Positions 1-64,000 of a DNA stretch of 64,000 nucleotides are shown in pieces. A program made the translations under genes and the position numbers. This stretch comes from Aliihoeflea sp. 2WW (GTDB lineage Bacteria > Pseudomonadota > Alphaproteobacteria > Rhizobiales > Rhizobiaceae): assembly GCF_000497755.1 (NCBI RefSeq), contig NZ_AYOD01000008.1, positions 124,001 to 188,000 of the forward strand, written 5' to 3'. Under the pieces are notes generated by a model. The model made no database searches. It worked only from the letters and a program-made list of their open reading frames with translations, and was not told the DNA's origin. Every line of letters begins with the position of its first letter. Position 1 is the first letter of the stretch.

Positions 1-1000
1 GGAGGTGGAAGCCGTCATCGGCGAGGACGTGCGAAAGCCGGTCGCGGCCCTCGAAACGGTCGAGCATGTCGGCGACGTCGTCCACCATCGCATCGAACAC
101 CTCGCGCGTGACGTGCCGGCCGCCGAAACGTTCGGCGAGCGAGACCACGCCAACAGGGAGTGACGTCCACGAGACGATGTGGTTGGCAAGGCGGGGCGTG
201 CGGTGGCGCGAGACGTCGACAAGCGCGATTTCCGACGAACCGCCGCCGATGTCGAAGAGGACGACGCCCTTGGTGCCGCGTTCGACGAGCGAGCCGCAGC
301 CGGACACCGCCAGCCTCGCCTCGGTCTTGCGGTCGATGATCTCGAGCGACAGGCCCGTCTCGCGCCTGACGCGGGCGATGAATTCCGCGCCGTTCGCTGC
401 CGAGCGGCAGGCTTCGGTCGCGATGAGACGAACGCGCTTCAGGCGCCGGCTGCGCAGCTTTTCGGCGCAAACCTTGAGCGCTTCGACGGCGCGATCCATC
501 GCGGCATTCGAAAGGCGTCCCGACGCGGTCAGCCCCTCGCCGAGACGGACGATGCGCGAGAAGGCGTCGACGACGCGGAACTGGCCGCCCTTGCCGGGAA
601 TGGCGACGAGCAGGCGGCAATTGTTGGTGCCAAGGTCCAACGCGGCATAGACCGGCGCATCGCCGCCGCTCGCCACGTCGCGACCGTTGAAGCGGCCCGC
701 GGCAGGTACGGGTGGAGGCGCCGGCGGCTTTGGTTGCGGCTGGATGGATTCGGGCGGGGCTGGCTTGTTCTGGGGCGCGTCATCGCGTGCGAAAACCTTG
801 CGGCCACGCTTGCGCTTGCGCCTTTTGCGCGACTTGCCGGGCTTCTCGCCCGTCTTATCGTCGGGTCGGCCGTTCGCATGAGGCTGCGCATTTGCATCGC
901 GAACACCTGGTGGTGGCCGCGAATGCCTTTTGCCGGCGTCGCCGCGCGGCTGGCGCGCCCCGTCCGACGGCACGTCATTGCCGTATTCGGGGTCCGTCAC
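1..1000 (-). CDS. ppx: Ppx/GppA family phosphatase (exopolyphosphatase), C-terminus cut by window edge
   Basis: This enzyme family hydrolyses inorganic polyphosphate or pppGpp in the cytoplasm. The frame is open from a GTG at 998-1000 (preceded by GAAGGG) to the left edge, giving 333 visible codons. Residues 1-115 form a hydrophilic, Pro-rich and strongly basic extension ([11 protein letters not shown]) absent from E. coli Ppx. The actin-like ATPase fold then starts at about residue 118, with phosphate-1 motif DLGTNNCRLLVA (from D122) and the phosphate-2 motif FDIGGGSSEIA near residue 250. It lies 93 bases downstream of ykoC on the same strand. Seen: both nucleotide-binding motifs. Known: in rhizobia such genes often precede the rRNA methyltransferase rlmE. 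Unresolved: the start codon, and Ppx versus GppA specificity. Confidence 0.85.
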   Translation of the reverse strand, partial: MTDPEYGNDVPSDGARQPRGDAGKRHSRPPPGVRDANAQPHANGRPDDKTGEKPGKSRKRRKRKRGRKVFARDDAPQNKPAPPESIQPQPKPPAPPPVPAAGRFNGRDVASGGDAPVYAALDLGTNNCRLLVAIPGKGGQFRVVDAFSRIVRLGEGLTASGRLSNAAMDRAVEALKVCAEKLRSRRLKRVRLIATEACRSAANGAEFIARVRRETGLSLEIIDRKTEARLAVSGCGSLVERGTKGVVLFDIGGGSSEIALVDVSRHRTPRLANHIVSWTSLPVGVVSLAERFGGRHVTREVFDAMVDDVADMLDRFEGRDRLSHVLADDGFHL

Positions 1001-1092
1001 TCTATTCCCTTCGGCGCCGCGCCAGCAAACAAAGCCGGCAGCAGGCACTCCTGTCTTTCACGTTGACCAAACTGTAACAGCCCTTGGGGCGT

Positions 1093-1860
1093 TCACCAAG
1101 CCCGCCAGACGCCGGATGTCAGAATGAAAAGGATCGCGAGGATTGCGAGCGATGTGATGACGAAGATGGCGTCTGCCGGACGCGATTGCGGCGCGCCGAC
1201 GATGGTTCGCGTGCTTGCTGCCCCGAGGCCGCGCGCCTCCATGGCGATCGCGGCGCGGTTGGCTCTACGGATTGCAAAGGCGAGAAGGGGAACGACGAGC
1301 GACGCGGTCTCGACGGGGCCGGGAATGCGGCGCGGAGTGCGCCCCTTCTTCATCGCGCGGGCGAGGCGAATCTGCTGCGCTTCGGAAGCGAGGTCCGGAA
1401 CGAGGTGGAGCGCCGAAAAGAGCGCGTAGCCGATGCGCGGCGACAGGCGCCAATTCGCCATCAGCGCCTTGATGAAGCGGCCCGGTTCGGTCGTCAACAC
1501 GAAGACGGCCGAGACCATGCCGCAGGCGATGGCGCGCAGGAAGAGGACGATGCCGGCAGAGAAAGCGGGCGAGCCGAATGGCGATTCGGCGGCCATGCGG
1601 GCGGCGAAATCGCTCTCCTCGCGAAAGAGCGTCGCGGTCGTCAGGAAGCCGAAGCCGAACAGCGCGAACGGGATCATCAGCGTCAGGACGAGGAGCGGCG
1701 AGCGGCGCTCGACGATGATCAGGATGAGCGCGGCAAGGACGACGATGCCGACCTGGAAGCGGGGATCGAAGACGGCGATCGAGGCGGCGAGCCAGACGAG
1801 GCAGACGATCAGCTTGGGCAGCGGATGAAGCGTGCTCAGCACGGCGCCGCCTCCATCCAT
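1093..1860 (-). CDS. ykoC: ECF transporter transmembrane component (EcfT/CbiQ family), YkoC-like
   Basis: This is the energy-coupling membrane subunit (255 aa) that links the ATPase to the substrate-binding protein of an ECF importer. Four to five hydrophobic segments are visible (for example residues 17-50, 58-75 and 100-122). The two cytoplasmic coupling-helix signatures with Ala-Arg are also seen, LARAMKKGR and AMEARGLGA, which contact the ATPase grooves. The start overlaps the 3' end of the ATPase gene by 25 bases, so translation is probably coupled. It is the last gene of the ykoFEDC operon. The length and both Ala-Arg motifs are normal for EcfT. An alternative start six codons further in is possible because the first residues (MDGGGA) overlap the upstream gene. 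Confidence 0.88.
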   Translation of the reverse strand: MDGGGAVLSTLHPLPKLIVCLVWLAASIAVFDPRFQVGIVVLAALILIIVERRSPLLVLTLMIPFALFGFGFLTTATLFREESDFAARMAAESPFGSPAFSAGIVLFLRAIACGMVSAVFVLTTEPGRFIKALMANWRLSPRIGYALFSALHLVPDLASEAQQIRLARAMKKGRTPRRIPGPVETASLVVPLLAFAIRRANRAAIAMEARGLGAASTRTIVGAPQSRPADAIFVITSLAILAILFILTSGVWRAW

Positions 1861-3485
1861 TCGGCGAGCTTCAGGATTTCTGGCGCGACCAGACCGGTAT
1901 GGGCGAGAAGCTGGGTGTCGCGCAGGATGTCGAGAAGCTGCGCGTCGGCGGCGACCGAACCGCCATCAAGGACGACGCCGCGCGAACAGGTCTTGAGCGC
2001 GAAATCCATGTCGTGGGTGATGACGACGACCGCCCTGCCCTCCGCCGCGATCTTTGCAATGCGCGAAGCGATCTCGTCGCTGGCAGCGGCATCGAGGCCT
2101 GCGGTGGGTTCGTCGAGGATGAGGAAGGGCCAGCGCTTGTCGGCCGTCAAGGTTGCGAGCGCGAGACGGCGCTTCTGGCCTTGAGAAAGTTCGAACGGGT
2201 GCTGGGCGGCAACGCTTTCGAGCCGCCAGGCGGTAAGAAGCGTGTCGACATGCGCCGAGCCCTTGCCGGCGATTGATTCGAGTTCGGCCCGAACGCTGGC
2301 GTCGGTGAACTGGGTTTCGGGACGCTGGAAAGCGAAGCCGCCGGCAGGGCCGGTTCGGGTTCCGGCCTTGAGGCGCAGCAGGCCGGCGAGCGTTGCGCCG
2401 AGAGTCGACTTGCCGGCGCCGTTACGGCCCAGAAGCGCGATGGTTTCGCCGGGGCGGATTTGGAGCGAGACGTCTTGAAGAACGGGCTTGGCGAAGAGCG
2501 GCGCGCAGGCGGCGCGATCGAGCGTGACGAGCGGCTGGCCGGTTGCCGCTGCCGGTTCGGCGATGCGCTGCGATAGAAAATGGCGGATCACAGTTCCGGC
2601 GGCGGATCGGTCGCCGGGCGAAAGACCGTCGAGGTCGGCGATGATCTCGGACATGGCCAGCGGCGGTGTGCCAAGCGCGATGCCGATTCCGAGCAAAAGC
2701 CGGTCAAGGTCGGATGCGAGTGGGCGCCAGATGCCTTCCAGTGCGAGACGTTCGCCATGGGCGCGGAAGATGTCGCGCGGCGGGCCGTCGGCGATGAGCC
2801 TGCCGTCGCGGCCGATGATGGCGACGCGGTCGATCGTGTCGATCAGCCCGTCGAGGCGGTGGTCGACGACGAGAAAAGTCTGCCCCTCCCCGCCGATGAC
2901 AGCGTGAAGCCGCGCGGCCGCTTGCGGCGACAGATGCGCGGTCGGCTCGTCGGCGATGAAGAGCTCGGCCTCCTGCGCAAGCGCGGCGGCGAGCGCGACG
3001 AGCTGCTTTTCGCCGCCGGAGAGCGAGGCGGTGCGGCGCGCGCGCCAGCTTGGCGGGACGCCGGCTCTATCGAGGGCGCGGCTCACCCAGACAGCGATCG
3101 TGCCTTCCGGCAGCGCGCGGTTTTCGAGTGCAAAGGCGACCTCGTCGCTGACCGTCATTCCGCAAAGCGTCTGGTCGGCGTCCTGGAAGAGCTGGGCAAC
3201 AGAAGCGGACCACTGTGCGGGTGACCGGCTCGCCACCGGGACGCCCAGCGTCGCGACCTCGCCCGAGATTTCGGCGGGGATCGTCGCGGGCACCAGCCCT
3301 GTCACGGTGTTGAGCAAGGTGGACTTGCCACAGCCGGAAGGGCCAAGGATCAGAAGCCGTTCGCCCTTGCGCAGATCGAGCGACACCGGGCCGACGGCTG
3401 GCGCGGTGGTGTAAGGATAGCGAACCGCGACCTTTCGCCATGCGACCGCCGGCGCTGCTTCAGGCGCGCTGAAGGCGACGTTCAT
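1836..3485 (-). CDS. ykoD: ECF transporter duplicated ATP-binding protein (YkoD-like, two ABC domains)
   Basis: A single 549-residue chain carries both ATPase halves of an ECF importer. The first domain (about 10-250) has Walker A GPSGCGKST, signature LSGGEKQ and Walker B ELFIADEP. The second domain (about 310-549) has Walker A GRNGAGKST, signature LSQGQKRR and Walker B FLILDEPT. Most ECF systems use two separate proteins, EcfA1 and EcfA2; the fused form is typical of the thiamine-related YkoCDE group. The gene overlaps ykoE by 26 bases and ykoC by 25 bases, which indicates tight translational coupling. It is expected to be regulated with the operon by the TPP riboswitch at 4716-4811. Family assignment is firm; substrate assignment comes from the neighbours. 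Confidence 0.92.
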   Translation of the reverse strand: MNVAFSAPEAAPAVAWRKVAVRYPYTTAPAVGPVSLDLRKGERLLILGPSGCGKSTLLNTVTGLVPATIPAEISGEVATLGVPVASRSPAQWSASVAQLFQDADQTLCGMTVSDEVAFALENRALPEGTIAVWVSRALDRAGVPPSWRARRTASLSGGEKQLVALAAALAQEAELFIADEPTAHLSPQAAARLHAVIGGEGQTFLVVDHRLDGLIDTIDRVAIIGRDGRLIADGPPRDIFRAHGERLALEGIWRPLASDLDRLLLGIGIALGTPPLAMSEIIADLDGLSPGDRSAAGTVIRHFLSQRIAEPAAATGQPLVTLDRAACAPLFAKPVLQDVSLQIRPGETIALLGRNGAGKSTLGATLAGLLRLKAGTRTGPAGGFAFQRPETQFTDASVRAELESIAGKGSAHVDTLLTAWRLESVAAQHPFELSQGQKRRLALATLTADKRWPFLILDEPTAGLDAAASDEIASRIAKIAAEGRAVVVITHDMDFALKTCSRGVVLDGGSVAADAQLLDILRDTQLLAHTGLVAPEILKLAEWMEAAPC

Positions 3486-4044
3486 GGTCGATCTTCAGGC
3501 CCGAGAGAACACCGGTCTTGTAGAGCGCCTCGACCACGAGATGGCCGGCCAAGCCGCCAAGGATCGCGCCGCTGAGGCAGCGCAGCACGAACATGGTGAT
3601 GAGCAGGCCCGGCGCCAGCGCGCCGTAGTCGAAGCGGACCCAGGTGTAGGCGAAGGAGGCGACTGCCGCGCCAACGCCAGCCAGCATCAGCACCGGCAGG
3701 CGGTAGTTCTTCCAGCGCGTCGCGGCGAAGACGGCTTCCGCGCCAGCGCCCTGAACGAGGCCGGTGACCAGCAGAAGAAGGCCGGCGGGGCTGCCGAGAA
3801 GCACCTGAACGAGAGCCGCCAGCACTTCCGACAGGAGCGCGGCACCCGGCTTGCGGATGATCGCGGCGGCGATGATGGAGACGATGAACCAGAAGCCCAT
3901 CACTACGTCCATGGTGACGGCGCCGAAGATCGCCTGCGCGATCAGCCAGACCTGCACCCAGGCCAGATAGAGAACGCCGAAGACGGCGCCGAGAACGGCG
4001 ACGATGAGGATTTCGCGCAGGGTCCAGCCGCGAGTGGTCAGCAT
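3460..4044 (-). CDS. ykoE: ECF transporter substrate-specificity component YkoE (hydroxymethylpyrimidine/thiamine)
   Basis: Membrane S-component of 194 aa with about six hydrophobic segments and no soluble domain. The N-terminal run TLREILIVAVLGAVFGVLYL and the later segments match the layout of the YkoE family, which takes up the thiamine precursor hydroxymethylpyrimidine or a related compound. The start ATG at 4042-4044 was chosen because AAGGA lies nine bases upstream; a longer frame begins with a TTG seven codons earlier. It lies 58 bases after ykoF and overlaps ykoD by 26 bases. The TPP riboswitch ahead of the operon supports a vitamin B1 role. The exact ligand (HMP, thiamine or a degradation product) cannot be told from sequence. 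Confidence 0.85.
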   Translation of the reverse strand: MLTTRGWTLREILIVAVLGAVFGVLYLAWVQVWLIAQAIFGAVTMDVVMGFWFIVSIIAAAIIRKPGAALLSEVLAALVQVLLGSPAGLLLLVTGLVQGAGAEAVFAATRWKNYRLPVLMLAGVGAAVASFAYTWVRFDYGALAPGLLITMFVLRCLSGAILGGLAGHLVVEALYKTGVLSGLKIDHERRLQRA

Positions 4045-4102
4045 GACGATGTTTCCTTGGAGCAAGAGAGGCGCGCCTTTCCGGCACGCCGGAGAGACGA
4101 AA

Positions 4103-4714
4103 TCAGCCGATCTTGGTCGGGCTGTTCGCAGAGACGGTCAGGTCGAGCGCGACATGACCGTTCGGCGCGCCGAAGCGGAGGAAGGCTTCGCTCAACGCCG
4201 CGAAGACCGGGCCGGCGTCGCCGCGCAGTTTGGTGCAGAAATTCTTCGATTTCTCGAACACGCCCGACGACTTCAGGAAGTCGATGCAGCCATAGATCTC
4301 GTCCATATGGTGGCTGCCGCCGAGCGGATAGAGCGAGAACTGGGCCGCGACTTCGACGCCCGTCATGCCTGCCTTCGCGACCGCTTCACGGGCGGCGGCG
4401 ATGCGCTCGTCGAGCGGCGCGGCCGTGCCGAAATCGGCCGAGGACGTGCAGATTTCGTCATCGGGTTCGCCCGGGCAACCGCGAGAGACGGCGGCGGAGA
4501 GAACGCAGTGGACGCCGGTTCCGGCAGCAGACGCGAAGAGATCGCGCATGGCCGGGAAGATTTCCTCCGGCGGGCCGACGATCAGCGTCGAGACGTCGTC
4601 GGTCTCGATGCGAAAGCGCGGCCGGTATGGCTCGAGCGCGTCGACGGCCTCGAGGATGACGGCGACGAAATCGTCGCACATCGGATAAAGGGAAAGCTGT
4701 GCACCTGAAAACAT
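4103..4714 (-). CDS. ykoF: YkoF-like thiamine/HMP-binding protein
   Basis: First gene of the riboswitch-controlled operon, 203 aa. YkoF proteins are soluble, contain two ferredoxin-like repeats and bind thiamine or HMP. Here the two repeats are recognisable by the recurring start, GAQLSLYPMCDDFVAVILE near residue 5 and AAQFSLYPLGGSHHMDEIY near residue 120, each leading into a strand-helix unit. No signal peptide is present, so it acts in the cytoplasm. The ATG at 4712-4714 follows GAGG by six to seven bases, and that ribosome site lies at the 3' edge of the TPP aptamer. This suggests control at translation initiation. Function as a precursor chaperone or salvage factor is inferred from the family. 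Confidence 0.86.
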   Translation of the reverse strand: MFSGAQLSLYPMCDDFVAVILEAVDALEPYRPRFRIETDDVSTLIVGPPEEIFPAMRDLFASAAGTGVHCVLSAAVSRGCPGEPDDEICTSSADFGTAAPLDERIAAAREAVAKAGMTGVEVAAQFSLYPLGGSHHMDEIYGCIDFLKSSGVFEKSKNFCTKLRGDAGPVFAALSEAFLRFGAPNGHVALDLTVSANSPTKIG

Positions 4715-4715
4715 G

Positions 4716-4811
4716 AACCGCCTCGCTCCGCTGGTATTACCCAGATCAGCTTGAGGGTCCGAAAGCATGTCGCTTCACGTCTCAGCCCCGGCATTACGGA
4801 GCACCCCTGTG
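4716..4811 (-). promoter_or_regulatory. TPP (THI-box) riboswitch
   Basis: Read on the minus strand, the 5' leader of ykoF contains the thi-box elements in order: GGGGTGC, CTGAGA, an ACCC, then CTGATCTGGGTAATACCAGCG. These are the universally conserved pieces of the thiamine pyrophosphate aptamer. The aptamer ends only about 15 bases before the ykoF start and its last bases merge with the Shine-Dalgarno sequence GAGCGAGG. The expected mode is sequestration of the ribosome site when TPP is bound; no U-run terminator follows. An upstream 7-bp inverted repeat (4803-4809 with 4821-4827) can pair with the 5' strand of the aptamer and may be the competing fold. Confidence 0.95.
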
Positions 4812-4842
4812 GAATGGCGGCAGGGGTAACATCGCGTTTGCC

Positions 4843-4870
4843 GGCTTGGCAAGGGGGTATCTGCCAAGCC
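4843..4870 (-). terminator. Inverted repeat between the HisD-like gene and the TPP leader, possible terminator
   Basis: A perfect 9-bp stem, GGCTTGGCA with TGCCAAGCC, encloses a 10-base loop. It lies 16 bases after the stop of the HisD-like gene and ahead of the riboswitch, in the 74-base gap that must also hold the ykoF promoter if that operon has its own. There is no clear U-run, so it could be a weak terminator, a hairpin stabilising the upstream transcript, or an operator. Confidence 0.4.
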
Positions 4871-4885
4871 AGCAAGGGCGGATCT

Positions 4886-6163
4886 TTAAGCCAAGCGGAG
4901 GGCCGCGGCGCGGCGGTGGCCCTCCATGCCCTCGGTCGCGCTCTGGCGGATGGCGGGTGGCGCGACGGCGGCGACGCCGCGCGCGTCGAGCCACTGATGG
5001 GTGCAGATCTTGACATAGGAGCCGACCCAAAGCCCACCGGTATAGCGAGCCGCCGCCATGGTGGGCAGCGTGTGGTTCGTGCCGCAGCATTTGTCGGAAT
5101 AGACGACGCTCGCCTCGCGACCGATGAAGAGCGAGCCGTAGTTGCGCAGCTTGCTTGCGGTCGCCTGGGGGTCGGACGTGTGGACCTGGAGGTGTTCGGC
5201 GGCGATGAAGTCGGAATAGGCGATCATCGCGGCTTCGTCGGCGCAGACGACGATCTCGCCATAGTCACGGAAGGCGGGGCCGGCGACGTCTGCCGTCGGC
5301 AGGTCTTTCAACTGGCGCTCGACTTCGGCAAGCGTCGCCTCGGCGAGCTTGCGGTCCGTCGTGATCAAGCCGACGCGGGTACGCACGTCGTGCTCGGCCT
5401 GCGCCAGCATGTCGGTCGCGATCATCTCCGGATCTCCGGAGGCGTCGGCGACGACGTAGATCTCGCTCGGACCGGCGAGCTGGTCGATGCCGACCGCGCC
5501 GAAGACCTGGCGCTTGGCCTCGTTCACATAGGCATTGCCCGGGCCGACGATCTTGTCGACGCCCGGCACGCTTTCGGTGCCGTAGGCCATCGCGGCGATC
5601 GCCTGCGCGCCGCCGATGCGGAAGATGCGGTCGGCGCCGGAGAGGTGACAACCGGCGATCATCGCCGGATGGGCGCCGGGCGGCAGGCAGGCGACGACTT
5701 CGGCGCAGCCGGCGACCTTGGCGGGAACGAGCGTCATCACCGGGGCGGACAGGATCGGGTAGCGCCCGCCGGGCACATAGGCGCCGACCTTCTCGATGGG
5801 GATGACGCGGTGGCCAAGATGGAGGCCCGGCAGCGCCTCGTAGTCGAGCGGCCTGATCGTCTGCATCTGCGCATCGGCGAAATCGTGGACACGCTCGATG
5901 GCGAACTCGGTGTCGGCGCGGGTCTGGCGGTCGAGACCGTCGATCGCCGCCTTGCGCTCGGCAGCCGAGACTTCGAGGGTTTCGATGTCGAGCTTGTCGA
6001 AGCGAAGGCCGTATTCGCGCACGGCGGCGTCGCCCCTGTCGCTCACGGCGGCGAGGACTTCGCGGACAGTGTTTTCGACGTCGCCCGTATCGGCAACGGC
6101 GTCACGCGTCGGTGCTTTCAAATGGTCGATCTTGGCCTTCAGGGCTTCGGAGAGCTTGCGCAT
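4886..6163 (-). CDS. Histidinol-dehydrogenase-family oxidoreductase, catabolic paralogue (HpsN-like?)
   Basis: A zinc- and NAD-dependent dehydrogenase of the HisD fold, 425 aa from the ATG at 6161-6163; in-frame starts at 6196 and 6220 are possible. Zinc and catalytic positions of HisD appear kept: the Gln/His pair in LAQAEHD, the Glu-His of AAEHLQVH, the Asp of [13 protein letters not shown] and the terminal His of [10 protein letters not shown]. No other histidine-biosynthesis gene is nearby. Instead it stands divergent to an XRE-cupin regulator and a polyamine-type ABC importer, so it probably oxidises an imported amino alcohol or hydroxy compound. HisD-family HpsN oxidises dihydroxypropanesulfonate and is one candidate. 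The family is certain; the substrate is not. Confidence 0.85.
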
Positions 6164-6285
6164 CGGGGAACTTTCGCCGGAGAGGATCGCCGCCATTGTG
6201 CCCGAGGCCGGGTTCGCCACAAGCGAGCGGACAGGCCTTGTCGATTAAAATCACCACGCATAGTCTGGCATGGAGGGAGAGCGCC

Positions 6286-6834
6286 ATGCCGAGGATCGGG
6301 ACCAAGCTGCATGAACTGCGCCGCCGGCGCTCGCTGAGCGTGCGCAAGGTGGCGAAGCGTTCCGGCGTGTCGCATTCGGCGATTTCGCTGATCGAGCGCG
6401 ACCGGATGAGCCCTTCGGTCGATACGCTGACCGCCATTCTCGACGCGCTCGGCACGACGTTGACGGGGTTCTTTCTCGACCTGCAATCGAACCTGCCTGC
6501 CTCGCCCTTCTACGGCGCGGCGGATCTGGTCGAAATCGGCCGGGCCGATACGATTTCCTACCGGATGATCGGCGCCAACCATCCGAACCGGCAGCTCCTG
6601 ATGCTGCACGAATCCTACGCGCCGGGCGGCGATACGGGCGAGGCCTTTTCGCATTCGGCGCAGGAAGCGGGCATGGTTCTGACGGGTGCGATCGAAGTGA
6701 CGGTGGGTCAGGAGCGCCGCGTGCTGACGCCCGGCGAAGGTTACTATTTCGACAGCCGCCTCCCCCACCGTTTTCGCAACGTGGCGGATGGCGAGAGCAC
6801 GATCCTGTCGGCGATCACACCGCCGACATACTGA
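6286..6834 (+). CDS. XRE-family regulator with C-terminal cupin sensor domain
   Basis: A 182-residue cytoplasmic regulator. Residues 5-60 are a helix-turn-helix of the XRE type (KLHELRRRRSLSVRKVAKRS followed by GVSHSAISLIERDRMSPS). Residues about 105-175 form a cupin barrel with GEGYYFDSRLPHRF as the second cupin motif. This PuuR-like architecture usually represses a neighbouring catabolic or uptake operon for polyamines or amino compounds, and the cupin binds the inducer. The start ATG at 6286 follows GGAGGGAG; the open frame further upstream is not needed. It is divergent from the HisD-like gene by about 120 bases and 96 bases ahead of the transporter operon, so it probably controls both. 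Confidence 0.9.
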   Translation: MPRIGTKLHELRRRRSLSVRKVAKRSGVSHSAISLIERDRMSPSVDTLTAILDALGTTLTGFFLDLQSNLPASPFYGAADLVEIGRADTISYRMIGANHPNRQLLMLHESYAPGGDTGEAFSHSAQEAGMVLTGAIEVTVGQERRVLTPGEGYYFDSRLPHRFRNVADGESTILSAITPPTY

Positions 6835-6930
6835 CGATTCTGGTGATAATTCTTTCCGGCCAAGGATTGCCGGTTTCAACGGCCCAATTCTATGATTGGA
6901 TAGCCAAAATCAATAACGCAGGGGAAGAAA

Positions 6931-7980
6931 ATGAAATCGACAATCAAGCGTCTTGCGCTCGCCTCCTCCTTCGCCGCTCTCGCCATCGCCTCCTCGTCGG
7001 CTCAGGACCGGAACCTGACCGTGGTCTCGTGGGGCGGAAACTATCAGGACGCGCAGCGCGAAATCTACTTCGAGCCCTTCACCGCCGAAACCGGCATCGC
7101 CATCACGGAAGAATCCTGGGATGGCGGCTATGGTGTGATCGCGGCCAAGATGGAAACGCGCCCGGCCGACTGGGACGTCGTGCAGGTGGAGACGGAAGAA
7201 CTCGCGCTCGGCTGCGCCGACGGCATGTACGAGACCGTCGACTGGGAAGCGCTGGGCGGTGAGGACAAGTTCCTGCCCGCAGCCGTCAACGAATGCGGCG
7301 TCGGCGCCATCGTGTGGACGACGGGTCTCTCCTACGACGCGGAGAAGTTCACCGAGGCTCCGACCGGCTGGGAGGATTTCTGGAACACCGAGGAATATCC
7401 CGGCAAGCGCGGCCTGCGCCGCGGCCCGAAATACTCGCTTGAATTCGCCCTGATGGCGGACGGCGTGCCGGTCGACGAAGTTTATGAAGTGCTGGGCACC
7501 GACGAGGGCGTCGACCGGGCCTTCGCCAAGCTCGACGAGATCAAGGGCGACATCGTGTGGTGGGAGGCCGGCGCGCAGCCGATCCAGCTTCTGGCTTCCG
7601 GCGAAGTCGTGATGACGACGGCCTATAATGGCCGTCTCGCCGGCATCAACAAGACCGAAGGCACCAACTTCCAGATCGTCTGGCCGGGCTCGATCTACGC
7701 GATCGACTCCTGGGTGGTGCTGAAGGATTCGCCCAACAAGGACGCGGCGTTCGAGTTCATCAACTTCGCCAGCCAGCCGGAAAACCAGGCCAAGCTGCCC
7801 GAATTCATCGCCTACGGCCTGACCAATGTCGAAGCCGGGGCGGCGCTGGCACCGGAAGTCGCGGCGGAACTGCCGACTTCGCCCGAGAACCTCGAAGGCG
7901 CGATCGCGCTCGACGGTGATTTCTGGGTCGACAACATCGAAGAGCTGAACGAGCGCTTCAACGCCTGGCTCGCCCAGTAA
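6931..7980 (+). CDS. Polyamine-type ABC transporter periplasmic binding protein (PotD/PotF-like)
   Basis: Extracytoplasmic solute-binding protein of 349 aa with a Sec signal peptide (basic MKSTIKR, then a hydrophobic stretch ending SSAQ near residue 25). The mature part opens with RNLTVVSWGGNYQDAQREIY, the usual start of the spermidine/putrescine-binding family, and contains the paired domain pattern of class-2 binding proteins. The start is preceded by AGGGGAAG. It is followed by a strong terminator hairpin and then by the ATPase and two permeases, so it should be the most highly expressed gene of the set. The ligand may be a polyamine or another small cation or opine-like compound; sequence alone does not decide. 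Confidence 0.9.
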   Translation: MKSTIKRLALASSFAALAIASSSAQDRNLTVVSWGGNYQDAQREIYFEPFTAETGIAITEESWDGGYGVIAAKMETRPADWDVVQVETEELALGCADGMYETVDWEALGGEDKFLPAAVNECGVGAIVWTTGLSYDAEKFTEAPTGWEDFWNTEEYPGKRGLRRGPKYSLEFALMADGVPVDEVYEVLGTDEGVDRAFAKLDEIKGDIVWWEAGAQPIQLLASGEVVMTTAYNGRLAGINKTEGTNFQIVWPGSIYAIDSWVVLKDSPNKDAAFEFINFASQPENQAKLPEFIAYGLTNVEAGAALAPEVAAELPTSPENLEGAIALDGDFWVDNIEELNERFNAWLAQ

Positions 7981-7990
7981 TCGAGCCTCG

Positions 7991-8022
7991 AAGGCGCACC
8001 CGGCAAGGGTGCGCCTTTTTTC
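7991..8022 (+). terminator. Rho-independent terminator after the binding-protein gene
   Basis: An 11-bp stem (AAGGCGCACCC with GGGTGCGCCTT, loop GGCAA) runs straight into a T-run, eleven bases after the stop codon. Because the ATPase and permeases follow on the same strand, it probably acts as a leaky terminator or a 3'-end stabiliser that gives more binding protein than transporter. Confidence 0.88.
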
Positions 8023-8049
8023 TTCCAGTCCAGCAATCGACGGGGCTGC

Positions 8050-9093
8050 ATGACCGCTTTCATCGAGCTTCGCGACGTGTCCAAGACCTTCGGTCAGGTC
8101 ACGGTCGTCGAAGGGCTCAATCTCGAAGTCCGCAAGGGCGAGTTCCTGAGCCTGCTCGGTCCATCGGGTTCGGGCAAGACGACGATCCTGATGATGCTCG
8201 CCGGCTTCGAGGGCGCGACGTCGGGCGACATCCTGCTCGACGGCGAGAAGATCGACCATTTGCCGCCCTACAGGCGCGGCATGGGCGTCGTCTTCCAGAA
8301 CTACGCGCTCTTTCCGCATATGAGCGTTGCCGAGAACGTCGCCTTCCCGCTCGAAATGCGCGGCGTGCCGAAATCGGAGACCCGGCCGCGCGTGAAGGCC
8401 GCGCTCGACCGTGTGCAGCTAGGCCATCTGGCCGATCGCCGTCCGGACCAGCTTTCCGGCGGCCAGCAGCAGCGCGTGGCGCTGACCCGCGCGCTCGTCT
8501 ACGAGCCGAAGGTGATCCTGATGGACGAGCCGCTCGGCGCGCTCGACAAGAAGCTGCGCGAAGAAATGCAGCTCGAAATCCGCGAACTGCACCGGCGGCT
8601 GGGGCTGACGATCATCTTCGTCACCCACGACCAGTCCGAAGCGCTGACCATGTCCGACCGCATCGCGATTTTCGACGCCGGCAAGATCGCGCAGATCGGC
8701 ACGGCGGGCGAGGTCTACGACCGCCCGCAAAATCGCTTCGTCGCCGAATTCATCGGCGAGACGAACCTGCTTGACGGCGTGGTCAAGGAACCGGCGGCCG
8801 TCGAACTTGCGATTGCGACGACGATTGTCGCGCCCGACCATGGCTATGCGGCAGGCAGCCGCGTCTCTGTCTCGATCCGGCCCGAACGGCTGCGGTTCGA
8901 CGGCAGCGGCGAGAACCGGCTTGAGGCGACGATCTCGGATGTCGTCTATCAGGGCGATCATCTGCGATTGCATCTGGATGCCGGCACGCTGTCGCTGGTC
9001 GCGCGACTTGAGCGCGGAGCGGCCGAGCGGCATCCCGGCGAGACGGTGACCCTCTCCTTCGCTGCAGCCGACTGTTCGGTATTTCCGGCATGA
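8050..9093 (+). CDS. Polyamine-type ABC transporter ATPase (PotA-like)
   Basis: ATP-binding subunit of 347 aa. Walker A GPSGSGKTT (near residue 36), signature LSGGQQQR, Walker B VILMDEPLG and switch His VTHDQSE are all present. They are followed by a C-terminal TOBE-type regulatory region (about 245-347, with SIRPERLRF) typical of CUT1/PotA ATPases. It overlaps the first permease by four bases (ATGA), so the two are translationally coupled. It energises uptake of the ligand bound by the protein encoded at 6931-7980. Confidence 0.93.
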   Translation: MTAFIELRDVSKTFGQVTVVEGLNLEVRKGEFLSLLGPSGSGKTTILMMLAGFEGATSGDILLDGEKIDHLPPYRRGMGVVFQNYALFPHMSVAENVAFPLEMRGVPKSETRPRVKAALDRVQLGHLADRRPDQLSGGQQQRVALTRALVYEPKVILMDEPLGALDKKLREEMQLEIRELHRRLGLTIIFVTHDQSEALTMSDRIAIFDAGKIAQIGTAGEVYDRPQNRFVAEFIGETNLLDGVVKEPAAVELAIATTIVAPDHGYAAGSRVSVSIRPERLRFDGSGENRLEATISDVVYQGDHLRLHLDAGTLSLVARLERGAAERHPGETVTLSFAAADCSVFPA

Positions 9094-10274
9094 ACGCGGT
9101 CTCGGCACGGCAGCGCGGCCGGGCGGCGGTGCTGATCGCCCCGCTGGTGATTTTCCTCGGCGTCTTCTTCCTGTGGCCGCTCTGGCTGATGGTTGATGTC
9201 TCGATCCGCAACGACGCGATCGGCGGCGCCTTTCCACGCACGTCCGAACTGATCGGAAGCTGGGATGGCGAAGGGGCGCCGGACGCCGAGACGCAGGCCG
9301 CGCTGGTCGAGGATCTGCGCGAGGCTTCCCAATCGACGCTGGGCGCGGCGGTACGCACGCTGAACAGTCAGGTTTCCGGCTTCCGCACCCTAATGGGCAG
9401 AACGGCCACCGCGGCGCGCGACCTGGAGGTGGGCCAAACGCTCGATCTCGTCGAGGTCGACGATCGCTGGGCCGAACCGCGCTTCTGGCGGGCGATCCAG
9501 GTTTCGGTCGCGCCCTATACGGATCGAAATCTGCTCGCCGCGCTCGACCTCGAGCGTGCGGATACGGGCGAGATCGAGCCGATGCCCGCATCGGCGTCGG
9601 CCAACCGGTTGATCATCTGGCGCACCTTTGCCATCGCAGGCTCGGTCACGCTGCTCTGCGCGCTGATCGGCCTGCCCTATGCGATGCTCGCCGCCTCGGT
9701 GACGGGGTGGAAGCGCAATGCGTTGCTGCTTGCCGTGCTGCTGCCGCTCTGGACGTCGCTGCTCGTGCGCACGGCCGCTTGGTTCATCCTTCTCCAGAAC
9801 GAGGGGATCATCAACAAGACGCTGATGGGGCTCGGCTGGATCGACGGGCCGCTGCCGCTGATCTTCAACCGGCTCGGCGTCGTCATCGCCATGACGCATG
9901 TGCTGTTGCCGTTCATGGTGCTGCCGATCTTCTCCGTCGTCTCGGCGATCCCGAAGAATCTGATGCCGGCGGCAGCCTCGCTCGGCGCGCGGCCGCTGCG
10001 CGCCTTCTGGCGGGTGCTGCTGCCGCTTTCGATGCCCGGACTGCTGGCCGGTTCGTTGCTCGTCTTCATGGTGGCGATCGGCTACTACATCACGCCAGCG
10101 CTCGTCGGCGGGCCGAACGACCAGATGATCTCGTCCGTCATCGCCTTCTACGCGCTGCAGACCGCCAACTGGGGCATGGCCGGGGCGCTCGGCATCCTGC
10201 TGCTGGCGGTCACGACCGTGCTCTATCTGGTCTATGGCCGGCTGTCGCGCGGCGGCGCGCCGACGGGAGCCTAG
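9090..10274 (+). CDS. ABC transporter permease, PotB-like, with large periplasmic insertion
   Basis: Inner-membrane permease of 394 aa. The first membrane segment lies at about 12-33, then a hydrophilic stretch of about 130 residues (35-168) comes before the remaining segments, starting with FAIAGSVTLLCALIGLPYAM. E. coli PotB is about 285 residues and lacks this insert, which should face the periplasm and may contact the binding protein. The permease-ATPase contact motif is recognisable around AAASLGARPLRAFWRVLLPL (EAA loop). It overlaps the ATPase gene by four bases and is followed after two bases by the second permease. Confidence 0.9.
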   Translation: MNAVSARQRGRAAVLIAPLVIFLGVFFLWPLWLMVDVSIRNDAIGGAFPRTSELIGSWDGEGAPDAETQAALVEDLREASQSTLGAAVRTLNSQVSGFRTLMGRTATAARDLEVGQTLDLVEVDDRWAEPRFWRAIQVSVAPYTDRNLLAALDLERADTGEIEPMPASASANRLIIWRTFAIAGSVTLLCALIGLPYAMLAASVTGWKRNALLLAVLLPLWTSLLVRTAAWFILLQNEGIINKTLMGLGWIDGPLPLIFNRLGVVIAMTHVLLPFMVLPIFSVVSAIPKNLMPAAASLGARPLRAFWRVLLPLSMPGLLAGSLLVFMVAIGYYITPALVGGPNDQMISSVIAFYALQTANWGMAGALGILLLAVTTVLYLVYGRLSRGGAPTGA

Positions 10275-10276
10275 AG

Positions 10277-11062
10277 ATGCTGCGTGTCGCCCAGGCCATT
10301 TTCGGCGTTGCCGCCGCCCTCTTCCTGATCCTGCCGATCGTCGCGATCCTGCCGCTCGCCTTCACGTCGAGCATCTTCCTGAACTACCCCATCCCCGGCT
10401 ATTCGCTGCGCTGGTTCAACGAACTCGGCCAGATCGCGCACTGGCGCAATTCGATCGTCAATTCGCTGATCATCGGCTCGGGCGCGACCGTTCTGTCGGT
10501 CGTGCTCGGCACGCTCGCGGCACTTGGCCTTCGCGGACGTGGCATCCCCTTCCCCAACCTCCTGCGCACGATCTTCCTGCTTCCGATGGTGGTTCCGGCC
10601 GTGGTGCTGGGCGTCGGACTGCAGATTTCGCTGGCGCAAATCGGGCTGGCGAGCAGCTATCTCGGCGTCATCTTCTCGCACGCCGTGCTTTGCGTGCCCT
10701 TCGTCATCGTCTCGGTGTCGACCGCGCTGCAGGGGATCAACCCGACCGTCGAGCGGGCTGCAGCAAGTCTCGGCGCCTCGCCGACGCGCGTGTTTCGCCG
10801 CGTGACGATGCCGCTTGCGATGCCGGGCATCGTGACGGGAGCGGTGTTCGCCTTCGCGACCTCGCTCGACGAGGTGGTGCTGACGCTCTTCGTCGCCGGG
10901 CCAAACCAGCGCACGCTGGCACGGCAGATGTTTTCCTCCATCCGCGAGAACATCTCGCCCGCGGTCGCGGCCGCAGCACTTCTGCTCATCGTCGGAACGC
11001 TGCTTCTGGCGCTGCTCGCCGCCTATACGCGCCGGCGCACGGCGAAGACCGTCGAGGCCTGA
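10277..11062 (+). CDS. ABC transporter permease, PotC-like
   Basis: Second membrane subunit, 261 aa with six hydrophobic segments, normal length for PotC. The EAA loop reads AAASLGASPTRVFRRVTMPL. The start ATG at 10277 is just behind the stop of the first permease, with GGGAGC six to eight bases upstream. It completes the transporter (binding protein, ATPase, two permeases). The next 200 bases contain no gene but hold the control region of the Mrp operon. Confidence 0.92.
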   Translation: MLRVAQAIFGVAAALFLILPIVAILPLAFTSSIFLNYPIPGYSLRWFNELGQIAHWRNSIVNSLIIGSGATVLSVVLGTLAALGLRGRGIPFPNLLRTIFLLPMVVPAVVLGVGLQISLAQIGLASSYLGVIFSHAVLCVPFVIVSVSTALQGINPTVERAAASLGASPTRVFRRVTMPLAMPGIVTGAVFAFATSLDEVVLTLFVAGPNQRTLARQMFSSIRENISPAVAAAALLLIVGTLLLALLAAYTRRRTAKTVEA

Positions 11063-11112
11063 CGCGGGCTCACTCAGCCTGCAATCGCTCGCCTCACACC
11101 CTGAAGGTCGCC

Positions 11113-11159
11113 GTTCGGAATTTCGGACAGGCGTTTCCGGCGCGTTCGGAATTCCGAAC
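11113..11159 (+). promoter_or_regulatory. Two phased palindromic operators (candidate upstream activator sites)
   Basis: The site at 11144-11159 is a perfect 16-bp palindrome, GTTCGGAATTCCGAAC. A near copy, GTTCGGAATTTCGGAC (14 of 16 identical), lies at 11113-11128. The two are exactly 31 bases apart, about three helical turns, so dimers would sit on the same face of DNA. Centres fall about 87 and 118 bases before the start predicted from the sigma54 element at 11213-11228, the usual place for an NtrC-class activator. The likely protein is the response regulator at 19243-20577 (inference). Confidence 0.75.
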
Positions 11160-11212
11160 ATTTCGATTCCGGTCGTTCTCACAAGCCATTGTTTCCGCTT
11201 GATCTTCGGCTC

Positions 11213-11228
11213 TGGCACGCCCTTTGCA
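11213..11228 (+). promoter_or_regulatory. Sigma54 (RpoN) promoter of the mnh operon
   Basis: TGGCACG-N4-TTGCA matches the -24/-12 consensus at every conserved position, with the required 12-base offset between the GG (11214-11215) and GC (11226-11227) doublets. Initiation would be near 11239, about 24 bases before the GTG start of mnhA. Open-complex formation at such promoters needs an enhancer-binding ATPase, and one is encoded at the end of this operon. Confidence 0.88.
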
Positions 11229-11262
11229 CCATTACGGGAAGCAATGAAAGGAGCGCGATCCC

Positions 11263-13584
11263 GTGAGTTTCGAGTGGAGCATTCTGATGGCACTGGCCGG
11301 CGCGGCAATCGCACGGCCGGCGGCTACCTATCTGGGCAGCAGGACGGGCTGGGTGATGGCGCTCGTGCCGTTCCTGATCTTCCTGTCCCTCTTCCAGCAT
11401 CTCGGCACGGTCGCCGGCGGCGAGACGGTGATCGCGCATCTTTCATGGGTGCCATCCCTGGGCGTCGACCTCGCCTTCAGGCTGGACGGATTTTCTCTCC
11501 TCTTCGCATTGCTCATCACCGGCATCGGCACGCTCGTGACGCTTTATGCCGGGGCCTATTTCGCCGACAAGCCGCATTGGGAAATCGGCCGGTTCCTCGC
11601 GCTGATCCTGCTCTTCATGACGGCGATGCTCGGCACTGTGCTCTCCGACGATCTGATCGTCATGTTCGTCTTCTGGGAACTGACGAGCCTCACTTCGTTC
11701 ATGCTGATCGGCTTCGACGCCCACAAGGCGGAAGCACGCAAGTCCGCGATCCAGTCATTGCTGGTGACCGGCGGCGGCGGGTTGGTGCTGTTTGCCGGCA
11801 TCCTCATCATCGGCATGGAGCTCGGGACGTTCTCGTTCACCGAAGTGCTCGCGCGCTCGGACGAGTTGGTCGCCAGCCCCTGGATCGGCGTCGTCGTCGT
11901 CCTGATCATGATCGGCGCCTTCACCAAGTCGGCGCAGTTCCCGTTCCACTTCTGGCTGCCCAACGCGATGGCTGCGCCGACGCCGGCCTCCGCCTATCTG
12001 CACTCGGCAACGATGGTGAAGCTCGGCGTCTTCCTGCTTGCGCGGTTCGATGCCGTCTTCGCGGAGGTGCCCGCGTTCGGCGCGACGCTGGTTGTCATCG
12101 GCTCGACGACGATGATGATCGCGGCGCTTCAGGCGCTGCGCGCCGAAGGCTTCAAGGCCGTTCTCGCGCAATCGACCGTCGCGTCGCTCGGCATTCTCGT
12201 GATGCTGATCGGCTTGCAGGGCGAGGTTGCGGCTGTCGCGACGGTCGGATTCATCCTCAGCCACGCACTCTACAAGGCCGCGCTGTTCTTCTGCGCCGGC
12301 ACCGCGATCCACGCCACCGGCGAGGCGAGCCTGCGCAAGCTCGGCGGCCTTGCCCGCTTCCTGCCGGTGACGGCGGTCGCCGCCGTGCTTGCCAGCCTCA
12401 GCATGGCCGGCCTGCCGCCCTTCGTGGGCTTCATCTCCAAGGAGTATCTGTTCGAAGCGCAGCTCACCAATGACTGGAACATCGTGCCTGTCGCAGTTGC
12501 GGTCGCGGTCAATGCGGTCATGGTAGGCGTCGCCGGCGTCGTCTCGATCCGGCCGTTCTACTTCAAGAGCCATCGCGTCACCTCCGTCAAGCATGGCGAG
12601 ACGCCGGGGCTTCTTGCCGGGCCGCTCCTTCTGGCAAGCGGCGGCATTCTGATCGGCCTCTTCCCGAATGCGATCGGCCAGTCGCTGATCGGACCGGCCG
12701 CTTCCGCGCTTTACGGCAGCCCGATCGACGTATCGTTCCAGCTCTGGCACGGACTGACGCCGATGCTCGTGCTGAGCTTCGCGGTCGTCGCCATCGGAAC
12801 TGCGATCGTCATCTACTGGGATGCGATCCATACCTATCTGCGCCAGCAGGACGGGCTCTACCGGCTGCTGGGCGACCGGGGCTATCACCGGGTTCTCGAC
12901 GGCGTGCTCGGCGCGGCGCGCGGGTCCACCCGACTGCTGCAGAACGGCGACCAGCGGCGCTATACGAGCGTCGTCATCGCCACCGTCGTCATCGGGCTCG
13001 CCATCGCGCTCGTCGCCGGTCCGGCCGCGATCTCGATCGCCTCGCCCGAAGGGGCGCTGCGCATATCGCTCGTGTTGGTGCTGCTGCTTACGGCAGCCGG
13101 AGCGCTGGCGACGGTCAAGGCGCGCTCGCTGATCGCAGGGCTCGTCTGCGTCGGGATCGTGGGTTTCGCGCTTGCGGTCATCTTCATGCTGAACGGGGCA
13201 CCGGATCTCGCACTGACGCAGATCGCGGTCGAAACGCTGCTCGTCATCCTTCTGACCGCGGTTCTCCTGCGCCTGCCTGCCCGGCAGAAGCACTCTCGCA
13301 CCACCTCCGAACGGCGGCGGGACGCGTTGCTGGCGACATGTTTCGGCGGTGTCATCTTCATCGCCGTCGCCAGCATGAGCGCGATCCCGATCGACCTGCG
13401 CCTCTCCGACTATTTCGGCGAGACGAGCTATCTCGACGCCTATGGACGCAACGTCGTGAACGTCATCCTCGTCGACTACCGGGCCATCGACACGCTCGGC
13501 GAGATCGCCGTCGTCGCCTTCGCCACCATCGCGGCCTGGGCGCTTCTGCGCGGTTCTGCCGCCAGACCTGGCCCCAAGGAGTAG
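11263..13584 (+). CDS. mnhA: Na+(K+)/H+ antiporter Mrp complex subunit A
   Basis: Largest subunit of the multi-subunit cation/proton antiporter, 773 aa, about 20 membrane segments, homologous to complex I NuoL. Visible signatures are FTKSAQFPFHFWLP, then PTPASAYLHSATMVKLG (residues about 213-250), the proton-channel His region SHALYKAALFFCAGTAIHAT, and the C-terminal MrpA-specific piece GAPDLALTQIAVETLLVILL (about 645-665). The length equals the stand-alone MrpA of seven-gene systems, so it is not the longer A-B fusion known from some rhizobia. The start is GTG at 11263 with AAGGAG about ten bases upstream. First gene of the operon, behind the sigma54 promoter. Confidence 0.95.
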   Translation: MSFEWSILMALAGAAIARPAATYLGSRTGWVMALVPFLIFLSLFQHLGTVAGGETVIAHLSWVPSLGVDLAFRLDGFSLLFALLITGIGTLVTLYAGAYFADKPHWEIGRFLALILLFMTAMLGTVLSDDLIVMFVFWELTSLTSFMLIGFDAHKAEARKSAIQSLLVTGGGGLVLFAGILIIGMELGTFSFTEVLARSDELVASPWIGVVVVLIMIGAFTKSAQFPFHFWLPNAMAAPTPASAYLHSATMVKLGVFLLARFDAVFAEVPAFGATLVVIGSTTMMIAALQALRAEGFKAVLAQSTVASLGILVMLIGLQGEVAAVATVGFILSHALYKAALFFCAGTAIHATGEASLRKLGGLARFLPVTAVAAVLASLSMAGLPPFVGFISKEYLFEAQLTNDWNIVPVAVAVAVNAVMVGVAGVVSIRPFYFKSHRVTSVKHGETPGLLAGPLLLASGGILIGLFPNAIGQSLIGPAASALYGSPIDVSFQLWHGLTPMLVLSFAVVAIGTAIVIYWDAIHTYLRQQDGLYRLLGDRGYHRVLDGVLGAARGSTRLLQNGDQRRYTSVVIATVVIGLAIALVAGPAAISIASPEGALRISLVLVLLLTAAGALATVKARSLIAGLVCVGIVGFALAVIFMLNGAPDLALTQIAVETLLVILLTAVLLRLPARQKHSRTTSERRRDALLATCFGGVIFIAVASMSAIPIDLRLSDYFGETSYLDAYGRNVVNVILVDYRAIDTLGEIAVVAFATIAAWALLRGSAARPGPKE

Positions 13585-13590
13585 ACCGCC

Positions 13591-13995
13591 ATGTCCATAA
13601 TCTTCTCGACCATGTCGCGGCTGTTCTTCGCGCTGATGCTGATCGTCTCGATCTACATGCTGTTCCGAGGCCACAACGAGCCCGGCGGGGGCTTCGTCGG
13701 CGGGCTGATCGCCGCGCTCGGCTTCGCCCTGCTGGCGCTTGCCGAAAACGTCGCGACGGCGCGGCGGGCGCTGATGGTTCATCCCGTCGCGCTGATGGGT
13801 GCCGGACTGCTGCTCGCCTTCGCCAGCGGCCTGCCCGGGCTGCTCTCGGATCGCTCGTTCCTGACGCACTGGTGGGCCGAGATCGGTTCGCTTCACCTCG
13901 GCACCGCGACCACGTTCGACATCGGCGTCTACTTCGTCGTCATCGGCGGCGTGCTGTGCCTCATCTTCCGCCTTTATGAAGAGGTCGATCAATGA
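13591..13995 (+). CDS. mnhB: Mrp antiporter subunit B
   Basis: Membrane protein of 134 aa with four hydrophobic segments. The conserved motif [20 protein letters not shown] (residues about 28-47) is diagnostic for MnhB/MrpB, which is related to part of the hydrogenase-like complex I family. It starts six bases after mnhA and overlaps mnhC by four bases (ATGA). All seven Mrp subunits are needed for antiport in characterised systems. Normal length, no irregularity. Confidence 0.94.
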
Positions 13996-14370
13996 GCCTC
14001 GTCTATGCACTCGCGATCGCCGTCCAGATGGGTTGCGGCGTCTATCTGCTCTTGTCGCGCCATGTGGTGCGCATCGTTCTCGGGGTCGTGCTGCTTTCGG
14101 CGGCGACGAACCTCCTGATCTTCGTGGCCGGCGGCCTCGTCTTCACCGCGCCGCCCGTCATCGTCCAGGGCACGCAGACATTGGGCGCAGAAGCCGCCAA
14201 CCCATTGCCGCAGGCGCTGATCCTGACGGCAATCGTCATCGGGTTTGCGCTCGTGGCATTCGCCGCCGCGCTCGTCCTCAAGACCTATCGCGCCGTCGGA
14301 TCGGTCCTCACAAGCGGCCATACCGATGCCGAGGCGCTCGGTAGCCCGTTCGACGCGGAGGCCACGCGCA

Positions 14371-14378
<8 letters not shown>
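13992..14378 (+). CDS. mnhC: Mrp antiporter subunit C (NuoK-like)
   Basis: A 128-residue, three-helix membrane protein of the NuoK/MrpC family. The signature is the second helix [20 protein letters not shown] with a following [10 protein letters not shown] loop, and helix three starts [20 protein letters not shown]. It overlaps mnhB by four bases and mnhD by eight. The complex I homologue carries a conserved Glu in helix two; here that place is taken by nonpolar residues, as in other MrpC. Confidence 0.93.
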
Positions 14379-15887
<1,509 letters not shown>

Positions 15888-15891
<4 letters not shown>

Positions 15892-16226
15892 AAAACATTA
15901 TTCATCGCGTCCTGACCGCCATCCTTCTGGCAGGCATCTTCCTTCGGGAACTGGTCGTCTCGTCGATCGCCGTCGCAAGATCGGTGCTCGGCGAACGCGA
16001 TGCCGCCTCCTCCGCGATCATCGCCGTACCCGTCACGTTGAAGACGCGGGCCGGCGTCACCACGCTGGCCAATTGCGTGACGCTGACACCCGGCACGACC
16101 TCGCTCCACGTCAGCGAGGACATGGAGACGCTTTACATCCACGTCCTCGACGCCCCGTCGAGCGAGACGGTGATCGCCGACATCAAGAACACATTCGAGG
16201 CACGCATCAAGGAGATCGAGGGATGA
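15888..16226 (+). CDS. mnhE: Mrp antiporter subunit E, short form
   Basis: A 112-residue protein matching only the C-terminal two thirds of MrpE, which is usually about 160 aa. It begins with one hydrophobic helix (HRVLTAILLAGIFLRELVVS) and then the soluble domain with the family motif LANCVTLTPGTTSLHVSEDM and ETLYIHVLDAP. The first pair of membrane helices found in longer MrpE proteins is absent: the gene starts at ATG 15888, four bases inside mnhD, with GCAGGAG upstream, so no room is left for them. It overlaps mnhF by four bases. The short form appears intact rather than truncated by mutation. Confidence 0.9.
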
Positions 16227-16513
16227 TCGAGTTTCTGGACAGTTCGCTTTCCACCATCGCAACGATCCTGATCACCGTGCTCATGGTGCCGCTCGGCCTT
16301 TCCGCGCTGCGAATGGCCACCGGACCGGGCTATGCCGACCGGTTCATCGCGCTCGACATGCTGACAGGGATCGCCGTCGCCATTGCCGGCCTCACCATGA
16401 TCGCGACGGGGCGACGGGAGTTTCTCGACATCGCCTTCGGCATCGCTCTGATCGGCTTCCTTGCGACCTGCTCGCTTTCTGCGCTGCTCGAAAAGAAAAA
16501 GGGAGACGACTGA
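16223..16513 (+). CDS. mnhF: Mrp antiporter subunit F
   Basis: A 96-residue, three-helix membrane protein. The MrpF signature GPGYADRFIALDMLTGIAVA is present in the loop and second helix, with the conserved Arg-Phe-Ile-Ala-Leu-Asp core. It is followed by a basic end EKKKGDD. It overlaps mnhE by four bases and shares one base with mnhG (TGATG). Normal size for the family, whose members bind or pass ions in the Mrp membrane arm. Confidence 0.93.
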   Translation: MIEFLDSSLSTIATILITVLMVPLGLSALRMATGPGYADRFIALDMLTGIAVAIAGLTMIATGRREFLDIAFGIALIGFLATCSLSALLEKKKGDD

Positions 16514-17760
16514 TGCTCGTCCTGATCTCGATCGCCCTGAAACTCGCCGGCGTCGCCTTCCTCGTCATCGCGGGCGTCGGCGTCATGCGCCTTTCGGACC
16601 CCTTCCAGCGCATGCATGCCGCAACGAAGGCCGGAACGCTTGGCGCGGGCCTCGTCATCCTCGGGTCGGTCGTCGCTCAAGGGGCGACGGACGCGACGGT
16701 GACGGGAATCCTGACGATCGTCTTTCTGCTCCTGACGGTTCCCGTCGCAGGGCACCTCCTCGGCCGCGCTTCCTACGTATCGGGCGCGCAGTTGTCGTTG
16801 CGGGGCGACAATGCCCTCGATGGAATTCTGGAGCGCTCGAGCCGGCCGCTCGACGAGCGCATGGGCTGGCTGCCCGCCGAAGGGGCGAGCAGCGTAGTCG
16901 CCGCCGAACCCGGCATCGTCGCGCGCCAGCGCCGTACTCAGGTCGTCGCCCTGCCTGCGCTGGAAGCTGTTCGATTCACCGTGATCGACGGCCATGTCGA
17001 GCGCGTCGCCGAACGCGCGAGCGCGATCGCCAAACTGTCCGGCGCCGATCTTTCCGCGCATGTCGTCATCGACACCCACGCGATCGAGACCGCGGACGAA
17101 CCGGCACAGATGCGCCGCCTGATCCGCGAGCGGGCGAGCAAGGCGATCCACGCCTTCAGAAGCTCCACCGGTGCCGCCGACGCGGCGCTGAACTATGACG
17201 AGGGCGACCCGGAACGTCTGCTAGCCTGCGCGCAGGCCGGCGAAGTCCTGCTGGTCGTGCCCTGCGAAGGCTGGTTCCATCACCAGGTGGAAGGCGGCCG
17301 GTCGCTGACGACGTGGGAGCCGGACGGGCTGCTGCGCCTTCCCGGCGTTCATTGCGGGCCTGTTCTTTTCGCCGCCTCGCGCCAGCCGTCGCGCCTGCCG
17401 ATCACGCTCGTCGTGCGCGATTGCGGCGAAGACCACCTGCCGGCGCTCGTCGAATGGGCGCTCCTGACCGGCATCTGGACCGTCGCGCGGCTCGTTCACG
17501 TCACGCAGCCAGATAGCGACGCTTCCATCATGCAGGACATCGCGGGCCGGTTCAGCTGCGAGTACGAGCGTCGTGAAGCGGCAAGCGCGGATTGCGCGAT
17601 ACCGGACGAATTCGGCGACGCGCGCGCCGTCATCCTGGGCAGCACGCCGCGTCCGCTGCGGACCAACTGGTTCGGCACGCACTGGCGCACGCGGATCGCG
17701 CCGGGCATGACGGGCGACGTCCTGATCATGGAAGCGCCGGGAAGACGTCTGGACTCATAG
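16513..17760 (+). CDS. mnhG: Mrp antiporter subunit G fused to a universal-stress-like soluble domain
   Basis: A 415-residue protein. Residues 1-90 are a complete MrpG with three membrane helices and the motif MRLSDPFQRMHAATKAGTLG. MrpG normally ends near 110-125 residues. Here a further 290 residues follow, hydrophilic and with alternating strand and helix patterns such as GEVLLVVPCEGWF, then PITLVVRDCGEDHLPALVEW and ARLVHVTQP. These resemble one or two universal stress protein (UspA) folds. Given the topology the tail should be cytoplasmic, where it could sense nucleotide or stress state. The fusion is read directly from one uninterrupted frame; the UspA assignment is by pattern and is less sure. 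It is followed after 29 bases by the sensor kinase. Confidence 0.88.
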   Translation: MLVLISIALKLAGVAFLVIAGVGVMRLSDPFQRMHAATKAGTLGAGLVILGSVVAQGATDATVTGILTIVFLLLTVPVAGHLLGRASYVSGAQLSLRGDNALDGILERSSRPLDERMGWLPAEGASSVVAAEPGIVARQRRTQVVALPALEAVRFTVIDGHVERVAERASAIAKLSGADLSAHVVIDTHAIETADEPAQMRRLIRERASKAIHAFRSSTGAADAALNYDEGDPERLLACAQAGEVLLVVPCEGWFHHQVEGGRSLTTWEPDGLLRLPGVHCGPVLFAASRQPSRLPITLVVRDCGEDHLPALVEWALLTGIWTVARLVHVTQPDSDASIMQDIAGRFSCEYERREAASADCAIPDEFGDARAVILGSTPRPLRTNWFGTHWRTRIAPGMTGDVLIMEAPGRRLDS

Positions 17761-17789
17761 GTCTGGCACAATAGCGCAAAAGTACGGTA

Positions 17790-19238
17790 ATGCCTCAGGC
17801 AATGCCCTCGCGCCTTCGCCAGAACCTGCCGCTGACCGCAGCGCTGCCGCTCTTCGTGGCGATCGCGATGTTCGTGGTCGCCGTCGGCACGACGCAGCTC
17901 GGCGTGCGGTTGCTGCAGTCCAGCGGGGAGTCGGCCCTGCGTGACCAGGCGGTGGTCTTTCTGGATGCCGTTGCCGGCAATGTTGCGGCGGAAATTCAAG
18001 AGGCGCCGCAAGCGGTGCGCGCGCAACTCGCCGCATCGCTGACCTACCGCACAGCGCTGCTCGAAGAAGCCATGGCAGCGCGCTGGATCGATGCGTCGGG
18101 CACGACGCAGACCGTCGTCCTCGGCGAGAACCATCGCACGATCCTGACTGCGGCGCTCGACGAGGCCGCCGCACTCGGCGTCGACGCCACGGCGTTCCGA
18201 ACCGCGGAGGATCGGGCGCTTCTGGTGGTGCTTCGGACCTATGCGATGGGCGAGATCGTGCTTTATCTCAGCGCAACCTTCGACACGATGCCCGTCATCG
18301 AGGCGGCCGATGCCGCGGCCGACATCGCGCTCGGCATCGACTTTCTCGTGGCAATCTTAGCTGCCATCGCCGTCTATGCCATCACCCGCAGGGTCCTGTC
18401 GCCTCTCGACCGGTTCATCAACCGCCTCGCCGAACACGATGCGCTGACGACCGGTCCCGCTCAATGGCGCCAGGGCGACGAGTTGCGACAGCTCGAGACC
18501 GCCCTTGCGCTGCGCGAAAAGTCGGAGGCCGAGCGCGTGCGTCTCCTCGAACAGATGGCGCAACAGGAACGCGACGCGCTTCTTGCGCGCATGGCGGCGG
18601 GGATTGCCCATGAGGTCCGCAATCCGCTTGCCGGCCTCAAGAACGGCGTTTCCACGCTGAAGCGGTTCGGCGACCGGCCGGAAGTTCGCGATCAGACGCT
18701 CGATCTCATCGAAAAAGGCCTCGACAGCATCGGCCGGGTTGTCGACGTCACCTTGTCGACCTACCGCCGCCGCTCGGGGCCTTCACGGCTTGGCGCGCAG
18801 GACATCCGCGACCTCGATCTCCTGATCCAGCCGGAAGCGCGCCGGGCAGGCGTCGAACTCGTCTGGAAACTCGACGAAACGGCAAAAGTCGATGCGGATG
18901 CGGACGCGCTGCGCCAGATCCTGATCAACCTGATGCTGAATGCCGTGCGGGCGTCGCCTGAGAACGGCATTGTCACCATCACGCTGGAACGCGATGCCGA
19001 TGAGCGGACGATATCGCTCGGCATCGCGGACCAGGGAAAGGGAATGCCGCCGGAGATGGTCGCGGCGATCGTCTCGGGCCGCATGGAGGAGATCCCCGTC
19101 GAGCGCAGCATCGGCATTTGGGTGGTCGCCAACCTGGTCGAGCGCATCGGCGCGAACCTTTCGATCCGAAGCGAGGATGGCGTCGGGACCACGGTCAGGA
19201 TTGCGCTGCCCGAAAGCGCCTTGGCGGCGGAGGTGTAG
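17790..19238 (+). CDS. Membrane sensor histidine kinase of the mnh operon
   Basis: A 482-residue two-component sensor. A hydrophobic helix at about 14-38 and another at about 178-200 enclose a periplasmic sensing region of about 140 residues with no recognised domain. The kinase core has the phospho-acceptor His274 in AGIAHEVRNPLAGLKNG, an N-box LINLMLNAVRAS, a G1 box GIADQGKGMPPE and a final region DGVGTTVRIALPES. The type is NtrB/AtoS-like, the class that partners sigma54 activators. It lies 29 bases behind mnhG and four bases before the response regulator. The input could be ion concentration, pH or osmotic state, by context only. Confidence 0.93.
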   Translation: MPQAMPSRLRQNLPLTAALPLFVAIAMFVVAVGTTQLGVRLLQSSGESALRDQAVVFLDAVAGNVAAEIQEAPQAVRAQLAASLTYRTALLEEAMAARWIDASGTTQTVVLGENHRTILTAALDEAAALGVDATAFRTAEDRALLVVLRTYAMGEIVLYLSATFDTMPVIEAADAAADIALGIDFLVAILAAIAVYAITRRVLSPLDRFINRLAEHDALTTGPAQWRQGDELRQLETALALREKSEAERVRLLEQMAQQERDALLARMAAGIAHEVRNPLAGLKNGVSTLKRFGDRPEVRDQTLDLIEKGLDSIGRVVDVTLSTYRRRSGPSRLGAQDIRDLDLLIQPEARRAGVELVWKLDETAKVDADADALRQILINLMLNAVRASPENGIVTITLERDADERTISLGIADQGKGMPPEMVAAIVSGRMEEIPVERSIGIWVVANLVERIGANLSIRSEDGVGTTVRIALPESALAAEV

Positions 19239-19242
19239 ACCG

Positions 19243-20577
19243 ATGACCCAGCCTCTGATCCTTCTGGTGGAAGACGACGCGACACTTGGGGCTTCGCTGC
19301 GCCAGCGGCTGGAACTCGAGGGTTTTCGCGTGTCCTGGGCGAGGACGGCCGACGAGGCGCTCGCCAGCCTGTCGAGGATCGAGCCGGCGATCATCCTGTC
19401 CGACATCCGGCTGCCGGATGGCGATGGCGAGACCGTCATGCGCCGGCATTTCGACCGTCTCGGGCTCGTTCCGACGATTTTCATGACGGCATTCGGCGAT
19501 ATCGACCAGGCGGTCCGGCTGGTGCGTGACGGCGCGCTCGACTATGTCACCAAGCCGTTCGATCTCGATAGGCTCGTCGATACGCTTCGCGATCTGGCAA
19601 GCCGCAGCGCGATGGCCAGTGAACCGCACTCGGACCCGTTCGCGACGAGCGCCGCGATGCGCCGTATCGGCGAGATGCTGTCGCGCGCGGCGGGGATCGA
19701 CCTGCCCGTCTTGCTTCTGGGCGAAACGGGAACCGGCAAGGAGGTCGCCGCCCGCCATCTCCACCGGACGGGCCCTCGCGCGGCCCTGCCCTTCGTGCCC
19801 GTCAATTGCGGCGCGCTGCCCGGCGAACTCGCCGATTCGATGATCTTCGGCCATGAGCGCGGCTCGTTCACCGGGGCGGTCGGACAGCATCGGGGTTTTC
19901 TGGAGGAAGCCGAGGCGGGCACGCTGTTTCTCGACGAAATCGGCGATCTGCCGCTCAGCCTTCAGGTGAAATTGCTGCGCGTTCTCGAGACGCGCGAATT
20001 TCGCCGTCTCGGAGGCAGCGAGATGCGGACATTTTCGGGCCGTATCGTTTGCGCGACCAACAGAAACCTCGAGGCCCTCGTTGCGGACGGGTCGTTCCGC
20101 GAAGATCTCTGGTTCCGAATCAACGTCATAAGCTGCACGCTTCCACCTCTGCGCGAGCGTGCCGACGGCATTCCGGACATGCTGCGAAGCTTCACGGCGG
20201 CGGCTGCAATGCGCATGGGCCGCCCGGCGCCGGCGATCGATGCATCGGCCGTCGAGGCCGCGCTCGCCCATGGCTGGCCGGGAAACATCCGCGAGATGAT
20301 CAATCGCGTTGACCGTGCGGTCGCGCTTGGAAACGGGTCGACGCTTTTAGAGCGCGACCTGTTTCCCGATGGCATAAGCAAGCCGGCCGGTTCTTTGGAC
20401 ATGGGACCCGCCAGCGGTACGCTGTCGGACATTCGCGAGGCTGCCGAGCGCAGGCACATCGTCGCGGCTCTTGCCAGGACCGGCAACTCGCCGAAGGAAG
20501 CGGCCGATCTCCTGGGTGTTTCGCGTACGACGCTGTGGGAGAAGATGCGCCGATATGGCATCGAGGCGGATGACTGA
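19243..20577 (+). CDS. NtrC-family sigma54-dependent response regulator
   Basis: A 444-residue activator with three domains. The receiver (1-120) has acidic pair EDD (10-12), phospho-Asp54 in ILSDIRLPDGDG, FMTAFG and the Lys of VTKPF. The AAA+ domain has Walker A GETGTGKE (160-167), the sigma54-contact loop GSFTGA (207-212) in place of the more common GAFTGA, and Walker B TLFLDEIGD. The C-terminal Fis-type helix-turn-helix reads GNSPKEAADLLGVSRTTLWE. The start ATG at 19243 follows GGCGGAGG. It should bind the palindromes at 11113-11159 and activate the sigma54 promoter of its own operon (inference). Confidence 0.95.
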   Translation: MTQPLILLVEDDATLGASLRQRLELEGFRVSWARTADEALASLSRIEPAIILSDIRLPDGDGETVMRRHFDRLGLVPTIFMTAFGDIDQAVRLVRDGALDYVTKPFDLDRLVDTLRDLASRSAMASEPHSDPFATSAAMRRIGEMLSRAAGIDLPVLLLGETGTGKEVAARHLHRTGPRAALPFVPVNCGALPGELADSMIFGHERGSFTGAVGQHRGFLEEAEAGTLFLDEIGDLPLSLQVKLLRVLETREFRRLGGSEMRTFSGRIVCATNRNLEALVADGSFREDLWFRINVISCTLPPLRERADGIPDMLRSFTAAAAMRMGRPAPAIDASAVEAALAHGWPGNIREMINRVDRAVALGNGSTLLERDLFPDGISKPAGSLDMGPASGTLSDIREAAERRHIVAALARTGNSPKEAADLLGVSRTTLWEKMRRYGIEADD

Positions 20578-20606
20578 CGCGGCGCGTCCCGGATGCCGGA
20601 ACCGCG

Positions 20607-21797
20607 CTATGTCCGCTCGTCCGCAATGACCTTGCCGTCATTTGGAAGGTCGCCGACCGGCACAATCTCGACGCGGCCCTTGAGCTTGGTGATCTCGGCG
20701 AGTTTTTGCGCCGCAGCGGCGGCCAGCGACTGGTCCGCGTGTTCGATCTTCAGGACCATCGCGTCCTGCTCGTCCGCACGCGTCACCACCAGGCGCATGC
20801 GACCGGAAATGCCCAGCACCCTGGCGAGAGCGGCGACCTGCTCGGGGCGCACGAACATGCCCTTGACCTTGGTCGCCTGATCGGCACGGCCCATCCAGCC
20901 GGCGATGCGGCGACGGCCATCGACCGCAGCCAAGGCGCGCGACATGTCGCCGGTGGCGAAGCGGATCAACGGATAGTCACGGTTGAGGCGGGTGACGACG
21001 ATCTCGCCGACCTCGCCGTCGGGCAGCGGATCGTCGGTGCCGGGGCGGACGATTTCCAGCACGACGCCGTCATTGACCGCCATGCCCTCCCCGCCATCCT
21101 CATAGGCGACGATGCCGAGGTCGGCCGTGCCGTAGCACTGGACGACCGCGACGCCGCGTTCGACGAGGTCGGCGCGCAGGCTGGGCGGAAGCGCCGCGCC
21201 GGACACGACGGCCCGACGGATCGGAGACGCGATGTCCGCCTCGCGAGCCTTGTCGAGCAGGATTTTCAGGAAATCAGGCGTGCCGATATAGACGGTCGGC
21301 TGAAACTGCACCATCGCGACGAGCTGGTCGGCGGTGTTGCCGGGTCCGGCCGGGATGACGGCGCAGCCGAGCGCATGGGCTCCGCTTTCGAACATCGCGC
21401 CTGCCGGCGTCAGATGGTAGGAAAACGTGTTGAGGACGATGTCCTGCGGCCCGACGCCGGCCGCCGCCAGAGCCTTTGCCGCGCCCCACCAATCCCTGCC
21501 ATGGCCTTCCGGGTCGAAGATCGGGCCTGGCGAGACAAAAAGGCGTGCGAGCCTGCCGGCCGGCGTTGCCGTCAATCCACCGAATGGGGGCGCCTTAGCC
21601 TGCAGTTCGGCGAGTTCCGACTTGCGCAGGACCGGGACTGCGCCAAGCGCGTCTCGCGAGGTGAGTGCCGCGACATCGACGCCTGCGAGGCGCGCGGCCC
21701 AGAAGGGCTGGTGCTCTGCCGCGCGCGAAATCTGCGCCCGCATCGCCGCCAGAAGATCGGCGTCGCCGCCCGGCGCGATGTCTCGATGCTCGACCAT
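20607..21797 (-). CDS. Phenylacetate-CoA ligase-like AMP-binding enzyme
   Basis: An adenylate-forming enzyme of 396 aa related to PaaK, which activates aromatic or other carboxylic acids to CoA thioesters. The core includes FVSPGPIFDPEG, where the usual glycine-rich loop (SSGTTG) is replaced by SPGP. It also has the adenine-binding CYGTADLG, the hinge region DPLPDGEVGEIVVTRLNRD and a C-terminal ACT-like half with KVKGMFVRPEQV. The start at 21797 is preferred because AGGGAG precedes it; an ATG at 21818 lacks one. It is the last gene of a cluster with a Liv-type importer and another acyl-CoA ligase. It ends 29 bases from the convergent response-regulator gene. Confidence 0.85.
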   Translation of the reverse strand: MVEHRDIAPGGDADLLAAMRAQISRAAEHQPFWAARLAGVDVAALTSRDALGAVPVLRKSELAELQAKAPPFGGLTATPAGRLARLFVSPGPIFDPEGHGRDWWGAAKALAAAGVGPQDIVLNTFSYHLTPAGAMFESGAHALGCAVIPAGPGNTADQLVAMVQFQPTVYIGTPDFLKILLDKAREADIASPIRRAVVSGAALPPSLRADLVERGVAVVQCYGTADLGIVAYEDGGEGMAVNDGVVLEIVRPGTDDPLPDGEVGEIVVTRLNRDYPLIRFATGDMSRALAAVDGRRRIAGWMGRADQATKVKGMFVRPEQVAALARVLGISGRMRLVVTRADEQDAMVLKIEHADQSLAAAAAQKLAEITKLKGRVEIVPVGDLPNDGKVIADERT

Positions 21798-21822
21798 GCG
21801 GTCTCCCTGCAGGTTCATGAAC

Positions 21823-22659
21823 TCAGGCCAGCCAGCGCTTGCGGCGCTTGTAATGCTTCACGTCACGGAACGATTTGCGCCCCTCGCCGCCGACGCCGAG
21901 GTAGAATTCCTTGACGTCGTCGTTCTCGCGCAAGGCCTTCGCCTCGCCGTCGAGGACGACGCGGCCGGATTCGAGGATGTAGCCATATTTGGCATAGCGC
22001 AGCGCGACATTGGTGTTCTGTTCGGCCAGCAGAAACGAGACGCCCTGCTCGTCGTTGAGCTTCTTCACGATCTCGAAGATTTCCTCGACGAGCTGCGGCG
22101 CGAGGCCCATGGATGGCTCGTCGAGCAGGATCATCTTCGGCCGCGACATCAGTGCCCGGCCGATCGCGGTCATCTGCTGCTCGCCGCCGGATGTATATCC
22201 GGCCTGGCTGGTGCGGCGTTCCCGCAGACGCGGGAAATACTGGTAGACGAGTTCGAGATCGTCGCGGATTGCGGCCGCTCCGTCCTTGCGGGTGAACGCG
22301 CCGGTCATCAGATTGTCCTCGACCGACAGATGGCCGAAGCAATGCCGGCCTTCCATCACCTGAATGCAGCCGCGGCGCACCAGCGTATTGGGCGACAGCG
22401 CCTGGACCTCCTGCCCCTCGAACAGGATCGAGCCCTTGGTGACCTCGCCGCGTTCGGCATGGAGAAGGTTGGAAATCGCCTTCAGCGTCGTCGTCTTGCC
22501 GGCGCCGTTGGCGCCGAGAATGGCGGTGATGCCGCCGCGCGGAACCGACAGCGAGACGCCTTTCAGCACCAGAATGACGTGATCATAGATCACTTCGATA
22601 TTGTTGACCGCGAGGATCGGCTCGGCGGTATCGGGCGTGGGTGCGGTCATTGGTGTCAT
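21823..22659 (-). CDS. livF: Liv-type ABC transporter ATPase (LivF)
   Basis: A 278-residue ATPase with Walker A GANGAGKTT, the signature region TSGGEQQM and Walker B MILLDEPSMGL. The sequence after Walker B (GLAPQLVEEIFEIV) is typical of LivF rather than LivG. A basic C-terminal tail (KHYKRRKRWLA) extends beyond the family's usual end. The start is uncertain: ATG 22659 lies just after the terminator at 22679-22712, and a GTG at 22674 and an ATG at 22650 are alternatives. It is four bases or more ahead of the PaaK-like gene. It works with LivG, LivH, LivM and the binding protein in this cluster. Confidence 0.88.
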   Translation of the reverse strand: MTPMTAPTPDTAEPILAVNNIEVIYDHVILVLKGVSLSVPRGGITAILGANGAGKTTTLKAISNLLHAERGEVTKGSILFEGQEVQALSPNTLVRRGCIQVMEGRHCFGHLSVEDNLMTGAFTRKDGAAAIRDDLELVYQYFPRLRERRTSQAGYTSGGEQQMTAIGRALMSRPKMILLDEPSMGLAPQLVEEIFEIVKKLNDEQGVSFLLAEQNTNVALRYAKYGYILESGRVVLDGEAKALRENDDVKEFYLGVGGEGRKSFRDVKHYKRRKRWLA

Positions 22660-22678
22660 CGCTGTTTCTATCACCTGG

Positions 22679-22712
22679 AAAAAAGCGCGGCGAGGAGGTT
22701 TCCCCGCCGCGC
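22679..22712 (-). terminator. Rho-independent terminator inside the Liv cluster
   Basis: On the minus strand an 8-bp GC stem (GCGCGGCG with CGCCGCGC) is followed at once by six T residues. It lies ten bases after the stop of the binding-protein gene and before livF. It probably acts as a partial terminator that keeps the binding protein in excess over LivF and the PaaK-like ligase. Confidence 0.85.
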
Positions 22713-22722
22713 GTGACTTGTC

Positions 22723-24036
22723 CTATTCCGCGCAGTCGTCGTTCATCTGCCAGGGCTGGTTGGCGGCGGCATAGTCTGCGGAGGCCTTCTCGACCAGCGG
22801 ATCAATGACGGCGCGATCGGCCGTCATCAGGTCGGAGACCTTGACGAACTTGGTGCCGTCCCACTCGATCATCCAGGCGCTGGCGTGGCCGGTGTGGTTC
22901 GAGCAGCTCATCGCGAAGGGCGCCATCATCTCCTCGGCGCCGAGCTCGGCAAGGCGGGCCTCGTCGAGGTTGACGCTTTCCAGGCCCTTGCGGAGCTGCT
23001 CCTGGTTGATCATCGGCGTGCCGGCTTCCGTCTGCGCGGCTTCCACCGCCTCCGCCAGGATGACCGACATCAGGATGCCGCGCTGATAGGCGGTGGTGTC
23101 GAACTCGCCGGCGCCCTGGTTGAGCTGCGACTTGCCGGCATCGACGACGTGCGTCTTCACGTCCTGCATGAGCTTGGATTCGGAATCGACGAAATTCCAC
23201 GACAAGGCACGGTATCCCTTGGCCTGTTCGCCGACGAGCTTCAGGTCGGGCTCATGCGCGCCCCACCAGACGCTGACGAACTGCTCCATCGGGTAGCGAG
23301 TCTTCACAGCTTCGGTGATGGCGCCGGCATTCATCGCGCCCCAGCCCCACATGATGACGAAGTCGGGCCGCTCGCGGCGTATCTGCAGCCACTGGGCGGA
23401 CTGGTTCTGCATCTCGGTCAGGCCGACCGGGATCGGCAGAAGTTCGAAGCCGTGGGTTCCGGCCATCGCTTCGAGGAGCGGCAGTGGCTCCTTGCCGTAG
23501 GGATGGTCGAGATGGAGGAATGCGATCTTCTTGCCGTCGAGACTGTCGAGATTGCCGTCCGCGACGGCCTGCATGATCATCGACGCGCCGTCCCAATAGG
23601 ATGTCGGCGGGTTGAATGCCCATTTGAAGGTCTTGCCGTCCTGCATGGCCGAGAAGCCGTAGCCAGGCGCGAACATGGGGATTTCGTCGACATTGGTGCG
23701 CGGAAGCACCTGAAGCGTGATGCCGGTCGACCAGGGCTGCGTGACCAGCGCACCTTCCGACTTCAGCTTCTCGTAGCACTCGACGCCCTTTTCGGTGTTG
23801 TAGCCCGTCTCGCACTCTTCGAACGCGATCCTGACGCCGCCGATGCCGCCGTCGCGCTCGTTGAGCATGGTCATGTAGTCGAGCTGGCCGTTCATGTGCG
23901 GCGTGCCGGTCGCCGCGAACGGGCCGGTCCGGTAGGACATGTTGGGCAGCTTCAACACTTCCTGCGCGAAGGCCGGCGCGGCGATGCCGGCCGCAAGGAT
24001 GCCGGCCGCAAGAGCCGTTACGTGCTTCATTTTCAT
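22723..24036 (-). CDS. Liv-type ABC transporter periplasmic binding protein
   Basis: A type-I solute-binding protein of 437 aa with a Sec signal peptide (MKMKHVTALAAGILAAGIAA, cleavage after AFA near residue 25). The mature chain has the two-lobed pattern of LivJ-like receptors (for example KKIAFLHLDHPYGKEPLPLL and FVIMWGWGAMNAGAITEAVK). Cys pairs near ECETGYNTEKGVECY and in the C-terminus (SCSNHTGH, DDCAE) may form disulfides. It is longer than amino-acid LivJ (about 370), like family members that bind aromatic or acyl compounds. The start ATG at 24036 follows GAGGAG at good distance. Neighbouring CoA ligases suggest a carboxylic-acid ligand. Confidence 0.9.
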   Translation of the reverse strand: MKMKHVTALAAGILAAGIAAPAFAQEVLKLPNMSYRTGPFAATGTPHMNGQLDYMTMLNERDGGIGGVRIAFEECETGYNTEKGVECYEKLKSEGALVTQPWSTGITLQVLPRTNVDEIPMFAPGYGFSAMQDGKTFKWAFNPPTSYWDGASMIMQAVADGNLDSLDGKKIAFLHLDHPYGKEPLPLLEAMAGTHGFELLPIPVGLTEMQNQSAQWLQIRRERPDFVIMWGWGAMNAGAITEAVKTRYPMEQFVSVWWGAHEPDLKLVGEQAKGYRALSWNFVDSESKLMQDVKTHVVDAGKSQLNQGAGEFDTTAYQRGILMSVILAEAVEAAQTEAGTPMINQEQLRKGLESVNLDEARLAELGAEEMMAPFAMSCSNHTGHASAWMIEWDGTKFVKVSDLMTADRAVIDPLVEKASADYAAANQPWQMNDDCAE

Positions 24037-24099
24037 CAGTCGCTCCTCCACATTCGCCCGTATCGGGCTTTGCCTCAATCAACCCGCACCGCTCTCTCC

Positions 24100-25176
24100 T
24101 CAGTGCGGGAATGGCCAGATGATCAGCTTTTCACGGATGACGGCCCAGAACCGCGCGAGCCCGTGCGGCTCGACGATCAGGAAGCCGATGATCAGCGCGC
24201 CGATGATCATGGTGTTCAGATGCTCGACCATGGCCGAGGAAATCGGCAGGCCGAACATGGCTGGTACCGTGCCGATGATGACCGGCAGCGCGACGATCAG
24301 CAGCGCGCCGAGATAGTTACCCAGAATGGAGCCCAGCCCGCCGATGATGGCGATGAAGAGCACCCGGAAAGATAGCTGGATGTCGAACAGGTCGGCCTCG
24401 GCCGCGCCGCGCCACAGGAAGACGAAGAGCGCGCCGGCGATGCCGACGATGTAGGACGAGACAAAGAAGGCCGAGAGCTTCGCCTTCATCAGATTGATAC
24501 CGACGAGCTCGGCCGCGATGTCCATGTCGCGCACGGCCTTCCAGGTGCGCCCGATGCGACCGCGGGTGACGTTGATCGCGAGAAAGGTCACGATGCAGAC
24601 GACGGACAGGACGACGAAATACTGGCTCATTGCCGAGGCGCGCGCGCCCGTGACGGTGATCCCGAACATCTGCGTGTTCGGCACCTGGATCGCGCCCGAG
24701 GCGTTGTAATTGTAGAGCCAGCCCCATTTCTGGAACAGCCAGACGAGGAAGAACTGCGCGGCGAGCGTCGCGATGGCGAGGTAGAAGCCCTTGATCCTGA
24801 GCGACGGCAGGCCGAAAGCAACGCCGACCGCTGCCGAGAAGAAACCGGAAAGGGCGATTGCGACGATGATGTTCAGCTCGGGAAAGATCGTCACGATCTT
24901 ATAACAGGCATAGGCGCCCACGCCCATGAACGCGCCGGTTCCGAGCGAAAGCTGGCCTGCATAACCGGTCAGGATGTTCAGTCCGAGCGCAGCCAGCGCA
25001 TAGATCAACACCGGGATCAAAAGCGCGCGGAACATGAAGTCGCTTGCCGTCAACGGGAAGACGACGAAGGCGACGATCAGGACGAGGGCGAGCAGCCACG
25101 CATCCTGCTTGACCGGAAAGAGGGCGTAATCCGCCTGATAGCTGGTCTTGTACTGGCCGGCGACGCGATAAAACAT
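24100..25176 (-). CDS. livM: Liv-type ABC transporter permease (LivM)
   Basis: A 358-residue inner-membrane permease with about ten hydrophobic segments. The LivM signature GYAGQLSLGTGAFMGVGAYA is visible near residue 80, and the C-terminal contact loop FRVLFIAIIGGLGSILGNYL near 265. A soluble N-terminal stretch of about 30 residues precedes the first helix. The gene starts just behind livH (three bases) and is followed by the binding-protein gene. Together with LivH it forms the channel of the importer. Confidence 0.93.
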   Translation of the reverse strand: MFYRVAGQYKTSYQADYALFPVKQDAWLLALVLIVAFVVFPLTASDFMFRALLIPVLIYALAALGLNILTGYAGQLSLGTGAFMGVGAYACYKIVTIFPELNIIVAIALSGFFSAAVGVAFGLPSLRIKGFYLAIATLAAQFFLVWLFQKWGWLYNYNASGAIQVPNTQMFGITVTGARASAMSQYFVVLSVVCIVTFLAINVTRGRIGRTWKAVRDMDIAAELVGINLMKAKLSAFFVSSYIVGIAGALFVFLWRGAAEADLFDIQLSFRVLFIAIIGGLGSILGNYLGALLIVALPVIIGTVPAMFGLPISSAMVEHLNTMIIGALIIGFLIVEPHGLARFWAVIREKLIIWPFPH

Positions 25177-25179
25177 GGA

Positions 25180-26139
25180 TTACACCCGCTCGATGATTTT
25201 TTCGCCGAAGAGGCCCTGCGGCCGCACCAGAAGCACGAGCAACGCCAGAACGTAGGCGAACCAGGCTTCCGTGTTGCCGCCGAGAAGCGGCTGGCCCCAG
25301 TAGATTTCGAAGACCTTTTCGAGGACGCCGATGGCGAGGCCGCCGACGATCGCGCCGGTGACGCTTTCGAGGCCGCCGAGCATCAAGACCGGCAGCGCCT
25401 TCAGCGCGATGACTTCCAGCGCGAAGGAGACGCCGGCGCGCGCGCCCCAGACGATACCCGTCGCGAGGGCGATGATGCCGGAGATGAACCAGACGATGAC
25501 CCAGATGGTCGACAGCGAGATGCCGACCGAGAGCGCCGCCTGGTGATCGTCCCCGAGCGCGCGGATGGCGCGGCCCATCTTGGACTTGTTGAGGAAGACG
25601 AGGAGCGCGATGACGAGGAGCACCGCGCCGACGACGGCCGTCACGTCCTTCTGCTCGATCGAGACGAAGCCGCCGAAGGGTTCCATGATCCAGCTTCCGG
25701 TGGGAATTCCGAGTTCGGAGGTGATCATCACCTTGTTTTCGCCGCCGAAAATCGTTTCGCCGAGGCCGATCAGGAACAGCGTCACGCCGATCGTGGCCAT
25801 GAAGAGGATGATGTCGGGCTGGTTCACGAGCGGGCGCAGGACGACGCGCTCGATGGCGACGGCGAGGAAGAACATGACGACGAGCGTCAGCGGGACGGCG
25901 AGTAGCGCTGGCACGCCGCGCTCATGCAGGCCGACGAGGGTCAGCGCCGCGAAGACGACCATGATGCCTTGCGCGAAATTGAAGATGCGCGAGGACTTGA
26001 AGATCAGGACGAAGCCGAGCGCGATGAGCGCGTAGAGGACGCCCGAGACGAGCCCCTCCCAGACGACCTGGAGGAAGAAGTCGGGCGCGGCGACCATGTC
26101 GGCGAAAGGCGCCACGAAGATCGAATGCAAGCGTTCCAT
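25180..26139 (-). CDS. livH: Liv-type ABC transporter permease (LivH)
   Basis: A 319-residue permease with eight or so hydrophobic segments. The motif GLVSGVLYALIALGFVLIFK near residue 30, with RIFNFAQGIMVVFAALT after it, is the hallmark of LivH. The C-terminal loop LKALPVLMLGGLESVTGAIV contacts the ATPase. It lies 20 bases behind livG. Normal length and no irregularities. Confidence 0.93.
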   Translation of the reverse strand: MERLHSIFVAPFADMVAAPDFFLQVVWEGLVSGVLYALIALGFVLIFKSSRIFNFAQGIMVVFAALTLVGLHERGVPALLAVPLTLVVMFFLAVAIERVVLRPLVNQPDIILFMATIGVTLFLIGLGETIFGGENKVMITSELGIPTGSWIMEPFGGFVSIEQKDVTAVVGAVLLVIALLVFLNKSKMGRAIRALGDDHQAALSVGISLSTIWVIVWFISGIIALATGIVWGARAGVSFALEVIALKALPVLMLGGLESVTGAIVGGLAIGVLEKVFEIYWGQPLLGGNTEAWFAYVLALLVLLVRPQGLFGEKIIERV

Positions 26140-26159
26140 TCAAAAGTCCTTCCGGTCGC

Positions 26160-26987
26160 TCAATGCGGCACGCCGAGATAGGCGTCGATGACGGCCTGAT
26201 TGTTCTTGACCTCTTCGGGCGGCCCGTCGGCGATCTTCTTGCCGTAGTCGAGCACGACGACGCGGTCGGACAGGTCCATGACCACGCCCATGTCGTGCTC
26301 GATCAGCGCGATCGTCGTTCCGCGCTGCTGGTTCACGTCGAGGATGAAGCGGCTCATGTCCTCCTTTTCCTCCAGATTCATGCCGGCCATCGGCTCGTCG
26401 AGAAGAAGAAGGGACGGTTCCATCGCCAGCGCGCGGCCGAGTTCGACGCGCTTTTGCAGGCCGTAGGGCAGTTTGCCGACCGGCGTGCGACGGATGTGCT
26501 CGATCTCGAGGAAGTCGATGATTTCCTCGACCTTTTCGCGATGCTCGATCTCCTCGGCGAGCGCCGGACCGTGCCAGAGCATCTGCCAGCCGATCGAGCG
26601 CTTCATCTTGACCGAGCGCCCCGCCATGATGTTGTCGAGCGTCGACATGCCCTTGAAGAGCGCGACGTTCTGGAAGGTGCGCGCGATGCCCTGGCGCACG
26701 GCGTGGTGCGGCTTCATCGCGCGCCGCTCCTGGCCGCGGAAGGTGATGGTGCCGACCTGGGGCGTGTAGAAGCCGTTGATGACATTCAGCATCGACGTCT
26801 TGCCGGCACCGTTCGGGCCGATGATGGCGCGGATTTCGCCCTTGCGGACATCGAAGGAGATGTCGGTGATCGCCTTGACGCCGCCAAAGGAAAGCGAAAC
26901 GTTTTTCACCTCCATCAGCGTGGCGCCCTTGGCGATGCCGTCATCGTCCGGTGCGACGATGATGTGGTGGTCGGGATGGGCGTTCAT
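26160..26987 (-). CDS. livG: Liv-type ABC transporter ATPase (LivG)
   Basis: A 275-residue ATPase with Walker A GPNGAGKTS (Ser in place of the second Thr), the LivG-specific IARTFQNVALFKGMS, signature PYGLQKRVELGRAL (which lacks the LSGG form) and Walker B LLLLDEPMAGM. An N-terminal extension of about 20 residues contains HPDHHIIVAPDD. The start ATG at 26987 overlaps the stop of the preceding acyl-CoA ligase by four bases, so transporter and enzyme are translationally coupled. The atypical signature is usual for LivG-like proteins beside acyl-CoA ligases. Confidence 0.92.
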   Translation of the reverse strand: MNAHPDHHIIVAPDDDGIAKGATLMEVKNVSLSFGGVKAITDISFDVRKGEIRAIIGPNGAGKTSMLNVINGFYTPQVGTITFRGQERRAMKPHHAVRQGIARTFQNVALFKGMSTLDNIMAGRSVKMKRSIGWQMLWHGPALAEEIEHREKVEEIIDFLEIEHIRRTPVGKLPYGLQKRVELGRALAMEPSLLLLDEPMAGMNLEEKEDMSRFILDVNQQRGTTIALIEHDMGVVMDLSDRVVVLDYGKKIADGPPEEVKNNQAVIDAYLGVPH

Positions 26988-28957
26988 TCGGCGGCCTCCC
27001 GCACGGGCTGGGCGGCGCCGAAGACGGGCGCGTCGACGATCTTCACATTGGCGCTGATCCTGCCCTTGCGACCGTCCTCGTAAGTCACTTCGGTCTCCAC
27101 GAATTTCTGCGTCGACCCGTCGTAAAGCGCCTCGATCAGCGGTGCGTAGCGTTCGGCAACGAAAGAACGGCGCACCTTCTGTGTGCGCGTCAGTTCGCCA
27201 TCGTCGGCGTCCAGCTCCTTGTGCAGGATCAGGAAGCGACGGATTTGCGCGGCGGCCATCATCGGCTCGGCCGAAAGCCGCCGGTTCGTCTCCTCGACGT
27301 TCTGCGCGATCATCTCGTAGACGAGCGGGTGGCCGGCGAGTTCCTGATAGGACGCATAGGCGATGTTGTTGCGCTCGGCCCAGTTGCCGACCGCCTGGAG
27401 ATCGATATTGACGAAGGCCGTCGCGAACTCGCGCCCGTCGCCATAGGCGACCGCTTCCTTGATGTTGGGGAAGAACTTCAACATGTTCTCGAGATATTTC
27501 GGCGCGAACAGCGCGCCGCTCGACAGTTTGCCGACGTCCTTCGCGCGGTCGATGATCTTGAGCTGGCCGTCCGTGTCGAAGAAGCCCGCATCGCCGGTCT
27601 TCACATAGCCGTCCGGCGTCATCGTCTCTGCGGTCTTCTCGTCTTCCAGATAATAGCCGGAGAACATACCGGGCGAGCGGAACTGCACTTCACCATCCTC
27701 GGAAATTCGGATGTCGACATTGGGTGCGGGCGGGCCGACAGTATCCGAGCGAACTTCGCCATCCTTCTGGCACGTCACGTAGAGAAACGCTTCGGTCTGG
27801 CCGTAGAGCTGCTTCAGGTTGACGCCGAGCGCGCGGAAGAAGGAGAAGAGGTCAGAGCCGATCGCCTCGCCCGCCGTGTAGGCGACGCGGATATGCGACA
27901 GGCCGAGCACGTTCTTGAGCGGTCCATAGACGAGGATTTCGCCGATCGCGTAGGAGGCACGCGCGGATGCCGGAACGCTGCGGCCCTCCAGGATCGCCTC
28001 GCCATATTTGCGCGCGACCTCGATATAGTGGCGGTAGATGCGCTGCTTGAGCTTGCCGGCGTCTTCCATTCGGATAGTGATCGACGTCAAAAGCCCTTCG
28101 AAGACGCGCGGCGGGGCGAAGTAGAAGGTCGGCGCCAGCTCGCGCAGATCCTGCGCGACCGTCTGGCTGCTTTCCGGGCACGCCATGCAGAAGCCGGCGA
28201 CATAACCTTGCGCATAGTTCAGATAGTGATCGCCGACCCAGGCGAGCGGCAGATAGGCGAGGACGCTGTCCTTTTCGGTCAGCCGGTCGAAGGCGACCGT
28301 GTCCTGCGCCGCCTTGACCGCGCTCTTTGCCTTCAGCATCACGCCCTTGGAGCGCCCGGTCGTGCCGGACGTATAGAGCATGATCGAGACGTCCTCGCCG
28401 GAGGCACTGCGGATCGCCTCTTCCCAGCGCGCCGCGACCTGCCCATCGACCGACTGCGCCCGCCGGCCCATCTCCTGGACGTCCTCGAAATCATGAAGGG
28501 CGCGCTTGTCGTAGTCGGTCAGGCCGCGCGGTTCGTCATAGATGACGGCCTGAAGCGAGGTCAGCCGGTCCGCGAAGCTGTTGAGCTTGTCGACCTGTTC
28601 CTGGTCCTGCACGACCGCGAAGCGCACATCGGCGTGCGACAAGACATAGGACAATTCGTCGGCGACGGCATCGGCATAGACCGGCACTGGCACGCCGCCC
28701 AGCGACTGCACGGCACAAACCGCCCAATAGAGCTTCGGCCGGTTGGCGCCGATGATGGCGACGCGGTCGCCGTGCCGGACGCCGAGCGTGGCGAGGCCGG
28801 TCGCGAAATCGCGAATAGCGTCGCGTTGCTGGCTCCATGTCCAGCTTTGCCAGATGCCGCGATCCTTGTGGCGCATGGCCGGACGCGTCCCGAACATCTC
28901 CGCATTGCGCAGAAGATATTTCGGAAACGTATCGGGCAAGGTTTGAGCCTCAGCCAA
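26984..28957 (-). CDS. Long-chain acyl-CoA synthetase-like AMP-binding enzyme, TTG start
   Basis: An adenylate-forming ligase of 657 aa. The P-loop MLYTSGTTGRSKGVMLKAKS (near residue 205), the adenine motif LKQLYGQTEAF and the hinge region GYVKTGDAGFFDTDG, then IIDRAKD, are intact. The start was fixed at TTG 28955-28957 because a perfect AAGGAGG lies seven bases upstream and the family's N-terminus (DTFPKYLLRNAEMFG) follows; the frame upstream is open but has no family match. It is the first gene of the cluster and should activate the acid brought in by the Liv transporter. Chain-length or aromatic preference cannot be read from sequence. Confidence 0.92.
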   Translation of the reverse strand: MAEAQTLPDTFPKYLLRNAEMFGTRPAMRHKDRGIWQSWTWSQQRDAIRDFATGLATLGVRHGDRVAIIGANRPKLYWAVCAVQSLGGVPVPVYADAVADELSYVLSHADVRFAVVQDQEQVDKLNSFADRLTSLQAVIYDEPRGLTDYDKRALHDFEDVQEMGRRAQSVDGQVAARWEEAIRSASGEDVSIMLYTSGTTGRSKGVMLKAKSAVKAAQDTVAFDRLTEKDSVLAYLPLAWVGDHYLNYAQGYVAGFCMACPESSQTVAQDLRELAPTFYFAPPRVFEGLLTSITIRMEDAGKLKQRIYRHYIEVARKYGEAILEGRSVPASARASYAIGEILVYGPLKNVLGLSHIRVAYTAGEAIGSDLFSFFRALGVNLKQLYGQTEAFLYVTCQKDGEVRSDTVGPPAPNVDIRISEDGEVQFRSPGMFSGYYLEDEKTAETMTPDGYVKTGDAGFFDTDGQLKIIDRAKDVGKLSSGALFAPKYLENMLKFFPNIKEAVAYGDGREFATAFVNIDLQAVGNWAERNNIAYASYQELAGHPLVYEMIAQNVEETNRRLSAEPMMAAAQIRRFLILHKELDADDGELTRTQKVRRSFVAERYAPLIEALYDGSTQKFVETEVTYEDGRKGRISANVKIVDAPVFGAAQPVREAAE

Positions 28958-29161
28958 TCTCGTTCCTCCTTGGACGACGTTGCGCCCGTTCCTCCCGGGG
29001 TATGCCCCCTGTTCTTGACGAGGAAAGTTCCACGAATCGAAGACGCGTTCAACTTGCGCCTTGACAGACAGATCGACTGATTGTCTCTTTAATCGGCAGC
29101 GCGTGTGACCCACCAACGAATTTCGGGTGGAAGTCTAGGATGCCCCTGCCAATATCTCTTC

Positions 29162-29836
29162 TCAAGCGCCGTAGCTGGCGAGCCTGTCCACCGCCAGCGG
29201 GCGAATGAGCCCGGGCTCGAGCGCGATCAATCCCTCATCGGCCAGTTCCTTCAGGCAGCGGTTGGCGACCTGCCGCGATATTCCGGCGAGGTGACCGACT
29301 TCTTCCTGCGTGATCTCGATGACGCCGCGCACCTGGGGGCAAAGAACGGGATTGCAGATCCACGACAGATTGCGCGCGACGCGCGCCTTGGCGTCGAAGG
29401 AGCGGTCGTGCTCGGTGACCGCGATGAACTGGCCGAGCCGCTCGTTGAGCTGGCGCACGAGGAACCGGTTGAAGCCGACGCTGTTCTCGCAAAGCCAAGA
29501 AAAGGTCGCTCGGTTCATCAGGAGGAGGTGCGTATCGCGCAACGCAACGAGGTCGTATTTGCGCTCCTCGTTCTTGAGCATCGAGCCTTCCCCGAGCCAG
29601 CCCCCTGCCCCGATGCCCGCAAACGTCAGCGCCTTGCCGCTGAGCGCGACCGCACTCATCTTGACGAGACCGGTGACCACTCCCGTCCAAGCATCGAGCC
29701 GGTCGCCGCGATGGCAGATGTAGCTGTCCTTGACGTAATGGCGCTCGCTGATGCCCCGGGCCGCGCGCTCGATCACATCGTCGGTCAGTTCTTCCGCCCA
29801 GATCGCGGATCGCACGAGATCTATCTTGCTGGTCAT
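29162..29836 (-). CDS. Crp/Fnr-family transcription regulator
   Basis: A 224-residue regulator. Residues about 20-130 form a cyclic-nucleotide-binding-like barrel (VKDSYICHRGDRLDAWTGVV, then GGWLGEGSML). The C-terminal winged helix contains the recognition segment TQEEVGHLAGISRQVANRCL. No N-terminal four-Cys cluster of the Fnr type is present, so it is not an oxygen sensor of that class. The start at 29836 was chosen for GAGGATCGG directly upstream; a longer frame begins at 29875. It lies 200 bases upstream of the acyl-CoA ligase on the same strand and may control that cluster (inference). Confidence 0.9.
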   Translation of the reverse strand: MTSKIDLVRSAIWAEELTDDVIERAARGISERHYVKDSYICHRGDRLDAWTGVVTGLVKMSAVALSGKALTFAGIGAGGWLGEGSMLKNEERKYDLVALRDTHLLLMNRATFSWLCENSVGFNRFLVRQLNERLGQFIAVTEHDRSFDAKARVARNLSWICNPVLCPQVRGVIEITQEEVGHLAGISRQVANRCLKELADEGLIALEPGLIRPLAVDRLASYGA

Positions 29837-29948
29837 CCGATCCTCAGATTGTGCCCGGTCGAGACCTTCGTCCATGACCGGTCAAAGTCAAGCGATAGCC
29901 ATCGCACAACGACGTCAGGAGTTGCGCGCATGTGATCGCCGGGTGGTC

Positions 29949-31748
29949 CTAGGGATGTTCGGCGATGACGGCCAGGAAAGCGGGCCCATACCGATCGAGC
30001 TTCGTTTCGCCGACACCGGGCACGTCCGCCATCTCGACGCGCGAGCCGGGCCGGGCTGCAGCGAGTTCGATCAGCGTCTTGTCGTGGAAGATCACGTAGG
30101 GCGGCACGTTCTGAAGGCGCGCGATTTCCGTGCGCTTCTGGCGCAGCGCCTGGAACAGGGAACGATCCGCGTCGCTGATCGCGAGTTGTGCCGTGCTCCG
30201 CTCGACCTTCTGGCGGCGCGCGCGGGGCGCTGCCGGCACGCGCAGCATCAATTGCGGCTTGTCGCGCAGAAAATCACGCCCTGCCGTTGCGATCGACAGG
30301 CCGCCATGGCCAGCAAGATCGACGTCGATCAGGCGAAGCGCGATCAACTGGCGCAGGATCGCACGCCAGATGCGATTGTCGTGCTCGGTTCCGATGCCGA
30401 ACGTCGAAATTCGGTCATGGCCGAACTGGGCGATCCGCTCGTTTTCGACCCCCAGCAGTACATCGACAATGTAGGCTTGCCCGAAGCGCTCGCCGGTCCG
30501 GTAGATGCAGGACAGTGCCTTTTGTGCAGCGATCGTGCCATCGAAGCGCTCCGGCGGCCTGTCGCAGGTGTCGCAATTGCCGCACGGGTCGCAATCGTCG
30601 CCGAAATAGGACAGCAATGCCTGCCGGCGGCAATTCGCCGTTTCCGCCAGGCCCAACAGCGAATCGAGTTTCTGGCGCTCCATGCGCCGGCGCTGGTCCG
30701 GCGCATCCGATTCCTCGATGAAGCGGCTGCGCAGCGCGATATCCTCGGAGCCATAAAGCATCAGTGTGTCGGACGGCAGTCCGTCGCGCCCGGCCCGGCC
30801 CGTCTCCTGATAATACGCCTCGATGCTTCCCGGCAGGTCGATATGAGCGACGAAGCGCACGTCCGGCTTGTCGATACCCATGCCGAAGGCGACGGTGGCG
30901 ACCATGATGACCGCTTCGCCATGCTGAAAGCGCGTCTGGTTGGCCTCCCGCGAGGCCTTGTCCATGCCGGCATGATAAGCGAGCGCGTCATAGCCCTGGT
31001 CGCGCAGCCAGGCGGCGGTCTCCTCCGTCTTCCGCTTCGACAGGCAGTAGACGATGCCGCTCTCGCCTTCATGACGCTTGAGGAAGTCCTTCAATTGCGC
31101 GCGGGGATTGTCCTTTTCCTCGATCGCATATCGAATGTTGGGACGGTCAAAACCCGCGGTGAAGGCGTCATCGCGCCCGATGTCGAGATGCGACAGGATT
31201 TCCGCACGCGTCGGCTCGTCCGCCGTCGCCGTCAGCGCCATGCGCGGCGTATCCGGAAACTGGCGCACCAGTGCGTCGAGTTGGCGATAGGACGGCCGGA
31301 AGTCGTGCCCCCACTGCGACAGGCAATGCGCCTCGTCGATGGCGATCAGCGACAGTTTCACACGGCCGAGCCGCTCCAGCACCTCCGGGCGCAGAAGAGT
31401 CTCCGGCGCCACATAGAGAAGGTCCAGTTCGCCTTCGTGGATGGCGTGCCACAGCGCGCGTCGATCGTCGGCCGGCAGATCCGAATTCAGCGCCGCGCCG
31501 CGCACCCCCGCCTGACGCAAGGCCGACACCTGATCCGCCATCAATGCCAGCAGCGGCGAGACGATGAGCCCCATGCCGGGCCGGACAATGGCGGGAATCT
31601 GATAGCAAAGCGATTTTCCACCGCCCGTCGGCATCAGAACGAAGGCGTTGTTGCCGCCGACGACATGCTCGACGATCCGCGCCTGCGGCCCACGGAACGC
31701 ATCATAGCCATAGACGGTCTTGAGAATTTCGAGAGCGGTGGCGGTCAT
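29949..31748 (-). CDS. recQ: ATP-dependent DNA helicase RecQ
   Basis: A 599-residue 3'-5' DNA helicase for recombination and repair. Motif I PTGGGKSLCYQIP, motif II IDEAHCLSQWGHDF with the aromatic loop, motif III ALTATADEPT and motif VI YYQETGRAGRDG are present. They are followed by the RecQ zinc-binding cluster (NCRR, then DDCDPCGNCDTC), a winged helix and a C-terminal HRDC domain (about 525-599). Complete and of normal length. It lies upstream of the Crp-family gene on the same strand, with 112 bases between, and divergent from the BigR operon. Confidence 0.97.
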   Translation of the reverse strand: MTATALEILKTVYGYDAFRGPQARIVEHVVGGNNAFVLMPTGGGKSLCYQIPAIVRPGMGLIVSPLLALMADQVSALRQAGVRGAALNSDLPADDRRALWHAIHEGELDLLYVAPETLLRPEVLERLGRVKLSLIAIDEAHCLSQWGHDFRPSYRQLDALVRQFPDTPRMALTATADEPTRAEILSHLDIGRDDAFTAGFDRPNIRYAIEEKDNPRAQLKDFLKRHEGESGIVYCLSKRKTEETAAWLRDQGYDALAYHAGMDKASREANQTRFQHGEAVIMVATVAFGMGIDKPDVRFVAHIDLPGSIEAYYQETGRAGRDGLPSDTLMLYGSEDIALRSRFIEESDAPDQRRRMERQKLDSLLGLAETANCRRQALLSYFGDDCDPCGNCDTCDRPPERFDGTIAAQKALSCIYRTGERFGQAYIVDVLLGVENERIAQFGHDRISTFGIGTEHDNRIWRAILRQLIALRLIDVDLAGHGGLSIATAGRDFLRDKPQLMLRVPAAPRARRQKVERSTAQLAISDADRSLFQALRQKRTEIARLQNVPPYVIFHDKTLIELAAARPGSRVEMADVPGVGETKLDRYGPAFLAVIAEHP

Positions 31749-31829
31749 CGGCCTCAGCTACAGAATCAGGAAAGCGTCCCTCATAGCATGCCGGGAGGAC
31801 GGCTTCGGAAGCGAGACTCTATCATTGCG

Positions 31830-31880
31830 ATTTTTTGCAATCGTTTTATATATTTTTTATCGAGCGGACGGCTCGGCCGC
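31830..31880 (+). promoter_or_regulatory. AT-rich promoter/operator region of the BigR operon
   Basis: The 148-base gap between recQ and blh contains an unusually AT-rich block in this GC-rich DNA, with ATTGC...GCAAT arms (8 bases apart) and the run TTTTATATATTTTTTAT ending about 30 bases before the blh start. BigR is known to cover an AT-rich imperfect repeat overlapping its promoter. The exact bases contacted are not deducible. Confidence 0.5.
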
Positions 31881-31896
31881 TTACCGGGAGTGACGC

Positions 31897-33187
31897 ATGA
31901 AACAGGTTTCCGACAAGCTCTACATCGCCCCTCAGATCACCGCCGCCGACATCCATGCCGCCAAGGCGCAGGGGATCGTCGCCATCGTCAACAATCGGCC
32001 GGATGGCGAGGAGGCGAGCCAGCCGAGCTCGTCGGAGAACCACAGCGTCGCAGCGACGGTGGGGCTCGGCTACACGCACATTCCCGTCGTTCCCGGCCAG
32101 ATCACCAGGGGTCAGGTGGCGGATTTCCAGGCGGCGCTTGAAAACGCGGACGGTCCCGTTCTCGCTCACTGCAAGACCGGCACACGCTCGGCAACGCTTC
32201 ACGCGATCGGCGAGGTGCTCGACGGCCGCATGGCGAAGAGCGAGGTCGTGCCGCTCGGCGCGCGTCTTGGGATCGACCTTTCGGGCGCAGTCAAATGGCT
32301 CGACGCCAACGAAGCCAATCTCACCAGTGCCAAGCCTGACGTTAAGGCGTTTTTCGACAAGCGAACTTTTTCGGTCCAGTACGTCGTCTCCGATCCCGCC
32401 ACGAACAGATGCGCGATCATCGACCCGGTGCTCGATTTCGACGAGAAGTCCGGTGCGACGGCGACGATCAATGCCGACCGCATTCTCGACTACATCAGAT
32501 CGAACGGGCTCGAGGTCGAGTGGATTCTCGACACGCATCCCCACGCCGATCATTTTTCCGCCGCCCAGTACCTGAAGGAAAAGACCGGCGCACCAACGGC
32601 GATCGGCGAGAAGGTGGTCGAGGTGCAGAAGCTGTGGAAGCGCTTCTATCACTGGCCCGATTTTCCCGCCGACGGTTCGCAGTGGGACAAGCTTTTTGCC
32701 GAAGGCGAAACGTTCAAGCTCGGCAAGATCGACGCCAAGGTGCTGTTCTCGCCCGGCCACACGCTGGCCTCGATCACCTACGTTCGTCCACGACACGCTT
32801 TTCATGCCGGATTCGGGCACGGCCCGCTGCGATTTTCCCGGCGGCAGCGCGTCGCGCCTTTGGGATTCGATCCAGCAGATTCTTGCCCTGCCCGACGAGA
32901 CCCGCATCTTCGTCGGTCATGACTATCAGCCGGACGGGCGCGAGCCGCGGTGGGAATCGACCGTCGCCGAACAGAAGGCGGCGAACACGCACATTTCCAC
33001 GTGTCGTACGAAAGACGAGTTCGTCGCGGTCCGCGAAGCTCGCGACGCGACGCTGCCCATGCCCAAGCTGATCCTGCACGCGCTGCAGGTGAACGTGAAT
33101 GGCGGCCGCCTGCCGGCGCCGGAAGCCAACGGGAAGCGCTATCTCAAATTCCCGCTCGACGCGCTGAAGGGTGCGGCATGGGACTGA
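31897..33187 (+). pseudogene. blh: Blh: DUF442 phosphatase-like domain plus ETHE1-like persulfide dioxygenase, frameshifted
   Basis: Product of BigR operons: an N-terminal DUF442 domain (HCKTGTRSA near residue 90) joined to a metallo-beta-lactamase-fold sulfur dioxygenase that detoxifies persulfide. Metal ligands are present (THPHADHFSAA, FSPGHT, then PDSGTARCDFPGG and VGHDYQ). The reading frame breaks at about 32785: after LASITYV the following family sequence (VHDTLFMPDSG) continues in the next frame, as if one extra base (the C of GTTCGTCC) had been inserted. If that base is removed, a 429-codon gene with normal ends results. Either a recent inactivating mutation or a sequencing error; the second half shows no decay. 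First gene of the operon. Confidence 0.85.
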
Positions 33188-33528
33188 CCGTCATGGCTCG
33201 CGAAATGTCGCAAGAGACAGCGGAAATGGTCGAAAATGCCGGCGAGGCGGCGGAGTTTTTGAAGAAGCTCGCCCATCCCTCGCGGCTGATGATCGTCTGC
33301 GCGCTCGTCGATGGCGAACGCGCGGTGCGCGACCTCGAAGATACGCTCGGTATCCGCCAGCCGGGCCTGTCGCAGCAGATTGCCGAGTTGCGCGAAGCCG
33401 GCTTCATCGTCGGCCGCAAGGAATCCAAGCACATGTACTACCGGCTCGAAGATGGCCGCGTGTCCGAGTTCATTTCGATGATGCACGCCATGTTCTGCGC
33501 AACGCCGGCCAAAGGATCGAACCCATGA
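33178..33528 (+). CDS. bigR: BigR-like ArsR-family persulfide-sensing repressor
   Basis: A 116-residue winged-helix repressor. The recognition helix region is IRQPGLSQQIAELREAGFIV, with RKESKHMYYRL for the wing. Two cysteines, Cys41 (LMIVCALVDG) and Cys107 (MHAMFCATP), are 66 residues apart, the same spacing as Cys42/Cys108 of BigR and SqrR, which form a di- or tetrasulfide bridge on exposure to sulfide and release DNA. The start at 33178 overlaps the blh stop (ATGGGACTGA); a second ATG at 33193 is possible. It overlaps the next gene by four bases. It should repress this operon from an AT-rich site upstream of blh. Confidence 0.92.
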   Translation: MGLTVMAREMSQETAEMVENAGEAAEFLKKLAHPSRLMIVCALVDGERAVRDLEDTLGIRQPGLSQQIAELREAGFIVGRKESKHMYYRLEDGRVSEFISMMHAMFCATPAKGSNP

Positions 33529-33953
33529 CCGAATTCACGCCCCTCGCCTCGCTTGTCGGCGGCATGATGATCGGCCTTTCGGCCGTACTCCTTATGCTGT
33601 GGGAGGGTCGCATCGCCGGCATTTCTGGGATCGCCGGACGGTTGCTGCCGCCTTACCGCGACGGCGCGTTCCCGTCGCGCTTCGGCTTCGTCATCGGGCT
33701 CGTCGCCGCACCGCTCGTCATGGTTGCGCTCGGCGGCATCGAGATCAGCCAGACGGTGTCGTCCAACATTGCGCTGATGATCGCGGCCGGCCTCCTCGTT
33801 GGCTTCGGTTCCGTATGGGGCAATGGCTGTACATCGGGCCATGGCGTTTGCGGCCTGTCGCGGCTGTCGACCCGCTCCTTCGTCGCCACCTGCATCTTCA
33901 TGGCGACGGCCTTCATCACCGTCTTCCTCGTGCGCCACGTCACCGGAGCCTGA
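33525..33953 (+). CDS. YeeE/YedE-family sulfur-compound transporter half (PmpA-like)
   Basis: A 142-residue membrane protein with four hydrophobic segments. The family motif GFGSVWGNGCTSGHGVCGLS carries the two conserved Cys that shuttle thiosulfate-type sulfur in YeeE. It overlaps bigR by four bases (ATGA) and is followed after four bases by a second half-sized homologue. In BigR operons these two small proteins form a split YeeE-like transporter. Intact here. Confidence 0.9.
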   Translation: MTEFTPLASLVGGMMIGLSAVLLMLWEGRIAGISGIAGRLLPPYRDGAFPSRFGFVIGLVAAPLVMVALGGIEISQTVSSNIALMIAAGLLVGFGSVWGNGCTSGHGVCGLSRLSTRSFVATCIFMATAFITVFLVRHVTGA

Positions 33954-33957
33954 TCGA

Positions 33958-34375
33958 ATGTCCTTCCTCGTCAACCTTGCGCTCGGCCTCCTGTTCGGCG
34001 CCGGCCTCGTCGTCTCAGGCATGTCGGACCCGGCGAAGGTCTTGAACTTCCTCGACCTGTTCGGAACCTGGGACCCATCGCTTGCCTTCGTCATGGGCGG
34101 TGCGGTGCTGGTGACCTTCGTCGGCTATCGTCTGGTGCTGGCGCGCGCCGAGCCCATCGTCGGCGATCGATTCCACCTGCCGACGCGCAGCGATCATCGC
34201 CGGTCCCGCCATCTTTGGCATCGGTTGGGGGCTCGGCGGGTTTTGCCCCGGCCCGGCACTGACCGCGCTCGGCCTCGGAGCCACCGGCACCCTCGCCTTC
34301 ATCCCCGCCATGCTCCTAGGCATGTGGGCCGCAAGGCTGCTCGCGGAGGGAACCGCCGCACCACGCGCCGCCTGA
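33958..34375 (+). pseudogene. Second YeeE/YedE-family half (DUF6691/PmpB-like), frameshifted
   Basis: The gene starts at ATG 33958 (MSFLVNLALGLLFGAGLVVS) and reads well to about residue 78 (FHLPTRS). From about 34189 the family sequence continues one frame over: AIIAGPAIFGIGWGLGGFCP with the conserved Cys, then ALTALGLGATGTLAFIPAML, stop at 34373-34375. The local string GCGCAGCGATC looks like GCGCAGCGCGATC with two bases missing. Repaired length would be about 139 codons. It is the second broken gene of this four-gene operon. Remaining in the first frame gives a long unrelated tail with no family resemblance. Confidence 0.82.
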
Positions 34376-34525
34376 CGCGGTCGACAATCGCCGGATCGCG
34401 ACTTCGATTCCAAGTCGCCCGGCTTTGTGAAAGTTACAGGGGACAAGGCCAACCGACGTCTTGTTCGAATCGAACCATCGTGGATGATTTGACCTATCGT
34501 CAGCATAGGAAGCGGGAGTGGTCAG

Positions 34526-34777
34526 ATGGAAGACGCAAGCGTAGGCTGGATCGCGGCAATCATCATCGGCGGTCTTGCCGGCTGGATCGCCTCGAACTTC
34601 ATGAAGAGCAATACCGGCATCTTCGCAAACATCATTCTCGGCATCATCGGCGCAGCAATCGCCAGCTTTCTTTTCGGCTTTCTCGGCGTCTCTTTCGGCG
34701 GCTGGCTCGGCTATCTCATCGCCGGGTTCATCGGCGCCTGCATCCTGATCTGGCTCGGTCGAGCAGTCAGGCGCTAG
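34526..34777 (+). CDS. GlsB/YeaQ/YmgE family small membrane protein
   Basis: An 83-residue protein with three hydrophobic helices and many Gly residues (AAIIIGGLAGWIASNFMKS, then ANIILGIIGAAIASFLFGFL). This transglycosylase-associated family is common in bacteria and often stress-induced; no enzymatic activity is established for the short form. The start ATG follows GGAAGCGGGAG. It stands alone between the BigR operon and tRNA-Gln, with 150 bases of its own leader. Confidence 0.88.
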   Translation: MEDASVGWIAAIIIGGLAGWIASNFMKSNTGIFANIILGIIGAAIASFLFGFLGVSFGGWLGYLIAGFIGACILIWLGRAVRR

Positions 34778-34883
34778 CGGCCGGGGCCGACATCACGGAA
34801 AATGCGAGCGGCACAAGAGACAGGTGTCAACGGCTCATGCCGGCGCAGTCGGAAAAACTTGCCGATTCCAGGGATTTAGAGAT

Positions 34884-34957
34884 TGGCTGGGGAACCTGGA
34901 TTCGAACCAGGACTAACGGAGTCAGAGTCCGTGGGTCTACCGTTAACCTATTCCCCA
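34884..34957 (-). tRNA. tRNA-Gln (anticodon CUG)
   Basis: On the minus strand a 74-base cloverleaf is read. The acceptor stem is TGGGGAA with TTCCCCA, followed by discriminator G and encoded CCA. The D arm contains GGTTAACGG, and the anticodon arm is ACGGA-CTCTGAC-TCCGT with CUG at the centre of the loop. The T arm is CCTGG-TTCGAAT-CCAGG. It decodes CAG. No other tRNA is nearby. Confidence 0.97.
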
Positions 34958-35094
34958 AGACCGACGCGCTTGCAGCGCGCTGATGTGGGCGCGTTTTATC
35001 CGGGCGGGCGGAATAGTCAACCCCCAATGCGGCAAGTTGATGGGCGGCGGCGAAATGTGTGCTGCCTTGTCCACCGCCGCGGGTAGGACCAAGG

Positions 35095-36435
35095 TCACCG
35101 TTCGGTGAAAGCGCGGGCCATCGAGTCGGTGATGGGCTTGGCCAGGTAGTTGAAGAAGGTTCGTTCCTCGATCTGGATCATGATCTCCGCGGGCATGCCC
35201 GGCGTCGGCTGGAAACCGCGGACGCGCGAAAGCTCGCGTGGCGAGATGTCGATGCGCGCCAGGTAGACGTCATGTGACCTGCCCGGCGACTGCTGGTCCG
35301 AAAGCGCGTCGGCGGAAACGTAGATCACGTGACCTTCCAGGACCGGCGTGGTGCGCTGGTTCAGCGCGACGAGACGGATTGTCGCCGGCTGGCCGACGCG
35401 CACGCTGTCGATGTCCGTGCGCGGCACCTGCGCCTCGATCAGGAGCGGCACGTCGTCGGGCAGGATCTCCATCACGGCCTTGCCGCTTTCGATCACGCCG
35501 CCATTGGTGTGATAGTGGGCCCGAACGATCGTGCCCGACACGGGCGCGACGATCGAAGCGCGCTGGAGGACGTTCTCGGCCTCGCGCGATTGTTCGCGGA
35601 CCACGTCGAGTTCGCCCTGAATGCCCTGCAGCCGGTCGAGAGCATCTTCCCGATAGACGCTTTCGGCCTGGGTGATTTCCTGCCGCGTGCGCTCGACCTG
35701 CGCCGTCGCCTGGTCGATTTCGGAATCGAGGCGGCCGATCTGTCCCTCGGCATCCGCCATGGCACGCTCGAGCGCCTTCAATTCGGTGCCGCGCAGCAAT
35801 CCCTTCTCGAACAGCGACGCCTTGCCTTCATGCTCCTGGCGCAGAAGTTCAAGTTGCTGTTCGTAGGAGGCCTTCTGCCGGTCGTAGCCTTCGGCGCGGA
35901 ATTCGAGCGACAACATGTTCTGTTCGAGGATGCTGAGTTCGCCCTCGATCTTCATCCGCTGCGCGTCGAAATTGAGCTTCTGGCTCTCGATGATCTCGAT
36001 CACCTCCGGCTCGCCGAGATGGTCGTCGAGAAAGCCGGGCAGGCTCATCTGATCGAGCCCCTGATATTGCGACAAGAGCCGCGCGGCAATCGCCTCGAGG
36101 CGGGCGCGGCGAAGGAACAGTTCGCGATCCTTGGCCAGCGCCGCCGTCTCGTCCAGCAGAACCAGAGGCTGGCCGGCCTGGACGACATCGCCTTCGGACA
36201 CCAGCAGTTCCTTGATAACGCCGCCGCCGAAATGCTGCACGATCTTGTTCTGCCCGGTGGCCACGAAGCTGCCCTGCGAGATCACCGCCGAGGCCAGAGG
36301 CGCCGTCAGCGCCCATGCGCCGAACCCGCCGAAGGTGACGCCCAGAAGCGCGATGCCGAATACAGTATGCTTCCAGATCGACCGCGGGACGTCCGCATAC
36401 CACTGAATGTCATGAACCGAGGCGATGTCCGACAT
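35095..36435 (-). CDS. Type I secretion membrane fusion protein (HlyD/PrsE family)
   Basis: A 446-residue adaptor that links the inner-membrane exporter to an outer-membrane TolC-type channel. One membrane helix at about 20-42 is followed by a periplasmic biotinyl-lipoyl-like half (QGSFVATGQNKIVQHFGGGV). A long coiled coil comes next (about 90-280, for example EGELSILEQNMLSLEFRAEG and KALERAMADAEGQIGRLDSE), then the second lipoyl half with APVSGTIVRAHYHTNGGVIE. The C-terminal region LEGHVIYVSADALSD with PGMPAEIMIQIEERTFFNYL is typical of the family. It lies nine bases behind the ABC exporter. No TolC-type gene is in the window. Confidence 0.94.
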   Translation of the reverse strand: MSDIASVHDIQWYADVPRSIWKHTVFGIALLGVTFGGFGAWALTAPLASAVISQGSFVATGQNKIVQHFGGGVIKELLVSEGDVVQAGQPLVLLDETAALAKDRELFLRRARLEAIAARLLSQYQGLDQMSLPGFLDDHLGEPEVIEIIESQKLNFDAQRMKIEGELSILEQNMLSLEFRAEGYDRQKASYEQQLELLRQEHEGKASLFEKGLLRGTELKALERAMADAEGQIGRLDSEIDQATAQVERTRQEITQAESVYREDALDRLQGIQGELDVVREQSREAENVLQRASIVAPVSGTIVRAHYHTNGGVIESGKAVMEILPDDVPLLIEAQVPRTDIDSVRVGQPATIRLVALNQRTTPVLEGHVIYVSADALSDQQSPGRSHDVYLARIDISPRELSRVRGFQPTPGMPAEIMIQIEERTFFNYLAKPITDSMARAFTER

Positions 36436-36444
36436 GGTGCGATC

Positions 36445-38493
36445 CTATTGCAACTGGTGGCCGAACGAGCCGAGCTCGACGGAAATGCCGCGTGTCTGCA
36501 GGGCGGAAAGAACGTCCTGGCGGACGCCGAACAGCGCCACGGTCCCGTTGACGAGCAGCAGGATCTTGTCGACGCTCTGCAGGAGCGCGGGACGCTGGGT
36601 GATGGTGATGACGGTGATCTTTTCGCGCTTGGCGTGTTCGAGCGCCCGCTTCAGCGCGTTGTCGCCGGCTTGATCGAGGTTGGAATTTGGCTCGTCGAGC
36701 ACGACGAGGCGCGGGCCGCCGAAAAAGGCGCGGGCGAGCGCGATGCGCTGCTTCTGGCCGCCCGAAAGCGGCGTGCCGTCGGCCGCGACCATCGTTTCGT
36801 AGCCATGCGGCAGGGAGGAGATCATCTCATGCACATCGGCCAGGACTGCGGCTTCGTAGATCTGCTCGTCCGTCGCGTCCTCACGCATGCGGGCGATGTT
36901 CGCCTTGATCGTACCGGGGAAGAGCTGCACGTCCTGCGGCAGGTAGCCGATGTTTTCGCCGAACTGGCGCTGGTCCCAGTTGCGCAAATCCATGAGATCG
37001 AGCCGCACATTGCCCGATGTCGGCAGGATGGAGCCCACGAGCATCTTGCCGAGCGTCGTCTTGCCGGCGCCCGAATTGCCGATCACCGCGAGTGAATCGC
37101 CGGGGTTGAGCGAAAAGGTCAGCCCGTTGAGAACGACGCGCTTGGTGCCCTGGGGGACGTAGAGAAGGCGCTCCACATCGAGCCGCCCTTCCGGCCGTGG
37201 CAGGTTCAGGCGCTCGAAATTCAGCGGCGAGGCATTGAGAAGCGCGGTGATGCGCCCATAGGCGGATTTCGACTGCGTGTACTGGTTCCAGCCTTCGATC
37301 GCGCCCTCGATCGGCGCCAGCGCGCGGCCGGCGATGATGGAAGCGGCGATGACCATGCCACCGGTGATCTGGCCTTCGATCGCGAGATATGCGCCCCAGC
37401 CGAGCATACCGACCTGGGTCAGCAGACGTGCCCCCTTGGAGAGGGCCGAAAACATGATGTTCCGGTCCTGGGCGACCACTTGGGCGCGCAGGGATTCGGC
37501 CGTGTCCTTGCCCCAGATCCGCACCGCCTCCGGGATCATCGCGAGCGCATTGATGATCTGCGAGTTGCGCGACATGGAATCGAGATGGAGGTTGGCTTTC
37601 ACCTGCGCGGTGTTGGCCTCGCCGAACGGGGCCGACGTCGCCTTCTGGTTGAGGACGGTGATCACCAGCAGAAGGAGGGCCGTTCCCACGACGATGAAGC
37701 CCAGATGCGGGTGGATCAGGAAAACCGCGAGGAGGAAAATCGGCGCGATCGGTGCATCCAGGAACGAAATCAGCGTGCGCGAGACGAGGAAGGAACGGAC
37801 TTGGGCAAGATCGCCCAGCGTCTGATATTCCTTGCCGTTCCCCGTCAGCGAGGCGCGCGCGGCTGCCGACAGGATGGGCGAGCCGAGCTGGGCCGCGACC
37901 TCCACGGCCGTCCGCATCAGGATGAAGCGGCGGATCGCGTCGAAGATGGCCTGAAGGACGACGGCGCCGACGATCACGATGGTCAACATCGTGAGCGTAT
38001 CGAGCGAGCGGCTGGTCAGAACCCGGTCGGAGATCTGGAAGAGATAGATCGGGATCGCGAGGACCAGGACGTTGCTGGCAACGGTGAACACCATCACGAT
38101 GGCAAGGTTCCGCCGGACCGCGCTGATGCCGTTCTTGAGCTGGGCGGCAAAGTCGACGGGGCCGAGGCGCTTGTGGAACCCGGCTTCCGAGCGGTTGGTA
38201 TTCGCCGCGATCTTGCCCGGTGCCGGCGCTGCGGCGATCGGCCCGTTGTCGGCCTCGATCGTTACCATTCCTGAGGGCTTGCGCGGCGCCTCCGTCCTGC
38301 CCGCGGGGCGGTCGGACGGCGTTTCGATCGTCACCGTTGCGGCTGCCTGCTGGACATCGGCGGCATTCTTCTCGATCCGCTCGATCGCACGATCAACCTC
38401 GTCGAGATGCGGCATCCGGCCGGCAGAATGCTCGCCGCGCCCGTCTTCCGCGTCCGACCGGTGCGGACGCGCTGCGTGATCTTCCTGCGTCAT
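36445..38493 (-). CDS. Type I secretion ABC exporter (PrsD/PrtD family) with disordered N-terminal extension
   Basis: A 682-residue export ATPase. Residues 1-115 are hydrophilic and rich in Ala, Asp, Glu and Pro, with no C39 peptidase domain; ordinary PrsD/PrtD proteins start near the first membrane helix. Six membrane helices follow (about 128-400). The ATPase domain has Walker A GNSGAGKTT, signature LSGGQKQRIALARA and Walker B LVVLDEPNSNLD. It would secrete the unfolded proteins encoded just upstream (38511-40517 and 40609-42372), which lack signal peptides. It overlaps none of its neighbours but lies within 20 bases of both. Confidence 0.94.
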   Translation of the reverse strand: MTQEDHAARPHRSDAEDGRGEHSAGRMPHLDEVDRAIERIEKNAADVQQAAATVTIETPSDRPAGRTEAPRKPSGMVTIEADNGPIAAAPAPGKIAANTNRSEAGFHKRLGPVDFAAQLKNGISAVRRNLAIVMVFTVASNVLVLAIPIYLFQISDRVLTSRSLDTLTMLTIVIVGAVVLQAIFDAIRRFILMRTAVEVAAQLGSPILSAAARASLTGNGKEYQTLGDLAQVRSFLVSRTLISFLDAPIAPIFLLAVFLIHPHLGFIVVGTALLLLVITVLNQKATSAPFGEANTAQVKANLHLDSMSRNSQIINALAMIPEAVRIWGKDTAESLRAQVVAQDRNIMFSALSKGARLLTQVGMLGWGAYLAIEGQITGGMVIAASIIAGRALAPIEGAIEGWNQYTQSKSAYGRITALLNASPLNFERLNLPRPEGRLDVERLLYVPQGTKRVVLNGLTFSLNPGDSLAVIGNSGAGKTTLGKMLVGSILPTSGNVRLDLMDLRNWDQRQFGENIGYLPQDVQLFPGTIKANIARMREDATDEQIYEAAVLADVHEMISSLPHGYETMVAADGTPLSGGQKQRIALARAFFGGPRLVVLDEPNSNLDQAGDNALKRALEHAKREKITVITITQRPALLQSVDKILLLVNGTVALFGVRQDVLSALQTRGISVELGSFGHQLQ

Positions 38494-38510
38494 GTCTCAG
38501 TCCCCCCCGC

Positions 38511-40517
38511 TCATGCGAGCATGGTTTGCAGGCCGTCGGTCTGACCGGCATCCTGCGGGTGATAGCCCGGGTCAAGCGAGGATTTTCCGTCGGCATAGTC
38601 ATCGGCCGTGTCGTCCACCAGGAAGGCGACCGCCTCGTTGACCAGCGCATTGGGATCGCGCGCACCGAGGAGATCGGGCGATGCGGAGATGAACTCCGCC
38701 TGGATGAGTATGTCCTGCGAATACTGCTCGCCGCCGACGTAAGTCTTGCCCAGTGAATCGAGGTCCGAAATGGCCGCGACGTTGATCAGGGCATTGTCGC
38801 CAGTCTTGAGCGTCCAGTTGGCGTCCGCCACCGGATGGAGAGCGTTCATGGCGAGAGCGATCTGATCGCTGTCGCCCAGAATGTTGGTCTGGCCGACATA
38901 ATTGAGCTTGATCAGGTCGCCGCTGATATAGAGCACCTTAAGCGCCCCCAGACCGGCGAAGGCAGAATCGGTCAGGACATCGCCCGCCGCACCCTTGCCG
39001 CCGAGCGCGAGGCTGTCGGCGAATGCCTTGTAGGCGTCGGGAAGTCCCTCGAACCGGGTCGCACCGCCGACATTGTTGATGGACGCCTCGTTCCAGAGGA
39101 GGTTTCCGGACGTCGAAGCTGTGCCGTTTCCCGTCGTGGTGAACCCGTTCACCGCTCCGATCACGTCATTGTCGAACAGGACGTTGAGTTGCTGGATGAT
39201 GTTGGCATCGTAGACATTGCCGCCGATGACGATGAGGTCGTAGGCGAACGCCATTTCGAACAGCGAAATCTGATTGATCGACATATTGTCGCCAGCGATC
39301 ACGCTGGTGGTCACGCCCGATGAGGCGAGTATGCCGATGTCGTTGTCGGACATGAAGACGAATTGCTGCAGCCAATTGACGATCATCACGTCGCCATCGA
39401 TGCGCTCGACCACCCAGTGCTTGGGAAATGTCGGGTCGTCGCCGGGCTGGCGCATCTCTTCATGCGTGTCGTAACGGGCGAAGGATGCCAGATTGAAGGC
39501 CTTGGTCGCCGCCGCATCCGGATCGAGCCAGCCCGAAACGGATTCGCAGACCGCATCCTCGTCCATCCAGGCATTGATCTGGATGATCGCATTCAGTTCG
39601 AAATGGCTGCCGACGACCGCCGTGACCGTCGCGGCGGTCCAGAAGCTCGTCACCGTGGCCGCATTGACCAGCGCATTGCCGCCGGCTTCGAGCGTCACGG
39701 ACGCCTCGATCTGCACGTTTCCCTCGGCCTGCACGTATTTTTGTCCGACCGGCGCGATCTCTTCGCCGGGCAGCGCAGGATCGTAATAGTCGCTCAGGAT
39801 CGGCAGTTCGTCGACGAGTTCGCCATTCAGATAGTCGCCTTCGAGCGTCGTCGATTTCGTCACGAACACGTTCGCGCCTTCAGGCGCCGATGACGGGTCG
39901 TAACTTTCGAACGCCTCGATCGCAATCGAGATGAAGTCGATCACCGCATCGGTGGAGCCCGGCAGGACCGGGTCGGCGATTGGCGAGATCGACAAGGCCT
40001 GGGAGGCAAAGTCGAGGAGGAGATCGTTGCCGACTGCTTCGGGCGAAAAGACGAGGCCCGAGCCGCCGACACCGAAGTAATCGTTGTCCGTCAGCGAAAT
40101 CTTCTGGACGAGATAGTTTCCGATGGAGCCAAGCGGCTCGACATCTGGAAGGATCGTCTTCGTGATGTAGCTGATCGCGATCGAGGCCGGGGCGAGTTGA
40201 AGCAGAGCCGGCCACTGCGCGTAGAACTTGCCCGTCAGTTCGGGCAGATCGGGCGGAACGAAGCTCACATACGACCATGGGACGACCGGCACGAGTTCGG
40301 GTGCCGGCGGCTCGTAGGCCAGTTCGGGAACGTAGCTTCCCAACTGGAAACGCGCGTCGAACTGAGCTGTGATGAAAGGCAGTTCTTCGTGGTCGAGCTG
40401 GTCGGCTTTAGCGGCCAGGAACTTGTCGTAGGCCTCGCGCATGCGCGCTTGTTCGATCAGCGTGTGAAAGTGACCAACGAAATGCGCGATGATCTCGGTG
40501 ACGCCGTCCATGGACAT
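38511..40517 (-). CDS. Large acidic repeat-containing protein, probable type I secretion substrate
   Basis: A 668-residue acidic protein with no signal peptide and a single Cys. The N-terminal 60 residues are helical (MSMDGVTEIIAHFVGHFHTL). The remainder alternates beta-type segments that share a loose pattern of Gln/Asn, a hydrophobic strand and a D-N-D turn: QKISLTDNDYFG, QQFVFMSDNDIGIL, QQLNVLFDNDVIG, and GQTNILGDSDQIA. The piece DLIVIGGNV resembles DMTVVGGSM in the next protein upstream. No RTX nonapeptides are present. The C-terminus is acidic (LVDDTADDYADGKSS). Position immediately before the exporter genes suggests secretion by them. No specific function is recognised; a surface-layer or matrix role is an inference. 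Confidence 0.8.
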   Translation of the reverse strand: MSMDGVTEIIAHFVGHFHTLIEQARMREAYDKFLAAKADQLDHEELPFITAQFDARFQLGSYVPELAYEPPAPELVPVVPWSYVSFVPPDLPELTGKFYAQWPALLQLAPASIAISYITKTILPDVEPLGSIGNYLVQKISLTDNDYFGVGGSGLVFSPEAVGNDLLLDFASQALSISPIADPVLPGSTDAVIDFISIAIEAFESYDPSSAPEGANVFVTKSTTLEGDYLNGELVDELPILSDYYDPALPGEEIAPVGQKYVQAEGNVQIEASVTLEAGGNALVNAATVTSFWTAATVTAVVGSHFELNAIIQINAWMDEDAVCESVSGWLDPDAAATKAFNLASFARYDTHEEMRQPGDDPTFPKHWVVERIDGDVMIVNWLQQFVFMSDNDIGILASSGVTTSVIAGDNMSINQISLFEMAFAYDLIVIGGNVYDANIIQQLNVLFDNDVIGAVNGFTTTGNGTASTSGNLLWNEASINNVGGATRFEGLPDAYKAFADSLALGGKGAAGDVLTDSAFAGLGALKVLYISGDLIKLNYVGQTNILGDSDQIALAMNALHPVADANWTLKTGDNALINVAAISDLDSLGKTYVGGEQYSQDILIQAEFISASPDLLGARDPNALVNEAVAFLVDDTADDYADGKSSLDPGYHPQDAGQTDGLQTMLA

Positions 40518-40555
40518 GGCACGCTTCTCCCCTCGTCATCTTCTTGTTGACTTTG

Positions 40556-40583
40556 GGGCTGCGCGGGATGACCCGCGCAGCCC
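40556..40583 (-). other. Perfect 12-bp hairpin between the two putative secreted-protein genes
   Basis: GGGCTGCGCGGG and CCCGCGCAGCCC enclose a four-base loop, 25 bases after the stop of the Gly-rich gene on the minus strand. No U-run follows in the direction of transcription. It could protect the upstream transcript's 3' end or reduce read-through into the downstream genes, so the Gly-rich protein would be made in excess. Confidence 0.6.
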
Positions 40584-40608
40584 TTTGATGCTTGGTTCAC
40601 GAAGCCGT

Positions 40609-42372
40609 TCAGGCGTCGTCGGTATTGCCGTCTTCGCCAAACGACGTGTTGGTCATCGACCCGCCGACAACCGTCATGTCGATCGCGTTCTGCTGCAGGT
40701 TGGCACCCATGACGATCGACTGGTTGAAGGCACTGGTGTCGATCAGGGCGTCAGCGGAGGCGCTGCTCGTGCCGGTGACGTAGCCGTCATCGCCATTGTC
40801 CGAGCCCCACGTTCCACCTGCCCCGCCGTAGCCGCCTGCACCCGTCGTCGCCGTGCCGCCGGCACCACCGGCACCACCGGCACCGCCTAGCGCCCAGCCG
40901 CCATAGCCGGCACCGCCAGCTCCGTCAGCCCAGGCGCCGCTGAGCGCAGCACCGCCGTCGCCACCTTCTGCCCAGGCATGGCCGCCATTCCCGGCGCCAC
41001 CATTGGCCGCACCGCTCGTTGCAGCGCCACCGGTCCCGCCGCCGCCATTGCCGCCGGCACCGCCGACTGCCCAGCCTGCGCCGCCGCCATTGCCTGCGCC
41101 GTAGCCTGCGCCGAGGGCAGCACCACCGTCCCCGCCGTCACCGGCATCCGTAGCCGCGCCGCCGGCACCACCGCCGCCGCCGCCGCCACCGCCACCGCCA
41201 CCGCCGGTGCCCTGGTTGCCGCCATTGCCGGCAGCACCGGTATCACCACCGATGTTCAGGATCGGGATCTTGGCGAACATGGCATCGACGCCGTCGCCAG
41301 CGGTCGCGGAACCGCCATTGCCGGAGTTGTTGACGTCGCCGCCGTCACCGCCGCCGCCGCCATTACCGCCATTGCCGCCATTGCCGGCGTCATTGTTGCC
41401 GCCTGCAGCGCCAGCTCCGCCGGCCGCAAGTCCTGCACCGAGGCCTACGCCCAGTCCGAGACCGACGCCGTAAGCAGTACCGCCGGCAGCGCCATCGCCG
41501 CCGCGGCCCTTGCCGCCGTCGGCATAGCCGGACGTGCCGTCGCCGCCGTCACCGTTGCCACCACTCGCCGAGCCGCCGCTGCCATTGCCGCCGAAGGCCT
41601 TGCTGAACGCCAGACCGCCAGTGCCATCGCCGCCATCGCCCTTGCCGCCATCGGCGTAGCCGCCTTCGGCGCCATCGCCGCCATTGGCCTTGGCCGTTCC
41701 GCCACCGCCACCGCCACCGCCACCGGCATCAATGCCGTCATCGGCGGTCGCGGTGCCACCCGTGGCGCTTCCGTTCTGCTGGAATTGCCCGTTGTTCTGC
41801 AGGTTGGCATTGTTGAGATGGTCGTTGTCGGAGATGTGCGCGTTCTGGGTGATGACGTTACCGACATCGGTACCGCCGCCCTGGAACGCGTTGTTCATGA
41901 CGTTGTCGATTTCAGTCGCGAAGAGACCGTCGATGTTCGAATTGTCGATATCGACGAAGTCGTCATCGGTCGGCATGTAGTCTTCGAGGCCGAGATTTGC
42001 GGTCACGTCGACGGTCACGGTCGTCGTGCTGGTATTCGAGTTCGTATTGGAATTCGTGTTGGTGTTTTCGGAATCGTTCTTGTTGTGGTTCAGGTTGCCG
42101 TTCAGGTTGGCACTGAGGTTGCCGTTCAGGTTCGCATTGCCATTGCCATTGTGGTTCTCGTTATGGCCGATGCTTGCCGACAACGCGCCGGCACCTGCCA
42201 GAGCGCCCGCTCCGGCACCCGAATAGGCTTCGGATTCGGACGAGCCGTGCTGATACTGCCCCTGGCCCTGTCCCTGAAGCTGGCCCTGGCCTTGTCCCTG
42301 ATGCTGGTCTTGATCCTGATCCTGATCCTGGTTGTTCTTCTTCCACCAATGCGGTCGATCCATGGTTACCAT
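40609..42372 (-). CDS. Low-complexity Gln/Asn/Gly-rich protein, probable type I secretion substrate
   Basis: A 587-residue protein built from successive composition blocks. A short basic start (MVTMDRPHWWKKNN) leads to Gln-Asp and Gln-Gly alternations (15-42) and an Ala-Gly patch. An Asn-rich block (75-120, repeats like NLNGNLSANLNGNL) is followed by a unique acidic region (120-185, DYMPTDDDFVDIDNSNIDG). Then come about 330 residues of GGxGG and GGDGG repeats resembling mycobacterial PGRS or glycine-rich cell-wall proteins, and a unique C-terminus with NQSIVMGANLQQNAIDMTVV. It has no Cys and no signal peptide. The start at 42372 follows GGAGG. It heads the secretion operon; export by the adjacent system and a matrix or adhesive role are inferred. 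Confidence 0.8.
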   Translation of the reverse strand: MVTMDRPHWWKKNNQDQDQDQDQHQGQGQGQLQGQGQGQYQHGSSESEAYSGAGAGALAGAGALSASIGHNENHNGNGNANLNGNLSANLNGNLNHNKNDSENTNTNSNTNSNTSTTTVTVDVTANLGLEDYMPTDDDFVDIDNSNIDGLFATEIDNVMNNAFQGGGTDVGNVITQNAHISDNDHLNNANLQNNGQFQQNGSATGGTATADDGIDAGGGGGGGGGTAKANGGDGAEGGYADGGKGDGGDGTGGLAFSKAFGGNGSGGSASGGNGDGGDGTSGYADGGKGRGGDGAAGGTAYGVGLGLGVGLGAGLAAGGAGAAGGNNDAGNGGNGGNGGGGGDGGDVNNSGNGGSATAGDGVDAMFAKIPILNIGGDTGAAGNGGNQGTGGGGGGGGGGGGGAGGAATDAGDGGDGGAALGAGYGAGNGGGAGWAVGGAGGNGGGGTGGAATSGAANGGAGNGGHAWAEGGDGGAALSGAWADGAGGAGYGGWALGGAGGAGGAGGTATTGAGGYGGAGGTWGSDNGDDGYVTGTSSASADALIDTSAFNQSIVMGANLQQNAIDMTVVGGSMTNTSFGEDGNTDDA

Positions 42373-42901
42373 TACCCTGTCCTCCGTTGAGGACGCTTAG
42401 GCTTGACCGCCATACATCTAATTGGAGTCTTCACCCGGCGTCCGTTGATTTTGCAGGCACTTCGCGCGGTACGCAGAACATGCGCGAGACGATCGGCGGG
42501 TCAAAATCTCGAGAACACGCTACCCATATCGAGACGACACGATACAGCAGACCAGCGATCAACTATCGAAGTGTGCTTCGACAGACAGACGTCGGTAAGA
42601 TGACACATCGGTCTAAATCTTTGCGACATCCTACTGGAACACGCGTTAATCATACCTGTTCAGCATTTTGCGTGTTAAATACGGGATGCGATTTCTATAA
42701 CTTGTTAATCGTCTAAATTAACGCAATCACGACGTTTTCATCTCGTTGGTAGGCCGTCAAACTATTATAGACCGTTCAGTCTATTCCGAATTCATGGCAT
42801 GTCGGTTACGATACGTTAACTAAGGGCTAGTCACGCAAGCGAATGACTTAGTCCTAACGAGGCGGGCGAACCGTCAGTGGCGTAATGAGGGGGTATCGGC
42901 T
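42373..42901. promoter_or_regulatory. 529-base AT-richer divergent control region of the secretion island
   Basis: No credible gene lies here. The base composition drops well below the surroundings, especially 42600-42830. Two inverted repeats are visible: GTTAAT/ATTAAC (42704-42709 with 42717-42722), and CGTTAACTAAG with CTTAGTCCTAACG (42814-42824 with 42847-42859). The latter lies 40-90 bases before the luxR start. The region must contain promoters for the secreted-protein operon (leftward) and for the LuxR regulator (rightward). Confidence 0.6.
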
Positions 42902-43672
42902 ATGCTTAGCGGTCGAAACGGTGAAGTGCGTCTGAATGCTTCCGAAAGCCGTTCGGAAGACTTGTTTCCATCTCAACGGACCGGTGCGCGCGAACGTGCA
43001 CTTCTTGTGGTCGCCTCGGCAGGCGTCGTCTCGAACGCCCTCCTGGCCGCCATCGAGTGCGAGTTCCGCTTCCTGCGCGTCCACATCGTGCCCGATCTCA
43101 ACGAAGCCTGCACGTCGCTTGTCGCCAATGTCGACCTCGTGCTCATCGAGCGCAGCCTGATCGGCGGCCTCGCCTATCATTACGGCGATCTTTCCGCATG
43201 GCATCCCAAGGCCATGTTCGCCGTACTGGCCGATCCGAACGAGAACCAGGACGGCCGGCTCGCAAATCTCGTCGAGCAGCGAATGGTTCAGGGCGTCGTG
43301 CCAACCAACAGCAACCTCGATATTTTACTTTCGATCTTGCGTATATTGTTGAGTGGCGGAGAATATGTGCCATCGGTCGTGTTTCGATCGCACCTGGCCG
43401 ACAGCGGCCAGGCCGCGCGAACAAAGAGAGATGGGGCAATGAGCGAACTGACGGCGCGCGAATGGCAGATCCTCGGCCACGTGGCCAAGGGCAGCCAGAA
43501 CAAGATCATCGCCAATGATCTTGGCCTGTCCGAGCACACGGTCAAGATTCACATCCACAACATCATCAACAAGCTTGGCGTCCACAACAGGACCGAGGCC
43601 GCAGCGATCTACTTCGCGCGTCAGGTCGCAGGTCCGAACGGCTCCGACGGGCACAGGCCATCGCAGAATTGA
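42902..43672 (+). CDS. LuxR-family regulator with receiver-like N-terminus, no phospho-acceptor evident
   Basis: A 256-residue regulator. The C-terminal 65 residues are a LuxR/FixJ helix-turn-helix (SELTAREWQILGHVAKGSQN, then KIIANDLGLSEHTVKIHIHN). The N-terminal 30-165 region has a receiver-like strand-helix rhythm (ALLVVASAGVVSNALLAAIE, then DLVLIERSLIGGLAYHYGDL, and MFAVLADPNENQ). An Asp or Glu acidic pocket with a clear phospho-Asp and switch Lys is not evident, so control may be by ligand or expression level. It is divergent from the secretion operon and probably regulates it, as CsgD-like and other LuxR proteins do for surface structures. It ends four bases ahead of the next gene. Confidence 0.88.
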   Translation: MLSGRNGEVRLNASESRSEDLFPSQRTGARERALLVVASAGVVSNALLAAIECEFRFLRVHIVPDLNEACTSLVANVDLVLIERSLIGGLAYHYGDLSAWHPKAMFAVLADPNENQDGRLANLVEQRMVQGVVPTNSNLDILLSILRILLSGGEYVPSVVFRSHLADSGQAARTKRDGAMSELTAREWQILGHVAKGSQNKIIANDLGLSEHTVKIHIHNIINKLGVHNRTEAAAIYFARQVAGPNGSDGHRPSQN

Positions 43673-43676
43673 CGAA

Positions 43677-44165
43677 ATGTCCGCCAATCGACTGAAGGAC
43701 ATTCTGCTTCTCGTCGGCCAGCTCAACTATACGTGGACGAATACCGAGAGCCTTCTCATCCACATGATCGCGGGCCTTGCCAAGGTCGACAAGGAAACCG
43801 CGATCATCATCTTCCTGACCTTGAACACGACGCGCGCGCGCACCGATCTCGTCGAGCGGCTCGCCAAGATGCACGCAACGCCGGCCGATTGCCGCAAGGA
43901 CGTGCTCGACGCCACCCGCCGGCTATCGGCCGAGGCCCGGCTCCGCAACAAGTACAATCACTGCATCTATTCGTTCGACGAGGAAGGCGCGCCGTCGATG
44001 ACCCAGCTCATGCGGATCGTCGACGGCAAGGACGAGGTGCGCTACGGCAAGGCCGAGATTCTCGACGATGCCGAATTGCAGCGCATTTCGGACAGCATCG
44101 CCTCGCTCACCAACATAAACCGCGATATCTGGCGGATCACCGACCGCTACAGTTTCCCGACCTGA
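43677..44165 (+). CDS. Conserved-looking hypothetical helical protein, co-transcribed with luxR
   Basis: A 162-residue cytoplasmic protein, mainly helical by composition, with no recognised domain. It starts at ATG 43677, four bases after the luxR stop, without a good ribosome site of its own, so it is probably coupled to luxR. Features seen: LVGQLNYTWTNTESLLIHMI near the start, then a mixed-charge helix ATRRLSAEARLRNKYNHCIY, and a moderately acidic C-terminal half. The pattern resembles small proteins annotated as hypothetical in Hyphomicrobiales. No function is proposed. Confidence 0.75.
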   Translation: MSANRLKDILLLVGQLNYTWTNTESLLIHMIAGLAKVDKETAIIIFLTLNTTRARTDLVERLAKMHATPADCRKDVLDATRRLSAEARLRNKYNHCIYSFDEEGAPSMTQLMRIVDGKDEVRYGKAEILDDAELQRISDSIASLTNINRDIWRITDRYSFPT

Positions 44166-44198
44166 CCCGCGCGGATCGATCGTCCAGGAGCTGCTGCG

Positions 44199-44810
44199 TC
44201 AGGCGCCGGCGGCGACGATGCGCTCCCACTTGCCGTGGGTCGTCTGCGACTGCCGGGCGAAGAAATTGTAGCGCACGCTGGTCCAGTCGCGCAGGGCGTC
44301 GGTTCGGTTGTCGAGGATGATGTCGCCGCGGTCCGTGCTGGCCGTGAGAACGACATGCCCCTCCCCGCCCACGGTGACGACCGTCAGCAGCAAGGTCGAG
44401 GCGGGCCAGCCGCGCTTCATAAGTTCCTTTTTCTTCAGGATCGCGAAATCCTCGCAGTCGCCGGCGGTGCTGGGAACGCCCCAGATATCTTCCTGGCCGT
44501 GCTTTTCCATATCGCTGACTTCGCGAATCTGCCGGTTCACCAGCAGATTGACCTCGCGCAATTCCCGCTGGCGGGCGGGTGTCATCATCATCTTGCGCAT
44601 ATTGCCCGTCGACGCGCACAAATCGGGCCGTTCGGCGCAGAACGCGTAAAAGGCCGGCGGGGCGAAGGCAGGGCCGGAGCCGGCCATGAGTTGCGGCTCG
44701 GCCGCGAAGGCAACCGGCGCAATGGCAGCGGTGGAGGAGATCGACGCCGTCGTCTGCGTGCAGGAGGCAACCGCGACTGCCAGGAAAGGTAGAACGAGCA
44801 CTCTCAGCAT
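44199..44810 (-). CDS. LapG-like transglutaminase-fold cysteine protease (BTLCP) with lipobox
   Basis: A 203-residue exported protease of the bacterial transglutaminase-like family. The catalytic triad is visible: Cys119 in AGDCEDFAILKKKELMKRGW, His152 in GGEGHVVL and Asp167 in LDNRTD. The N-terminus is a lipoprotein-type signal (MLRVLVLPFLAVAVASC) with lipobox VASC, so the mature protein is probably anchored by Cys17. Characterised LapG is a soluble periplasmic enzyme that clips a giant adhesin to release biofilms, under control of LapD and c-di-GMP. No LapD is in this window. Its location beside a type I secretion system suggests a similar task. The start has GGAGAAT upstream. Confidence 0.88.
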   Translation of the reverse strand: MLRVLVLPFLAVAVASCTQTTASISSTAAIAPVAFAAEPQLMAGSGPAFAPPAFYAFCAERPDLCASTGNMRKMMMTPARQRELREVNLLVNRQIREVSDMEKHGQEDIWGVPSTAGDCEDFAILKKKELMKRGWPASTLLLTVVTVGGEGHVVLTASTDRGDIILDNRTDALRDWTSVRYNFFARQSQTTHGKWERIVAAGA

Positions 44811-44971
44811 GACGAATATTCTCCGATGCCAATCGTACTATTTAGGCCAAAGTCGTTAATCAATAGTTAATACGTCCAGGTTCACAGGTTTAAAGCAGGT
44901 GTCATACTTCGCTTGACTTGGGGGCAAAGTAACAGTCAGCCCCAGAATCCCCATCGACGGGAGGGGCGGAG

Positions 44972-45791
44972 ATGTTGCGTAAAAGAACTCTTGCACTCAC
45001 ACAGACAATCGCAGTCGGCGCTGCCGCCTTGGTCGGCGGTTCTGCTGCGGCCACTGCTCAGGAAGCGCGCCCGATTTTGTCCGCGGCTATCTGTCAGCCG
45101 ATGACCGAGGCAAACTACGTGCTGTGCTGCATCGCTGCAAATCGCGATTCGTTACTGACGCGCGCCCAACGCGAGCAATGCCCGCCTCTGACCACCGCGC
45201 TGATCCGCTCGGTGCTGAGCAACGAAGGCGCGGGCTTCCCGGTTGGCTTCGCGCCCGGTGAAGGCAGCGGCGGCTCGGGCGGCTCTGGTGGTGGCTCAGG
45301 CGGCGGCTCCGGCGGTGGCGGTGGTTCCGGTGGTGGCGGCTCTGGCGGTGGTGGCTCTGGTGGCGGCGGCTCCGGTGGGGGTGGCTCCGGCGGTGGTGGC
45401 TCTGGTGGCGGCGGCTCTGGTGGCGGTGGTTCCGGCGGCGGTGGCTCTGGTGGCGGTGGCTCTGGCGGCGGTGGCGGCTCTGGCGGAGGTGGTTCCGGTG
45501 GTGGCGGTTCAGGCGGCGGCTCCGGTGGTGGTGGCGGCTCCGTGGCGGCTCCGGTGGTGGTCCGGTGGTGGTGGCGGCTCCGGTGGTGGCGGTGGCTCCG
45601 CCGGTGGTAGCGACGCCGGTGGTGGTTCAGGCGGAAGCGGCGGTGACGGCGGAAGTGGCGGCGATGCTGGCAGCGGTGACGGCGGCGGCGATGGTGGTGG
45701 CGGAGCAGGCGGCGGCGACGGCGGAAGCGGTGGTGACGGCGGCGGCGGCGGTGCGGGTGGCAGTGGTGGTGCCGGCGGTGCCGGTGGCTGA
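44972..45791 (+). CDS. Exported protein with Cys-containing head and (Gly4Ser)n tract; reading frame interrupted in the repeat
   Basis: Starts at ATG 44972 (after GGAGGGGCGGAG). It has a Sec signal (MLRKRTLALTQTIAVGAAAL, then TAQ near residue 30). The head of about 65 residues has four Cys (AAICQP, VLCCIAA, REQCPP). From residue about 95 it is a repeat of Gly4Ser units, about a dozen copies. In the strict frame it changes at 45541 into an Arg/Trp-rich tail ending at 45610. Restoring one G near 45547 and one C near 45565 would let it continue in Gly/Ser/Asp-rich sequence to TGA 45789-45791 (about 273 aa). Single-base losses in a repeat are common assembly errors, but slipped-strand variation is also possible. 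Confidence 0.7.
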
Positions 45792-45881
45792 AAACGCATG
45801 ACCTGACCGGACGAATTTTTTCAGTATGCTGGAGGCGCCGGGCGTGGATCGTTCGGCGCCTCCTCGCGTTTCGGAACGGAC

Positions 45882-47297
45882 ATGCCATTTCCTGAAGCCT
45901 ATCGCCCCTCCACCGCGCACGCCGACCTTGGCGCCGAGTTCTTCGACGAGGTTGCTGCCGCAAAGTTTCCGGACCACGTCGTCCGGTATCGCAATCAGGA
46001 CTGGGCACGCCGCGTCGGACTGGATGGCTTGTCGAACCCCGATTGGGCCGATCATTTCGGACGTTTCGCGCCTTTACCCGGCAGTTTTCCCGAGCCTCTG
46101 GCGCTGCGATACCACGGCCACCAGTTCCGCTCGTACAACCCGGATCTGGGCGACGGCCGGGGCTTTCTCTTCGCCCAGCTCCACGACGATACCGGCCGCC
46201 TTCTCGATCTTGGCACGAAAGGTTCCGGGACGACGCCCTGGTCGCGCGGCGGCGACGGGCGGCTGACGCTCAAGGGCGGAGTGCGCGAGGTTCTGGCGAC
46301 GGAGATGCTGGAAGCGCTCGGCGTCGACACGTCGAAGAGCTTCAGCCTCATCGAAACCGGCGAGGCGCTGGCGCGAAACGACGAGCCCTCGCCCACGCGC
46401 TCGGCCGTCCTGGTGCGGCTCAGCCACTCGCACATTCGGATCGGCACGTTCCAGCGGCTGCGCTTCCTCGACAAGACCGAGGAAATTTCCCGGCTCATCG
46501 ATCATTCGATTTCGCATTACCTGCACGAGGTCGGCGCCAGGCTCGATCCGGGCCGTGCGCTGGCCTTTCTCGACGCGGTCGGCCGCCGGTTGGCGAAGAC
46601 GACCGCCGCCTGGATGGTCGCGGGTTTCGTCCATGGCGTCCTCAACACCGACAACATCAACATCACCGGCGAAAGCTTCGACTACGGTCCGTGGCGATTC
46701 CTGCCAACGCTCGATCCCGCCTTCACCGCCGCCTATTTCGACCAGACCGGCCTTTACGCCTTCGGCCGCCAGCCCGACACGATGTTCTGGAACCTCACGC
46801 GGCTGGCCGAATGCCTGCTCGACTTCGCGCCGCAGACCGATCTGGAGATAGTCCTGCGGGCCTTCCCGGCGCTCGTGCAGGAAGAATTCCGCAGCGCCTT
46901 TCTCAAACGCCTCGGCGTGACGAGCGCCGGGCTCGAGGCGGACAACCAGCTCGTCGCCGCCGGCTGGCGCTTTCTCGCCGTCTCGCAAATGCCCTTCGAG
47001 CGCTTTTTCTTCGACATGTTCGGCGGATTGCGGTCGGGGCGCACGCTGCCCGGGGGCGAACCTTATTCCGGCGAGGCATTCGACACGTTCCGGCAGGCAT
47101 TCGAGCCGTTTTCCGCGCAGGCCGGGCTCGATTTCGCTCATCCCTATTTCAAGCGCTCCCAGCCCTGCACGATGCTGATCGACGACGTGGAAGCGATCTG
47201 GGCTCCCATCGCCGAAGCCGACGACTGGTCGGCATTCGCGACGAAGATCGCCGATATCCGCCAGATGGGCGATGCGCTCCAGTTGAGACTTCGCTGA
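45882..47297 (+). CDS. selO: Protein adenylyltransferase SelO (YdiU family)
   Basis: A pseudokinase-fold enzyme of 471 aa that transfers AMP to Ser, Thr or Tyr of target proteins in redox stress. Visible are the ATP-binding GTKGSGTTPWSRGGDGRLTL (residues about 108-127), the helix GGVREVLATEMLEALGV, and the active-site region HGVLNTDNINITGESFDYGP with catalytic Asn/Asp. The usual YdiU opening (FPEPLALRYHGHQF, then YNPDLGDGRG) is intact. Bacterial SelO lacks the C-terminal selenocysteine of the animal form, as here. It stands alone, 90 bases after the Gly-rich gene. Confidence 0.94.
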   Translation: MPFPEAYRPSTAHADLGAEFFDEVAAAKFPDHVVRYRNQDWARRVGLDGLSNPDWADHFGRFAPLPGSFPEPLALRYHGHQFRSYNPDLGDGRGFLFAQLHDDTGRLLDLGTKGSGTTPWSRGGDGRLTLKGGVREVLATEMLEALGVDTSKSFSLIETGEALARNDEPSPTRSAVLVRLSHSHIRIGTFQRLRFLDKTEEISRLIDHSISHYLHEVGARLDPGRALAFLDAVGRRLAKTTAAWMVAGFVHGVLNTDNINITGESFDYGPWRFLPTLDPAFTAAYFDQTGLYAFGRQPDTMFWNLTRLAECLLDFAPQTDLEIVLRAFPALVQEEFRSAFLKRLGVTSAGLEADNQLVAAGWRFLAVSQMPFERFFFDMFGGLRSGRTLPGGEPYSGEAFDTFRQAFEPFSAQAGLDFAHPYFKRSQPCTMLIDDVEAIWAPIAEADDWSAFATKIADIRQMGDALQLRLR

Positions 47298-47428
47298 AGG
47301 TCAGTTGGAGACGGTCAAATCGGGGCAGACGGATGCCTCCCGTATCAATTTGGCACATGGCGGCTGGCCGGACGGGCGTTTGTCGTCGGCACGCCGCTTG
47401 CAGAGCTTCTCCCAACGGGAGAACGCTC

Positions 47429-47644
47429 ATGTGGATTCAACTTACCGAAGTCAACGGACAGCCGATCGCTCTCAACACCGAGCATGTCGCGAGCGTTCAG
47501 GCCTATGGCGAGCGCACCAAGATCACGCATGTCGGCGGACAGGCCATCGTCGCCGAGAAGGTCGATCTGGTGCTGGCCGCTCTCGGGCTGCGGCCCCTCG
47601 AAATGGACGATCGCCGCGATCCGGACCAACCGCTTCACTCATAA
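47429..47644 (+). CDS. Small FlbD-like protein
   Basis: A 71-residue protein. The start MWIQLTEVNGQPIALNTEHV followed by a Tyr/Lys-Thr-x-Ile strand (ERTKITHVGGQAIVAEKVD) matches the pattern of the short FlbD/SwrD family (flagellar gene clusters), though no flagellar gene is near. ATG 47429 follows CGGGAGAAC. Its end overlaps the convergent sugar-isomerase gene by six bases. The family link is by eye; it could simply be a conserved hypothetical. Confidence 0.65.
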   Translation: MWIQLTEVNGQPIALNTEHVASVQAYGERTKITHVGGQAIVAEKVDLVLAALGLRPLEMDDRRDPDQPLHS

Positions 47645-48412
47645 ATTGTCGCGCCATGTCAGCGATGCGGCAGTCGTGCCGGTCGGCCGGTATTCGGCAC
47701 CGACCCAGCCCGAATAGCCCGACGCATCGATGGCTGCGAACAAAGAGCGGTGGTTGATTTCACCGGTTCCCGGTTCGTGACGGCCGGGCGTATCGGCGAA
47801 CTGCACATGGGCAATTCGCGGCAAGGCCGCGCGGAACCCTCCGATGAGGTCGCCCTCGACGATCTGCCGGTGATAGAAGTCGAACTGAACCGCAAGGTTC
47901 CGGCGCGACGCGGCGTCGATCGCATCGATCGCGTCGGCGGTGCGCTGAACGAGGTAGCGCGGCACGTCGCGTCCGTTGCAAGGCTCCGCCATCACCGTAA
48001 CGCCAAGCGGGGCGAAGCGGTCGGCGGCGAGTTGGAGGTTGCCGACCAAGGTTGCAAAGGCTGCATCCCGCGCCACGCCTTCCGACACGCGCCCGGACAG
48101 AACGTTCACGCGTTTCACGCCGAGAACGAACGCATAGTCGGCGGCCTCTTCGACTGCGCGCGCAAATGCTTTCTCGCGGCCCGGCACACAGGCCAAACCA
48201 TCGCCGCCAGACGTGAGGTCGCCGGCGGGCACGTTGATCAGCACGATCTCGACACCGGCGCGACGCGCGGCCTTTGCCAACGCATCGGCAGGGAAATCAT
48301 ACGGAAACTGGATGTCCACGCCTGCAAAGCCCAGATCCGCTGCCGCCTGGAACCGATCCAGGAATGCGAATTCGTGGAGCATCATGGAAACGTTGATCGA
48401 AAAGCGCGGCAT
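47639..48412 (-). CDS. Hydroxypyruvate-isomerase-like TIM-barrel enzyme (AP endonuclease 2 family)
   Basis: A 257-residue enzyme of the Hyi/OtnI group, which isomerises hydroxypyruvate or 2-oxo-tetronates. Metal and substrate motifs are seen: MLHEFAFLDRFQAAADLGFA, then VMAEPCNGRDVPRYLVQRTA with the first metal Glu, LAVQFDFYHRQIVEGDLIGG with Asp and His, and VQFADTPGRHEPGTGEINHR. The last gene of the catabolic operon, 13 bases behind the SDR gene. It fits a pathway where a hydroxy acid is dehydrated, oxidised or isomerised. The product cannot be named more precisely. The start ATG at 48412 is chosen by family N-terminus (MPRFSINVSMM). Confidence 0.87.
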   Translation of the reverse strand: MPRFSINVSMMLHEFAFLDRFQAAADLGFAGVDIQFPYDFPADALAKAARRAGVEIVLINVPAGDLTSGGDGLACVPGREKAFARAVEEAADYAFVLGVKRVNVLSGRVSEGVARDAAFATLVGNLQLAADRFAPLGVTVMAEPCNGRDVPRYLVQRTADAIDAIDAASRRNLAVQFDFYHRQIVEGDLIGGFRAALPRIAHVQFADTPGRHEPGTGEINHRSLFAAIDASGYSGWVGAEYRPTGTTAASLTWRDNL

Positions 48413-48425
48413 CGGTCGCGTCCGG

Positions 48426-49172
48426 CTACTGGAAGCCGCCATCGACACCGATGAACTGACCGGTGATCGACCGCGCGGCGTCTGAGGCGAGGAACAGGAT
48501 CGTCGCCGCGATCTCCTCGGGCTCGATGAAGGATCGCGTCGCCTGGCGGCCGAGATAGTGCGCCTCGGCATCCTTCACATCCATCGCGTTCGCGCGCGCA
48601 TATTCGGACACGACGCTTTCGATCCGCTCGCCGCGCACCGACGCCGGCAATATCGCATTGACGCGGATGCCCATCTGGCCGACCTCATGGGCCAGCGAGC
48701 CGGTGAACCCGAGCACCGCCCATTTGGTAGCCGCGTAGACCGCGCGGTTCGGATAGGCGATCTTCGCCGCGACCGAGGCCATGTTGACGATCACGCCGCT
48801 CTTCTGCGCGATCATGCCCGGCAGCACCGCGCGCGCGGCGACGAAATGGCTGGTGATGTTGATGTCGACCGCGCGCTTCCATTCGTCCACCGGCGTCTCC
48901 ACGACCGGCAGGGTCGGCCCCGCGACGCCGGCATTGTTGACGAGGAGATCGACGGTCGCAAAGCGCGCGAACAGCGTTTCGATTGCAGCAGCATCGCCCA
49001 TGTCGCAGGCATGGAATGTGGCGCCGGTTCCGGCAGCGGTCTCCTCGCCGGCCTGCAAATTGACGTCGGTGATCGCGACATCGTACCCGGCCTTGACCAG
49101 TTCCCGCGCCACGACGGCGCCGATGCCGGAGCCGCCGGCGGTGACGACGGCGAATTTGCGTTTGTCGTTCAT
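48426..49172 (-). CDS. Short-chain dehydrogenase/reductase
   Basis: A 248-residue NAD(P)-dependent oxidoreductase. The dinucleotide site TAGGSGIGAVVARELVKAGY lies at residues 9-28, NNAG at about 85, and the catalytic Ser/Tyr/Lys set includes NMASVAAKIAYPNRAVYAAT with the YxxxK at YAATK. The acidic residue after strand two (AITDVNL) points to NAD rather than NADP. It starts one base after the TRAP permease stop. In this operon it may oxidise a hydroxy acid or sugar-acid intermediate. Confidence 0.92.
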   Translation of the reverse strand: MNDKRKFAVVTAGGSGIGAVVARELVKAGYDVAITDVNLQAGEETAAGTGATFHACDMGDAAAIETLFARFATVDLLVNNAGVAGPTLPVVETPVDEWKRAVDINITSHFVAARAVLPGMIAQKSGVIVNMASVAAKIAYPNRAVYAATKWAVLGFTGSLAHEVGQMGIRVNAILPASVRGERIESVVSEYARANAMDVKDAEAHYLGRQATRSFIEPEEIAATILFLASDAARSITGQFIGVDGGFQ

Positions 49173-49173
49173 A

Positions 49174-50475
49174 TCATCTCGCAAGCTGGGGAAGGATCAG
49201 GATGATGGCCGGAAACGCGATCATCAGCGCAAGGCGCAATATGTCCGCCGCGACGAAAGGCATGATGCCCCGATAGATCTTGCCGAGGCTGATATTGCCG
49301 ATCGTGCTCTTCAAAATGAAGAGGTTCAGGCCGACCGGCGGCGTGATCAGCGACAGTTCCGTCACCATTACCACGATGATGCCGAACCAGATCGGGTCGT
49401 AGCCGAGCGACATGACCAGCGGAAAGAAGATCGGCACCGTCAGCAGCACCATCGAAAGCGACTCGAGGAAGCAGCCGAGCACGATATAGATGGCCATCAG
49501 AAAAATGATCACGCCGAGCGGCGACAGGCCATAGCCGGCGACGAGTTGCTGCAAGGCCGAGGGCAGGCCCGCCAGATTGACGAAATTTGAAAAGAGAAGC
49601 GCACCGACAAGCAGGATGAACAGGATCGCGGTCATCCGCGCGGTCGCGACGACGCATTCCAGGAATATGGCCGGCGTCAGCACGCGCCGCCACAGACAGA
49701 ACAGGAATGCGCCGAAAGCGCCGACGCCTGCCGCCTCCGTCGGCGTGAAGACGCCCAGATAGATGCCCCCGATGATGAGGATGAACAGCAGCAGGATCGG
49801 CCCGACCGAGGTCAGCCGCGCAAAGCGCTCGCGCATGGCAACGCGTTCGGTGCGCGGGCCTGCCTCGGGCCTGAGGCGCGTCACGACCATGATCGTGCCG
49901 ATGTAGAAGAGCACCGCGACGAAGCCGGGCAGAACGCCCGCGATGAAGAGGAGCCCGATATCCGTCCCGGTCATGATGCCGTAGAGCACCAGGATGACCG
50001 AAGGCGGAATGAGGATGCCGAGCGTTCCGCCGGCTGCGATGGAGCCCGAGGCCAGTTCGTCGGAATAGCCGTAGCGGCGCATCGAGGGCATCGAGACGCG
50101 CCCCATCGTGGCCGCGGTCGCGAGAGACGAGCCCGAAACGGCGGCAAATCCGGCGCAGGCGACGATCGTCGCCATTGCCAGCCCGCCGCGCCTGTGGCCC
50201 AGAAAGCCATGGCACGCATGGTAGAGATCGCGCGACATTCCGGCACGATCGACCAGCATGCCCATCAGGACGAACATCGGCACGACCGACAATTCGTATC
50301 GCATCGTATCGGAAACCGGCACCTGGCCGAGCATTCCCAGCGCCGGCGTCCAGCCGACGACGGCAACGATGCCCGCCGCGCCGACGAGGATCATCGCGAA
50401 GGCGAGCGGCATTCCCGCCATCATCAGGCCGAGGAGGCTCGCAAAACCGATCAGCGACGTTTCCCAGACACCCAT
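49174..50475 (-). CDS. dctM: TRAP transporter large permease (DctM)
   Basis: A 433-residue membrane protein of the DctM family with 12-13 hydrophobic segments. Signatures are GMPLAFAMILVGAAGIVAVV, SGSSLATAATMGRVSMPSMR with the YGYSDELASGSIAAGGTLGI that follows, and TPPVGLNLFILKSTIGNISL near the C-terminus. It imports a dicarboxylate-type organic acid together with Na+, and needs DctQ and DctP, encoded immediately upstream. Complete. Confidence 0.94.
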   Translation of the reverse strand: MGVWETSLIGFASLLGLMMAGMPLAFAMILVGAAGIVAVVGWTPALGMLGQVPVSDTMRYELSVVPMFVLMGMLVDRAGMSRDLYHACHGFLGHRRGGLAMATIVACAGFAAVSGSSLATAATMGRVSMPSMRRYGYSDELASGSIAAGGTLGILIPPSVILVLYGIMTGTDIGLLFIAGVLPGFVAVLFYIGTIMVVTRLRPEAGPRTERVAMRERFARLTSVGPILLLFILIIGGIYLGVFTPTEAAGVGAFGAFLFCLWRRVLTPAIFLECVVATARMTAILFILLVGALLFSNFVNLAGLPSALQQLVAGYGLSPLGVIIFLMAIYIVLGCFLESLSMVLLTVPIFFPLVMSLGYDPIWFGIIVVMVTELSLITPPVGLNLFILKSTIGNISLGKIYRGIMPFVAADILRLALMIAFPAIILILPQLAR

Positions 50476-50487
50476 ATTCCGCCGCCG

Positions 50488-51012
50488 TTATTCGATGGAA
50501 CTGTTGGCGGCCGGCAGCAATTGCCTGCCGCGCGCAGCATTGATCAGGAAGGCGATGCCTGCCAGCACGACCAGCGCCGCCATGACCTGCGCGAGCAGCC
50601 CGAGCGGCACGCGCAGTTCCAGCGTCTGGTCGCCCGTGCGCCAGAGCCGCGCGCCATAGACCCACATGCGCCACCCCATGGCAAAGCAGATCGCCGCACA
50701 GACGATTTCGAACAGCCGTACACCGAAGTCCTGCGCCTTTTGCGACATGCGTTCGACGAGGATCGAGATCGTGATGTTTTCACGCGCCGCAGTCGCAAGC
50801 GGCAAGCCCGCGAAGATAATCAGCCCCATCAGTATTTCCGTCACTTCGAAGGCGGCGAAGAGGGGCCGGCCGAAGAAGTAGCGGCCGATGACATCGAAGG
50901 TGGTGATGAACATCATCGCGGCGACCATGATGCCGGCCGCGACGGAGAATCCCCGAAAGACCCAGGCGACCGGGCCGCGTGCCGCCTGGTCGCCTGGGTG
51001 TTCTTCGCTCAC
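50488..51012 (-). CDS. dctQ: TRAP transporter small permease (DctQ)
   Basis: A 174-residue membrane protein with four hydrophobic segments; motif MMFITTFDVIGRYFFGRPLF near residue 36 with the conserved Arg-Tyr-Phe-Phe of DctQ, and ATAARENITISILVERMSQK. It overlaps dctP by four bases and lies 12 bases ahead of dctM. It binds DctM as part of the membrane domain. Confidence 0.92.
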   Translation of the reverse strand: MSEEHPGDQAARGPVAWVFRGFSVAAGIMVAAMMFITTFDVIGRYFFGRPLFAAFEVTEILMGLIIFAGLPLATAARENITISILVERMSQKAQDFGVRLFEIVCAAICFAMGWRMWVYGARLWRTGDQTLELRVPLGLLAQVMAALVVLAGIAFLINAARGRQLLPAANSSIE

Positions 51013-52061
51013 GGTACGTTGACCACCTTTTCGGCCTTGTACGCTTCGGCCTGTGCGCGGGCGTATTCAAGGATTTCCTCCGCCGGCAGGCCCTTGGCAT
51101 TGGCGGCCTCGATCCAGCGCTCCTCCAGCACGGCAAGGCGCGACTTCACTTCCTCGACGTCGGCCTCGGGAATCTCGTTCCAGACCATGTCGTTGGCGTC
51201 GAGCGCGGCACGGCCGAGCGTGTCGCCATTGGTCCAGGCCCAGCCTGCCAGCGTCGCGATCGCCATGCCCGAATGTTTCTCGACCGCCGCCTTCTCCTCG
51301 TCCGACAGGCCGTCCCATGTCGCCTGGTTGAAAGCGAGCCAGAACGTATCGGTATAGAGGCCTCCGGGAATGCGCGTCGAGCTTGCCACCGAAGGCGTGA
51401 TCTTGAAGAACTCGATGGATTCGGTCGGGAAGGTGATGCCGTCGGCGACGCCGCGCGACATGGCCTGCTGCGCCTCGGTGGGCGGAAGCTGGACCGGCGT
51501 CGCGCCGAGCGTCTGCATGATCTCCCCGGTGACGTTGCCGCCGACGCGGATCTTCTTGCCGGCGAGTTCGGCGAGCGACGTCACTTCCTGCCCTTCGCGC
51601 ATGAAGATGTAGGGCTCGGAATGCACCCAAAGGCCGACGACCTTGGCGCCATCATGCTCGCCATAATCGGCGCCGTAGCGTTCATAGGTCGCCCACGCGG
51701 CGGCCGCACCCGCCCACGGATCGGGCGACATGAAGGGTAGGTCCATGATCTGCGTCATGGTGAAACGGCCAGGATTGTGGCCCGACACGCCGAACCCGAC
51801 ATCGATCGATCCGTCGAGCACCAGGTCGAAATAGGCCGGCGGACGGCCGAGCGCGGTTTCCATGACGTCGAACTGCAGCGAACCGTTGGTCTCGGCCTCG
51901 ATCGCCGCCGCCCAGGGTTCTACGATGCCCTTGATGATCAGATGGTGCATCGGCAGCCAGTTTCCGACGCGAATGGTCTTCGTCTCCTGCGCGAAACTCG
52001 CGCCGGTCGATCCCACGACCGCGATGGCCGCGGCCAGTGTCATGCTCTTCCAATGCAGCAT
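51009..52061 (-). CDS. dctP: TRAP transporter periplasmic binding protein (DctP family)
   Basis: A 350-residue substrate-binding protein with signal peptide (MLHWKSMTLAAAIAVVGSTG, cleavage near SFA-QE). The mature part carries the DctP features NWLPMHHLIIKGIVEPWAAA and LAGKKIRVGGNVTGEIMQTL (residues about 155-175), where the conserved Arg binds the substrate carboxylate, and GVADGITFPTESIEFFKITP. The ligand should therefore be an organic acid. It is preceded by the oxidoreductase gene with 18 bases between. Confidence 0.93.
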   Translation of the reverse strand: MLHWKSMTLAAAIAVVGSTGASFAQETKTIRVGNWLPMHHLIIKGIVEPWAAAIEAETNGSLQFDVMETALGRPPAYFDLVLDGSIDVGFGVSGHNPGRFTMTQIMDLPFMSPDPWAGAAAAWATYERYGADYGEHDGAKVVGLWVHSEPYIFMREGQEVTSLAELAGKKIRVGGNVTGEIMQTLGATPVQLPPTEAQQAMSRGVADGITFPTESIEFFKITPSVASSTRIPGGLYTDTFWLAFNQATWDGLSDEEKAAVEKHSGMAIATLAGWAWTNGDTLGRAALDANDMVWNEIPEADVEEVKSRLAVLEERWIEAANAKGLPAEEILEYARAQAEAYKAEKVVNVP

Positions 52062-52079
52062 ATCCGTTCCCCTTGGGCT

Positions 52080-52976
52080 TTATCGTTGGACGCTATCATA
52101 GAGTTGAATGAGCGCGGTCGCGCAAGCCTCCGACTGCCCGCGCGCCGCCATCTGGCGCAGCAATTCGCGCGCCGTCGAAGCCATCGGCAAGGGCGCGCCC
52201 GCCTGACGCGCCGCTTCGCCTGCATTGTCGAGATCCTTCAGCATCGTGTGGATGGCACCGAGTGGCGGCTCGAAGGCGCGGGCGGCCATGCGCGGGGCAA
52301 AAAGCTGCAGCGGAATGGAGTCCGCGAAGCCGCCTTTCAGCGCCTCCGGCAGCATCTTCGCATCGACGCCGGCCTCTTCGGCAAGTCGGACCGCCTCGGC
52401 GATCGCAGCCAACTGGCAGCCGACGATGATCTGGTTGCAAAGCTTCGTCGTCTGGCCGGCGCCGCTCGGCCCCATATGGGTAAAGCGCTGCGCCATCAGG
52501 GCGATCACCGGGCGGACGCGCTCGATCTCGCCCGCCTCGCCGCCGGCCATGATGGCGAGCGTGCCGTCCCGGGCGCCGGGAACGCCGCCCGACACAGGCG
52601 CATCGATCCAGCCCATACCGGCTTCCTCGCGCAAGCGGGCGGCGAAGCGGCGCGTCGAATCCGGGTCCATCGACGAGAAATCGACGAGGATGGAGCCGGG
52701 TCGTACCGCACCCGCGATTCCGTTTTCGCCGAAGACGACATGTTCGACCGCCTTCGTGTCGGTCAGGCACATCATGACGATATCGCATCGGCCCGCGAGA
52801 TCGCTGGCGCTTTTCGCTTCGACGGCCCCTGCTTCGACGACGCCGCGCAATTTCTCGCGGCTGCGGTTCCAGACCGCCACGCTGCGCCCTGCCTTCAAAA
52901 GGCGCATGGTCATCGGCTCGCCCATCAGGCCGATGCCGATATAGCCGAGTTCCAAATCCTCCCCCTCCCCGGTCAT
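52080..52976 (-). CDS. NAD(P)-dependent beta-hydroxyacid dehydrogenase (3-hydroxyisobutyrate/tartronate-semialdehyde family)
   Basis: A 298-residue enzyme. The N-terminal Rossmann motif is LGYIGIGLMGEPMTMRLLKA. It is followed by VNKSS-type substrate binding DAPVSGGVPGARDGTLAIMA and by the catalytic Lys region GAGQTTKLCNQIIVGCQLAA. These three motifs define the 3-hydroxyisobutyrate, GarR and LtnD group, which oxidise or reduce small beta-hydroxyacids. It lies four bases after the dehydratase stop. Together with the dehydratase, SDR and Hyi-like enzyme it implies catabolism of a polyhydroxy acid such as a tetronate or threonate-like compound (inference). Confidence 0.92.
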   Translation of the reverse strand: MTGEGEDLELGYIGIGLMGEPMTMRLLKAGRSVAVWNRSREKLRGVVEAGAVEAKSASDLAGRCDIVMMCLTDTKAVEHVVFGENGIAGAVRPGSILVDFSSMDPDSTRRFAARLREEAGMGWIDAPVSGGVPGARDGTLAIMAGGEAGEIERVRPVIALMAQRFTHMGPSGAGQTTKLCNQIIVGCQLAAIAEAVRLAEEAGVDAKMLPEALKGGFADSIPLQLFAPRMAARAFEPPLGAIHTMLKDLDNAGEAARQAGAPLPMASTARELLRQMAARGQSEACATALIQLYDSVQR

Positions 52977-52980
52977 GACG

Positions 52981-54702
52981 CTACTCCGGCACCCATTCGA
53001 CGCCGCCGGAATGGGTCACCGCGCCCTCTTTGGCGGGACCGACGACCGCGGCGTATTTCTCGAAAAGGCCGCCGAGCCGGCGTGCGTCCGGCGCGACCCA
53101 TGCCGCGCGGCGCGTTTCGAGCTCGGCCTCGTCGACGAGGAGATCGATGGTCTGCTTCGCTCCATCGATGCGGATCACGTCGCCATCCTTGACCAGCGCG
53201 ATCGGTCCGCCGACGGCGGCTTCCGGCCCGGCATAGCCGATGCACATGCCGCGCGTCGCGCCCGAGAACCGCCCGTCGGTAATGAGCGCGACCTTCTCGC
53301 CCATGCCCTGCCCGTAGATCAGGGCGGTGACGCCCAGCATCTCGCGCATGCCCGGCCCGCCACGCGGACCTTCGTTGCGGATGATGATGACCGAGCCTTC
53401 CCTGTAGGACCGGTCGCGCACGACCTTCATGCAGTCTTCCTCGTTCTCGAAGACATGGGCCGGGCCTTCGAAGACGAGCGATTTCAGGCCCGCGACCTTC
53501 AACAGCGCGCCGTCCGGGCAGAGATTGCCGCGCAGGACGACCACGCCTCCGGTCGCCATGATCTCGCGGCCCTTCTCGCGCACGACCTCGCCGTCCGGCG
53601 CGCCGTAATCCTTCAGCGCCTCCTCCAGCGTCGTGCCCTCGATCGTCAGGCAGTCGCCGTGAAGATGTCCGCCATCGAGCAGCGCCTTCATGATGATCGG
53701 CACGCCGCCGATCTCGTAGACGTCCTTGGCGACGAAGCGACCGCCGGGCTTCAAATCAGCGATGAGCGGCGTGCGGGCGAAGACGTCCGCCACGTCGTCG
53801 AGGGTGAACCTGATGCCGGCCTCGTGGCCGATCGCCGGGATATGCAGACCGAGATTGGTCGAGCCGCCGGTGGCAGCGACGAGCGCGGCGGCGTTTTCGA
53901 GGCTCTTGCGGGTGACGAGATCGCGCGGCAGCGGCCCGTCGTTCGCCAGGACCTGCATGACCAGCCGGCCGACCCGCCGCGCGAGCGCATCGCGCTCCGA
54001 ATAGACCGCCGGCACCATGGACGAGCCGAGCGGGGCGAAGCCCAGCACCTCGGAGACCATGCCCATCGTGTTCGCCGTGAACTGGCCGCCGCAGGCGCCG
54101 GCCGTCGGCAGGCATACCTGCTCCATCCGGTCGAGGTCTTCCTGCGTCCACGTCCCCGCCATCACGCCGCCGACCGCCTCGTAAGCGTCGAGCATGGTCA
54201 CGTCGCGGCCCTTGAACCGCCCCGGCATCGCCGAACCGCCATAGAGGAACACGGAGGGAATGTTGAGCCGCGTCAGGCCCATGATGACGCCGGGCGAAGT
54301 CTTGTCGCAGCCACCGAAACCGACCAGCGCGTCGTAGCAATGGGCGCGCACCACGGCCTCGATGGAATCGGCAATGATCTCGCGCGAGATCAGCGAAAAC
54401 TTCATGCCCTGGTGGTTCATCGAGAACCCGTCGGACACAGAGATCGTGTTGAACGCGATGGGCGTGCCCTGCGCCTCGCGCACGCCGGCCTTGGCCTGCT
54501 CCATCTGCCGCGCGATGGTGAGGTTGCAGGGCGTCACCTCCGACGACGGTCCGACGATACCGACGAAGGGCTGGGCGATGTCCTTGTCGTCATGCCCGAG
54601 GCCACGCATGAAGGCGCGATGCGGCGTGCGGTCGAGCCCTTCCATGGTGATACGCGAGCGCAGGCGTTTGGCCGGCTTCTGTCTGGAAGAGGTCTGGTCC
54701 AT
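52981..54702 (-). CDS. ilvD: IlvD/EDD-family dehydratase (dihydroxy-acid or sugar-acid dehydratase)
   Basis: A 573-residue iron-sulfur dehydratase. Cluster Cys are seen in [29 protein letters not shown] and [15 protein letters not shown], with GRFSGATRG near the C-terminus. The biosynthetic enzyme IlvD and the sugar-acid dehydratases share these. The first gene of an operon with TRAP transporter and catabolic oxidoreductases suggests a catabolic acid substrate rather than valine/isoleucine synthesis, but the symbol cannot be excluded either way. The upstream region holds two overlapping palindromes (54732-54753). Start ATG at 54702. Confidence 0.85.
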
Positions 54703-54731
54703 GAAATGCGTGGTCCGAATGTTTGATGCCT

Positions 54732-54753
54732 AAACTAGTTTGGTATCGAACCA
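54732..54753 (-). promoter_or_regulatory. Overlapping palindromes upstream of the catabolic operon, candidate operator
   Basis: AAACTAGTTT (54732-54741) is a perfect 10-bp palindrome. It adjoins TTGGTATCGAACCA (54740-54753), which has TGGT and ACCA arms five bases apart, the general form of GntR/FadR-type sites. Both lie 30-51 bases before the IlvD-like start. A further inverted repeat, CGCAGGGG with CCCCTGCG (54757-54785), lies beyond. The binding protein is not encoded in the window. Confidence 0.5.
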
Positions 54754-55748
54754 TTCCGCAGGGGGAGTGTCAAACGACCCCTGCGTGTGGCCGAACAGCT
54801 TTGCGCCCCTGCATCAGACGGAACGGCATGATCGCTCTCGCGTTGGCCGACCATGACCCAGGAACAGAACGCACAATCCATCAAGGACCATGAGAAGCTA
54901 TCCGTCGAACCGATGGAACGGACGGCGCCGCCCGAGCCGGTCAGCGTTTTCGAGCCGAGTGGCCGGCCGGCGCCGATGGTTTTCGATGCGCCGCACAGCG
55001 GCAGGCACTATCCGGAGGATTTCGGGCATGTGGCGGATATCGAACTGCTCAAGGGCGGTGAAGACCGCTTCGTCGACGAACTCTTTGCCGACGCGCCCGA
55101 TCATGGCGCAACCTATGTCGTCGCCAATTTCGCCCGCACCTATATTGATCCGAACCGGCGCCTGTCGGACATCGACACCGTGCTGCTCGACGGCGACTGG
55201 CACGAGACGCCCGAGCCGACGATCATGAGCGAGCGCGGCGTCGGGCTCGTCTTCCGGCTGATCGGCAACGGGACGTCGATCTATGACCGACGCCTGAGCG
55301 CGGCCGACATCACCAATCGGATCGAGAACTATTGGCGGCCTTATCACGAGTGTCTCGCCGCCATGATCGATCGGACGGTCGCGCGCTTCGGCGTCTGCTA
55401 CCATCTCGACTGTCATTCGATGATGCCGGTCGGCAACGAATTGGCGCCGGACCCCGGACAGGACCGGGTGGACTTCGTCCTCGGCGATCTCGACGGCACG
55501 ACCTGCGAGCCCGGTTTCACAAGGCTCGTCGCCGGGACGCTGGAAGCACTCGGCTATTCCGTCGCAGTCAACGCCCCCTATAAGGGCGCGCTGATCGTCG
55601 AGCGCTACGGCGCGCCGGACAAGGGCGTCCACAGCCTGCAGATCGAGATCAACCGCAAGCTCTACATGGACTTAGAGACGCTGGAACGCAGCGCCGGATT
55701 CGAGCCGCTGCGCGCCGATCTGGCGAAGCTTGCCGCGGCGGTCGCGGA

Positions 55749-59510
<3,762 letters not shown>

Positions 59511-59541
59511 CCTGCTCTCCTTCATCAGCAGTCGATTGCTC

Positions 59542-59561
59542 ACATAAAGATATGTTTATGT
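59542..59561 (-). promoter_or_regulatory. Palindromic operator of metH, SahR-like
   Basis: ACATAAAGATATGTTTATGT is a 20-bp palindrome with only one mismatched pair (positions 8 and 13). It lies 32 bases before the metH start. The form (ATAAAGATAT-TTTAT) resembles sites described for SahR-type ArsR regulators of the methionine cycle in Proteobacteria. The regulator is not in the window. Confidence 0.65.
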
Positions 59562-59625
59562 CAATATTATCGAGGACGTCTTGAATTAATTGAACGTTCG
59601 TTTTATTAAAGCGACCGGAGGATTT

Positions 59626-60225
59626 ATGGCCCGCACCATCGGATCGGACGGAGAGCGCACGGAAGCCGCATTGCGCGATGCGGCGCTGCGGCTCATCGCG
59701 CGCCACGGCTACGAGGCCGTGTCGATGCGCAGGCTCGCCGACGAGGTGGGCGTGCAGGCGGCCGCGCTCTATCGCTACTTCCCAACCAAGGAAGACCTGC
59801 TGTTCACATTGATGCGCGAGCACATGGAAGAATTGGTCGCGAGCTGGGCCGAGCTCTCCGATGCCGAAGCCGATCCGCGCGACCAGCTTTCCGCTTTCGT
59901 GCGCAACCACATCGCCTTTCATCTGGCGCGGCGCAGCTCGACCCATGTGAACAATCTGGAGCTTCGCAGCCTTGCACCGGAGCGCCTGCGCCGGATCGTC
60001 GCCCTGCGCGAGGCTTATGAGAAAGAGCTGCGCGCCATCCTGCAACGCGGCGCCGACGCGCGCGTTTTCGATGTCGAGGACGCCGCGCTCGTCGCCATCG
60101 CGATCATTCAGATGATCACCGGCGTCATCGTCTGGTTCCGCCCCGACGAGCGGCTGAGCATCGACGACGTGACCGAACGCTATCTGACCATGACCCTGCG
60201 CCTCGCCGGCGCCAACAAGACCTGA
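59626..60225 (+). CDS. TetR-family regulator of the leucine-degradation genes
   Basis: A 199-residue repressor. The TetR helix-turn-helix is at residues about 15-55 ([20 protein letters not shown], then [20 protein letters not shown]). The C-terminal ligand domain is helical. The start ATG at 59626 follows GGAGG. It is 14 bases ahead of the isovaleryl-CoA dehydrogenase gene, so it probably represses the liu genes and itself. A short palindrome GAACGTTC (59592-59599) in its leader is a possible site. LiuQ-type TetR regulators of this kind are known in betaproteobacteria. Confidence 0.92.
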
Positions 60226-60239
60226 CCAGGGAGACCAGC

Positions 60240-61403
60240 ATGTACGACCAGACGATGAAGTTCGGCCATGGCGAGGACATCGACGCGCTGCGCGAGACCG
60301 TGCGGCGCTTTGCGCAGGACCGGATCGCGCCGATCGCCTCCGAGATCGACTCGTCGAACGAATTCCCGAACCATCTGTGGCAGGAGATGGGCGCGCTCGG
60401 CCTTCTCGGCATCACCGCCGATCCCGACTTCGGCGGCTCCGGAATGGGCTATCTCGCCCATGTCGTGGCGCTCGAGGAAATCAGCCGCGCGTCGGCTTCC
60501 GTTGGCCTTTCGTACGGAGCGCACTCGAACCTGTGCGTCAACCAGATCAATCGCTGGGGCAACGCTGAACAGAAGGCGAAGTACCTGCCCGCGCTCTGCT
60601 CGGGCGAAGCGGTGGGCGCGCTTGCCATGTCGGAATCCGGCTCCGGCTCGGACGTCGTCTCGATGCGGCTGCGTGCCGAAAAGCGCAACGATCGCTATGT
60701 GTTGAACGGCACCAAGATGTGGATCACCAACGGCCCCGACGCCAACACCATGGTCATCTACGCCAAGACCGATCCGGAGCGCCACTCGCGCGGCATCACG
60801 GCCTTCATCGTCGAACGCGAATTCCAGGGCTTTTCGGTCGCGCAGAAGCTCGACAAGCTGGGCATGCGCGGCTCCAACACCGGTGAGCTCGTGTTCGAGA
60901 ATGTCGAGGTGCCGTTCGAAAACGTGCTCGGCGAGGAAGGTCGCGGCGTCGAGGTGCTGATGTCCGGCCTCGACTATGAGCGCGCCGTGCTCGCCGGCGG
61001 GCCGCTTGGCCTGATGGCCGCCTGCATGGACGTCGCCGTTCCATACGTTCACGAACGCAAGCAGTTCGGCCAGCCGATCGGCGAATTCCAGCTCGTCCAG
61101 GCCAAGCTTGCCGACATGTACGCGAACATGAACGCCGCCCGCGCTTACGTTTACGCCGTTGCACAAGCCTGCGACCGGGGTGAGGTCACCCGCAAGGACG
61201 CCGCAGGCTGTGTGCTGTTTGCGGCCGAAAAGGCGACGCAGTCCGCGCTCGACGCGCTGCAACTCCTTGGCGGCAATGGCTACATCAACGAATACCCGAC
61301 CGGCCGCCTGCTGCGTGACGCCAAGCTCTACGAGATCGGTGCCGGCACCAGCGAAATCCGCCGCTGGCTGATCGGCCGCGAGATCGTCGGCGACAGCAAC
61401 TGA
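60240..61403 (+). CDS. liuA: Isovaleryl-CoA dehydrogenase
   Basis: A 387-residue FAD-dependent acyl-CoA dehydrogenase, third step of leucine breakdown. The acyl-CoA dehydrogenase signatures [20 protein letters not shown] and [20 protein letters not shown] are present. The catalytic Glu lies in the loop [16 protein letters not shown], the position specific for isovaleryl-CoA dehydrogenase rather than other family members. The C-terminal [18 protein letters not shown] is typical. The start ATG at 60240 follows GGGAGA. It lies between the TetR regulator and mccB. Confidence 0.94.
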
Positions 61404-61499
61404 CGCGATCGCATCGACGCGATTGGCCGAAGCTGCGATAGTCGCGCGGCTTCGGCTGATTTGCCCGATCAGCCTTTTCTTCGAACGACAGAGACGGAC

Positions 61500-63107
61500 A
61501 TGCCCGCCATCCAATCCCAGATCTCGACCTCCTCCGACGCCTTCAAGGCCAATGAAGCGACGATGCGCGGGCTGGTCGACCAGATGCGCGAAAAGGCCGA
61601 GACGGTTTGCGCCGGCGGTCCGCAGGAAGCGCGCGAGCGTCACGTCTCGCGCGGCAAGCTCCTCCCCCGCGACCGGCTGGCGCAGCTTCTCGACACCGGC
61701 GCGCCCTTCCTCGAGATCGGACAGTTCGCGGCAAGCGACATGTATGGCGGCGAGATCGCGTCAGCCGGCCTGATCGCCGGCATCGGCCGCGTCGAGGGAC
61801 GTGAGGTGATGGTGGTCGTCAACGATGCCACGGTGAAGGGTGGCACCTATTATCCGCTGACGGTGAAAAAGCATCTTAGGGCGCAGGAGATCGCGCTCGA
61901 GAACAATCTGCCCTGCATCTATCTCGTCGATTCAGGCGGCGCGAACCTGCCGAACCAGGACGAGGTCTTCCCCGACCGCGATCATTTCGGCCGCATCTTT
62001 TACAATCAGGCGAACATGTCGGCCGCCGGCATTCCGCAGATCTCCTGCGTCATGGGTTCGTGCACGGCGGGCGGCGCCTATGTGCCGGCGATGTCGGACG
62101 AGACCGTCATGGTAAAGAAGCAGGCGACGATCTTCCTCGGCGGCCCGCCGCTGGTGAAGGCGGCGACCGGCGAAGTCGTCTCGGCCGAAGACCTTGGCGG
62201 CGCCGATCTCCACACCCGCGAATCCGGCGTGGCCGACCACTACGCCGTCGACGACGAGCATGCCCTGGCCATCGTTCGCAGGATCGTTCGAAACCTCAAT
62301 CGCAAGAAGCACTTGGCGCTGGATATTCGGGAGCCGATTCCGCCCGTTCACGCACCGGAAGAGATTTACGGCATCATCCCGCAGGACACGCGCCAGCCCT
62401 ACGACGTGCGCGAAGTGATCGCCCGCGTGGTCGATGGTTCCGAGTTCGACGAGTTCAAGGCGAACTACGGCACGACGCTGATCACCGGTTTTGCGCATCT
62501 CTATGGGATGCCGGTCGGCATCATCGCCAACAATGGCGTTCTCTTCTCCGAAAGCGCGGTCAAGGGCGCGCATTTCATCGAGTTGTGCTGCCAGCGGAAG
62601 ATCCCGCTGATCTTCCTGCAAAACATCACCGGCTTCATGGTCGGGCGCAAATATGAGGCCGGCGGCATCGCCAAGGACGGCGCCAAGCTTGTGACGGCGG
62701 TTGCGACCGCCAAGGTTCCGAAGGTGACGATGATCATCGGCGGCTCGTTCGGCGCGGGCAATTACGGCATGTGCGGCCGCGCCTATTCGCCCCGCTTCCT
62801 TTGGATGTGGCCGAACGCCCGCATTTCCGTCATGGGCGGCGAACAGGCGGCCACCGTGCTTTCCATCGTCAAGCGCGAGGGTATCGAGCGACGCGGCGGT
62901 TCATGGAGCGCGGAAGAGGAAGCGGCGTTCAAGAAACCCATCCTCGACAAGTTCGAGCATGAAGGCCACCCGCTCTATTCCTCGGCCCGTATGTGGGACG
63001 ACGGCATCATCGACCCGGCGAAGACGCGCGAGGTTCTGGCGCTGTCGCTGTCGGCCGCGCTGAACGCGCCGATTCCCGAGACGAAATTCGGCGTTTTCCG
63101 GATGTAA
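61500..63107 (+). CDS. liuB: 3-methylcrotonyl-CoA carboxylase beta (carboxyltransferase) subunit
   Basis: A 535-residue carboxyltransferase subunit that works with a biotin-carrying alpha subunit in the fourth step of leucine degradation. It has the two crotonase-fold halves; the CoA-binding and oxyanion regions are visible as [20 protein letters not shown] (about 140), [20 protein letters not shown], and [20 protein letters not shown] with the second oxyanion site. The sequence is complete. The start ATG at 61500 follows GAGACGGAC; a frame 13 codons longer lacks a ribosome site. The biotin-dependent alpha subunit, normally next to it, is not here: the next gene is gcd. Confidence 0.94.
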
Positions 63108-63258
63108 TCGGTTCATTTCGTGGGAACCTGACACGCATTCGCACGTTCAGCCCTCGCGTGCCCTCCATCCGGAGCGCAGGCCGGCCATCATTTGACGGCC
63201 GCAGGGGAGCCGACGCATCCACGTGGGCTTGAATTCTCATTGCTCACCGGGGCCGGCA

Positions 63259-64000
63259 ATGTACCGCATCATTCTATCCGCAATCATCCTCCTGATCGGC
63301 GTTGCGCTTGCCGGCCAGGGCGCCTGGCTCGCATCGCTCGGCGGCTCGTGGTTCTACGTCGTCATGGGTGTCGGCCTGATCATTTCGGCAGGCCTCCTGT
63401 GGGACCGTCGTCCGTCCGGCCTTACCGTCTATGCGCTGACGTTGCTCGTCACGCTTGTCTGGGCGATCTGGGAATCGGGCTTCGACTGGTGGGCGCTTTC
63501 GGCGCGTGGCAGCCTCATCGTCGCGCTCGGCATCCTGCTTCTTCTGCCGCCGATGATCCGCGCGATGCACCAGCCGGGCCAGCCCAAGGCGGTCTACGGT
63601 CCCAACAGCGCGACGCTCGCCGGTGCGATTCTGGTCAGCGGCCTCATCGCCGCCTTCGCGATCTGGCAGGAGCCGCGCGATATCGCGCGCGGGACGTTCC
63701 CGGCAGAACAGATGGCGGGCCTCGCGACGTATGAGAGCACCGTCGACGAGGGCGAGTGGGTCGCCTATGGCCGCACGGCCGCGGGCCAGCGCTATTCCCC
63801 GCTCGCCGACATCACCCCGGACAATGTGGCCGATCTCGAAGTCGCCTGGACCTATCGGACCGGCGAAGAGCGCAGCTCCGACGATCCGCAGGAAACGACC
63901 TATCAGGTCACGCCGCTCGTCATCCAGGACATGATGTATGTGTGCACGCCGTTCGGCACGGTGATCGCGCTCGATCCGGTGACCGGTCAGGAGCGCTGGC
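63259..64000 (+). CDS. gcd: Membrane-bound PQQ glucose dehydrogenase, N-terminal part, cut by window edge
   Basis: 247 codons are visible of an enzyme of about 800 residues that oxidises glucose to gluconate in the periplasm, passing electrons to ubiquinone. The N-terminal 125 residues contain five hydrophobic helices (for example YRIILSAIILLIGVALAGQG, then GSLIVALGILLLLPPMIRAM). The start of the PQQ propeller follows (GEWVAYGRTAAGQRYSPLAD, then ADLEVAWTYRTGEE, and TPLVIQDMMYVCTPFGTVIA). The ATG at 63259 has CCGGGGCCGG upstream. Complete membrane anchor plus first propeller motifs make the assignment firm. No PQQ-synthesis gene is in the window. Confidence 0.92.
   Translation, partial: MYRIILSAIILLIGVALAGQGAWLASLGGSWFYVVMGVGLIISAGLLWDRRPSGLTVYALTLLVTLVWAIWESGFDWWALSARGSLIVALGILLLLPPMIRAMHQPGQPKAVYGPNSATLAGAILVSGLIAAFAIWQEPRDIARGTFPAEQMAGLATYESTVDEGEWVAYGRTAAGQRYSPLADITPDNVADLEVAWTYRTGEERSSDDPQETTYQVTPLVIQDMMYVCTPFGTVIALDPVTGQERW

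What the first reader, a model, noticed from the sequence alone, without database searches (positions are those of the whole stretch)
11113..20577. Self-contained sigma54-controlled Mrp antiporter operon with its own two-component system
Seen: a perfect TGGCACG-N4-TTGCA promoter, two 16-bp palindromes phased by 31 bases at about -87 and -118, seven mnh genes, then a histidine kinase and an NtrC-class activator with sigma54-contact loop, all on one strand with gaps of at most 29 bases. Known: NtrC-class activators bind paired palindromes 80-150 bases upstream. Inference: the kinase senses an ion, pH or osmotic cue and the regulator drives the antiporter and itself. I do not recall sigma54 control of an Mrp system being described.
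Basis: partly seen in the sequence, partly recalled or inferred. Interest (0 to 1): 0.85.

Follow-up and report, generated by a model that had tools for sequence, protein, structure and literature searches.

The report
Ion pump run by arsenite-type switch
A seven-part bacterial ion pump is encoded together with its own sensor-and-switch pair, a cousin of the switch that turns on arsenite-oxidizing enzymes and with near-identical DNA landing sites; this gives a concrete, testable scheme for how such pumps may be controlled.

Summary
Window 11113-20577 carries an exact -24/-12 element, two 16-bp boxes 31 bp apart, mnhABCDEFG, a histidine kinase and an NtrC-class activator, on one strand with gaps of at most 29 bp.

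All 12 close relatives keep the nine-gene order, the -24/-12 and the box pair. Box 2 lies 68-69 bp from the -24 element in 18 of 19 promoters of such operons; none of 27 Mrp operons without the pair shows this set.

The perfect box differs by one base from an AioR site footprinted by others; one relative's box is identical. AioX is missing from 14 of 18 genomes with the operon. MnhG carries about 300 extra residues predicted to fold as a tandem universal stress protein. An IHF-like site fits 9 of 16 promoters.

Best reading: an autoregulated, sigma54-dependent Mrp module driven by an AioX-independent AioSR-like pair. The cue is unknown: probably ionic or pH, possibly metalloid. I found no report of sigma54 control of Mrp in the papers searched. 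No expression data exist here.

The parts
11113..11128 (+). activator box 1, GTTCGGAATTTCGGAC
   Evidence: a box pair lies at the same place in all 12 close relatives
11144..11159 (+). activator box 2, perfect palindrome GTTCGGAATTCCGAAC
   Evidence: one base from the AioR site footprinted in A. tumefaciens GW4 (PMC5335332)
11182..11194 (+). IHF-like site CAAGCCATTGTTT, 8 of 9 to YAANNNNTTGATW (consensus recalled; found after looking at the promoters)
   Evidence: at least 8 of 9 at offset 21-23 past box 2 in 9 of 16 promoters, 7 of 9 in 3, 6 or less in 4
11213..11228 (+). sigma54 -24/-12 promoter TGGCACGCCCTTTGCA; transcription start expected about 11239 (inference)
11263..13584 (+). mnhA (773 aa, GTG start; MbhD- and MbhE-like C-terminal parts)
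   Evidence: start codon GTG in all 12 close relatives
13591..13995 (+). mnhB (134 aa)
   Evidence: PF04039
13992..14378 (+). mnhC (128 aa)
   Evidence: PF00420
14371..15891 (+). mnhD (506 aa; ATG at 14371, my searches used 14374 on)
   Evidence: PF00361
15888..16226 (+). mnhE (112 aa)
   Evidence: PF01899
16223..16513 (+). mnhF (96 aa)
   Evidence: (PF04066, from 16262 on)
16513..17760 (+). mnhG (415 aa): PF03334 subunit G (residues 11-88) plus a predicted tandem universal-stress-protein domain (about 150-410)
17790..19238 (+). AioS-family sensor histidine kinase (482 aa), His274, predicted periplasmic sensor about residues 46-165
19243..20577 (+). AioR-family sigma54 activator and response regulator (444 aa), Asp54, loop GSFTGA, HTH with SRTTLWEKMRR

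Best explanation
This is a self-contained, positively autoregulated ion-homeostasis module. A membrane kinase of the AioS family, without an AioX partner, reads a cue through its own periplasmic sensor and phosphorylates an AioR-family activator. The activator binds two GTTCGG-type boxes about 90 and 120 bp upstream of the start, IHF probably bends the 52-53 bp gap, and the activator opens sigma54 RNA polymerase at the -24/-12 promoter. One transcript then makes the seven-subunit Mrp cation/proton antiporter plus more kinase and regulator. Shown here: gene order, promoter parts with fixed spacing and conservation, family kinship. Inferred: DNA binding, phosphotransfer, sigma54 dependence, a single transcript, antiport, IHF. 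The cue is most likely ionic or pH (about 0.55), a metalloid next (about 0.25). The Usp-like domain of MnhG may tune the pump from the cytoplasm (speculative).
For: Nine-gene order in 12 of 12 close relatives and in distant alphaproteobacteria G304, G245, G391 and G132; in G072 it is split over two contigs. Box pair and -24/-12 in all 12 close relatives. Box 2 to -24 distance 68-69 bp in 18 of 19 promoters (16 of 17, plus L138 and L139). None of 27 Mrp operons without such a pair has the set (26, plus L091). The two boxes are the only sites within 2 mismatches of the palindrome in the genome. Boxes match a footprinted AioR site and aioBA promoters of other genomes carry pairs of the same kind. 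Kinase and regulator form one family with AioS/AioR. rpoN present.
Against: No expression, binding or phenotype data. L022's boxes lie 105 bp from the -24 element; its pair score (17 of 28, 40 of 300 shuffles as good) and L089's (18 of 28) fall within the range of the controls (14-18), because their boxes read GTTCA instead of GTTCGG. L089 and L090 have only 9 of 11 -24/-12 positions (18 of 300 shuffles as good each), L139 also 9. The IHF-like site is poor in 4 of 16 promoters. The regulator gene of L033 is frameshifted near its C-terminus in a draft assembly. The window's genome also encodes AioXSR, which might read the boxes.
Confidence: 0.85

Rival explanations
1. The operon belongs to the arsenite regulon: AioR from the aioXSR-aioBA locus activates mnhA through the AioR-type boxes, and the local pair is auxiliary.
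For: One box differs by one base from a footprinted AioR site; the window's genome has aioXSR-aioBA; 4 of 13 close genomes have true aioA, at least 69% identical; the title of Kashyap 2006 says a Na+:H+ antiporter is essential for arsenite oxidation in A. tumefaciens (title seen only in a reference list; paper not held).
Against: 9 of 13 close genomes keep operon and boxes without aioA; AioX is absent from 14 of 18 genomes with the operon. In the window's genome the aioBA promoter has a diverged box (GTTCAGAAACGTGAAC) and its AioR a diverged recognition helix (SRTTLFNKM), while the mnh regulator has SRTTLWEKM and GTTCGG boxes. No known arsenic-resistance family among 20 flanking proteins scanned, 4 of which gave no family.
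Confidence: 0.12
2. The local kinase itself senses arsenite, antimonite or another oxyanion without AioX, and the Mrp pump restores ion balance under metalloid stress.
For: Kinship with AioS, including an alignable sensor region.
Against: aioX is reported essential for aioBA expression (PMC5908839, PMC7533571, passages), so AioS sensing runs through AioX; the window's kinase is only 25-27% identical to the aio-linked rows and by eye least so in the sensor; most genomes with the operon have no aioA.
Confidence: 0.2
3. Boxes and -24/-12 are real but mnhA is mainly transcribed from another promoter, with sigma54 playing a minor part.
For: The -24/-12 is judged by sequence alone.
Against: No sigma70-consensus site in 11000-11300 (only the classical consensus is scanned); the sigma54 parts are conserved in all close relatives.
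Confidence: 0.06

Closest known systems
AioXSR-aioBA, arsenite oxidase regulation (A. tumefaciens GW4 and 5A, Rhizobium sp. NT-26)
   Same: Homologous kinase and NtrC-class regulator in the same order; two tandem palindromes 100-200 nt upstream and a -24/-12 (PMC3834237, passages); near-identical box (PMC5335332, passages); recognition helix WEKM in 11 of 14 AioRs and 12 of 18 mnh regulators looked at.
   Different: Target is an Mrp antiporter; no aioX beside it and none in 14 of 18 genomes; the pair lies downstream inside the target operon; mostly separate branches in the trees.
Seven-gene Mrp/Mnh/Pha antiporters (CPA3)
   Same: All seven subunits in standard order; MnhG N-terminal part matches solved Mrp subunit G 7qru_G.
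   Different: Own two-component pair, sigma54 promoter and Usp-like extension of MnhG; none of these found at the genome's second Mrp, MnhA 41% identical (L149; 8.2 kb downstream of mnhA seen).
Tandem universal stress proteins (Rv2623, UspE, TTHA0350)
   Same: Predicted fold of the MnhG extension; cytoplasmic domains of cation-chloride cotransporters also match there.
   Different: Fused to an antiporter subunit; model confidence only moderate (pLDDT 63.5).
Sigma54 promoters with paired activator sites and an IHF bend (nif-type, recalled)
   Same: Same layout of parts.
   Different: Other target genes; the nif comparison was not tested.

Membership tests
sigma54-dependent promoter | -24/-12 core at fixed spacing, conserved among orthologs | tested here: met
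   11 of 11 scored positions in the window, 10 or 11 in all 12 close relatives
sigma54-dependent promoter | transcription lost without rpoN; start about 12 bp below -12 | not testable with these tools
   needs RNA and mutants
NtrC-class sigma54 activator | receiver, AAA+ domain with GAFTGA-type loop, Fis-type HTH | tested here: met
   GETGTGKE, LDEIG and GSFTGA; loop S or A among relatives
AioSR-type regulator pair | groups with aioX-linked pairs, apart from the genome's other NtrC-class regulators | tested here: met
   (regulator); kinase tree without outgroup
AioSR-type regulator pair | GTT-N10-AAC-type box pair upstream of -24/-12 | tested here: met
   several boxes depart at an end (GAC, ATT, GTC)
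AioXSR arsenite system | AioX encoded with the pair | tested here: not met
   none in the operon; no match at 1e-20 in 14 of 18 genomes with the operon
AioXSR arsenite system | controls aioBA | tested here: not met
   by position only: the operon encodes Mrp, and aioBA has its own AioXSR next to it
Mrp/CPA3 antiporter | subunits A-G encoded together | tested here: met
Mrp/CPA3 antiporter | cation/proton antiport | not testable with these tools
   needs vesicle or complementation assay
Universal stress protein domain | Usp fold or Pfam match | tested here: met
   Foldseek E 1.8e-9 to tandem Usps; Pfam Usp in 8 of 15 MnhG members, best E 7.9e-6, not in the window's own
Universal stress protein domain | ATP-binding motif G-2X-G-9X-G(S/T) (recalled) | tested here: inconclusive
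   not seen by eye; no formal scan

The most novel reading that the evidence does not exclude
The mnh-linked pair is an AioX-free branch of the AioSR family whose first role was ion homeostasis; arsenite control of aioBA would then have arisen when a copy of this Mrp switch gained AioX and was retargeted, keeping the same DNA boxes. The Usp-like domain of MnhG would be a second, cytoplasmic sensor coupling pump and switch.
Probability: 0.25. Interest if true: 0.8.

Novelty: new variant of a known kind. Interest (0 to 1): 0.6.

Why it matters
It offers a complete, conserved and apparently dedicated circuit for switching on an Mrp antiporter, with exact sites to test. It also warns that AioR-type boxes do not by themselves mark arsenite genes: a motif scan for the AioR regulon in genomes with this operon will pick up an ion pump that may answer to another kinase. 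Four of the 13 close genomes carry both switches, a natural case for studying insulation and cross-talk between paralogous regulators, and possibly relevant to the reported need for a Na+:H+ antiporter in arsenite oxidation.

Tried and rejected
Considered and set aside: (1) Pseudomonas AauR as source of the motif (recalled); dropped when the nearest relatives proved AioSR-linked. (2) A strict link to arsenite oxidation: aioA in only 4 of 13 close genomes. (3) A strict pair TTCGG-N4-CCGAA twice within the genome: none, as box 1 is imperfect; one search found both sites. (4) An inverted repeat across the expected start: reached by at most 4 of 200 shuffles in L032 and L036-L040, but not in the window (132 of 200). 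(5) Plasmid copies: no kinase match at 1e-40 in 72,556 records. (6) mnh ancestral to aio: suggested by the first regulator tree, but in the larger one the branches are roughly sisters (86/60 and 86/85), L088 sits on the aio side and the aio group itself has only 79/57; outgroups are long. In the kinase tree (midpoint root) four distant mnh-linked rows (L022, L088, L089, L090) fall on the aio side. Not decided.

Error found on checking: in my script queries subunit F was taken one base out of frame, so F hits there mean nothing; one search repeats F in frame. A first repeat failed for the same reason.

Rows dropped or partial: four short hits (L042-L045, 29-32% over the kinase core); L033 (frameshift) and L011 (long branch) from the tree; L090 from alignment A6. 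Searches scored only the top 4 or 8 candidates of each genome, so absences there are soft. Of the MnhA matches, 28 loci were fetched. Two are of the TCS type (L138, L139); the other 26 count as without it. Of these, L158 and L149 end 5.9 and 8.2 kb past mnhA; five have another kinase core nearby but no regulator hit; L140 has a MnhG extension without pair or sigma54 promoter; L161 and L164 have a 10-of-11 -24/-12 match at +2, inside the gene. mnhA starts in the controls are estimates from the alignment.
Full report
What is there. The window is part of a 4.14-Mb genome whose nearest relatives in this operon are Rhizobiaceae and Phyllobacteriaceae. From 11263 to 20577 nine genes run on the + strand: mnhA, B, C, D, E, F, G, a histidine kinase and an NtrC-class response regulator. 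Neighbours overlap or lie at most 29 bp apart. Upstream lie TGGCACGCCCTTTGCA at 11213-11228 and two boxes, GTTCGGAATTTCGGAC (11113) and GTTCGGAATTCCGAAC (11144), 31 bp apart. The second is a perfect palindrome; the first is symmetric at 6 of 8 pairs.

More than chance. The exact -24/-12 pattern is expected 0.01 times in the window; with two mismatches allowed it is no rarer than chance. Two boxes within two mismatches occur in none of 100 shuffles. In the whole genome these two sites are the only ones within two mismatches of the palindrome; a degenerate pattern with one mismatch adds one single site on another contig.

Conservation. A scan of 84,980 species genomes with the kinase gave 16 loci, of which 12 are full-length relatives, L030-L041: Rhizobium, Agrobacterium albertimagni, Peteryoungia, Aliihoeflea, Aquibium, Mesorhizobium, Pannonibacter and a Rhizobiaceae MAG. 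That scan finds close relatives only. All 12 have the same nine genes in the same order (F 81-95% identical). All 12 have the -24/-12 (10 or 11 of 11 scored positions) and a box pair 30-33 bp apart.

Edges of the unit. One large open frame upstream in 10 of the 12 loci and one downstream in 10 were scanned: mostly different families in each genome, 4 without a family. L030, the nearest relative, shares the window's downstream AMP-ligase gene (89% identical). So the conserved unit among the less close relatives is the operon itself.

Distance and controls. In 16 of 17 promoters of such operons box 2 starts 68-69 bp before the -24 element. Two more, L138 (G072) and L139 (G103, whose kinase and regulator lie on another contig, so the link is inferred), give 68. 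The exception is L022 (G132), at 105. As controls, 26 Mrp operons of the same order without such a pair, among them the genome's own second Mrp, and L091 of another order, have best pair scores of 14-18 of 28, against 23-27 in window and close relatives. None of these 27 has a -24/-12 match of 9 or more upstream of the gene. Of the distant positives, L089 (18) and L022 (17) fall within the control range by pair score, as their boxes read GTTCA.

A possible third element. In the 52-53 bp between box 2 and the -24 element I saw matches to the IHF consensus YAANNNNTTGATW (recalled). At offset 21-23 past box 2, 9 of 16 promoters score at least 8 of 9, 3 score 7 and 4 score 6 or less. The summed best score is 119 against at most 108 in 1000 single-base shuffles. 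The idea came from these same sequences and many are related, so this is suggestive only. The window has CAAGCCATTGTTT (8 of 9).

Who the kinase and regulator are. In 199 genomes of the order 16 had a kinase match at 1e-40. Of the 15 besides the window's, 3 lie next to mnhG, 11 next to aioX, and one is cut by a contig end; that genome, G103, has an mnhA-G set with extended MnhG on another contig. In 398 genomes of the phylum all 10 matches at 1e-70 outside the window's genome lie next to aioX. In 385 genomes of the class, 5 had an MnhG match at 1e-35: the window's, three with the kinase and regulator behind it (G304, G245, G391) and one, G222, without. The window's genome has both kinds: the mnh pair, and aioX-aioS-aioR-aioB-aioA on another contig. 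Among its five regulator matches (itself included) the mnh regulator is nearest to AioR (49%; the next 41-42% over part of the length).

Trees. In the regulator trees the aio-linked rows are one group (97/99; 79/57 with more rows). The close mnh-linked rows are another, and the distant mnh-linked rows lie between or beside them. In the kinase tree, which has no outgroup, four distant mnh-linked rows fall nearer to the aio group. Which target came first is not settled.

The boxes are AioR-type. In A. tumefaciens GW4 AioR protects GTTCGGATTTCCGAAC (PMC5335332, passages). A box of L032 is identical; the window's perfect box differs by one base. The helix SRTTLWEKM or SRSTLWEKM is present in 12 of 18 mnh regulators (L033 is frameshifted) and, allowing GR for SR, in 11 of 14 AioRs. 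In several rows where it differs (window AioR, A. albertimagni AioR, L022, L089) boxes read GTTCA instead of GTTCGG; L031 and L090 are intermediate. That tendency was judged by eye.

No AioX. AioX has no match at 1e-20 in 14 of 18 genomes with the operon, and true aioA is found in 4 of 13 close genomes. So the mnh branch persists without the arsenite-binding protein and without arsenite oxidase. The kinase model (pLDDT 66.9) shows helix, helix, two strands, helix, three strands at 46-165, which I read as a Cache-like periplasmic sensor; no Pfam sensor family matched the window's kinase, so this is inference.

MnhG. The subunit has about 300 extra residues. Pfam finds Usp weakly in 8 of 15 members, not in the window's. 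The predicted structure (pLDDT 63.5) matches tandem universal stress proteins at 1.8e-9 and, less well, cytoplasmic domains of cation-chloride cotransporters. L140 has an extension but no pair, so the two are not strictly coupled.

What is known. Full-text searches of 5.39 million open papers gave no title or listed abstract describing sigma54 or NtrC-type control of an Mrp system; I did not open every paper listed, and subscription papers are mostly missing. The Mrp review PMC5703873, searched for set terms only, has no 'sigma' or 'two-component'. [quoted passage not shown] I could not read it.

Verdict. By sequence, a real, apparently dedicated and autoregulated sigma54 circuit for an Mrp antiporter, built from an AioSR-family pair without AioX. 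The parts are known kinds; the combination and the family link appear new.

Noticed in passing
G000:C16 (L029 8335-15150) and G201:C15 (L094): AioX, AioR, AioB and AioA are identical and AioS 99.8% identical between the window's genome and Aliihoeflea sp. 40Bstr573, while MnhA is 79% identical: suggests recent transfer of the arsenite oxidase genes.
   Followed up: partly
L036-L040 and L032, between -12 and mnhA start: An inverted repeat (CCTCTTGCTGTCC ... GGACAACAAGAGG in L037) spans the expected transcription start and covers the -12 element and ribosome site; not present in the window.
   Followed up: partly
L039 11944-17677: A. albertimagni AOL15 has a second, convergent Mrp operon (30-43% identical subunits) directly downstream of this one.
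   Followed up: no
L140 (G131): An Mrp operon with a MnhG extension (30% identical) but no kinase/regulator pair and no sigma54 promoter.
   Followed up: partly
L033 10446-11804: Regulator gene of Pannonibacter phragmitetus DSM 14782 is frameshifted before the HTH in this draft assembly; may be a sequencing error.
   Followed up: no
G238 (L105 and L101): Two aioX-linked AioS copies, one with a stop inside and one matched in two pieces of different frame.
   Followed up: no
window 8050-11062 and 20607-24078: Neighbours: an ABC transporter (ATPase with TOBE_2, two permeases) upstream; an AMP-ligase, an ABC ATPase and a periplasmic binding protein on the other strand downstream.
   Followed up: partly
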